The position numbers and the translations under genes are program-made. DNA of 33,770 nt, from the NCBI GenBank assembly GCA_017883135.1, contig JADGOE010000033.1, positions 1 through 33,770 on the forward strand. Reading direction: 5' to 3'. Below the pieces are notes generated by a model. It was not told where the DNA came from and ran no database searches. It saw nothing but the letters and a program-made list of their open reading frames with translations. Positions 1-33,770 of this stretch are shown piece after piece. Every line of letters begins with the position of its first letter. Position 1 is the stretch's first letter. This DNA is from Acidimicrobiales bacterium (GTDB taxonomy: Bacteria > Actinomycetota > Acidimicrobiia > Acidimicrobiales > RAAP-2).

Positions 1-285
1 TCGCTTGAGCGTCTCGTTGTCCTCACGCAGTCGTCGGTTCTCCCGACGCAACTGGGTGAGCTCTGTCCGCTCCTCGGTCGTCAGACCGGGCCGGTCACCA
101 GCATCGGTCTCGGCCTGGATCACCCACGCCCGCACTGCCGTCTCACCGAGGTCGAAGTCCTTGGCCACTTGGCCGATGCTGCGATCGCCGCGCTTACAGC
201 GCTCGACGATCTCAGCCTTGAACTCCGGGGTGAACGACCGACGAGGACGGGGCTTCTTCCGTTCCATGGTCTCCATTTTGAACAT
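1..285 (-). CDS. IS3-family transposase OrfA (partial, runs off left edge)
   Basis: This is the small DNA-binding subunit of an IS3-family transposase. It would normally be joined to the DDE catalytic OrfB by programmed frameshifting. The visible 95 residues contain [16 protein letters not shown], the usual first helix of the OrfA helix-turn-helix, followed by [20 protein letters not shown] as the recognition part. A charged heptad-like stretch ([20 protein letters not shown]) matches the leucine-zipper coiled coil that follows in this family. Three in-frame ATGs (285, 276, 267) could be the start; none has a strong ribosome site, and 285 is the longest option. The stop and orfB lie outside the window. 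Family assignment is firm; the exact IS name cannot be given. Confidence 0.85.
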
Positions 286-340
286 CCTTTCCGGGGCTGT
301 GCCACTGATGGTGGATGTCCGTCAAACCGGAGGAAGCCCA
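1..340 (-). mobile_element. IS3-family insertion sequence, one end only
   Basis: Seen: an OrfA-type transposase gene runs off the left edge. To its right, intact aldehyde dehydrogenase coding sequence resumes in frame at position 340. Read on the minus strand, the element would begin with TG near 340 (TGGGCTTCCTCCGG...) and have a leader of about 55 bases before the transposase start; IS3-family elements normally begin 5'-TG. The other end, orfB and the target duplication lie outside the window, so the exact boundary is an inference from where the host gene's reading frame stops making sense. Confidence 0.7.
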
Positions 341-495
341 CCAACTGCTACCACGCCTACCCCGCCCACGCAGCCTTCGGCGGGTATAAGGGCTCGGGCA
401 TCGGACGCGAGACGCACCTGATGATGCTCGACCATTACCAGCAGACCAAGAACCTGCTGGTCAGCTACAGCGACCAGAAGCTCGGTTTCTTCTGA
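340..495 (+). pseudogene. Aldehyde dehydrogenase, C-terminal remnant cut by an IS element
   Basis: From the Thr codon at 340 to the stop at 495 the frame reads [20 protein letters not shown] and continues through [18 protein letters not shown] and a terminal LGFF. This is the classic C-terminus of NAD(P)-dependent aldehyde dehydrogenases of the acetaldehyde dehydrogenase/ExaC type (full length about 500 residues). Upstream the frame continues into transposon DNA with no resemblance to the family, so roughly 450 residues, including the catalytic Cys and Glu, are missing here. The remnant keeps its own terminator hairpin just downstream. If the 5' part exists it lies to the left of the window beyond the IS element. 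No start codon is meaningful. The fragment should be non-functional unless the element excises precisely. Confidence 0.85.
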
Positions 496-506
496 CCCTG
501 CTCAAT

Positions 507-540
507 GGCAGAGGGGCGGCCTGGGTGCCGTCCCTCTGCC
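507..540 (+). terminator. Hairpin terminator of the aldehyde dehydrogenase gene
   Basis: A 14-bp stem (GGCAGAGGGGCGGC pairing with GCCGTCCCTCTGCC, one G-T pair) encloses a 6-nt loop, 11 bases after the dehydrogenase stop. There is no T-run, as is usual for high-GC actinobacteria. Confidence 0.75.
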
Positions 541-602
541 GGTTCACCGAGGACTCCCGTGACCTCTCGGGTCGACCTCGCACCGCCGGCACACCCCACC
601 GG

Positions 603-608
603 TAGCCT
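603..608 (+). promoter_or_regulatory. -10 box TAGCCT, likely leaderless start of the helicase gene
   Basis: TAGCCT ends 8 nt before the GTG at 617. Transcription would begin at or within 1-2 nt of the start codon. No Shine-Dalgarno sequence is present between the box and the GTG, and no clear -35 element is seen. Confidence 0.45.
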
Positions 609-616
609 CGGCATCC

Positions 617-2257
617 GTGGAACCTCTCCAACCGATGGCTGCCGGACCGACGCGGCCAGCCCGGCCCGGCGGTGGCCCGTTCGAGCAGGCCAAGGCGGCC
701 CTCACCGAGTCGCAGCGCCGAGCGGTCGACTCGCCATCGGAGTCCCTGTGCATCGTGGCCGGCGCCGGCTCGGGCAAGACGCGGGTCCTCACCCTTCGGG
801 TGGCCCGCCGGATCAAGGACGGCTCGGCGGACGCGGACCACACGGTGGTCTGCACCTTCACCCGCAAGGCCGCCCACGAACTGCGCGGCCGGCTCCGCCT
901 CTACGGCGTTCCCGTCTCCACCCCGGCCTCCGGCGGTGGCGTCCCGGGCCCGGGTGTCCGGGCGGGAACCCTCCACCAGCTGGCGCTGAGCCTGCTGCGA
1001 CGTCACGCCTACGACTCGGGACAGGCGCCGCCGGTGGTCGCCGAGCACCGCTACCGGACGATCCACTCCATCGTCGGTGATCCGGCGGCCGCTTCGGCGG
1101 TCGACCTCGAGATCGGGTGGGCCAAGGCCCGTTGCCTGGGCCCCGGGACGTACGCGGACGCGGCGACCGGCGCCGGTCGGACGGCGGTGTTGCCCGTCGA
1201 TCGGATCGTGGAGGTCTTCGACGCCTACCAGCTCTCCCTCCACCGTCGCCGATCGCTCGACTTGGACGACGTACTGATCCAAGCGGCCGACCTGCTCCAC
1301 GGCGACGCCGGCTTCGCAGAGCGCATGCGGTGGCGCTACCGGCACCTTTCGGTGGACGAGTTCCAAGACGTCAACCCGGCCCAGTTCCGTTTGATCGAGA
1401 CGTTGATGGGCGGCCGGACCGACCTCTGCGCGGTCGGCGATCCCAACCAGGCCATCTACGGATGGAACGGCGCCGACCCGGCGCTGCTCGACCGACTCCC
1501 GGACCTGGTGGCAGGCATGCAGGTGGTCCGCCTCGATGACAACCACCGCTCGACCCCCCAGGTGGTGGCGGCCGCCTCGGCGGCCCTGGGGAGTGCCGCG
1601 GCAGTTCCGCCCCGTTCGGCGGCGGCCGATGGGCCGATGCCGGTGGTCACCGCCTACGACGACGGAGCGGCGGAGGCCGAAGGGGTGGCCGCCTTGCTGC
1701 TCGACCGATCGGCAGACGGCATGCTCTGGTCGGACCAGGCCGTGCTGGCCCGCACCCACGACCAGCTCTCCGTGATGCGCCAGGCGCTCACTCGGGAGGG
1801 CATCCCCTGCCGGATCGCCCCGGGCCCCGAGTCCCCGTCGGGGGAACGTGGCACTTCCGAGGTGCGGGGTCGCACGACCTCGGGCAGCAGTGGACCCGAC
1901 CGATCGGCCGACGACGCTGTCGAGCTGGCCACCTTCCATCGGGCCAAGGGGCTCGAGTGGACCTCGGTGAGCGTGGTGGGCATCGAGGACGGCTTCGTGC
2001 CCATCATCTACGCGGCATCGGCCGAGGCACGTGACGAGGAGCGCCGTCTGCTCTACGTGGCGCTCACCCGGGCGTCCCGTGACCTGCACTGCTCGTGGGC
2101 GCGCTCGCGGACGATGGGGAACGGCCGGAAGATGGAGCGACAGCCCTCGCCGTGGCTGGCCTCGGTGGCCCGGGTGTCGCGGACGGGGACGGGGCGGATC
2201 ACTCCGAGGGACGCCGGCCGCCGGATCGCGGAGATCAGAGCCGGCCTCGGTCGCTGA
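617..2257 (+). CDS. UvrD/PcrA-like superfamily 1 DNA helicase, short form
   Basis: An ATP-driven 3'-5' DNA translocase of the UvrD/Rep family (546 aa). Visible motifs in order: Q-motif LTESQRRAV (about 29-37), Walker A AGAGSGKT (48-55), motif II DEFQD (247-251), motif III GDPNQAIYGW (274-283), motif IV NHRST (309), motif V TFHRAKGLEW (439-448), motif VI LLYVALTRAS (478-487). All catalytic residues are present. The stretch between motifs IV and V is only about 130 residues; UvrD and PcrA have roughly twice that, so most of subdomain 2B appears to be missing. There is also no HRDC or long C-terminal tail as in mycobacterial UvrD2. The start is the GTG at 617, just after a TAGCCT box; an ATG at 635 is an alternative. 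It stands alone and converges with xth. A role in DNA repair or replication restart is likely but not specified by context. Confidence 0.88.
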   Translation: MEPLQPMAAGPTRPARPGGGPFEQAKAALTESQRRAVDSPSESLCIVAGAGSGKTRVLTLRVARRIKDGSADADHTVVCTFTRKAAHELRGRLRLYGVPVSTPASGGGVPGPGVRAGTLHQLALSLLRRHAYDSGQAPPVVAEHRYRTIHSIVGDPAAASAVDLEIGWAKARCLGPGTYADAATGAGRTAVLPVDRIVEVFDAYQLSLHRRRSLDLDDVLIQAADLLHGDAGFAERMRWRYRHLSVDEFQDVNPAQFRLIETLMGGRTDLCAVGDPNQAIYGWNGADPALLDRLPDLVAGMQVVRLDDNHRSTPQVVAAASAALGSAAAVPPRSAAADGPMPVVTAYDDGAAEAEGVAALLLDRSADGMLWSDQAVLARTHDQLSVMRQALTREGIPCRIAPGPESPSGERGTSEVRGRTTSGSSGPDRSADDAVELATFHRAKGLEWTSVSVVGIEDGFVPIIYAASAEARDEERRLLYVALTRASRDLHCSWARSRTMGNGRKMERQPSPWLASVARVSRTGTGRITPRDAGRRIAEIRAGLGR

Positions 2258-2310
2258 GAGAATGGCGGTCGGCGGGATGCGCTGAGCGCGCGTGGCTCCC
2301 TCCCGAGCGG

Positions 2311-3084
2311 CTACCCGACCGAGGTGTCGATGAACACCGGTGTGTGGTCCGACGGCTTCTCACCCTTGCGGGCGGACCTGTCGATCAACCCGTAGGTGGT
2401 GCGTGCGGCCAGAACCTCGGTGACCAGAATGAGATCGATGCGCATCCCCCGGTGCCGGTGGAACGACCCGCCGCGGTAGTCCCACCAGCTGAAGAGGTCT
2501 TCGTCGGGGTAGAGGCGGCGGAACACGTCCACCAGACCCCACGACTCGACGGCGGCAAGGGCGTCACGTTCGGGCCGACTGACGTGTGTCATGCCCTCGA
2601 ACTGGGACGGGTCCCACACGTCACGGTCCTCCGGCGCCACGTTGAAGTCGCCGCACACCGCAACCGGCCGGTCGGGAGAGGTGGTCTCCTCCAACAGCTC
2701 CCGCAGCCTGGCCAGCCAGGCCAGCTTGGCCGGGTAGTACTCGCTGTCGAGGGAACGACCGTTGGGGACGTAGACCGACATCACCCGAACCCCACCGCAG
2801 TCGGCCGCGATCAGCCGGGTCCCCTGGGCGTCGTCTGGCGACCCCAAGCCGGTCGAGACCTCGGCCAGCCCCACCCGACTGGCGATGGCGACTCCGTTCC
2901 ACCGACCGTCACCATGGTGCGCCGTCTCGTAGCCGAGGGCAGAGAACGCGTCATGGGGGAACGCGGCGTCGGCCTGCTTGGTCTCCTGCAAGCACAGAAC
3001 ATCGGGGTGGGCGTACCCGATCCACTCCTCGACCCTCGGGAGCCGCGCGGTGAGGGAGTTGACGTTCCAAGTGGCGATGCGCAC
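2311..3084 (-). CDS. xth: Exodeoxyribonuclease III (AP endonuclease)
   Basis: A Mg-dependent AP endonuclease and 3'-5' exonuclease of base-excision repair (257 aa, normal family length). Seen: MRIATWNVNSL at the start with Asn7, LQETK with the metal-binding Glu34, the GDFNVAP segment containing the catalytic Asp/Asn pair, and C-terminal SDHTPVF with the Asp-His pair of the endonuclease/exonuclease/phosphatase fold. The start is GTG. It is the last gene of a minus-strand run NYN-S1, fabZ-like, xth; the gap from the fabZ-like stop is only 15 nt, which argues for co-transcription. It converges with the upstream helicase, so two DNA-repair genes meet tail to tail. The assignment is firm; whether it is the cell's only Xth cannot be told. 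Confidence 0.95.
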   Translation of the reverse strand: MRIATWNVNSLTARLPRVEEWIGYAHPDVLCLQETKQADAAFPHDAFSALGYETAHHGDGRWNGVAIASRVGLAEVSTGLGSPDDAQGTRLIAADCGGVRVMSVYVPNGRSLDSEYYPAKLAWLARLRELLEETTSPDRPVAVCGDFNVAPEDRDVWDPSQFEGMTHVSRPERDALAAVESWGLVDVFRRLYPDEDLFSWWDYRGGSFHRHRGMRIDLILVTEVLAARTTYGLIDRSARKGEKPSDHTPVFIDTSVG

Positions 3085-3099
3085 GTGACCAGGCGTCCG

Positions 3100-3579
3100 T
3101 CAGCCCGGATCGACAGGGTCCGAATCGACCAGCACGAAGAGGAGCTCGGCCTCGCAGGCCAGCTCCCCGCCGACCGTCGCCCGCCCCTTGCCCTTGCCGG
3201 CCCGCGCCGACATCCGGCCAAGGGTGACCTCGAGCTCGAGCAGGTCGCCGGGCACGACCTGGCGGCGGAACCTGGCCCGCTCGATACCACCGAACAGAGG
3301 GAGCTTTCCGGCGAACTTCGGGTCGGCCAGCACCGCCACTCCCCCCAGCTGGGCCAGTGATTCGACCATCAGGACGCCGGGCAGGGTCGGACGTCCCGGA
3401 AAGTGGCCGGCGAAGAACGCCTCGTCGCCGGTCAGCCGCCAGGCTCCCGTCGCCGACTGGCCGGGCTCGACCGACCGCAGTTCGGTGATGAAGAGGAACG
3501 GGTCCCGATGGGGCAGGTAGTCGTCGGCTCGCACAGTTGCCGAGGCTACCGGGCCGATGACCGGAGGAGGGACCCGCAC
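3100..3579 (-). CDS. FabZ-like (3R)-hydroxyacyl-ACP dehydratase
   Basis: A hot-dog-fold dehydratase removing water from 3-hydroxyacyl-ACP in fatty acid elongation (159 aa, similar to FabZ). Seen: PHRDPFLFI (residues 23-31), then AGHFPGRPTLPGVLMVESLA with the catalytic His59 and Glu73, and the later PGDLLELEV strand. The start taken is a GTG at 3579; the first ~17 residues are not typical, and a later start near the DDYLPHR segment is possible. It lies 27 nt after the NYN-S1 gene and 15 nt before xth. No other fatty-acid synthesis genes are adjacent, so it could act in type II fatty acid synthesis or on a related acyl carrier substrate. Actinobacteria often lack canonical FabZ, so its presence fits Acidimicrobiia-like lineages. 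Confidence 0.85.
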   Translation of the reverse strand: MRVPPPVIGPVASATVRADDYLPHRDPFLFITELRSVEPGQSATGAWRLTGDEAFFAGHFPGRPTLPGVLMVESLAQLGGVAVLADPKFAGKLPLFGGIERARFRRQVVPGDLLELEVTLGRMSARAGKGKGRATVGGELACEAELLFVLVDSDPVDPG

Positions 3580-3606
3580 GAGGCCGGGTGCGACGACTCG
3601 GGCCTG

Positions 3607-4764
3607 CTACCCCCCGACACCCGGCACGGCAAGCTCCGCCCGCCGGCGTGCCGCGTCCAGCGAGACGAGTACGAAACGGCGGGTCTCCCCCTTGGTCAGC
3701 ACTTGCCGCGCCTTCTGGGGAGCCGGATTCGCCAGGCCTCGCAGTGGCACATGGCAGAGCATGCTTCCCACCTCGATGTGGGCACCGTGGGAGGTGAACG
3801 AGACGACCGTGCCCTCGAATGTACTCCCCACCGCGTGGTCCGCGACGAAGGTCAAGAAGGTCATCGGATCGTTGAGGGCCTCGGGGGCAGGGCCCGATCG
3901 CGCATCGCCGCCATCGCCACTTCGGGTCGAAGCGATCTTCGCCGCCCGTTTCGGCGCCGGCCCGCGATCACCGGCCGGGGAGGGCGCGCTTGCCCTTTTG
4001 GCTGCGGCCGCCTTGGTCGACTTGGTGGTCTTGGTCGCCTTGGAGGCTTTGGTGGCCTCGGTTGCCTTGGTGGCTTTGGTTGCTGCGGTTTTCTTGGCGG
4101 CTTTGGTTGTTGCGGCCGCCTTGGTCGACTTGGTGGCTTTGGTTGCTGCGGCTTTCTTGGTGGCTTTGGTTGTTGCGGCCGCCTTGGTCGCTTTGGTCGC
4201 TTTGGTGGCCTTGGTTGCTCTCGTGGCCCTGGTGGGCTTGGTCTGCTCCGCCTCCACTTCCGAGTCGTCGGCCGACTTGGCGTCCCGTTTCGACTTGGCA
4301 GTGACCGAGCGGCTCTTCGCTCCTCGTACCGGAGTCCGCGGGGTGAAGATCCATCCCACGCCGGGCACCGGCTTGCCACCGATCAACCGACCGGGTTCGA
4401 AGAGCCAGGGCCGTTCGGCATGGAACTCCTGAAAGGAGTCGTTGGACAGCACCAGGGCGCCCGACTTCTCCGCGATGCGCAGGATGAACCCGTCACCCCG
4501 ACCGACGGCACCGGCGGGAGGGGTGATCATCTCGCCATGCTCGATCGCCTGTTCGAAGGCGATCTGCTCCGAGGGGTCGATCCGGTGCCCGAAGGAGGCG
4601 TCCACCACCACCGTCACGTCCGAGGTGGTGAATCCCCGATACTCCTCGAGAAACGTCCGGATGGCCTCGTCGAGCTGGGCGAGGCTGGGGAGGGTTCGGC
4701 CCTCGGTGGCGATGTTGGAACCGTCGACCACGATTCGTCGGCGTGCTGGTAGGTCCTGTTCCAT
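3607..4764 (-). CDS. NYN/PIN-like nuclease fused through a Lys/Ala/Thr repeat to an S1-like domain
   Basis: A 385-aa protein in three parts. Residues ~8-150 read IVVDGSNIA (Asp14 and Asn17), VTVVVDASFGHR and ALVLSNDSF, the acidic signature of NYN/Zc3h12a-like PIN-fold ribonucleases. Residues ~155-300 are low complexity, mainly ATK/KAT triplets with no predicted fold, strongly basic and similar to histone H1-like tails. Residues ~315-385 (GSTFEGTVVSFTSHGAHIEVG, then CHVPLRGLA) look like an S1 OB-fold RNA-binding domain. I infer a metal-dependent RNase with RNA binding at its C-terminus and a nucleic-acid-binding linker. The start is ATG at 4764. It heads an apparent operon with the fabZ-like gene and xth. 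Substrate and pathway are unknown; domain calls are by motif only. Confidence 0.75.
   Translation of the reverse strand: MEQDLPARRRIVVDGSNIATEGRTLPSLAQLDEAIRTFLEEYRGFTTSDVTVVVDASFGHRIDPSEQIAFEQAIEHGEMITPPAGAVGRGDGFILRIAEKSGALVLSNDSFQEFHAERPWLFEPGRLIGGKPVPGVGWIFTPRTPVRGAKSRSVTAKSKRDAKSADDSEVEAEQTKPTRATRATKATKATKATKAAATTKATKKAAATKATKSTKAAATTKAAKKTAATKATKATEATKASKATKTTKSTKAAAAKRASAPSPAGDRGPAPKRAAKIASTRSGDGGDARSGPAPEALNDPMTFLTFVADHAVGSTFEGTVVSFTSHGAHIEVGSMLCHVPLRGLANPAPQKARQVLTKGETRRFVLVSLDAARRRAELAVPGVGG
4008..4235 (-). repeat. Degenerate triplet-codon repeat encoding the Lys/Ala/Thr linker
   Basis: On the plus strand the region is a run of near-identical GGT/GGC-TTG-GTC-GC units ('gccttggtcgacttggtggc' and variants), about 9-12 bp period, encoding ATK-type repeats in the NYN-S1 protein. 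The longest repeated blocks (around 4080-4195) are almost exact ~63-bp copies, which makes the length prone to change by slippage. Confidence 0.75.
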
Positions 4765-4853
4765 AGAGAACCACAGTCAACCATCTGCCCGGGCGGGCTC
4801 CGGCCATGCTCACCGGCCCGTTCATCGGCCGGCCTCGGCACACCGTGCGTATC

Positions 4854-4859
4854 TAGGAT
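4854..4859 (+). promoter_or_regulatory. -10 box TAGGAT, likely leaderless start of the M20 peptidase gene
   Basis: TAGGAT ends 6 nt before the GTG at 4866, placing +1 at or beside the start codon. No Shine-Dalgarno lies between. The 101-bp gap 4765-4865 is shared by divergent promoters for this gene and the NYN-S1 operon. Confidence 0.5.
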
Positions 4860-4865
4860 GGGCGG

Positions 4866-6212
4866 GTGACCTCAGAGACCAGCACGGCCAGTGAAGCAAC
4901 CGACCTCCTGCAGCACCTGATCCGCAACAAATGCGTCAACGACGGCACCCCGTCCTCGGGCCACGAGCAGCGCAGCGCCGAACTGCTCCAGGGCTACCTC
5001 GAAGGTTCGGGCGTGGACATGGAGACCTACGAACCGGTGTCGGGCCGGGTGTCGCTGGTGGCAAAGGTCCACGGTTCCGATCCGTCCGCGCCATCGCTCA
5101 CCCTCCTCGGCCACACCGACGTGGTGCCCGCCAACGGCGCCGACTGGCGCCACGACCCGTTCGGCGGCGAGCTCATCGACGGCATGGTGTGGGGGCGCGG
5201 TGCCATCGACATGCTCAACCTCACCGCCACCATGGCCACCTCGATGCGCCACCTCGCGCTCAGCGGCTTTCGGCCCGCGGGCGACCTCACCTACATCGCG
5301 GTGGCCGACGAAGAGGGCCTGAGCAACTTCGGGGCCAAGTGGCTATGCCAGCATGCCGCCGACGACATCGCTGCCGACTACGTGATCACCGAGTCCGGCG
5401 GGTTCCCGATGGGAGGCGCCGACGGGACCCCCCGGCTTCCGGTCATCGTCGGAGAGAAGGGCATCTACTGGTGCGTCCTGACCGTGAAGGGCACCCCGGG
5501 CCACGGATCCCAGCCCCTGCGTACCGACAACGCCTTGGTCAAGGCGGCCGAGATCGTCCGTCGGATCGACGAGTACCGGCCCCAGGCCCAGCTGCACGAG
5601 GCGTGGATCCGGTTCATCGAAGGGATCGGCTTCCCCGCCGAATTGGCCGAACCGCTGCTCGACCCCGATCGCATCGACGCCTTCTGCGACGAACTGCCCC
5701 TGGTGGGCCTGGCGCGCCAGGCCCACGCCTGCACCCACACCACCATGGCCCCCACGGTGATGCGGGCCGGTTCGAAGACCAACGTGATCCCCGACCGGGT
5801 CGAGCTCGAGATCGACATCCGCTCGCTGCCCGGGTGGGACACTGTCGACGTCCGGGCCATGCTCGAACAGGTGATCGGCGACCTGGCCGACGACGTGGAG
5901 ATCGAGTTTCGGGCCGAGGAGCCGGCATCCACCTCGCCGATCGACACACCTCTGTGGGATGCGCTCCAGCGGGTCAGTGAGATCTTCTACCCGGGAGCCC
6001 GCAACGTCCCGTTCCTCACCGTGGGGGCCACCGACGCGCGGTACTACCGCACCTTGGGCTCGGTGGCCTACGGATTCGGCCTGCACAGCCCGGCGATCAC
6101 CTTCGAAGAGTACGGGGCCATGTTCCACGGAATCGATGAGCGGGTCGACATCGAGTCGCTTCGCCTCTCGACCGAGATGTGGATCGCCCTGGCGCACGAC
6201 TTCCTGGTGTGA
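4866..6212 (+). CDS. M20 family metallopeptidase / amidohydrolase
   Basis: A di-zinc exopeptidase or N-acyl amino acid deacylase of the M20/ArgE-DapE group (448 aa, typical length). Seen: GHTDVVP with metal His83 and Asp85, the bridging Asp in GRGAIDM (~Asp115), the ADEEG pair (Glu149-Glu150; general base and metal ligand), and the dimerisation-domain hallmark GTPGHGSQP. A late GLHSPAITFEEYGAMFHGIDE carries the C-terminal metal His. It has no signal peptide, so it is cytoplasmic. The start is a GTG directly after a TAGGAT box. Neighbours give no pathway clue. Family is firm; the substrate (dipeptide, succinyl-diaminopimelate or acylated amino acid) is not decided by sequence reading. Confidence 0.9.
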   Translation: MTSETSTASEATDLLQHLIRNKCVNDGTPSSGHEQRSAELLQGYLEGSGVDMETYEPVSGRVSLVAKVHGSDPSAPSLTLLGHTDVVPANGADWRHDPFGGELIDGMVWGRGAIDMLNLTATMATSMRHLALSGFRPAGDLTYIAVADEEGLSNFGAKWLCQHAADDIAADYVITESGGFPMGGADGTPRLPVIVGEKGIYWCVLTVKGTPGHGSQPLRTDNALVKAAEIVRRIDEYRPQAQLHEAWIRFIEGIGFPAELAEPLLDPDRIDAFCDELPLVGLARQAHACTHTTMAPTVMRAGSKTNVIPDRVELEIDIRSLPGWDTVDVRAMLEQVIGDLADDVEIEFRAEEPASTSPIDTPLWDALQRVSEIFYPGARNVPFLTVGATDARYYRTLGSVAYGFGLHSPAITFEEYGAMFHGIDERVDIESLRLSTEMWIALAHDFLV

Positions 6213-6227
6213 ACAATGGGCCAGACC

Positions 6228-6607
6228 TCAAGAGCGAAGGTCTTCGGTCGGCCAGTCCGGATCCCCTTCGAGAATCTCTGGATCTCCCGTGAGCAAGACG
6301 GCTGGATGGGCAATTGCGGTGGCGACGGCGAACGCGTCCGCGTATGCCATGCGATACCGCGCTTTGATGCGTGCTGCTTCGAGAACCCGAATCTCGGACG
6401 ATAGGTCCAACGTGAGCTGGTGCCGGAGGTCTTGGATGACGTGGCGGGCTTGATCGGCGCCTGGCATTCGTTCGACGATGTAGGCGACTTCCCCGAGGTT
6501 GATCCAGCTCATTACCGGTCGAGACAGCAGAACAGCATCAACCCTGCAGCCGGCTCAGCACCTTCGAGCCAGCGCAGGACGGCCCACGAGTCGAGGCAGT
6601 CCGTCAA
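6228..6607 (-). pseudogene. VapC-type PIN toxin, interrupted by a 1-base frameshift
   Basis: Two overlapping frames together give a complete PIN-domain toxin. From a TTG at 6607 the first frame reads LTDCLDSWAVLRWLEGAEPA, with the first metal Asp and the following Glu. After the G-run at 6542-6544 the sense continues one frame over: VDAVLLSRPVMSWINLGEVA, then MAYADAFAVATAI and LLTGDPEI with the remaining conserved acidic residues, stopping at 6228. One missing G (GGG for GGGG) would restore a ~126-aa toxin. An in-frame TGA just upstream excludes earlier starts. It sits 11 nt after the antitoxin gene, the normal antitoxin-then-toxin order. Either the toxin is dead in this strain or the base is a sequencing error. 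VapC toxins cleave tRNA or rRNA; the target here is unknown. Confidence 0.75.
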
Positions 6608-6618
6608 CGTTCACGCTC

Positions 6619-6828
6619 TCAGCGGTGGTCTCCTTCGAGCGCAGTGGTGAGCCCACGCCCGGCGAGCGACCCGCGCAGGCTCGAGCGAGCCCTCACTGCG
6701 TGCACCCGCACGGCATCATCGTCCAGGGCGAAGTCGACCTCGTCGCCAGGAACGATCCCCAACTGATCGCGTAGTGCCTTCGGGATCACCACCTGGCCTT
6801 TCGGCCCTACCCGGTGAGTCATACTCAT
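6619..6828 (-). CDS. AbrB/SpoVT-type antitoxin (VapB-like)
   Basis: A 69-aa swapped-hairpin DNA-binding antitoxin. Seen: MTHRVGPKGQVVIPKALRDQ followed by LGIVPGDEVDFALDDDAV, the standard AbrB fold signature. The remaining C-terminus (RARSSLRGSLAGRGLT) matches the toxin-binding tail of this antitoxin class. The start is ATG at 6828 (a second ATG at 6822 is possible). It precedes the frameshifted vapC by 11 nt, and would repress the pair's promoter and neutralise the toxin. The promoter would lie between this gene and kgd, whose stop is 59 nt upstream. The antitoxin frame is intact, while the toxin frame is not. Confidence 0.85.
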   Translation of the reverse strand: MSMTHRVGPKGQVVIPKALRDQLGIVPGDEVDFALDDDAVRVHAVRARSSLRGSLAGRGLTTALEGDHR

Positions 6829-6887
6829 CAGTAGAACCTCGGAACCACGGGAACGGCGCCCGTTCGACCCGGCCCGGCCCGGCCGCC

Positions 6888-9800
6888 TCAGCCGATGGCC
6901 CTGGACAACAGGTCGTCCTGTTCCAGACGGTGGAGGGCGGCACTGCCGGACGCGGGACTCGCCGATTCGGCCCGGCTGACGTGCCGCAAGGTGTGCGTGT
7001 CGCGGAGCAGCCGATGGAGCCTGCTGTGCACGAAGTTCCACGCACCCATGTTCTCGGGCTCCTCCTGCAGCCAGACCAGCTCGGTGGCGTTGGGGTAGCG
7101 ATCGAGGACACCTTGGATGTTCGTCTTCGGCCACGGGTAGAGCTGCTCGACCCGCACCACGACCACACCGGTCCCAGCGTCGCCGAGTTCGTCCTTGCGC
7201 CCCAGGGCGTCGTAGGCCACCTTGCCGGTGCACAGCACCACCCGGGTCACCCCACCTGGGTCGAAGCCTTCGTCGGCGGCGGCAGGGTCGTCGAGCACCT
7301 CGGCGAACGAGCCCGACGTGAACGCCTCGATCGGCGACCGGGCCAGACGCGACCGGAGCAGCGACTTGGGGGTGAACACGATGAGGGGCTTGCGATCCGC
7401 CGTCTTGACCTGTGCGCGCAGCAGGTGGAAGTACTGGGCCGCCGTGGTCGGATCGGTCACCCGCAGGTTGCCGCGGGCGCACAAGGTGAGGAACCGCTCG
7501 ATGCGGGCCGACGAGTGCTCCGGGCCCTGCCCCTCGTAGCCGTGCGGGAGCAGCAGCACCAGCCCGGAGGTCTGGCCCCACTTGTCCTCGGCAGCCACCA
7601 GAAAGTTGTCGACGATGATCTCCGCACCGTTCCAGAAGTCGCCGAACTGGGCCTCCCAGGCCACCAGGTCGTTCGACGCCTCGACCGAGTACCCGTACTC
7701 GAAGCCGACGCAGGCGTACTCGGAGAGCAGCGAGTCGCGAATGGTGAAGCGCCCGGCCTCCAGGCCGGCCAGGGGAACGTGCTCCTCCCCGGTGACGTAG
7801 TCCACCAGCACCGCGTGGCGCTGCGAGAAGGTCCCCCGGCGGGTGTCCTGACCGGTCACCCGCACGTTGACCCCCTCCAGCAGCAGTGAGCCGAAGGCCA
7901 GGGCCTCACCCAGGGCCCAGTCGATCTCGCCGTCGGCGACCACCTTGTCCCGCTGCTCGAACTGTCGGGCCAGCTTGGGATGGATGACGAACCCTTCGGG
8001 CACCGAGCGCACCTCGGTGGCCAGGCGTTGGAGCACCGGCGCGTCGACGCCGGTCTCCACGGGTGGGATCCACAGGTCGGGGACCACATAGGCCGGCAGC
8101 ACCGGGGTGACCCCGGCCACCGACTCGGCCTCGGCCCGGGTCTCGTCGAGTGCCGCCTGCAACCGAGCCGAAAAGTCGTCGAGCGCCTGCTCGGCCTCCT
8201 CGAGCGAGATGTCCCCCCGGCGCACCAACGATTCGGTGTAGAGCTTGCGCACCGACCGCTTGGCGTCGATCAACGCGTACATCAGCGGTTGGGTGTAGCT
8301 GGGATCGTCGCCTTCGTTGTGGCCGTGGCGCCGGTAGCAGACCATGTCGATGACGACGTCCTTGTGGAAGGCCTGGCGAAAGGCGAAGGCCAGCCTGGCC
8401 GCCCGGGCACAGGCCTCGGGATCGTCACCGTTGACGTGGAAGATCGGGGCCTGGACCATCTTCGCCACGTCGGTCGGGTACACCGATGTCCGCGCCGCCT
8501 CGGGCGCGGTCGTGAACCCCAGTTGGTTGTTGATGACGATATGGATGGTCCCACCGGTGCGGTAGCCGGCAAGACCCGACAGGTTGAGGGTCTCCGCCAC
8601 CACCCCTTGACCGGCAAAGGCGGCATCGCCGTGCAGCAGGATCGGCAGCACCGGAAACGGCGTACCGGTCCCTTCCTCGAGGCGAGGCCCACTCCCCTGC
8701 TCGCCGCCTAGGGCATCCTGCTTGGCCCGGACCATGCCCACCACCACCGGGTCGACCGCTTCGAGATGGGACGGGTTGGACGCCATGCTCACCGGGATCG
8801 ATCCACCTGAGGTAGCGACGAAGACCCCTTGTGCGCCCTTGTGGTACTTCACGTCACCGGAGCCCTGCACCGAGTCGGGGTCGAGGTTGCCTTCGAACTC
8901 CTCGAAGATCTCCCCGTACGACTTGCCCACGATATTGGCCAGGACGTTGAGCCGGCCCCGGTGGGCCATGCCCATCACCGCCTCGTGGAGACCCTCGTGG
9001 ACCGCCTCGTCCAAGATGGTGTCCAGCAGCACGATGGCCGATTCGGCACCCTCGAGGCCGAACCGCTTCTGGCCGACGTAGCGGGTGTGCAAGAAGCGTT
9101 CGAAGACCTCGGCGGCGTTCAGCCTGTCCAGGATGTGGCGCTGCTCCTCAGACGAGAGCATCGAGGACATACCCTCGCAGTGCTGCTGGATCCAGCGCTT
9201 CTGCTGGGGATCCTGTATGTGCATGTACTCGACGCCCAGTGTCCGACAGTAGGCGTCGCGCAGGACGCCGAGGATCTCGTCGAGGGTGGACAGGTCCTTG
9301 CCGGCAAGGCCGTCGGTCACGAACTGGCGGGGCAGATCCCAGATGGTCAGTCCGTAGTGGAGCGGATCGAGCTCGGGATGCAGCTCGGGGGGCTCGGCGT
9401 CCAGCGGGTCGAGGTGGGCGATCAGGTGGCCGCGCACCCGGTACATGTTGATCAATGTCTGGACGTGGACCTGCTTGATCAGTCGGAGCCGCCCGCCATC
9501 GCCGTCATCGACCGACGCATTGACGTCCTTCTCCCATCGAACCGGCTCATAGGGGATGTCGAGTGCTTCGAACACCTCGTCGTAGAAGGCGTGCTTGCCC
9601 ATCAGGCACTCGGACACATGGGCCAGGAAGAGCCCCGACTCCGCCCCTTGGATGATCCGGTGGTCGTAGGTGGAGGTCAGCGTCACCGTCTTCCCCACGC
9701 CAAGGTCGGCCAGCGTCCGCGGGTCGGCTGCCTCGAACCCTGGGGGGAAGCCCAGTGCTCCCACGCCGACGATGAGCCCCTGCCCGGGCATCAACCGCGG

Positions 9801-10616
9801 CACCGACTGCACCGTTCCCAACGTCCCCGGATTGGTCAGTGTCACCGTGACGCCGGCAAAGTCGTCGGGGCTGATCTTGTTGGTGTGGATCTTCCGCACC
9901 ACCTCCTCGTACGCGCTGACGAATCCGCGGAAGTCCGCAACGTCCGCATCGGGGATGCACGGCACCAACAGGGTGCGGCTACCGCCCGACTTCTCCACGT
10001 CGACCGCCAAGCCCAGACCGACATGGCGGTGGCGGATCACCCCGGGGGTTCCTTTGCCATCGGCATCGGCCACGAACGCGGCGTTCATGGCCGGTACCGC
10101 GATCAGCCCCTTGACCAACGCGTAGCCGATCAGATGGGTGAAGCTGACCTTGCCGCCGACGGTTCGGAAGAGCTGGTTGTTGACAATGGTGCGGTTGACC
10201 TCGAGAAGTTTGGCCGGCACCACCCGGAAGCTGGTGGCGGTGGGGACGCCCAGCGACGCCTCCATGTTGGCCACGATCCGGCCGGCCGCCCCGCGCAGGG
10301 GAGAGGCAGCCTCGGAGGCTGCGGGCACGACCGCCCCGTGCACGACTGAAGGTGCTGTGCCGGCGGCCGGCACCGGGGTACCGGAGCCGCCGACGGTCGG
10401 CGCCCCCGGAGCGGCGGTGGCCACAGGTGCAACACCGGCCGGTCGGTAGTCGGCGAAGAACTCCCGCCACGACGCGGACACCGAGTCCGGGTCGGAACGG
10501 AATCGGTCGTACATGTCCTCGACCAGCCAGGCGTTGGGACCGAACGCGCCGGTAGCCGGTGCAGAGCGCTGAGTGTTCGATCGCCCTGATCCGTCTCCAC
10601 CGTCCGCACTGTTCAT
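6888..10616 (-). CDS. kgd: Multifunctional 2-oxoglutarate decarboxylase/dehydrogenase (E1 with fused E2-like domain)
   Basis: A thiamin-diphosphate enzyme of the actinobacterial TCA cycle: 2-oxoglutarate decarboxylase, E1 of the 2-oxoglutarate dehydrogenase complex and carboligase (1,242 aa, as in mycobacterial Kgd/SucA). Seen: a short N-terminal E1 lead (NAWLVEDMYDRFRSDPDSVS); a Pro/Ala linker; an acyltransferase (E2 catalytic) domain ending with TYDHRIIQGAESG near residue 318; then the E1 core with HLEAVDPVVVG, GDAAFAGQGVVAETLNLSGL (about 659 onward), INNQLGFTT and RRHGHNEGDDPSYTQP. The fused E2-like domain is characteristic of Actinobacteria. The ATG at 10616 follows GAGGGG, and TAGGCT lies 9 nt upstream. 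Function is firm. Confidence 0.95.
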   Translation of the reverse strand: MNSADGGDGSGRSNTQRSAPATGAFGPNAWLVEDMYDRFRSDPDSVSASWREFFADYRPAGVAPVATAAPGAPTVGGSGTPVPAAGTAPSVVHGAVVPAASEAASPLRGAAGRIVANMEASLGVPTATSFRVVPAKLLEVNRTIVNNQLFRTVGGKVSFTHLIGYALVKGLIAVPAMNAAFVADADGKGTPGVIRHRHVGLGLAVDVEKSGGSRTLLVPCIPDADVADFRGFVSAYEEVVRKIHTNKISPDDFAGVTVTLTNPGTLGTVQSVPRLMPGQGLIVGVGALGFPPGFEAADPRTLADLGVGKTVTLTSTYDHRIIQGAESGLFLAHVSECLMGKHAFYDEVFEALDIPYEPVRWEKDVNASVDDGDGGRLRLIKQVHVQTLINMYRVRGHLIAHLDPLDAEPPELHPELDPLHYGLTIWDLPRQFVTDGLAGKDLSTLDEILGVLRDAYCRTLGVEYMHIQDPQQKRWIQQHCEGMSSMLSSEEQRHILDRLNAAEVFERFLHTRYVGQKRFGLEGAESAIVLLDTILDEAVHEGLHEAVMGMAHRGRLNVLANIVGKSYGEIFEEFEGNLDPDSVQGSGDVKYHKGAQGVFVATSGGSIPVSMASNPSHLEAVDPVVVGMVRAKQDALGGEQGSGPRLEEGTGTPFPVLPILLHGDAAFAGQGVVAETLNLSGLAGYRTGGTIHIVINNQLGFTTAPEAARTSVYPTDVAKMVQAPIFHVNGDDPEACARAARLAFAFRQAFHKDVVIDMVCYRRHGHNEGDDPSYTQPLMYALIDAKRSVRKLYTESLVRRGDISLEEAEQALDDFSARLQAALDETRAEAESVAGVTPVLPAYVVPDLWIPPVETGVDAPVLQRLATEVRSVPEGFVIHPKLARQFEQRDKVVADGEIDWALGEALAFGSLLLEGVNVRVTGQDTRRGTFSQRHAVLVDYVTGEEHVPLAGLEAGRFTIRDSLLSEYACVGFEYGYSVEASNDLVAWEAQFGDFWNGAEIIVDNFLVAAEDKWGQTSGLVLLLPHGYEGQGPEHSSARIERFLTLCARGNLRVTDPTTAAQYFHLLRAQVKTADRKPLIVFTPKSLLRSRLARSPIEAFTSGSFAEVLDDPAAADEGFDPGGVTRVVLCTGKVAYDALGRKDELGDAGTGVVVVRVEQLYPWPKTNIQGVLDRYPNATELVWLQEEPENMGAWNFVHSRLHRLLRDTHTLRHVSRAESASPASGSAALHRLEQDDLLSRAIG

Positions 10617-10683
10617 AGACCCCTCAGCCTACCGGGGTGCCATCAGAGGCGGCATTCCGGATCGCCGCTCGGCGCGGTTGCGT

Positions 10684-10689
10684 TAGCGT
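10684..10689 (+). promoter_or_regulatory. -10 box TAGCGT, likely leaderless start of queD
   Basis: TAGCGT ends 7 nt before the GTG at 10697. No ribosome site lies between. This decides the GTG at 10697 over any earlier in-frame codon. Confidence 0.45.
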
Positions 10690-10696
10690 CCAGGCC

Positions 10697-11065
10697 GTGG
10701 CCGTTCCCCAAACCAGCGTCACGTGCACCTTCACGTTCGAGGCTGCCCACCGGCTGGCCTGGCACCCAGGGAAGTGCCGCAACCTGCACGGCCACTCCTA
10801 CCGCCTCGATGTCACCGTCCGAGGACCGTTGGACGCCAATGGGGTGGTCGTCGACTTCGACCACCTTTCGGACATCGTGCGGCGCGAGGTGGTCGACCGC
10901 TGGGACCACCGGGACCTCAACGAGGTGATCGACAACCCCACTGCGGAGCTGCTCGCCCACCGGGCCTGGTCGCTGCTCACCGAGGCCGGGCTGTCACTGG
11001 ATGCGCTGCGCCTGTGGGAGACAAACGACTCGTCGGTCGAGTTGACGCCGGCGACCGAGTCCTGA
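10697..11065 (+). CDS. queD: 6-carboxy-5,6,7,8-tetrahydropterin synthase (QueD/PTPS family)
   Basis: Converts 7,8-dihydroneopterin triphosphate to 6-carboxytetrahydropterin, the first dedicated step of preQ0 synthesis (122 aa). Seen: FEAAHRL with zinc His18, the catalytic Cys27 in PGKCRNLHGHSY with zinc His31 and His33, GVVVDFDHL, WDHRDLN with the second catalytic His, and the terminal ETNDSSVEL. The family call is firm. The GTG at 10697 is preferred because the family begins just before the first strand and a TAGCGT box lies 7 nt upstream. queC follows after 2 nt and queE overlaps queC, so the three form one operon. It is divergent from kgd, with an 80-bp shared intergenic region. Confidence 0.93.
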   Translation: MAVPQTSVTCTFTFEAAHRLAWHPGKCRNLHGHSYRLDVTVRGPLDANGVVVDFDHLSDIVRREVVDRWDHRDLNEVIDNPTAELLAHRAWSLLTEAGLSLDALRLWETNDSSVELTPATES

Positions 11066-11067
11066 CC

Positions 11068-11730
11068 GTGCCGGGGCACCTGGTGGTCTTGTCCGGCGGC
11101 CTGGACTCCACCGTGTGCATGGCCCTGGCCACCGCCGACTCCGGCCGGCCCCCGCTCGCGCTCACCTTCGACTACGGCCAACGCCACCGCACCGAGCTGG
11201 ACCGTGCCGCCGGCGTCGCCGGCCACTACCGATCGGAGCATCTGGTGGTGGAGCTCGACACCACCGCCTGGGGCGGATCCGCCCTCACCGACCCCTCCAT
11301 CGACGTTCCCCTGGGGGGCACCGAGGGTGGGATCCCCGTGACGTACGTGCCGGCCCGCAACAGCATCTTTCTGGCGGTGTCCCTCGGCGTGGCCGAAGCG
11401 CGCGGACTCGATGCCGTGTGGATCGGGGTCAACGCCATCGACTACTCCGGCTACCCCGACTGCCGGCCCCAGTTCATCGAGGCGTTCCGAGGGGTGGCTG
11501 CCACCGGCCAGAAGCGCGGCGTCGAGGGCAACCCCATCGCCATCCGGACACCGCTGATCGAGTCGACGAAGTCGGAGATCGTCCTCCTCGGCCTGGCACA
11601 CGGAGCGCCGTTGCAGCTGACCTGGTCCTGCTACCAGGGTGGCGACCGGCCCTGCGGGGCCTGCGATGCCTGCGTACTGCGAGCACGCGGGTTCGCCGAG
11701 GCCGGCGTCGACGACCCGGCCATGCCGTGA
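11068..11730 (+). CDS. queC: 7-cyano-7-deazaguanine synthase
   Basis: ATP-dependent conversion of 7-carboxy-7-deazaguanine to preQ0 (220 aa, normal length). Seen: the PP-loop SGGLDST (residues 9-15), FDYGQRHRTELD, VPARNSIFLAV, IGVNAIDYSGYPDCR, PLIESTKSEIV, and the C-terminal zinc cluster with Cys residues in CYQGGDRPCGACDACVLRA. GTG start 2 nt after queD, and its stop overlaps the queE start (GTGA). All catalytic elements are intact. In this pathway it uses the product of QueE. Confidence 0.95.
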   Translation: MPGHLVVLSGGLDSTVCMALATADSGRPPLALTFDYGQRHRTELDRAAGVAGHYRSEHLVVELDTTAWGGSALTDPSIDVPLGGTEGGIPVTYVPARNSIFLAVSLGVAEARGLDAVWIGVNAIDYSGYPDCRPQFIEAFRGVAATGQKRGVEGNPIAIRTPLIESTKSEIVLLGLAHGAPLQLTWSCYQGGDRPCGACDACVLRARGFAEAGVDDPAMP

Positions 11731-12515
11731 CGAAGGCGTCACCCCCGCGGGACATGCTGGTCACCGAGGTCTTCTCGGCCATCCAGGGCGAAGCAGCCCT
11801 GGTCGGGGAGCGCCAGATCTTCGTGCGGCTCGCCGGCTGCAACATCCGGTGCTCCTACTGCGACCAGCCCGAGGCCCTCGAGAGGCGCCCGGGGCCGTGC
11901 CGCATCGAACGCACCCCCGGCCGGCGGGACTGGCAACTGCTCGAGAGCCCGCTTCCCATCTCCACCATCGCCGGCGCGGTCGACGACCTGTGGGAGCAAC
12001 TCCCCCACCACTCGATCAGCCTCACCGGCGGCGAACCGCTGATGCAGGCGGTCCGAGTCGCCCAGCTGGCCGAGCAGCTGTCGGCCGGCGGCCGGGCGAT
12101 CATGCTCGAGACCAACGGCACCTTGGTTTCCGCGCTCGAGCGGATCGTTCCGTGTCTCACCTACGTGAGCATGGACCTGAAGCTTGCCAGCGTCGACGGG
12201 ACACGCGTGGCGGGCGACACCCAGCGGAGATTCCTCCGCACCTCGATCGACGCGGGTCTGACCACCTGGGTGAAGATCGTGATCGGACCCTCGACCGATG
12301 GCGACCAGTTCGACCGGGCGGTGTCACTGGTCGCGGAGATGGCCCACGGTCCGGGTGCCGGGCTCGAGCTCTTCCTGCAGCCGGTCACCCCGTTCGGGGC
12401 GGTCCACTCTGCTCCCAACCCGGAGCAGGTCCTCGCCCTCCACGAGCGGGCCCTTCGCATCTACCCCCGGGTGCGGGTGGTTCCCCAGACCCACAAGGCA
12501 ATCGGTCAGCTCTGA
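11727..12515 (+). CDS. queE: 7-carboxy-7-deazaguanine synthase (radical SAM)
   Basis: A radical S-adenosylmethionine enzyme that contracts 6-carboxytetrahydropterin to 7-carboxy-7-deazaguanine (262 aa). Seen: TEVFSAIQGEA, then the CxxxCxxC iron-sulfur motif CNIRCSYC (Cys38, 42, 45), the SAM-binding ISLTGGEPLMQ, and later VSMDLKLAS and LFLQPVTPFG. The start is a GTG in a GTGA overlap with queC, implying translational coupling. With queD and queC it supplies preQ0. Neither queF/tgt (queuosine) nor folE is in the window, so the end product is not decided. A strong hairpin lies about 110 bp downstream. Confidence 0.93.
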   Translation: MTKASPPRDMLVTEVFSAIQGEAALVGERQIFVRLAGCNIRCSYCDQPEALERRPGPCRIERTPGRRDWQLLESPLPISTIAGAVDDLWEQLPHHSISLTGGEPLMQAVRVAQLAEQLSAGGRAIMLETNGTLVSALERIVPCLTYVSMDLKLASVDGTRVAGDTQRRFLRTSIDAGLTTWVKIVIGPSTDGDQFDRAVSLVAEMAHGPGAGLELFLQPVTPFGAVHSAPNPEQVLALHERALRIYPRVRVVPQTHKAIGQL

Positions 12516-12627
12516 GATCGAGGCGGGGCCACCGTGGGACGAACCCGTGCGGTGCGGGTCGAGTGTCCACGTCGAGATTCGCGGGGCCACAGCTTCGCAC
12601 GCACGGGAAGCGTCCCGACGGCCTGGT

Positions 12628-12664
12628 CGGCTCGTGGCCCGGGTCGAGCCCGGGCCACGAGCCG
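12628..12664 (+). terminator. Perfect 16-bp hairpin between convergent queE and HU genes
   Basis: CGGCTCGTGGCCCGGG pairs perfectly with CCCGGGCCACGAGCCG around a 5-nt loop. It begins 112 nt after the queE stop and ends 8 nt from the HU stop, so it most likely terminates the HU transcript and acts as a barrier in the other direction too. No T-tract. Confidence 0.8.
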
Positions 12665-12672
12665 CCCGGTGA

Positions 12673-13005
12673 CTACTTGGCCTTGTTCAGCTTCGGAGCC
12701 GGGGCCTGTCCGTTCACGACCTTCTTGAACGTCGCGCCGGCCGAGACCTTGGGGCTCTTCGACGCCTTGATCTTGATGGTCTCACCCGTCTGCGGATTGC
12801 GTCCGTTACGAGCGGCGCGCTGGGCGCGATCGAACGTCAGGAACCCGGTGATGACGACTTTCTCGCCTTTGGCCACATTTGCAGTGACAACGTCTTCGAT
12901 GCCACCGAGGATGGTGGCGACGTCCTTGGAGGTCGAACCGGTGTGGGCGGCCACCGCGGCAATGAGATCGGTCTTGGTAAGGGGCAACAGTCTCTCCTTC
13001 GTCAT
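12673..13005 (-). CDS. HU family DNA-binding protein
   Basis: A nucleoid-associated dimeric DNA-bending protein (up to 110 aa). Seen: LTKTDLIAAVAAHTG (helix 1), GEKVVITGFLTFDRAQRAAR (core strands), and RNGRNPQTGETIKIKASKSP, the DNA-binding arm with its Pro; the tail is a short basic APAPKLNKAK. The start is uncertain: ATG at 13005 has a weak AGG upstream, while a TTG at 12987 has GGAG six bases before it and gives MPLTKTDLI, closer to the normal HU N-terminus. It is a second HU besides the long-tailed one at 25893. A strong hairpin follows the stop. Confidence 0.9.
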   Translation of the reverse strand: MTKERLLPLTKTDLIAAVAAHTGSTSKDVATILGGIEDVVTANVAKGEKVVITGFLTFDRAQRAARNGRNPQTGETIKIKASKSPKVSAGATFKKVVNGQAPAPKLNKAK

Positions 13006-13187
13006 TTGGAAGACCTAACAATGCACGATCTGAAGGGTCGATGTGTGCATTTGGCGGCCGGAACCCCCCAGATCGCCCGAATTCGACCCGTCGCGTCGGG
13101 GGTCCGTCCGGTGCAGATGGTGGGATCAGGGCCGGTGGGGCGCACAAATGGCATCGGTCGCGGAGGACCTGGCAGGCTGGCCAGCAC

Positions 13188-14015
13188 ATGCCCCCCGTAC
13201 ACCGGCTCGCCGTCACCGAGCACCTCCCCACCGGTCTCGACGCCGAGGCACCCCTGGTGGTGATCGTCCACGGGTCCCTCGATCGCTCGGCCAGCTTTGC
13301 CCGGGTGCTCCGCCGGCTCGCCGACCTCCATACGGTCGTCTACGACCGTCGCGGCTACCACCGATCCCGCAATGCGCTGCCGATCAACACCACCGTCGAC
13401 GGGCACGCCGACGACCTCCTCGCGGTCATCGACGGGCACCCTTCGGTGGTGGTCGGTCACAGCTACGGGGGCGACGTCGCCCTCGCTGCGGCGCTCCGCG
13501 ACGGCGGGTCGCCGTCCATACTCTGCGTGGCCGCCTACGAGCCGCCGTTGCCCTGGTTGGGCAAGTGGTCGAGGAGACCCCCCAAGGGGCCGTCGGACCG
13601 AACCGAGACAACCATCACCGAACCCCGCAGCACAGAGGCCGGGGCGGCCGCGGCCGAGCGATTCTTCCGCCGGACAATGGGCGACGCCGCATGGGATCGG
13701 CTGCCGGAAGAGGGCAGAGCAGCACGGCGTGCGGACGGCCCGGCCCTGACCGCCGAACTGGATGCCATCCGGCTCACCGAGGCGCCGTTCGACGTGGCGG
13801 CGCTCACCATCCCCGCGGTCTTCGCCAGAGGAGGGAGCTCCCTTCCCCACCAGCGGGATGAGGTGGCTTGGCTGGTCGAGCACGTGGCCGGGAGCGAGCT
13901 CGTCGAGATCCCTGGTGCGAGACACGGCGCACATCTGACCCACCCCGATGCTTTCGCCCAGTTGGTCCGCGTCGCGCTGTCTCGAGCCGGCCGGACGGTC
14001 ACAACGGCGACGTGA
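13188..14015 (+). CDS. Alpha/beta hydrolase
   Basis: A serine hydrolase of unknown substrate (275 aa). Seen: oxyanion-hole HG (28-29) in VVIVHGSLD, DRRGYHRS, nucleophile elbow GHSYGG with Ser92, and a C-terminal catalytic His in IPGARHGAHLTHPDAF. No signal peptide, so cytoplasmic. The ATG at 13188 begins at the first strand; longer upstream starts add a sequence with no family likeness. The stop overlaps the next gene's GTG start, so it is co-translated with the TIGR01777 epimerase. The 182-bp space from the divergent HU gene must hold both promoters; no clear -35/-10 pair is seen there. Confidence 0.85.
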   Translation: MPPVHRLAVTEHLPTGLDAEAPLVVIVHGSLDRSASFARVLRRLADLHTVVYDRRGYHRSRNALPINTTVDGHADDLLAVIDGHPSVVVGHSYGGDVALAAALRDGGSPSILCVAAYEPPLPWLGKWSRRPPKGPSDRTETTITEPRSTEAGAAAAERFFRRTMGDAAWDRLPEEGRAARRADGPALTAELDAIRLTEAPFDVAALTIPAVFARGGSSLPHQRDEVAWLVEHVAGSELVEIPGARHGAHLTHPDAFAQLVRVALSRAGRTVTTAT

Positions 14016-14956
14016 ACACACTCCTCACCGGCTCCTCCGGCCTGATCGGCACTGCACTCATCGATCGACTGCTGGTCGATGGGCACCAGGTCACCCGGCT
14101 CGTGCGCCACCAGGGCCCGTCGGGCCGAGGCGGCCGAGCTGGCCGAACGGGGACGGCGGACGTCGCCTGGGACCCCGAACACGGCACCCTGGACCGAACT
14201 GCCCTCGCGGAGGCCGGCCCCTACGACGCAGTGGTCCACCTGGCGGGTGCCGGCATCGGCGACAAGCGGTGGTCACCCGCCCGCAAACAGGTCATCCTGG
14301 ACAGTCGGACCTCGTCGACCACGCTGTTGATCGGTGCCCTGCTCGAGCTCTCACGACTACCGGCCGTGCTGATCAGCGCCTCGGCCGTCGGCTACTACGG
14401 CAACCGGGGTGACGAAGTGCTCACCGAGCAGTCCACGCGGGGGACCGGCTTTCTGGCCGAGGTCTGCGCTGCGTGGGAAGAGGCAGCAGGACCGGCCGGC
14501 ACTGCGGGGATTCGCACGGTGCTGCTCCGCACGGGCATCGTCTTGAGCCCCGCCGGCGGTGCGTTGGCCAAGCAGCTCCCGCTCTTCCGCCTCGGACTGG
14601 GCGGCCGGATCGGATCGGGGAGCCAGTACCGGAGCTGGATCACCCTCGACGACGAGATCGGCGCCATCCTGCACTGCGCCGAGGACACCGACCTCTGCGG
14701 TCCGGTCAATGCCACGGCCCCCCATCCGGCCACGGACGCCGAGCTGGCCAAAGCGCTGGGAACCGCCCTGCACCGACCGGCCGTGCTGGCCGCCCCCGCC
14801 GCGGCGCTGCGCCTGGCCCTGGGATCGGAGATGGCGGCGGAGCTGGTGCTGGGCGGCCAACGCGTGCTTCCCGAAGCACTGATGTCCCGGGGGTTCGCCT
14901 TCGCCCATCCCGACCTGCGCGAGGCGGTGCAGTCGATGCTCGCCACCGGCCCCTGA
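14012..14956 (+). CDS. TIGR01777 family (SDR39U1/YfcH-like) epimerase-type oxidoreductase
   Basis: An extended SDR-fold protein (314 aa). Seen: a Rossmann NAD(P) site LLTGSSGLIGTALIDRLL at the N-terminus, VVHLAGAGIGDKRWS, SASAVGYYGN with the Tyr of the active site, WEEAAGPA, RTGIVLSPAGGALAK, and the C-terminal DUF1731-like ending (ALRLALGSEMAAELVLGGQR, VLPEALMSRGF). These segments are diagnostic of TIGR01777 proteins; some are linked to cell division or chlorophyll biology in other organisms, but the reaction is not known. GTG start overlaps the hydrolase stop (GTGA), so it is the second gene of a two-gene operon. Confidence 0.9.
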   Translation: MNTLLTGSSGLIGTALIDRLLVDGHQVTRLVRHQGPSGRGGRAGRTGTADVAWDPEHGTLDRTALAEAGPYDAVVHLAGAGIGDKRWSPARKQVILDSRTSSTTLLIGALLELSRLPAVLISASAVGYYGNRGDEVLTEQSTRGTGFLAEVCAAWEEAAGPAGTAGIRTVLLRTGIVLSPAGGALAKQLPLFRLGLGGRIGSGSQYRSWITLDDEIGAILHCAEDTDLCGPVNATAPHPATDAELAKALGTALHRPAVLAAPAAALRLALGSEMAAELVLGGQRVLPEALMSRGFAFAHPDLREAVQSMLATGP

Positions 14957-14990
14957 GGCCCTGGCCAGCCACGCAGAGCCCGTATGCCCA

Positions 14991-15902
14991 CTAGGTCGGA
15001 CCCGGGCCGTCCCCCCTCTTCGGCTGCCTGGCCAGCTTGTCGCCCGTCGAGGACTCGTCCTTCGCCCCGGCCACCAAGGGCGACTGCGAGAGCACGATCA
15101 CCCCGACGATCACGAGGACCGAGGCGGCCAGCTCCACCGGAAGCCGCCACTGGGCGGTGTCGAGGTGGTCGTGGAACAGCCAGATCCCGATCGCCACGCT
15201 CATCAGCGGATCGACGATGGTCAGTGTGGCCTGCGACGCGGTGATCGGACCGGCGTGGAACGAGCTCTGGATGAGGAAGAGTCCGATCAGGCCGCTCGCC
15301 AGCAGGGCATAGGGAACCCAGTTGGTGAAGACGTGGCCCCAGCCCTCGGTGACCAGCGTGGTGAACTGCTTGGTGAGTGCGGCCGCCAGGGCGAACATGA
15401 TCGCACCAGATGCCCCGAACATCGATGCTCGAAACCAGCGGGGACCGGTGAACCCGAGGGCTGCGGTTGCCACCACCAATCCACCCACCGCTACGAACAC
15501 CACGGTCCAGCTCCGCATGGTCGGGGTTGCGATCCCTCCCCCCGGTGCGGAGACCACCAGGAACGTCGCCAGCCCACCGGCGGCAGCCAGCGCGCCCGTC
15601 CACTCCCTCCAGGTCAACCGGTAGCGGAACCAGGCACCCAGGATGAGCACGAGGAAGAGCAGCTCGGTGGTGACGATCGGCTGCACCGAGGTCAGCTGGC
15701 CGAAACGAAGGGCCACGGCCTGGAGCAGGAATCCGACCCCGATCAGCGCCAACCCGGCGAACCAGATGAAGTGGCGGAAGGCGTGGCGCATCAGTGCCCA
15801 GCTCATCGTGGTGTCGCTGGGAGCGTTCTGCACGCCGATCCGTTGGAAGACCGCACTCAGGGCGTTGGCGAAGGCAGCCAGCGTGGCGAGGGCGTAGGCC
15901 AT
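14991..15902 (-). CDS. DMT/EamA-family membrane transporter
   Basis: A polytopic inner-membrane protein (303 aa) with about nine to ten hydrophobic helices, e.g. FIWFAGLALIGVGFLLQAVA, LLFLVLILGAWF, AALAAAGGLATFLVV, SWTVVFVAVGGLVVATAAL, and a final VLVIVGVIVL. Two repeated halves each end with a helix pair as in drug/metabolite transporters; the second half includes ITASQATLTIVDPLMSVAIG. The C-terminus is hydrophilic. Substrate unknown. ATG start at 15902; no strong ribosome site is seen. It converges with the TIGR01777 gene, with 34 bp between stops. Confidence 0.82.
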   Translation of the reverse strand: MAYALATLAAFANALSAVFQRIGVQNAPSDTTMSWALMRHAFRHFIWFAGLALIGVGFLLQAVALRFGQLTSVQPIVTTELLFLVLILGAWFRYRLTWREWTGALAAAGGLATFLVVSAPGGGIATPTMRSWTVVFVAVGGLVVATAALGFTGPRWFRASMFGASGAIMFALAAALTKQFTTLVTEGWGHVFTNWVPYALLASGLIGLFLIQSSFHAGPITASQATLTIVDPLMSVAIGIWLFHDHLDTAQWRLPVELAASVLVIVGVIVLSQSPLVAGAKDESSTGDKLARQPKRGDGPGPT

Positions 15903-16077
15903 GCGAATGGTCTAGTGCAGCTCGGCGGGCGGATCGGGCGTCACCTGCCCGTCCCCGTTTGGAACCTGGAGCATCCGGTTGCCGGCGTCGGGGTCGGATC
16001 GCCCCTTCGGACGGCTCACGGATACGCTGTCGACGCCCGGAGGCAACCGGGCGACGACCGCAAGGGGAATCCTCATC

Positions 16078-17343
16078 ATGAGCAACGCCACCGTGGCGAG
16101 CAAGAGCGGGGCACCGGACCCGGGGATCGGGGGCACCCCGACCCTCGAGCAGTTCGAGCTCGAGGCCCGGTCCTTCCTCGACGCCCATGCCTCGAAACGA
16201 CCCGAGGAAGCCTTCGTGTGGGGCGAGGGCTCCGACAGTGTCAGCCTCTTCCCCGAGCGGACGGCGGAGCAGGAGGCCACCGATCTGGCCACGGCCCGAG
16301 CATGGGCCCGGACCGTGTTCGACGCCGGGTTCGGCTGGATCACCGGCCCGACCGAGTACGGGGGCCGCGGCCTCCCGCGCGAGTACCAGCGCACCTACGA
16401 CACGGTTGCCGCCGACTACAAGACGCCGTCCATGTCCGTCTACGGCATCGGATTGGGCATGGTGGCCCCCACCATCCTCGATCACGCCACCGAAGAGGTG
16501 AAGCAGGCCTATCTGCTCCGCATGCACCGTGGGGACATCGTCGGGTGCCAGTTGTTCAGCGAACCCGAGGCCGGATCGGACCTCGCCTCGCTCCAGACCA
16601 AGGCGCTCCGTGACGGCGACGAATGGGTGCTCAACGGGCAGAAGGTCTGGACGTCGGGGGCCCAGGTCTCCGATATCGGCGAGATCATCTGCCGCACCGA
16701 TCCGGATCTTCCCAAGCACCGGGGGCTGACCGGGTTCATCGTGGACATGCACGCCCCCGGGGTGGAGGTCCGACCGCTCCGCCAGATGACCGGTGGGGCA
16801 TCGTTCAACGAGGTCTTCTTCACCGACGTGCGGGTGCCCGACTCCCATCGGCTTGGCGAGGTGAACGGCGGCTGGACGGTGGCCCTGACCACCTTGATGA
16901 ACGAGCGCGCCGCGATCGGTGGTGGCGGTGGTGGCGTCGGACTGCCGACCTCCACACGATTGATGGAGGTGGCCCGGGCCATGGGAAAGGCACAGGATCC
17001 GCTCATCCGCCAACAGGTCGCCGACGTCTTCGTCAACGAGAGGGTGGCCCGCTACACCAACCTGCGGGCCATGGCAAAGATCGCCGCCGGTCAACTCCCC
17101 GGACCGGAGATGTCACTGGCCAAGCTCTCACTGACCGCCAACATGGTGCGCACCTACGAGGTGCTGTCCTCGATCCTCGGTCCTGCGCTGATCGCCGACA
17201 CCGGTGCGTGGGGTACCTATGCATGGACCCAATTCCTCCTCGGCGTACCCGGCATGCGGATCGCGGGTGGCTCGGACGAGGTCATGCGCAACATCATCGG
17301 CGAACGGGTGCTCGGCCTCCCCAAAGACCCCTCCCCGAAGTAG
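16078..17343 (+). CDS. Acyl-CoA dehydrogenase family protein
   Basis: A FAD-dependent acyl-CoA alpha,beta-dehydrogenase (421 aa). Seen: FGWITGPTEYGGRGLP (N-terminal helical domain), CQLFSEPEAGSDLASLQTKA (flavin and substrate loop), NGQKVWTSGAQ, MTGGASFNEVFFTDVRVPDS (middle beta domain), NGGWTVALTTLMNERA, and the C-terminal GGSDEVMRNIIGERVLGLPK. The ATG at 16078 has AAGGGGAA upstream at good spacing. The 175-bp upstream gap contains an inverted repeat (CCCGGAGGCAACCGGG) and a possible -10 TACGCT. Likely fatty acid or branched-chain/steroid-type acyl-CoA catabolism; the specific substrate is not readable. Its stop lies 7 nt from that of the convergent rnhB. Confidence 0.92.
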   Translation: MSNATVASKSGAPDPGIGGTPTLEQFELEARSFLDAHASKRPEEAFVWGEGSDSVSLFPERTAEQEATDLATARAWARTVFDAGFGWITGPTEYGGRGLPREYQRTYDTVAADYKTPSMSVYGIGLGMVAPTILDHATEEVKQAYLLRMHRGDIVGCQLFSEPEAGSDLASLQTKALRDGDEWVLNGQKVWTSGAQVSDIGEIICRTDPDLPKHRGLTGFIVDMHAPGVEVRPLRQMTGGASFNEVFFTDVRVPDSHRLGEVNGGWTVALTTLMNERAAIGGGGGGVGLPTSTRLMEVARAMGKAQDPLIRQQVADVFVNERVARYTNLRAMAKIAAGQLPGPEMSLAKLSLTANMVRTYEVLSSILGPALIADTGAWGTYAWTQFLLGVPGMRIAGGSDEVMRNIIGERVLGLPKDPSPK

Positions 17344-17350
17344 CCCGCGC

Positions 17351-18043
17351 TCAACGGAAGGCCAGGTCGTCCACATAGGACCACGAGCGCCGGTGCACCG
17401 AGGTGAGGCCGAAGCCGGCAAGGGCCGTGCGGTGGGCCGGCGAAGGGTAGCCCTTGTTCCGATCGAAGTCGAAGGCCGGAAAGCTCGACGACATTCCGCG
17501 CATCATCCGATCACGGGTGACCTTGGCCACGATCGACGCCGCGGCGATCGAGACACAGGTGGAGTCGCCTCGCACCACGGTGCGAACCTCCGGACGTGCC
17601 GGCTCCGACAGGGCCCGTCGATCCGGCGCTGCCGGCTCGGTCACGAAGTCGAACCCACCGTCGAGGAGCACCGCGTGTGGCGAGGAGGACAGGCCGCCCA
17701 GGGCCCGGTGGGCAGCGAGTCGAAGCGCCGCCGTCATCCCCAGGCGGTCGCACTCGTCGGGTCCGGCGTGACCGACCGACCAGCCGACGCACCAGCGGGT
17801 CACCAAGGGGTAGAGGGCCTCCCGCCGCTCCTCGGTCAACTCCTTCGAGTCACGGAGTCCCTCGGGGGGCACCGCATCACGGGGAAAGACCACCACCCCC
17901 ACCGACGCCGGACCGGCCCAGGCGCCCCGCCCCACTTCGTCGATGCCGGCCACGACCGCGAACCCTTCGTCGAACAGGGCCCGTTCGTGATGGTCGCCGG
18001 GCACCCGCTGTCGTGCGCCGGCGACCTTCGGCGCGGATGTCAC
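17351..18043 (-). CDS. rnhB: Ribonuclease HII
   Basis: Removes RNA from RNA-DNA hybrids and single ribonucleotides from DNA (230 aa). Seen: the signature AGIDEVGRGAWAGP with Asp35 and Glu36, GLRDSKELTEERRE, LLDGGFDFV with the third acidic residue, GDSTCVSIAAASIVAKVTRD with the fourth, and FDRNKGYPSPAH. All metal ligands are intact. The start is GTG at 18043. It lies 62 nt downstream of the acyl-CoA ligase on the same strand, so co-transcription is possible, but the two are functionally unrelated. Confidence 0.95.
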   Translation of the reverse strand: MTSAPKVAGARQRVPGDHHERALFDEGFAVVAGIDEVGRGAWAGPASVGVVVFPRDAVPPEGLRDSKELTEERREALYPLVTRWCVGWSVGHAGPDECDRLGMTAALRLAAHRALGGLSSSPHAVLLDGGFDFVTEPAAPDRRALSEPARPEVRTVVRGDSTCVSIAAASIVAKVTRDRMMRGMSSSFPAFDFDRNKGYPSPAHRTALAGFGLTSVHRRSWSYVDDLAFR

Positions 18044-18105
18044 GCCGCGGCGGTCGCATTCGGGTACGTCACTGCTGCGCCCACGACCCCGAACCTACCG
18101 CCTGC

Positions 18106-19713
18106 TCACTGCCCGAGCTGGGACCGAACCACCTTGCCCATGGCGTTGCGCGGCAGCTCGTCGACGACGCGGACCAGCCGCGGGCACTTGTAGCTGGCCA
18201 ACGTGGGCGCGGTGAACTCGACGAGGTCGGCCACCGAGGGCGGGGGGCCGTCGGCCACGATCCACGCGGTCACCACCTCGCCCCACTCGTCGGACGGGGT
18301 TCCGCTCACCGCCACCTCGACCACCCGTGGATGGCCGGCCAGCACGTCTTCGACCTCGACGGGATACACGTTGTAGCCGCCCGAGATGATCAGCTCCTTC
18401 GACCGTCCTTTGATGACCAGGTAGCTGTCGACGTCCTCGCCCAGGTCGCCGGTGCGGAGCCAGGGCGACCCGCCGTCGGCGGCAGGCCGGAACGCGTCGG
18501 CGTCGGCCGACGGCCGTTCCCAGTAGCCGTCGAAGACGTTGGGCCCGCGCACCACGATCTCGTCCGACCCGATGACCATGATCTCGACCCCCGGCAGGGG
18601 GAACCCGACGGTGCCGGGGCGCCGATCCCCGTCATAGGGGTTGGAGGCGTTCATCAGGGTCTCGGTCATGCCGTACCGCTCGAGCACCGGCGACCCGATG
18701 GCACCGCTCACCTCGGCGTGCAGGTCCTTCGACAGGGGGGCGGACCCCGACACGCACAGCCGGAGTCGGCGCAGGCCCGGGGCCCTGCCCGAGCGCGCCA
18801 ACCGGTGGTACATGGTGGGCACCCCGAAGAAGAGGGATGCCCGGTGGCCGTCGGCCGCGTCCACCACCGCGTCCGGGTCGAACCCGGGGAGCAGCACCGC
18901 CGATGCCCCTGCCGCCAGGGTCCCGTAGACGCCGACACAGAGGCCATGGGCGTGGAACAGGGGCAGGCAGTGGACCAGCCGATCCTCGGGGCTCCAGCGC
19001 CAGGCGACGGCGAGGGACTCGGTGGCCGCCAGCAGATTGCGGTGGCGCAACACGGCTCCCTTGGGCGCCCCGGTGGTGCCCGACGTGAAACAGATCAGCG
19101 CCGGGTCGTCGGGGGCGGCTGCGTCGAGTGGCCCCGGGTCCCCATCGGGGAGATCGATCTCGGAGCCGACCACCACCACGGGACCGTTCGAGGCGCGACG
19201 CACCCATGCCGCCTGGTCGGCACGGTCCACGATGGCGGCCGAGGGGCGGACGTCGGCCACGATGTGCGCGAGCTCCCGCTCCGAGTAGGCGGTGTTGGCC
19301 GGTACCACCACCAACCCGGCCCGAAGTGCCCCGACATGGGCCACCAGGGCTGGAACCGATGACCCGGTGGACCACACCACCCGGTCCCCCGGTCGGAGAC
19401 CGGCACCCCGGAGCCGGCCGGCGGCACGGCTGGTCGCCGCGTCGAACTGCCCTGCGGTCCACCACGGGCCGGCCGAATCCCCGGATGAGGGTCGGTACGC
19501 CTCCAGCCACAGCCTGGTGTCGGGTGCGTCCTTCCACCGGCGCGACCACTTCCGCAGCAAGGTGCCCGAGGCGACCAGGTCGCCGGCCGTCAGCCGGTAC
19601 CCGGATGGCAGGTGGTCACTCGAGGGACGCAGGGCGCTCTCCTTGTTCGATCCGATCACCCCACCGCACGACGGGTGGGACGCATCGACTGGGGCTGTCC
19701 GAGCCCCAGTCAT
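18106..19713 (-). CDS. Acyl-CoA synthetase, malonyl-CoA synthetase (MatB)-like
   Basis: An AMP-forming carboxylate-CoA ligase of the ANL superfamily (535 aa). Seen: CFTSGTTGAPKGAVLRH (P-loop-like), LPLFHAHGL, LERYGMTETLMNASNPYDGD, GYWERP, WLRTGDLGE, VIKGRSKELIISGGYNVYP (hinge) and PRNAMGKVVRSQL with the catalytic Lys. The YGMTET...NPYDGxRRPGTVG segment and overall layout resemble MatB-type malonyl-CoA synthetases more than long-chain ligases; this is an inference. ATG at 19713 is chosen because the domain begins soon after and the upstream extension is compositionally different. It is divergent from the 84-aa gene, with a 178-bp gap that must hold both promoters. Confidence 0.87.
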   Translation of the reverse strand: MTGARTAPVDASHPSCGGVIGSNKESALRPSSDHLPSGYRLTAGDLVASGTLLRKWSRRWKDAPDTRLWLEAYRPSSGDSAGPWWTAGQFDAATSRAAGRLRGAGLRPGDRVVWSTGSSVPALVAHVGALRAGLVVVPANTAYSERELAHIVADVRPSAAIVDRADQAAWVRRASNGPVVVVGSEIDLPDGDPGPLDAAAPDDPALICFTSGTTGAPKGAVLRHRNLLAATESLAVAWRWSPEDRLVHCLPLFHAHGLCVGVYGTLAAGASAVLLPGFDPDAVVDAADGHRASLFFGVPTMYHRLARSGRAPGLRRLRLCVSGSAPLSKDLHAEVSGAIGSPVLERYGMTETLMNASNPYDGDRRPGTVGFPLPGVEIMVIGSDEIVVRGPNVFDGYWERPSADADAFRPAADGGSPWLRTGDLGEDVDSYLVIKGRSKELIISGGYNVYPVEVEDVLAGHPRVVEVAVSGTPSDEWGEVVTAWIVADGPPPSVADLVEFTAPTLASYKCPRLVRVVDELPRNAMGKVVRSQLGQ

Positions 19714-19891
19714 AGCGGAAAGCGCACGGGGTCGGGTCCCACCGCCATGTGCACGGCAGCCAGGCTGGAGCCCGGTGGCCGGGTCTGCTACACCGGGGGA
19801 CGGAGATTCGCCCGGTGTCGGGCTCGCCGCCATGCAGGCAGCGCGACGGTCGGCAGGCAGCCCGGCGGGCGGCAGAGGAAGGGAGAGACCG

Positions 19892-20146
19892 ATGGGACTG
19901 ATGGACAAGGTGAAGGCCCAAGCGGAGCACGGCTTGGCCAAGGCAAGCGAAGCGGGCAAGGCCGGCCAGGCCAAACTCGACGCGGCACAGGCCAAGCACA
20001 GGGCAGACGGCCTGCTCCACGACCTCGGCGCCGCCGTCTATGCCGACTATGCGGGGCGCGCCACCGACCAGACCACAGCGGATGCCGAACGGATCGTGGG
20101 CGAGCTGGAGGCCTATGAAGCGGAGTACGGGCCCCCGGCTCCATGA
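19892..20146 (+). CDS. Small Ala/Lys-rich helical protein, coupled to GH38
   Basis: An 84-aa protein I do not recognise. It begins MGLMDKVKAQAEHGLAKASE and continues as an almost uninterrupted amphipathic helix rich in Ala, Lys and Gln, followed by LLHDLGAAVYADYAGRA and an acidic end (VGELEAYEAEYG). There is no membrane segment or signal peptide. The start is well supported: AGGAAGGGAG lies 5-15 nt before the ATG. The stop overlaps the mannosidase ATG (ATGA). The N-terminus resembles small helical proteins annotated only as hypothetical in actinobacteria. Function unknown; the coupling says it is made with the GH38 enzyme, not that it acts on it. Confidence 0.75.
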   Translation: MGLMDKVKAQAEHGLAKASEAGKAGQAKLDAAQAKHRADGLLHDLGAAVYADYAGRATDQTTADAERIVGELEAYEAEYGPPAP

Positions 20147-22890
20147 ACCCGGACGTGCCCACCGGCACCGACCACCCCGGTGACCCGGCATCCCGTGACA
20201 CGGGCGCCGGCACGGCACGGCGCATCGCGGTGGTCCCCCACACCCACTGGGACCGTGAATGGTACGACCCGTTCCAGACGTTCCGCCTGAAGCTGGTCCG
20301 ACTGATCGACGGACTCCTCGACCAGCTGGAGCGGGACAGCTCCTACAGCCACTTCCTCCTCGACGGCCAGCTGGCGGTGATCGACGACTACCTCAAGATC
20401 CGGCCCGAGAACGAAGGGCGATTGCGGGCGCTGGCCGTTGCGGGGCGGATCACCATCGGCCCGTGGTACGTCCTGATGGACGAGTTCCTCGTCTCGGGCG
20501 AGACCCTGGTCCGGAACCTGCAGGCCGGCATCGGACGCGGCGGTGCCTTCGGTGGGGTGATGAGCGTCGGTTACCTCCCCGACATGTTCGGTCACGTGGC
20601 ACAGATGCCGCAGCTCCTCGCACTGGCCGGGTTCGAAGATGCCGTGGTGTGGAGGGGCGTGCCGTCTGCCGTCGACCGCTCCGCATTCCTCTGGCAGGCC
20701 CCGGACGGCTCCAGCGTCCGGGCGGAGTACCTGGTCGCCGGGTACGGCAACGGCGCCGCCCTGCCCGACGACGCCAAGGCCCTGGTGCGCCGACTCCACG
20801 CCCAGGTGGAGGAGCTCGGCTCCTTTCTCGAAGCCGACGGCGAGATGCTCCTGATGAACGGCACCGACCACCATCGCCCCCAACCGTGGCTGGGGAGGGT
20901 GCTTGCCGAAGCCAACCAGATCCAGGACGAGTTCGAGCTGACCATCACCTCGTTGCCCGAGTACCTGGCGGGCGCATCCCGTGACCACCTGCCCGAGTGG
21001 CGTGGGGAGCTCCGGTCGGGGTGGCGATCGAACCTGCTGATGGGGGTCGGCTCCAATCGGATCGACGTCAAACAGGCGGCGGGCAGGGCCGAACGTGCCC
21101 TCGAGCAGATGGCCGAGCCGCTCTCCGCTCTGTTCCTGCAGGCCGAGGCGTGGCCCGCCCCGTTCCTCGAACTGGCGTGGAAGCTGGTCATCCAGAACTC
21201 CGCCCACGACTCGGTGTGCGCCTGCTCGGCCGACGACGTGGTCGACGCCGTGTTGCACCGCTATGCCGAAGCCCGCCACATCGGCGAAGGACTGGCCGGA
21301 GAGGCACTGGCCGCGTTGGCCGCATCCATGTCGTCACCCGGTCCCGTGGTCGTCAACCCGTCGGCACGCGACCGCAGCGGGATGGTCGAGGTGGTGGTGC
21401 CCGCCGAGGGAGAGCCGGGCCCTGACATGCAGGTGCTCTCCGAGCGGCCGGGCCTGCCCGGCTCGATCACGCTCGACGGCGCAACGGTCCGCAGCATGCT
21501 GGGAATGATGCAGGGGGCCCGCATCGACGACGACAGCTATGTCACCGACGTGACCCTGGCCGAGGACGAGACGGGGCTCGACCTGACCATCGTGATCGGG
21601 AGCCAATCCCGCGACGGCGTGCCGGTCGAGGAGGTCAAACGGGAGCTGTTCACCCGGCTGACTGCGCGACCCGACACCGAGGTTCGCCTGGTCATCAACC
21701 AACCCCCCGTCCGTCGGATCGTGGCCCGCCAGGGTTCCGTGCCCGGATACGGATGGTCGCGGTTCGCGCCTGCCCCCCTCGTCCATCAGGCGACCGTGGG
21801 CAGCGGACCAGACGGCGCGCTCACACTGGCCAATGGCCTGGTGACGGTGGTGATCGACCCCGATGACGGCACGTTCTCCCTCGACGGCGTACCCGGCTAC
21901 GGCCGGTTGATCGACAGCGGGGACCATGGCGACACCTACAACTACTCGCCACCGGTAACGGACACCGTGATCGACGCGCCGGACGCTGTTTCGGTCGTCA
22001 TCGGGGATCGTGGCCCGGTGCGCACCACCGTCGCCGTCACTTCCACCTTCACCTGGCCCGATCATGTAGACGAGGCCACCGGTTCGCGGGTGGGAGGCCA
22101 CCGGGTCGCGGTGGACACCACCATCGAGCTTCGGGCGGACGAACCAGTGGTGCGGGTGCACACCACGTTTCGAAATCCCTCACGCGACCACCGGCTCCGG
22201 GTGCACTTGCCACTTCCCGAACCGGCATCGGCCTCACACGCAGAGTGCGCGTACACGGTCGTGGAGCGAGGCCTCACCGCCGAAGGGCGGCCCGACGAGC
22301 TCGGGCTCCCGACCTTCCCTTCGAGGCGGTTCGTGTCCAGCGGAGGCCTGACGGTCGTCCACGAGGGCCTCCTCGAGTACGAGTTGGTGGACATCGAGGA
22401 AGGCGAGCGGGACGGCGAGCCGAAGGCCACCGCCCTGGCACTCACCTTGTTGCGGTCGACCGGCATGCTGTCGCGCCTGGGCATGACCACCCGCCCGCTG
22501 CCCGCCGGCCCGATGACTCCCCTGGAGGGCCCCCAGCGGCTCGGTCCGGTCGAGGCCAGGTATGCGCTCGCGCTGGGAGACGTCGATCCTTTCGGGTTGG
22601 CCGACGACGTCCTCGTGCCTCTGGCCACCACCACCTCCTTCGGCGGGGGCGATCGAAGCGATCGCGGATCGGCGTTGACCGTGCGCGGAGCAGAGGTGTC
22701 TGCGGTCCGGCGCGAGGCCGGGTGCCTCGAAGTCCGGGTGTTCAATCCGCGATCGACCCCCACCGTGGTCAGGATCCCCGGTCGATCCGGCTGGCTGATC
22801 GACCTACGGGGCCGGCCCGTCGGTCCCTTCGCGGGGCAGTTCGACCTCCGAGCCCACGGCATCGCCACCGCCAGGCTCGACGGGAGTTGA
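20143..22890 (+). CDS. Glycoside hydrolase family 38 alpha-mannosidase
   Basis: A zinc-dependent retaining alpha-mannosidase (915 aa). Seen: VPHTHWDREWY with zinc ligands His35 and Asp37; GYLPDMFGHVAQMPQLL with the nucleophile Asp147; NGTDHHRPQPWL; and IQNSAHDSVCACSADDVVDA, the third zinc region that starts the central helical domain. The C-terminal two-thirds is beta-rich (e.g. LTLANGLVTVVIDPDDGTFS), as in the family. No signal peptide, so cytoplasmic, acting on imported or recycled mannosyl glycans or 2-O-mannosylglycerate-type substrates; MngB is a relative. ATG start overlaps the stop of the 84-aa gene (ATGA). The last 87 bp overlap the 3' end of the convergent cyclase gene. Confidence 0.92.
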   Translation: MNPDVPTGTDHPGDPASRDTGAGTARRIAVVPHTHWDREWYDPFQTFRLKLVRLIDGLLDQLERDSSYSHFLLDGQLAVIDDYLKIRPENEGRLRALAVAGRITIGPWYVLMDEFLVSGETLVRNLQAGIGRGGAFGGVMSVGYLPDMFGHVAQMPQLLALAGFEDAVVWRGVPSAVDRSAFLWQAPDGSSVRAEYLVAGYGNGAALPDDAKALVRRLHAQVEELGSFLEADGEMLLMNGTDHHRPQPWLGRVLAEANQIQDEFELTITSLPEYLAGASRDHLPEWRGELRSGWRSNLLMGVGSNRIDVKQAAGRAERALEQMAEPLSALFLQAEAWPAPFLELAWKLVIQNSAHDSVCACSADDVVDAVLHRYAEARHIGEGLAGEALAALAASMSSPGPVVVNPSARDRSGMVEVVVPAEGEPGPDMQVLSERPGLPGSITLDGATVRSMLGMMQGARIDDDSYVTDVTLAEDETGLDLTIVIGSQSRDGVPVEEVKRELFTRLTARPDTEVRLVINQPPVRRIVARQGSVPGYGWSRFAPAPLVHQATVGSGPDGALTLANGLVTVVIDPDDGTFSLDGVPGYGRLIDSGDHGDTYNYSPPVTDTVIDAPDAVSVVIGDRGPVRTTVAVTSTFTWPDHVDEATGSRVGGHRVAVDTTIELRADEPVVRVHTTFRNPSRDHRLRVHLPLPEPASASHAECAYTVVERGLTAEGRPDELGLPTFPSRRFVSSGGLTVVHEGLLEYELVDIEEGERDGEPKATALALTLLRSTGMLSRLGMTTRPLPAGPMTPLEGPQRLGPVEARYALALGDVDPFGLADDVLVPLATTTSFGGGDRSDRGSALTVRGAEVSAVRREAGCLEVRVFNPRSTPTVVRIPGRSGWLIDLRGRPVGPFAGQFDLRAHGIATARLDGS

Positions 22891-24177
22891 GGGTCCCGGG
22901 CTGCCCGGGCCACCGACCGTGCCCGGGGTGAGCATTTCGCTTCGGGGAACGATCGAGCCTCCCACCACCAGTCTCTCTCCCCGATCGCGCAGCTCATCGA
23001 GCTCGCGCAGCACCTCGCCGAGGCGCTCCCACCGCACATTCCGCCTACGGTCTGCCCCCGGCTCACTTCCACTGCGGGTCAGCTTCCACAGCTGCACCCG
23101 GCCGATGTTCTTGAGGTTGCGGGTCCGCAGTGCGCGGGTGTCGAACTCGTTGTCACCCTCCTCGCCCAAGGTCGTCCGGAACTCGTCGGAGACGAGGACC
23201 GTCCCCGGATGGGCCACCCCGACCAGGCGACTCGCCAGGTTGACCACCGGACCATAGAAGTCGCCGTCCTGCACCAGCACCGGACCGAAGGCCAACGCCA
23301 CCCGGACATCGGACAGCAGGTCGTCACCGGCGTACGCCTCGGCCAGGCTCAGGCCGATCTGTGCGGCGTTGGTGGCCATCTGGACGACGAACATCACCTC
23401 GTCGCCGATCATCTTCACCACCCGGCCACCCAAGGCGACCACCGTGTCGTGGGCCAGCTCCTCGAATCGTGCCACCACCGCGGCCAGCTCCTCGTCCCCC
23501 AGGTGCTGGCTGAGCACGGTGAACCCGACCATGTCGGCGAAGCCCACCGCGATCACCGGGCTGATCCCCTCCACCGTCCCCCGGGCCCGGTGCAGCATGG
23601 AGCGCCGGGTGGCAGCCTGCAGATGTCGGCGCCACACGTACTCGAGCAAGCGGGCCATGGCCGGAATCCACTCGCCCGCCATACCGGCGAACTGGTCGGC
23701 GTCGACGACGCTGTCCCCCGAGGACATCAGGATCGGCGTTGTGCCCGGCCCCGTCTCGGCCTCGGCGATGCGGGCCATGGAGGAGCCGATCACCCGGGCC
23801 ATCTGGACTGCCGAGTCGATGTCGACCATCCCCATGCCCACCATGGCCTGAAAGAGGTGGACCGCCTCGATGTCCAAGTCGGTGAAAGCCCGCTCGTCGT
23901 CGCCGATATCGGGGAATCCGAGGGCCCTCCAGAATCGTCGGGTGGTCTCGATGGGAACGCCGGTCACCTCGGTCACCGCTGCCTGGGTCAGGCGACGGTC
24001 AGCCGGCACCAACATGCGGTCGACGACCAACAGGTCGAGCACGTCATCGGCGACTGCCCGGTCGATCTCGTCGTTGCTGCAACCGAGTTCGAGAAGCAGC
24101 GCGCGCACTCGAGCGAGCGCTTGGATGCGCTGCTGGCCGGTGACAGTCCCCGTAACGCTGACGTCCTTGTCAGACAC
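22804..24177 (-). CDS. Class III adenylate cyclase with N-terminal regulatory domain
   Basis: Makes cAMP from ATP (457 aa). The C-terminal part (~205-400) is a class III cyclase domain: GFADMVGFT with the first metal Asp, KMIGDEVMF with the adenine-selecting Lys and second metal Asp, DGDFYGPVVNLASRL with the Asp, Asn and Arg of the active site. All catalytic residues are present. The N-terminal ~190 residues are helical (FWRALGFPDIGDDERAFTDL, VDIDSAVQMARVIGSSMARI) and resemble the autoinhibitory regulatory domain of mycobacterial Rv1264-type soluble cyclases, some of which respond to pH; this is inference. The last ~50 residues are Pro/Gly-rich and overlap the mannosidase gene. Start: GTG at 24177, six bases after a TAGGGT box; GTG at 24183 is the alternative. 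Confidence 0.88.
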   Translation of the reverse strand: MSDKDVSVTGTVTGQQRIQALARVRALLLELGCSNDEIDRAVADDVLDLLVVDRMLVPADRRLTQAAVTEVTGVPIETTRRFWRALGFPDIGDDERAFTDLDIEAVHLFQAMVGMGMVDIDSAVQMARVIGSSMARIAEAETGPGTTPILMSSGDSVVDADQFAGMAGEWIPAMARLLEYVWRRHLQAATRRSMLHRARGTVEGISPVIAVGFADMVGFTVLSQHLGDEELAAVVARFEELAHDTVVALGGRVVKMIGDEVMFVVQMATNAAQIGLSLAEAYAGDDLLSDVRVALAFGPVLVQDGDFYGPVVNLASRLVGVAHPGTVLVSDEFRTTLGEEGDNEFDTRALRTRNLKNIGRVQLWKLTRSGSEPGADRRRNVRWERLGEVLRELDELRDRGERLVVGGSIVPRSEMLTPGTVGGPGSPGPSTPVEPGGGDAVGSEVELPREGTDGPAP

Positions 24178-24183
24178 AGCCAC

Positions 24184-24189
24184 ACCCTA
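24184..24189 (-). promoter_or_regulatory. -10 box TAGGGT, likely leaderless start of the cyclase gene
   Basis: TAGGGT on the minus strand ends 6 nt before the GTG at 24177, which favours that codon over the GTG at 24183 that abuts the box. No ribosome site. Confidence 0.5.
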
Positions 24190-24295
24190 GGGCCTTCGCC
24201 CAACCACGTTGTCGGACCAGCAGGTGGTCGAGCCGGCGGGCAGCAGGCAGGCGGGCAGGCGGGCAGCGGGCCAGAGGAAGATGCGGGCCGCCGCC

Positions 24296-24301
24296 TACAC
24301 T
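24296..24301 (+). promoter_or_regulatory. -10 box TACACT, likely leaderless start of cofC
   Basis: TACACT ends exactly 6 nt before the GTG at 24308, putting +1 at the start codon. Upstream (24236-24275) is a GC-rich simple repeat of GGCGGGCA-type units with no -35 consensus. Confidence 0.55.
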
Positions 24302-24307
24302 GGCGCG

Positions 24308-24928
24308 GTGACAGCGCCTGGCGACGGAGTGCACGGAGGCCCACTTCGCATCGGGCCGCGGGCAGTGCTCGTTCCGGTCAAGGCATTCAGCCAGGCCAAG
24401 CGTCGCCTTCACCTCGCCCTTAGCGAACCACAGCGCGCCGAGTTGGCCCGAGCGATGGCCGACCGGGTGGTGAGCGCCGCCCGGCCCTTGCCGGTCGCCG
24501 TGGTGTGCGACGACAACCAGGTGGCCGAATGGGCGCGCACCCGGGGCGCCTTGGTGGTGTGGGAACCGGGACGGGGCCTGAACGGCGCAGTCGAAGCCGG
24601 TATCGATCATCTCCTCGCCGCCGGTGTGACCCAGGTCACCGTGGCCCACGCCGACCTCCCACGGGCGACCGACCTGGACCTGGTCGGCGAGGCCCAGGGC
24701 ATCACCCTGGTGCCCGACCGCTATGGCAACGGCACCAACGTGATCGCGCTACCCGCCGACGCGGGCTTCCAGTTCTCCTATGGACCGGGCTCCTTCGCCC
24801 GCCACCTCGCAGAGGCCGAACGCCTCGGACTGCCGACGACCATCCTCGACCGTCCCGATCTGGCATGGGACATCGACGAACCTGACGACGTCGTACCCGT
24901 GGCGGCCCTCGGCCCATCGATCACATGA
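24308..24928 (+). CDS. cofC: 2-phospho-L-lactate/phosphoenolpyruvate guanylyltransferase (F420 biosynthesis)
   Basis: Activates 2-phospho-L-lactate (or PEP) with GTP for transfer to the deazaflavin Fo in coenzyme F420 synthesis (206 aa). Seen: VLVPVKAFSQAKRRL, the nucleotide-binding entry of the family, LARAMADRVVSAA, EPGRGLNGAVEAGIDHLL, VTVAHADLPRATDLDL (metal-binding Asp region), VPDRYGNGTNVIALP, and SYGPGSFARHLAEA. The actinobacterial form is called FbiD. GTG start directly after a TACACT box. The downstream PIG-L gene starts within its stop codon (ATGA). Presence implies F420-dependent redox enzymes in the cell. Confidence 0.93.
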   Translation: MTAPGDGVHGGPLRIGPRAVLVPVKAFSQAKRRLHLALSEPQRAELARAMADRVVSAARPLPVAVVCDDNQVAEWARTRGALVVWEPGRGLNGAVEAGIDHLLAAGVTQVTVAHADLPRATDLDLVGEAQGITLVPDRYGNGTNVIALPADAGFQFSYGPGSFARHLAEAERLGLPTTILDRPDLAWDIDEPDDVVPVAALGPSIT

Positions 24929-25812
24929 CTCGGGGCGAGGTCGACTCCGGTGGCGGCCGGGGCCCGAGCGGCCTACCGGTCGGCGACCTGCTCCTACCCG
25001 GACCGGTCTCGGTGGACCTTCCGGTCCCACGATCTGCGTTGGCAGTCGGCGCTCATCCCGACGACATCGAGTTCGGGTGCGGTGCCACCCTTGCCAAGTG
25101 GGCCGCAGCCGGTTGCCGGATCCATCATCTGGTGCTGACCGACGGGTCCAAGGGCAGTTGGGACCCTGGCGCCGACCAGAGCCGACTGGTAATCCAGCGG
25201 ATGGACGAGTGCCGGGCATCGGCCGGTGTCATCGACCGCGCCGATGCTGGCTCGCCACCGCGTGCCGCGCCGGAGCAGGGCAGGAGGCCGGCGCGGGAGC
25301 TCGACCCGGACAGGGTCCTCTTCCTGCAACGGGTCGACGGCGAGTTGGTCAATGGACCCGAAGAACGGCGGGAGGTCGCTCGGATCGTTCGATCGTTCCG
25401 CCCGGAAGTGCTGCTCGGCCATGACCCCTGGCGCGGGTACCGCCTGCACCCCGACCACCGCGCCGCCGGCTTCCTCACCCTCGACGCCCTGGTCGGGGCT
25501 CGCGACCCCCACTTCTTTCGCGACCTCGGGCTCGCCCCCCATCGACCCGGGTCGCTGCTGCTGTGGGAGGCGGACCTTCCCAACCACGTCGAGGACGCCG
25601 GCGGCTTCGAATCGGTCAAAGTCGACGCCCTGCTCTGCCACCACAGCCAAGGCGAATCCACTCTGGGAATGAGTACCGCACCTGGTGACGACGGACCATC
25701 GGGCCCGGAATCCGAGGCCTTCGCATCGAAGGTGCGCCACCAGCTGGCCGACCACGGGTCGCTCGGCGGCCTACCGTCCGCAGAAGCGTTCCACCTGATG
25801 AACAACCTCTGA
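24925..25812 (+). CDS. PIG-L/LmbE family zinc deacetylase
   Basis: A zinc-dependent N-deacetylase (295 aa). Seen: the AHPDDIEFGCGATLAKW signature with zinc His44, Asp46 and Asp47, LVLTDGSKGSWDP, GELVNGPEERREVARIVRSF, HDPWRGYRLHPDHRAAG with zinc His near 175-178, and a final HHSQ. This is the LmbE fold that includes MshB and Mca of mycothiol metabolism and GlcNAc-PI deacetylases. No evidence singles out one substrate. It is translationally coupled to cofC (ATGA), an arrangement that may be functional or only positional. Ends just before a strong terminator. Confidence 0.88.
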   Translation: MTRGEVDSGGGRGPSGLPVGDLLLPGPVSVDLPVPRSALAVGAHPDDIEFGCGATLAKWAAAGCRIHHLVLTDGSKGSWDPGADQSRLVIQRMDECRASAGVIDRADAGSPPRAAPEQGRRPARELDPDRVLFLQRVDGELVNGPEERREVARIVRSFRPEVLLGHDPWRGYRLHPDHRAAGFLTLDALVGARDPHFFRDLGLAPHRPGSLLLWEADLPNHVEDAGGFESVKVDALLCHHSQGESTLGMSTAPGDDGPSGPESEAFASKVRHQLADHGSLGGLPSAEAFHLMNNL

Positions 25813-25828
25813 AGTGTCCCTCACGCGG

Positions 25829-25854
25829 CAGTAGGGGCCCGAAGGCCCCTACTG
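25829..25854 (+). terminator. Hairpin terminator after the PIG-L gene
   Basis: An 11-bp perfect stem (CAGTAGGGGCC / GGCCCCTACTG) with the stable tetraloop CGAA, 16 nt after the stop. A second small hairpin (CGGCGG / CCGCCG, 25864-25882) lies beside it and may serve the convergent HU gene. Confidence 0.85.
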
Positions 25855-25892
25855 ACAGCGCGACGGCGGCAAATACCCGCCGTTCGGTACGC

Positions 25893-26606
25893 CTACCGCC
25901 TGGCCTTGCGGACAGTCCGCCTGGCGGTGGACTTCCGTGCGGCCGTCTTGCGTGCCGGGGCCTTCCTCACTGCACGCTTGGCGGCAGTCTTCTTCGCTGC
26001 CGTCTTGCGGGCCGGAGCCTTCTTCACCGCACGCTTGGCGGCAGTCTTCTTCGCTGCCGTCTTGCGGGCCGGTGCCTTGCGGGCCGGGGCCTTCCTCACT
26101 GCACGCTTGGCGGCAGCCTTCTTCGCTGCCGTCTTGCGGGCCGGTGCCTTCTTCACCGCACGCTTGGCGGCAGTCTTCTTCGCTGCCGTCTTGCGGGCCG
26201 GAGCCTTGCGCGCCGGGGCCTTCTTCACCGCCCTTTTGGCCGTGGACTTGCGGGCCGCCGTCTTTTTGGCCGGAGCCTTGCGGGCGGTCCTCTTGGCTGC
26301 TGCCTTCTTTACTGCCATTAGTACTCCCTCCTTAGGGTTCAACGCCGATTTGAACGTCGAACCGGTGGCGAACCGGACACCCTTCGACGCAGGGATAGGT
26401 ACCACTGCACCAGTCCTCGGATTTCGGCCCACACGAGGACGACGATCGATCGGGGTGAATGCCCCGAAACCGATCACCGTGACTCTTCGTCCGGACCGAA
26501 CCTCAGTGACGATCGTCTCGAACAGCACATCAACTACATCTTCGACAACGCGGCGAGCCGAGTACGTCGACTCACTGACTGCTCTGACTAGTTGTGATTT
26601 GTTCAC
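25893..26606 (-). CDS. HU-family nucleoid protein with a long Ala/Lys/Arg tail
   Basis: A bipartite DNA-binding protein (237 aa). Residues 1-~90 are an HU fold: MNKSQLVRAVSE, VTVIGFGAFTPIDRRPRVGR, NPRTGAVVPIPASKGVRFATG (the DNA-binding arm). Residues ~97-237 are a repetitive basic tail of KKAPARK, TAAKKTAAKR and similar units, like the histone H1-like tails of actinobacterial HupB but longer and more regular. The GTG at 26606 has AGGAGGT upstream and gives the standard MNKS start; a GTG at 26612 is less likely. Oddity: a perfect AAGGAGG sits 8 nt before an in-frame ATG at 26318, exactly where the tail starts, so a tail-only protein of about 141 aa may also be made. A possible -35 TTGACC lies at 26662-26667 on this strand, with no convincing -10. 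It compacts DNA. Confidence 0.88.
   Translation of the reverse strand: MNKSQLVRAVSESTYSARRVVEDVVDVLFETIVTEVRSGRRVTVIGFGAFTPIDRRPRVGRNPRTGAVVPIPASKGVRFATGSTFKSALNPKEGVLMAVKKAAAKRTARKAPAKKTAARKSTAKRAVKKAPARKAPARKTAAKKTAAKRAVKKAPARKTAAKKAAAKRAVRKAPARKAPARKTAAKKTAAKRAVKKAPARKTAAKKTAAKRAVRKAPARKTAARKSTARRTVRKARR
25972..26201 (-). repeat. Tandem repeat encoding the HU basic tail
   Basis: A ~44-bp block starting GCACGCTTGGCGGCAG (plus strand) recurs at 25972, 26029, 26101 and 26158, spacings 57, 72 and 57. The pattern is a duplicated ~129-bp unit made of a 57-bp and a 72-bp part; the extra 15 bp adds one KAPAR motif. A more diverged fifth copy follows. Confidence 0.85.
26316..26333 (-). promoter_or_regulatory. 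Internal Shine-Dalgarno and ATG at the HU domain/tail junction
   Basis: On the minus strand, AAGGAGG (26333-26327) precedes ATG (26318-26316) by 8 nt, ideal ribosome spacing, and lies in frame inside the HU gene. In the full protein it encodes the linker Pro-Lys-Glu-Gly. This is the strongest ribosome site in the window. Confidence 0.7.
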
Positions 26607-26612
26607 GATCAC

Positions 26613-26896
26613 CTCCTCAGCGATACGTAACCACTACTAGCCAAATGGCATTTCACCCCCAGGTCAAGCACCCTCGGGCGCGTCGCAGGTGTGTTCGACC
26701 AACTTGCGCGTGCCACTTCTTCTTCCTCGCGGCGATGCTTGCTTCCTCCTGCGACTTTGCAAGAGAATAGCTATGGACAAAGAGCTGTTTGTTTGCAACG
26801 ATTATTCGCTACGGCATCTCTCTGCCGCCCTCGCGGAGTATTGCGTCCGCCATCTGCAGCTTCCTTCACATGAGCCCATGATCGGACGATTTTCGA
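26613..26896 (+). other. Gene-free stretch between HU and the conjugation remnant
   Basis: About 280 bp, clearly lower in GC than its surroundings. It should hold the minus-strand HU promoter at its left side. A frame from 26689 (up to 96 aa) has no family likeness and no ribosome site. The composition change near 26640 marks the probable left limit of the accessory island. Confidence 0.5.
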
Positions 26897-28377
26897 GTGA
26901 CAAACTTTTTTCCGCCAATGCCCTCACAACCCGTCACAATGTCGCATCGCGCAGTGTTGCGCGCGTCCACCGCTGCTGAGCACGGTGTGTACCTGGGTCA
27001 CAACGAACGCGGTTGGTGGCACGTTCAACCGCAACAATCGGTGATGATCCTGGGTCCACCGCGTTCGGGAAAGACGACGTCGTTGATCATCCCCAACGTG
27101 CTGACGCGCAATGGACCGGTACTTTCTACGTCGACCAAACCCGACGTGTTGGACGCAACCATCGGCGCGCGTTCGGGTGTCGGGCGGTGCTTCCTCTTCG
27201 ACCCGACCGGTTCGCTGGGGCCGAGGCGTGCACTGCCCCCTTGCGGTGGTCGCCGCTGCAGTCGTGCACCACCTGGATGGCGTCGCTTTCCATGGCCCGG
27301 GCACTGGTGGAGGTGGGCTCGGCCACCACCGCGCGAGGCGTTCAGCGCAGCGACGGATCGCATTGGAGTGAACGGGCCCAAGCCCTGATGGCACCGTTGA
27401 TGCACGCCGCTGCCCTGGACGGTGCGGACATGCGCACCGTCTTGACGTGGGTCGATCGCCGCCAAGCACTGCCGGCCCAGCAGATTCTGGCCGGAGAGCC
27501 GGGTTCGGCGACCGAGCTTGCCCGGAACCTGCTCGACGGGATCGTCGCCACCGACGAGCGGGAGCTCAGCGGCATCTGGTCCACCGCTTCGGGCTCGTTG
27601 AGCGGATTCCGCTCCGACCAGGCCCTGGCCGCCACCGCCGATCCTGATTTCGACGCGAACCGGTTCGTCGACTCCTCGGACACCATCTACATCGCCTCGC
27701 CTGCCCATCACCAAGCCCTGGTGTCACCGATGGTGGTGGGGCTGATCGACGACATCCGCCAGGCCACCTACAGCCGCGGAGCCACGGAGGCATCTCATCG
27801 AGACAGCCCGGTCCTGTTGGCACTCGACGAAGTGGCCAACATCGCGCCGATCCCCGACCTTCCGGCGATGATCAGCGAAGGAGGAGGACAAGGGCTCGTG
27901 ACCATGGCCTGCTTTCAGGATCTCTCGCAGGCCCGACACCGGTGGCCGACCCAGGCGGACGGGTTCCCCTCGCTGTTCGGAACCACAGTCGTCCTCCCCG
28001 GCATCGGAGACGTGCGAACGCTGGAGGCGTTGTCGGTCCTGGCCGGCGAGGAGGAGATCGCCACGCGGACGGTCTCCAGGGGCCGCACACTCACCGATCA
28101 CCCCCTGATCGACTTCGCATCCGGTGGGAGGCCCCAGTTCGGTGAGAACGTGTCCACCCAGTGGCGGCGCCGCCTCCCGGCCGACGTGATCGCACGAGGC
28201 TCCAGCGGGCACGCGCTGGCCTTCGACGAGCGCAACCGCCCAGGTTGGGTCCCCCTCGCCCCGTCCCACGCCGTCGAGCCGTGGCGCTCGTTGCGCAACC
28301 TCGAGGTCGCCCTCGATCGCGGAACCTCGCTGCGCAGCGGTCGCGCACATCAGACGGGACCCGATCTTCACCGGTGA
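26897..28377 (+). pseudogene. Conjugative coupling ATPase (TraG/VirD4-like, soluble), frameshifted
   Basis: Couples a relaxase-DNA complex to a type IV secretion channel. Frame 1 (from ~26897) gives GVYLGHNERGWWHVQPQQSV, the Walker A MILGPPRSGKTTSLI, NGPVLSTSTKPDVLDATIGA and FLFDPTGS. After the G-run 27217-27220 the sense moves to the next frame: EACTAPLRWSPLQSCTTW, then VLLALDEVANIAPIPDLPAM (Walker B) and GLVTMACFQDLSQARHRW, to the stop at 28377. One extra G would make the ~490-aa protein continuous. It lacks the usual N-terminal membrane helices, so it is a soluble type or is truncated. Start uncertain (GTG 26897 or ATG 26918/26939). It faces the relaxase remnant tail to tail, 20 bp apart. 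Confidence 0.8.
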
Positions 28378-28397
28378 CGGGAGCGGTCCCCTTCGAA

Positions 28398-29504
28398 TCA
28401 TCGATCGATCTGGTGCGACTGGTGGTGGGGACGATGCCTGGCAACGGCAGCCAGACCGGCATGGTCGATCAGGTGACTGTCGGCCACCCGACCGAGCTGG
28501 TCGGGCACCCGTGCCGCCGACACCTCGGTGGAGTGGGCCGCTGCAGGCACCAGGACCTCTGGCCGGTGCTCGACGGCCCGTGCCACCGCCGAAGCCTCCC
28601 AACGGGGCTCAAAGGAGCGGTTGCCGGAAACGGGTGCGCCCGCTGCCTCGGCCATCGAGGCGGCGACCGACTCGACCACCTGAGCGGTCGCCCCGTGCAC
28701 GGTCGCGGCCGACACCACGGCAACCAGGTCGCGCCGGGCCAGCCACCGATGGGTGCAGGAGAGCTCGTCGATGCGGGCACCGATCCGCTGGTGGTCGACG
28801 AGCGGTGCGGGTTCGGCTCCCCTGGCGAGCCCGACCACCCGGGTGAGGTCACCGAGGTCGAAACCGAAGTCGGCCGCCCGCTGCTTCCATTCGGGCAGCA
28901 GACCGCCGACGGTGCGGGCACGGTCCTTGTCCGGTCTCGTCGCATGGAACACCCCACGTCGTCGGAACGCACCATCTCCGGGAACCGCCCGGAGGTGCAC
29001 GTACTCGTCCATGTCCGCCGAGCGTTGGGAGAACAGGTGGCGCAGCCTTCTGTCGACACCGGCCACGTCGCCCAGTCCGGAACGTTGCACCTCCCACCGA
29101 GCACCGAGCCGCTCGGAGAGCTCGAATCGGAGGCGCGCGTGGTAGATCCCCTGTCCGGCCCGCAGGTGGGCGTGGATCCGTCGGCTGTCCACGGCCGACC
29201 ACACCCCGTCCACCCCCTGGGCCACGTTGGCCACCACCAGGTGGGTGTGAAGATGGGGATCGAGGGTCCGGCTGGTCCGATGCAGGAACTCCCCCGCCGC
29301 CGCGCCCGTCGAGGACACCAGTGCGACCTGGCCACCTCGGCTCCTGCGCACGCCTACCGCCTCCCGTTCGAGATATGCGGTGGCCTCGGCCACCGCCGCA
29401 CCGTGGGCGGCTCCGGTCGCGCCGCCGATCTCGCCTGGACCAAGCAGGTGGAGCAGGCTCACCGATTTCGGCGCACAGAATACAGCACCTGGGTCTACTA
29501 GTCC
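28398..29504 (-). pseudogene. MobF/TrwC-type relaxase, N-terminus removed
   Basis: A conjugative relaxase that nicks the transfer origin. Seen: FCAPKSVSLLHLLG, RRSRGGQVALVSSTGAAAGEFLHR, the metal-binding three-His motif DPHLHTHLVVANVAQG, and SRRIHAHLRAGQGIYHARLR, all standard for TrwC domains. The usual first ~80-100 residues, with the catalytic Tyr, are absent: homology stops near 29500 and the frame runs on only into the antisense of the recombinase gene. There is no helicase domain; the protein ends after ~360 residues. Read as the 3' part of a relaxase gene split by integration of the recombinase-bearing element. The missing 5' part was not found to the right in this window, so it was lost or lies elsewhere. 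Confidence 0.8.
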
Positions 29505-29512
29505 CCTAGCCT
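29488..29512. other. Candidate attachment-site arm (attL) next to the recombinase
   Basis: Relaxase homology ends and the recombinase promoter begins within this ~25-bp stretch, which contains the near-palindrome CTAGTCCCCTAG. Serine integrase genes normally lie immediately beside one attachment site. No second copy of the core was found by eye up to 33770, so the other end is unidentified. Confidence 0.4.
29507..29512 (+). promoter_or_regulatory. -10 box TAGCCT, likely leaderless start of the serine recombinase
   Basis: TAGCCT ends 6 nt before the ATG at 29519, with no Shine-Dalgarno. It lies at the edge of the candidate attachment site, so integration could change its -35 context. Confidence 0.45.
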
Positions 29513-29518
29513 CGTGAG

Positions 29519-31108
29519 ATGGCCCCCGATCTGCGAGCCGCGATCTACACCCGAGTGAGCATCGAGAAGGTTGAGAAGGACACGCTCGAACGGCAGGAGT
29601 CTGACTGCCGAGAGTTGGCAAGGGTTCGTGGCTTTGAAGTTGTTGAGATCTTCACGGATGAACTGAGCGCTTTCAAGCGAGGCGTCGTGCGAGAGCAGTA
29701 CGACCGCATGAAGGCTGGGATCGTTGAAGGACGGTTCAACGCCATCCTTGCCTATCGACTCGACCGGCTTTCACGGTCGCTATCTGAGGCACTGAAGCTC
29801 ATCGAACTGCTCGAAGATCACGGGGCCGCCCTCGTTTTCGTTAACGGAGATGTCGACACCTCGGGTCGAATGGGAAAGGCCTTCTTCCAGATCTCGGCGG
29901 TATTCGCCGAACTTGAGGCAGCCACCACATCGGAACGGCTTCGCAACGCCAATGCAGCTAATGCAGCAAAGGGCCTTCCTCCAACCGGTGGACGCCGATG
30001 CTACGGCTTCGTTGGCAAAGGCGAGCGGCAAGGACACTTGATACCTGAAGAAGCTGAGATGCTTCGCCAGGCTGCCCAAGACATAAGTGAAGGATTCTCG
30101 CTCCGTGAGACCACGAGACGGATGAACGAGCGGGGAAGTCGAACCACGATGGACAACGAGTGGTCGCCACGATCACTCGTCAAATGTCTCAAGAGTCCAA
30201 GGTTACGAGGCAAGCGGACACACCAGCCCGATCCTGGCGTCCCCGCCATCCTCACGGACGGCCACTTCAAGGACGGAACCCCTTGGGATGTGGTGTTCAC
30301 TGAAGACGAGCACCTTTACCTCATCAACCGCATCAATAGGGCGGGAGAGCGCTACAGGGGTAGTTCGAAGCGAAAGGGAAACCAGCATCTCCTCACTGGA
30401 TTGGCAATCTGTGGCAAGTGCGGACACCGACTCGGCTATGGCCGAATCAAGGGTAAGGGTGCCAACAGCCCCAAGGTCTATCCTCGATATACCTGTCAAC
30501 GCGCACCGGGGTCGCTCGCCTGCGGAAATCTGTCTGTGGCCGAGGACTCGCTCGACAGGTACGTGGTTTCACATGTCAGGGAGTTCGGGCACAACTTTGT
30601 TGAGCTTGCCGAAGATCGCCGCAGGGCCATTGAGGACGTGATCGCACAAGACGAACAGGATCTCGCCACTTGCAGGCATTCGCTGGCAGACCTTGCAAGG
30701 GAAAGGTACTCCCCCAACTCGCCAATCACCGATGAGTTGTACGCGGAGCTTCAGCCCCCTCTTGTGGATCGCATTGCGAGTCTGACCGAGAAACTCTCTC
30801 GCCCTCGTGCCGAGCTTGAAGCACTACCGGTCGGACCTAAATGGGTACGTGGCCGACTTTCTCAGATCCCGAAGGACGTAGATGGGCGAGAGTACCTCCG
30901 CAGCTTCTTGAAAGCCGTCGAAGTAATGCCAGCCGAGAAACAGGGCGGACGGTTTGATGGATCTCGGGTGGTACTTCACTGGATCGGGGGCGATGTCACC
31001 CACGACGAGGATGTCGCTGCGCTGGTCGACACCGAGGACGCTATCTGGGACATGCCGGTCGCATTCGACTTAGCCGGAGAGTCATCGTCACATCGCACTA
31101 CAGACTGA
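29519..31108 (+). CDS. Large serine recombinase (site-specific integrase)
   Basis: Catalyses integration or excision of a mobile element through a phosphoserine intermediate (529 aa). Seen: catalytic domain starting AAIYTRVSIEK with Ser14 and the Arg before it, LERQESDCRELA, AYRLDRLSRSL with the active-site Arg pair, FFQISAVFAELE; the recombinase domain with PPTGGRRCYGF and WSPRSLVKCLKSPRLRGKR; a zinc ribbon of CGKCGHRL and a Cys pair in CQRAPGSLACG; then a coiled-coil-rich C-terminus. All parts look intact, so it could be active. Codon use is visibly less GC-biased than in chromosomal neighbours (many codons ending in A or T), a sign of recent transfer. Start ATG at 29519 after a TAGCCT box. 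It begins where the relaxase gene is broken. Confidence 0.92.
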   Translation: MAPDLRAAIYTRVSIEKVEKDTLERQESDCRELARVRGFEVVEIFTDELSAFKRGVVREQYDRMKAGIVEGRFNAILAYRLDRLSRSLSEALKLIELLEDHGAALVFVNGDVDTSGRMGKAFFQISAVFAELEAATTSERLRNANAANAAKGLPPTGGRRCYGFVGKGERQGHLIPEEAEMLRQAAQDISEGFSLRETTRRMNERGSRTTMDNEWSPRSLVKCLKSPRLRGKRTHQPDPGVPAILTDGHFKDGTPWDVVFTEDEHLYLINRINRAGERYRGSSKRKGNQHLLTGLAICGKCGHRLGYGRIKGKGANSPKVYPRYTCQRAPGSLACGNLSVAEDSLDRYVVSHVREFGHNFVELAEDRRRAIEDVIAQDEQDLATCRHSLADLARERYSPNSPITDELYAELQPPLVDRIASLTEKLSRPRAELEALPVGPKWVRGRLSQIPKDVDGREYLRSFLKAVEVMPAEKQGGRFDGSRVVLHWIGGDVTHDEDVAALVDTEDAIWDMPVAFDLAGESSSHRTTD

Positions 31109-31392
31109 TGGCATGACCGTGATGAGCCTGTCGAGTTGTCTGAGTTCCCCGACCTAATAGGTGAGTAGCGGCCCCGAAGAATAGTTTCGATTCTTGCTCC
31201 CGTGACCCTGTGTTCCTGGCCTCAATGGCCCTGAAGGGACAGAAGCCAGTGTTCCCGCTGGCCCAACTGTCCCCAGGAGCCATCAATGACAGTCACCGCA
31301 ACCCTGTCCCTCCCCGAGCAAGGTGTGTCATCGCAAGATCTCGGATGGCGAGCGTGCCTCGGCCATGGTCGCCCGCGCCGAGGGCGCTTCAA
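31109..31392. other. Gene-free, structured stretch after the recombinase
   Basis: About 280 bp without a convincing gene. It contains a short hairpin (AAGAAT / ATTCTT near 31176-31194), and a nested two-stem structure at 31236-31273: an outer 7-bp stem (GGGACAG / CTGTCCC) and an inner 5-bp stem (GCCAG / CTGGC). These could end the recombinase transcript or mark a recombination or RNA structure; nothing decides between them. Confidence 0.45.
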
Positions 31393-31554
31393 TCAGCTAT
31401 CGGACGTTGATCGCCCGTGCCCCCGTCGCGATGGGGACTCGTCCTCGTCCCGTAGGTCGGCCGGGTCCACGCTAAGCAGAGTCTTTACGGCATCCTCAAA
31501 GTCAAGAGGGATGCTGACCGGTTTGGACGCGTTTCCACGTTTCACTTTGGGCAC
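31393..31554 (-). CDS. Small basic/acidic hypothetical protein (53 aa)
   Basis: Reads from a GTG at 31554: VPKVKRGNASKPVSIPLDFE, then DAVKTLLSVDPADLRDEDES and a short Ser/Arg end. The basic start, an amphipathic DAVKTLL helix with a DPADL turn and an acidic patch look like a real small protein rather than chance, and the layout recalls short uncharacterised actinobacterial proteins near mobile genes. An in-frame TAG lies 10 nt upstream, so the GTG is the only usual start. It is the third of three minus-strand genes (after those at 31985 and 31666). No function can be given. Confidence 0.5.
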   Translation of the reverse strand: MPKVKRGNASKPVSIPLDFEDAVKTLLSVDPADLRDEDESPSRRGHGRSTSDS

Positions 31555-31665
31555 TCCAATCAGCCTACCGGCTGGATCCGTCGCGACGCCGGCAACGGCT
31601 GCGGGGGTCGCCGAACACGTGTGGTCGGTGTGGGAGATCGCGGGTCTTCTTGACTGACCGACGGA

Positions 31666-31975
31666 TCATTCGGGAGCCGGCCGAATATCTGTGAGCAGGA
31701 CACAACGTCTTCCCGGTTCATAGGGAGGGCTTCTGAGTACGACCCAACTGACCTGGGTATCAGTCTGAAACACCACTGCTGAGTGTTCGGGCAGCCCAGT
31801 GGACTCAAAGATCGTCTGGCATATCACCGCGTCCGGGTTGGTCATGACGTGGCGGATGAAGAAGCGAACCCGGTGATACTCGAAGGGCTCAGGACAGCGA
31901 AGGGCACTCCACTCGCGGATGACATTCTCGCCTCTGAGTACGTAAGGTTCCGGCTCCTCCCCCCCCGGCCGCCAA
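31666..31975 (-). CDS. Hypothetical protein, start obscured at an 8-G tract
   Basis: An open frame with coding-like content: VLRGENVIREWSALRCPEPF, YHRVRFFIRHVMTNPDAV, ICQTIFESTGLPEHSAVVFQ, VSWVVLRSPPYEPGRRC, ending RPAPE. No normal start exists in frame before the Met at 31845 (59-residue form). A TTG at 31975 would start it well, 10 nt after the upstream gene's stop, but is one base out of frame across a run of eight Gs (31959-31966, minus strand); seven Gs would join them into a ~102-aa protein. So either a start is unusual, the tract varies, or one G is a sequencing error. Second gene of the three-gene minus-strand set. Family not recognised; two Cys and many aromatic residues suggest a folded domain. 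Confidence 0.55.
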
Positions 31976-31984
31976 GGGGAACTC

Positions 31985-32299
31985 TTACGCCTCTGGGAAC
32001 TCTGTATCGAATTCTGCCAGAGTCAGAGAGCGTCCAAGGTCGTCACCGCGGGCAATGCGAGCACGGATACTCGCCACGTGTGCCTGATGTTCGGTATCGG
32101 CCGCGAGGAGGAATGCGGCGAGATGACTCCGCATGTCGTAGCGGATCGACTCGATTATGTGCTGTTGTTTGAGGTCGTCTTCCTTCGCCCTCAGCTCCGC
32201 GAGCTTCTCCAACGTCGAGCGCAAGAAGGCGATCGTAGGTTGACGCGGGACCATCACGTCCCCGTCGGTCTCACTGACCTGCTCAATGGTGGTGGTCAT
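31985..32299 (-). CDS. Hypothetical coiled-coil protein (104 aa)
   Basis: MTTTIEQVSETDGDVMVPRQ is followed by a long charged helix (TIAFLRSTLEKLAELRAKED, DLKQQHIIESIRYDMRSHLA), which looks like a coiled coil, and a C-terminal AHVASIRARIARGDDLGRSL. No membrane part or catalytic motif; likely a small structural or regulatory protein. ATG at 32299 chosen; a TTG at 32310-region start would add three residues. A promoter and an inverted repeat lie upstream. First gene of a set with 31666 and 31393. Not recognised. Confidence 0.65.
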   Translation of the reverse strand: MTTTIEQVSETDGDVMVPRQPTIAFLRSTLEKLAELRAKEDDLKQQHIIESIRYDMRSHLAAFLLAADTEHQAHVASIRARIARGDDLGRSLTLAEFDTEFPEA

Positions 32300-32319
32300 T
32301 GTCCCCAAATCTCCGTTGA

Positions 32320-32335
32320 ATCACATCGTTGTGAT
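32320..32335. promoter_or_regulatory. Inverted repeat, possible operator
   Basis: ATCACA-TCGT-TGTGAT is a perfect 6-bp palindrome with a 4-nt spacer, lying between the promoter at 32347-32373 and the ATG at 32299, where a repressor would block transcription. Confidence 0.4.
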
Positions 32336-32346
32336 GCGTTGTACCT

Positions 32347-32373
32347 TCATTACCAGTGTAGACACCGTGTCAA
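32347..32373 (-). promoter_or_regulatory. Possible sigma-70 promoter of the small-gene set
   Basis: On the minus strand TTGACA (32373-32368) is a perfect -35; TAATGA (32352-32347) is a plausible -10 at 15-nt spacing, shorter than the usual 17. It reads toward the gene at 32299. Confidence 0.4.
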
Positions 32374-32643
32374 CGGTTCTGCCCTCGACACCGCCGGACA
32401 CGGCGTAAACGTACTCACACAAGGTCATCGGCAGGGTGATGATCGCTCTTGATACCTACGGCCCGGATGGACCAAGAATTGAGTGCCGGGTTCGGAGCAT
32501 CGGTGGCGGGACCTCTGCTCAACGAACCCGACGTTGCATGGTACCGAAGAGTAACGAACGATCAAATTCAAACTGACTCAATGCCGATCCAAGGGACGTT
32601 CTCCCTGGTCCGCGCGATTTTTTCTCTATACGAAATTAGTGGC

Positions 32644-32672
32644 TTGACCTGGCAATTCGCGACTGTTACCCT
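32644..32672 (+). promoter_or_regulatory. Sigma-70 promoter with no gene downstream
   Basis: TTGACC (32644-32649), a 17-nt spacer and TACCCT (32667-32672) make the best promoter match in the window at ideal spacing. It points right, where no open frame begins, toward two hairpins. Confidence 0.55.
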
Positions 32673-32678
32673 TGAATT

Positions 32679-32815
32679 AGAAGAACGCCGGAAGTGGCAT
32701 CTTCCGACGCTCTTCTGTCGCCCTCCGAGTTGCCAATGTGGCTTCTGGCTATAAGAGGCCTTCTTCACCACCAGGTAGGGCGCAACGAGGGACGGCTGCA
32801 CCCGTCCCTCATAGT
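32679..32815 (+). ncRNA. Candidate small RNA (~135 nt)
   Basis: Inferred transcript from the promoter at 32644-32672 to the hairpin at 32787-32810. Just after the predicted +1 an imperfect stem (AGAACGCCGGAAG with CTTCCGACGCTCT, 32682-32713, loop TGGCAT) would form. No start codon with a ribosome site lies inside. The 3' end converges with the 143-aa gene (stop 32833). Could instead be an unlinked promoter and a terminator of the opposite gene. Confidence 0.35.
32787..32810 (+). terminator. 9-bp hairpin terminator
   Basis: GAGGGACGG / CCGTCCCTC with a 6-nt loop. Rightward it is followed by ATAGTTCTTG, richer in T than the leftward flank, so it may end the candidate small RNA; it also lies 23 nt after the stop of the convergent gene at 32833. 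Confidence 0.65.
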
Positions 32816-32832
32816 TCTTGTCGGGGCAGGCT

Positions 32833-33264
32833 CTACAGCAGCGGCCCCTCGTTCTTGAAGGTCGTGCCATCGGTGCCGATCTTGGTCCGATGAGCGTTGC
32901 TTACGATCTCGGTCCCGCCAACGCTCACGTCGATCACCAGCATCTCGCCCTCCAAGCTGGTCTGGTATCTGCGAGCGACATCGGTGTTGATCTTGTTGTG
33001 CTCGGTGAACGATCCCGCCGTGATGATCCAGGACGATCCAGACTTGCCTAGCGGACGCATCTTGTAAGCATGCTCGGCTGTCAGTTCGCAGGGCGTAATG
33101 CCCACGCGCCGAGTGTCGGCGTCGAACCACAGTTCGACTGCTTCCGGAGCACCGAGGGCTCGGTGAGCGGCTGCGTTCATGCCGATGTTGCCGCGACGCT
33201 GAATGGTGACTGAAGGGGCCTTGGCCAGTGTCGACATTGACCTCGCGTACTTGGTGAACGCCAT
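32833..33264 (-). CDS. Conserved-looking hypothetical protein (143 aa)
   Basis: Begins MAFTKYARSMSTLAKAPSVT, then VTIQRRGNIGMNAAAHRALG, AVELWFDADTRRVGITPCE, HAYKMRPLGKSGSSWIITAG, SFTEHNKINTDVARRYQTSL and EMLVIDVSVGG. The beta-rich SxxIQRRGNxxxNAAA...AVELxFD pattern recalls a group of uncharacterised actinobacterial proteins with an AbrB-like N-terminal arrangement; this is from memory, not a search. No membrane segment or catalytic motif. The start is well supported by a full promoter (TTGATT-17-TAGCCT) ending 6 nt before the ATG, so it is probably leaderless and well expressed. Single gene in the island's right part. Confidence 0.75.
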   Translation of the reverse strand: MAFTKYARSMSTLAKAPSVTIQRRGNIGMNAAAHRALGAPEAVELWFDADTRRVGITPCELTAEHAYKMRPLGKSGSSWIITAGSFTEHNKINTDVARRYQTSLEGEMLVIDVSVGGTEIVSNAHRTKIGTDGTTFKNEGPLL

Positions 33265-33270
33265 GGGGTG

Positions 33271-33299
33271 AGGCTACCCGGTAGATCCTCGCGAATCAA
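33271..33299 (-). promoter_or_regulatory. Complete promoter of the 143-aa gene, leaderless
   Basis: On the minus strand TTGATT (33299-33294), a 17-nt spacer and TAGCCT (33276-33271), ending 6 nt before the ATG at 33264. The same TAGCCT-N6-ATG arrangement precedes the serine recombinase. Confidence 0.65.
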
Positions 33300-33357
33300 G
33301 CACGTTCAGGAAGCACATCGCCATTCTTGTCAGACGCTGGCTGAGCTTGTCCATGGT

Positions 33358-33387
33358 TGTCACGATCTGTCACGATCTGTCACATCT
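33358..33387. repeat. Three 10-bp direct repeats
   Basis: TGTCACGATC, TGTCACGATC and TGTCACATCT lie head to tail about 60 bp upstream of the promoter at 33294-33299, one helical turn apart. This suits a protein-binding array or an iteron-like site. Confidence 0.55.
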
Positions 33388-33494
33388 CAAAATAGATCAC
33401 CGGGGACTTCGAGGCTCTGAGTTTGTCAGGTATATAATCGCCGACCTGAGGTTACCTATTCAGTGCCGTACATGCCATGCCATTCACTTCTATG

Positions 33495-33770
33495 TTATTC
33501 CATGTTCGTGTAGCGGCTCAGCACACGGGCGGCTGCGGATGCGGCCAACGATCGGTACTCGGGCGGACCGATGACCCGGGCGTCGGGACCCAATCGAAGG
33601 AGGAGTCGCTCCAGCCAGGCCTCGCCGCCCACGAACACCTCGACCTCGATGCGGCCGTCCACGGCCGTCAGCGGGCCCGCCGAGGGAATCGACTCGACCA
33701 GCCACGCCGACGCCGGGTCCAGTGACAGCCGCACCCTCCGGTGGTCGGGGCCAGGGACGAACGCTCCGAA
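33495..33770 (-). CDS. WYL-domain transcriptional regulator, C-terminal part (runs off right edge)
   Basis: The visible 91 residues are the C-terminal end of a WYL protein: FVPGPDHRRVRLSLDPASAW, then DGRIEVEVFVGGEAWLERLL and GPDARVIGPPEYRSLAASAA, ending ARVLSRYTNME. The EVxVxxxxxWLxxLLLxxGPDAxVxxPPEYR pattern is typical of the C-terminal extension of PafB/PafC-type regulators, which activate DNA-damage genes in actinobacteria. The HTH and WYL core would lie to the right. Its stop abuts the accessory island, so the island may have entered next to its 3' end. Which WYL protein it is cannot be decided. Confidence 0.75.
   Translation of the reverse strand, partial: FGAFVPGPDHRRVRLSLDPASAWLVESIPSAGPLTAVDGRIEVEVFVGGEAWLERLLLRLGPDARVIGPPEYRSLAASAAARVLSRYTNME

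What the first reader, a model, noticed from the sequence alone, without database searches (positions are those of the whole stretch)
26316..26333. Consensus ribosome site inside an HU gene, at the domain junction: two proteins from one frame
AAGGAGG stands 8 nt before an in-frame ATG precisely between the HU fold and the Ala/Lys/Arg tail, and its bases double as the linker codons. It is a better ribosome site than most gene starts here. It predicts a full 237-aa HU-tail protein plus a free ~141-aa H1-like tail from the same mRNA. Actinobacterial HupB-type proteins are known as single bipartite chains; an internal start at the junction is, to my knowledge, not described.
Basis: partly seen in the sequence, partly recalled or inferred. 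Interest (0 to 1): 0.75.

Follow-up and report, generated by a model that had tools for sequence, protein, structure and literature searches.

The report
Conserved second start inside HU gene
In one group of uncultured actinobacteria, a DNA-packing gene carries a conserved second ribosome start between its two halves, which predicts both a two-part HU-histone protein and a free histone-like tail from one message.

Summary
Confirmed and strengthened, by sequence comparison only. The HU-tail gene (minus strand, 26606-25893, 237 aa) has AAGGAGG (26333-26327), 8 nt, then ATG (26318-26316), six residues after the HU domain ends; the 141-aa tail matches Pfam HC2 (H1-like) over its cut-off. All 23 genes of this type found in 172 family genomes keep the site: same spacing, ATG, GCA as next codon, no stop between the halves. 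The likely sister clade (3 genomes) has the SD in another codon register, with GTG or ATG. None of 85 other HU-tail genes has it. Caveat: given the amino acids, an SD this strong is expected in about 69% of genes, so the SD bases alone prove little. The stronger signal lies upstream: codons -24 to -8 have almost no synonymous change (0.7 against 6.3 per column), not so in other families, and hold a hairpin ending just before the SD; its codons favour folding, but covariation is not significant. I read it as a selected internal initiation site with an RNA element in front. Translation is not shown. New variant of a known kind.

The parts
25893..26606 (-). HU-tail gene, GTG start at 26606, stop 25895-25893, 237 aa
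   Evidence: Pfam PF00216 at residues 1-90 and PF07382 from residue 97
26337..26606 (-). HU domain (PF00216)
   Evidence: 84.4 bits over cut-off 22.4; 83.9 bits
26340..26390 (-). Block of synonymous constraint (codons -24 to -8 relative to the internal Met)
   Evidence: 11 columns mean 0.73 synonymous changes against 6.31 in 26 other columns; permutation p 5e-6, scan-corrected 1e-5; not seen in 68 HU genes of other families
26336..26363 (-). Predicted hairpin GGUUCGACG(UUCAAAUCGG)CGUUGAACC ending 2 nt before the SD
   Evidence: 95.8% of cells paired, covariation not above shuffles; more stable than synonymous shuffles, mean z -2.6, 22 of 23 below -1
26362..26376 (-). Second short inverted repeat CCGGT-TCGCC-ACCGG, overlapping the hairpin by 2 nt (weak)
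   Evidence: by eye; helix 3 of the RNAalifold structure, 99% of cells paired but hardly varying
26327..26333 (-). Internal Shine-Dalgarno AAGGAGG (doubles as linker codons AAG GAG G)
   Evidence: AAGGAGG in 20 and GAGGAGG in 3 of 23 family genes
26316..26318 (-). Internal ATG start
   Evidence: ATG in 23 of 23 family genes; GTG, ATG, GTG in the 3 genes of clade f9
25896..26318 (-). Predicted free H1-like tail, 141 aa
   Evidence: HC2 match 48.5 bits, cut-off 40

Best explanation
One mRNA of an HU-tail gene is translated from two in-frame starts. Ribosomes that begin at the GTG make the full HU-H1-like chain; ribosomes that bind AAGGAGG in the linker begin at the internal ATG and make the H1-like tail alone. 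The hairpin just upstream of the internal SD probably keeps that site open or otherwise tunes its use. Shown: sequence, conservation, synonymous constraint, phylogenetic restriction. Inferred: actual initiation, two products, the hairpin's role, and that the free tail binds nucleic acid by itself like Hc1/Hc2-type proteins and so shifts the ratio of dimeric HU-tail to free polycation in the nucleoid.
For: 23 of 23 family genes keep SD, 16 nt from SD window to ATG, ATG and an open frame through both halves. Internal SD energy -11.1 to -12.0 kcal/mol in the 23, strongest site inside the gene in 24 of 26 genes including f9. Next codon GCA 23/23 with zero changes on the tree, while GCA is 14.6% of tail and 18.0% of HU Ala codons. 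Linker residue K becomes E in 3 genes with the SD kept (GAGGAGG). Clade f9, next to f1 in the HU tree (support 0.874), has AAAGGAGG/AAGGGAGG one register off with GTG/ATG/GTG. 0 of 85 other HU-tail genes have an SD-backed start in the 30 codons after HU. Synonymous block and hairpin; SD predicted more open than with synonymous-shuffled upstream codons in 21 of 23, mean 0.60 against 0.49. HC2 match begins at the internal Met.
Against: No expression data. Given the amino acids, an SD of this strength arises with P about 0.69 per gene in f1 and 0.25 in f9, so SD bases alone are weak evidence. Conservation in f1 and f9 is probably one origin, not many independent ones; f9 has only 3 genomes. Hairpin covariation is not above shuffles, and longer segments fold less convincingly (mean z -1.27 for -24..-6, -0.40 for -24..+4). 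The internal ATG is not consistently open (mean 0.52). Two genes (G003, G077) have other sites as strong as the internal SD. The literature notes that internal SD-plus-AUG pairs are not generally depleted (PMC6107199, passages).
Confidence: 0.8

Rival explanations
1. The linker K-E-x-x-x-M-A-V is conserved for the protein alone (for example a cap on the HU fold or a hinge); the SD and ATG are a by-product.
For: P of an SD this strong given the amino acids is about 0.69 in f1; a Met in a linker can be structural.
Against: Synonymous constraint and invariant GCA cannot come from amino acids; K to E charge swap with SD kept in 3 genes; f9 has other residues (KGG-IP-V/M) but again SD plus start codon; 0 of 85 other HU-tail genes have it.
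Confidence: 0.12
2. An internal promoter inside the HU coding part makes a short mRNA for the tail; the constrained block is promoter DNA and the SD/ATG serve that transcript.
For: The block lies where a promoter would lie relative to the start; hairpin covariation is not significant, so a DNA signal is not excluded.
Against: No sigma-70-like site in 25800-26800 (only that consensus was scanned); codons in the block favour RNA folding; the block sequence occurs once exactly in the genome.
Confidence: 0.12
3. The SD is a programmed ribosome pause between domains that helps the HU fold form before the sticky tail is made; no initiation.
For: Position exactly at the domain junction.
Against: A pause needs no ATG or GTG at fixed spacing and no GCA after it; whether SD-like motifs pause ribosomes at all is disputed (PMC6107199, passages).
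Confidence: 0.04
4. Chance site or relic of an old separate tail gene, without present function.
For: Such pairs do occur by chance: 2 in 8,390 internal codons of the window's long ORFs.
Against: Kept in 23 of 23 genes across 5 genera while the synonymous sites elsewhere in the gene are only about half identical (0.51).
Confidence: 0.02

Closest known systems
Actinobacterial HupB/HupS-type HU with basic C-terminal tail (mycobacteria, Streptomyces)
   Same: HU domain followed by a long Lys/Ala/Arg tail in one frame; PMC5676037 (passages) describes HupB as an HU with an extra C-terminal domain and finds it needed for nucleoid binding.
   Different: Here an SD and ATG stand at the junction; the 22 tailed HU genes sampled from the phylum have none by the same test. 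The Pro/Lys/Ala repeats differ too.
In-frame internal-start genes of bacteria (CheA short form, IF2 forms, ClpA 65-kDa form; N-terminal proteoforms mapped by Ribo-RET)
   Same: Second SD and start inside a gene, same frame, shorter C-terminal product. PMC9094748 (passages) reports many such isoform starts in Mycobacterium tuberculosis; PMC11005335 (one passage, a reference on ClpA). CheA and IF2 are recalled.
   Different: Not an HU or histone-like gene in what I saw; here the start sits exactly between two nucleic-acid-binding modules and has a constrained hairpin block in front.
Stand-alone H1-like proteins Hc2 (PF07382) and Burkholderia-type (NF038053)
   Same: Tail scores over the Pfam HC2 cut-off, from the internal Met on.
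   Different: NCBIfam scores stay below cut-off; no separate gene for it in this genome, it is nested in HU.

Membership tests
HupB-type tailed HU | HU (PF00216) domain at the N-terminus | tested here: met
   84.4 bits, cut-off 22.4
HupB-type tailed HU | Long basic, low-complexity C-terminal tail in the same frame | tested here: met
   141 aa tail of A/K/R/P/T/V/S after residue 96
HupB-type tailed HU | Acts as a nucleoid protein | not testable with these tools
   needs cells or binding assays
In-frame internal-start genes | SD plus start codon inside the gene, same frame, no stop between | tested here: met
   26 of 26 genes of f1 and f9
In-frame internal-start genes | Site conserved beyond the amino-acid need | tested here: met
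   GCA 23/23 and synonymous block; but SD bases alone not clearly beyond need
In-frame internal-start genes | Both products detected | not testable with these tools
   no proteomic or ribosome data at hand
H1-like HC2 (PF07382) | Scores over the curated Pfam cut-off | tested here: met
   48.5 bits against 40 for the full protein, residues 97-170; low-complexity caution
H1-like HC2 (NCBIfam NF038052) | Scores over the NCBIfam cut-off | tested here: not met
   42.5 and 45.5 bits against 135

The most novel reading that the evidence does not exclude
The coding part of HU holds a conserved RNA switch: the hairpin block upstream of the internal SD sets the ratio of HU-tail dimers to free H1-like tail, so that one gene encodes both a core-like and a linker-like nucleoid protein and regulates their balance in translation, possibly by HU binding its own mRNA.
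Probability: 0.3. Interest if true: 0.85.

Novelty: new variant of a known kind. Interest (0 to 1): 0.62.

Why it matters
If the tail is made on its own, one bacterial gene supplies both a DNA-bending dimer with a tethered tail and a free H1-like polycation, at a ratio fixed in translation. That would give a direct genetic handle on what the tail does by itself: change the internal start without changing the HU domain. It would also mean that annotation of HU-tail genes in this group misses a protein, and that a HU coding sequence carries an RNA element.

Tried and rejected
Codon choice at the SD as proof: rejected, since the amino acids give an equal SD with P about 0.69.

Hairpin proven by covariation: not reached. 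For the 9-bp stem, 192 of 500 shuffles match the number of two-sided changes and 174 of 500 the covariation score. The longer RNAalifold structure beats most shuffles (14 of 500 reach its score) but this rests on a single pair, columns 21-69, so I do not use it.

Overlapping reading frame as cause of the block: frame +1 has a TGA in 23 of 23 genes at codons -9/-8 and frame +2 a TAA only in part of them; a GTG in frame +1 is absent in 4 genes by eye. No conserved overlapping ORF seen; one antisense frame is open through the displayed stretch in the rows printed, which I did not follow further.

Known RNA family: no Rfam match near its gathering score. Sigma-70 promoter: none found. Second tail gene in the genome: only a partial low-complexity match on contig 88. 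Block as a repeated operator: one exact site, and one site with 3 mismatches.

Paper searches for a described internal start in HU, HupB or histone-like genes; none of their listings shows one. The library lacks most subscription journals, so this is weak evidence of novelty.

Rows dropped: 1 gene (L162, failed the motif check) and 7 loci taken out by hand (3 of f9; 4 second copies of a gene already in the set). In one search, 6 of 69 order genes and 22 of 44 phylum genes were set aside as tailless (tail under 25 aa or under 12% K+R). Of the places listed, 9 weaker ones were not fetched; of the places listed I fetched 40, chosen for long open frames, and used 4 of the 30 loci given. For the alignment, three identical rows (G017, G036, G075) were given once: 21 of 23.

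Full report
What is there. The window is contig 72 of a 2.96-Mb, 126-contig assembly. On the minus strand, 26606-25893 encodes 237 aa: HU (PF00216, residues 1-90), six linker residues PKEGVL, then a 141-aa A/K/R-rich tail. Inside the linker codons CCT AAG GAG GGA GTA CTA lies AAGGAGG, and 8 nt later ATG GCA GTA AAG AAG. The Pfam H1-like family HC2 matches from residue 97, the internal Met, at 48.5 bits against a cut-off of 40; tail matches of this kind rest on low-complexity sequence, and the NCBIfam equivalents stay below their cut-offs. A second, canonical HU gene lies at 12981-12712 on the same strand.

Is it more than chance in this gene? The internal SD pairs with an anti-SD string at -11.6 kcal/mol against -12.4 for the main start, and nothing else in the gene reaches it. 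In the window's long ORFs 2 in-frame start codons in 8,390 internal codons have such an SD, so a single case would be worth little; conservation decides.

Relatives. A profile of this HU-tail type (A1) found strong matches (E 1e-49 or better) in 23 of 172 genomes of the family, in 5 genera. In all 23 the junction reads (A/G)AGGAGG, then ATG at the same distance, then GCA, with an open frame across. 17 of the 23 genes are complete at the 3' end, with tails of 31 to 288 aa; 6 run off a contig. The G033 tail (288 aa) includes 4 codons with N. In 22 of the 23 the internal Met is the only Met in the tail. Relatives with public names are MAGs titled Acidimicrobiales, Acidimicrobiaceae or Actinomycetes bacterium.

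Wider comparison. In a draw of 397 genomes of the order, 81 had an HU match at E <= 1e-24. Of 69 HU genes of other families examined, 63 have a basic tail and 0 of these have an SD-backed in-frame start within 30 codons after HU; likewise 0 of 22 tailed genes among 44 HU loci taken from the phylum search, which includes a few of the same order and class. The exception is family f9: all 3 genomes held read AAC AAA GGA GGA GCG ATT CCC GTG, AAC AAG GGA GGA GAG ATA CCA ATG and AAC AAA GGA GGA ACT ATT CCA GTG. There the SD is in another register, the residues differ (KGG-IP-V/M against KE(G/E)--M), and the start is GTG or ATG. In a tree of 94 HU domains f1 and f9 group together (support 0.874; f1 alone 0.997; f9 0.84), which fits one origin. 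GGA is 7 of 27 Gly codons elsewhere in the three f9 genes, yet 6 of 6 here.

Beyond the amino acids? For the SD itself, hardly: keeping the residues and drawing codons by the genes' own usage gives an SD of -11 or better with mean P 0.69 in f1 and about 0.25 in f9. Three things do go beyond. First, the codon after ATG is GCA in 23 of 23 with no change on the tree, while GCA is 14.6% of Ala codons in the tails and 18.0% in the HU parts. Second, at linker position -5 Lys becomes Glu in 3 genes and the SD survives as GAGGAGG. Third, the block described next.

The constrained block. Counting synonymous changes on a tree of the 23 genes, columns with at least fourfold codons and a residue kept in 20 or more genes show a mean of 6.31 changes (26 columns) upstream, but 0.73 (11 columns) in codons -24 to -8 before the internal Met; permutation p 5e-6, and 1e-5 when the best run of 11 columns is sought in shuffled orders. 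The limits of the block were set after seeing the data; the second test allows for that. The contrast holds with a tree built without the block (0.73 against 6.23) and with a protein tree (0.73 against 7.04). Among 21 non-redundant genes, codons are identical at 0.89 of residue-identical places in the block against 0.51 upstream. In 68 HU genes of other families the same columns are not quiet: 29, 28, 20 and 18 changes at -24, -23, -20 and -8, in the range of other columns. So the constraint goes with the internal start, not with HU as such.

The hairpin. The block ends in a stem GGUUCGACG/CGUUGAACC with a 10-nt loop, 2 nt before the SD. 95.8% of cells pair and one row shows G-C to A-U, but covariation is not above shuffles (192 and 174 of 500). 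Against synonymous shuffles the hairpin stretch is more stable (mean z -2.60; 22 of 23 below -1), two control stretches are not (0.39 and -0.37), and longer stretches are weaker (-1.27, -0.40). With the natural upstream codons the SD is predicted more open than with shuffled ones in 21 of 23 genes (mean 0.60 against 0.49); the ATG is not specially open (0.52). A DNA signal in the block is not excluded; no sigma-70-like promoter and no Rfam family was found.

How it most likely works. Two initiation sites on one mRNA: GTG for HU-tail and ATG for the free tail. Both SDs are strong: in 12 of the 23 family genes the internal energy is the lower one or the main site has no better, and overall the main sites range from -8.6 to -12.4 against -11.1 to -12.0 for the internal ones (the 12 is my count: G009, G012, G008, G003, G005, G011, G006, G002, G010 and G032 have a lower internal energy, that is 10 strictly, so read it as 10 of 23). 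Selection keeps the frame open between the halves in 23 of 23 genes, which suggests the full chain matters as well. The function of the free tail is inferred from its H1-like composition. That one isoform or both occur in cells is not shown.

What is known. HupB is described with an additional C-terminal domain needed for nucleoid association (PMC5676037, passages). Internal in-frame starts are common in mapped translatomes, including hundreds of isoform ORFs in M. tuberculosis, a large part of which may be noise in the authors' words (PMC9094748, passages). Internal SD-AUG pairs are not generally depleted in genes (PMC6107199, passages). Ten paper searches listed nothing on an internal start in an HU gene; several of these were narrow and returned no paper at all. 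I file it as a new variant of the known kind 'in-frame internal start', in a HupB-like gene.

Noticed in passing
26340-26344 (minus strand; codons -9/-8 before the internal Met): Frame +1 carries a TGA stop here in 23 of 23 family genes, about 20 nt before the internal ATG. It may just follow from the conserved TTGA of the hairpin arm, or could serve termination and re-initiation of slipped ribosomes.
   Followed up: partly
12712-12981 (minus) and 26337-26606 (minus): Two HU genes about 13.6 kb apart on one contig, one canonical without a tail and one tailed. In G012 the two also lie about 13 kb apart.
   Followed up: no
26897-31108: Next to the gene lie ORFs that look by eye like a conjugative coupling protein, a relaxase and a serine recombinase, suggesting an integrated mobile element. 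Not tested with any family search.
   Followed up: no
L210 about 1205-1658 (contig 88): Another protein with an AAKKAPAKK tail on a coiled-coil-like, phasin-like body, upstream of a TlyA-like ORF (names by eye).
   Followed up: no
L160, L178, L182 (G348, G392, G324): HU genes of family f61 end 11 residues after the HU domain's last Asn with a stop, while other f61 genomes (L041/L147, L187) have a repeat tail: tail gain or loss within one family.
   Followed up: no
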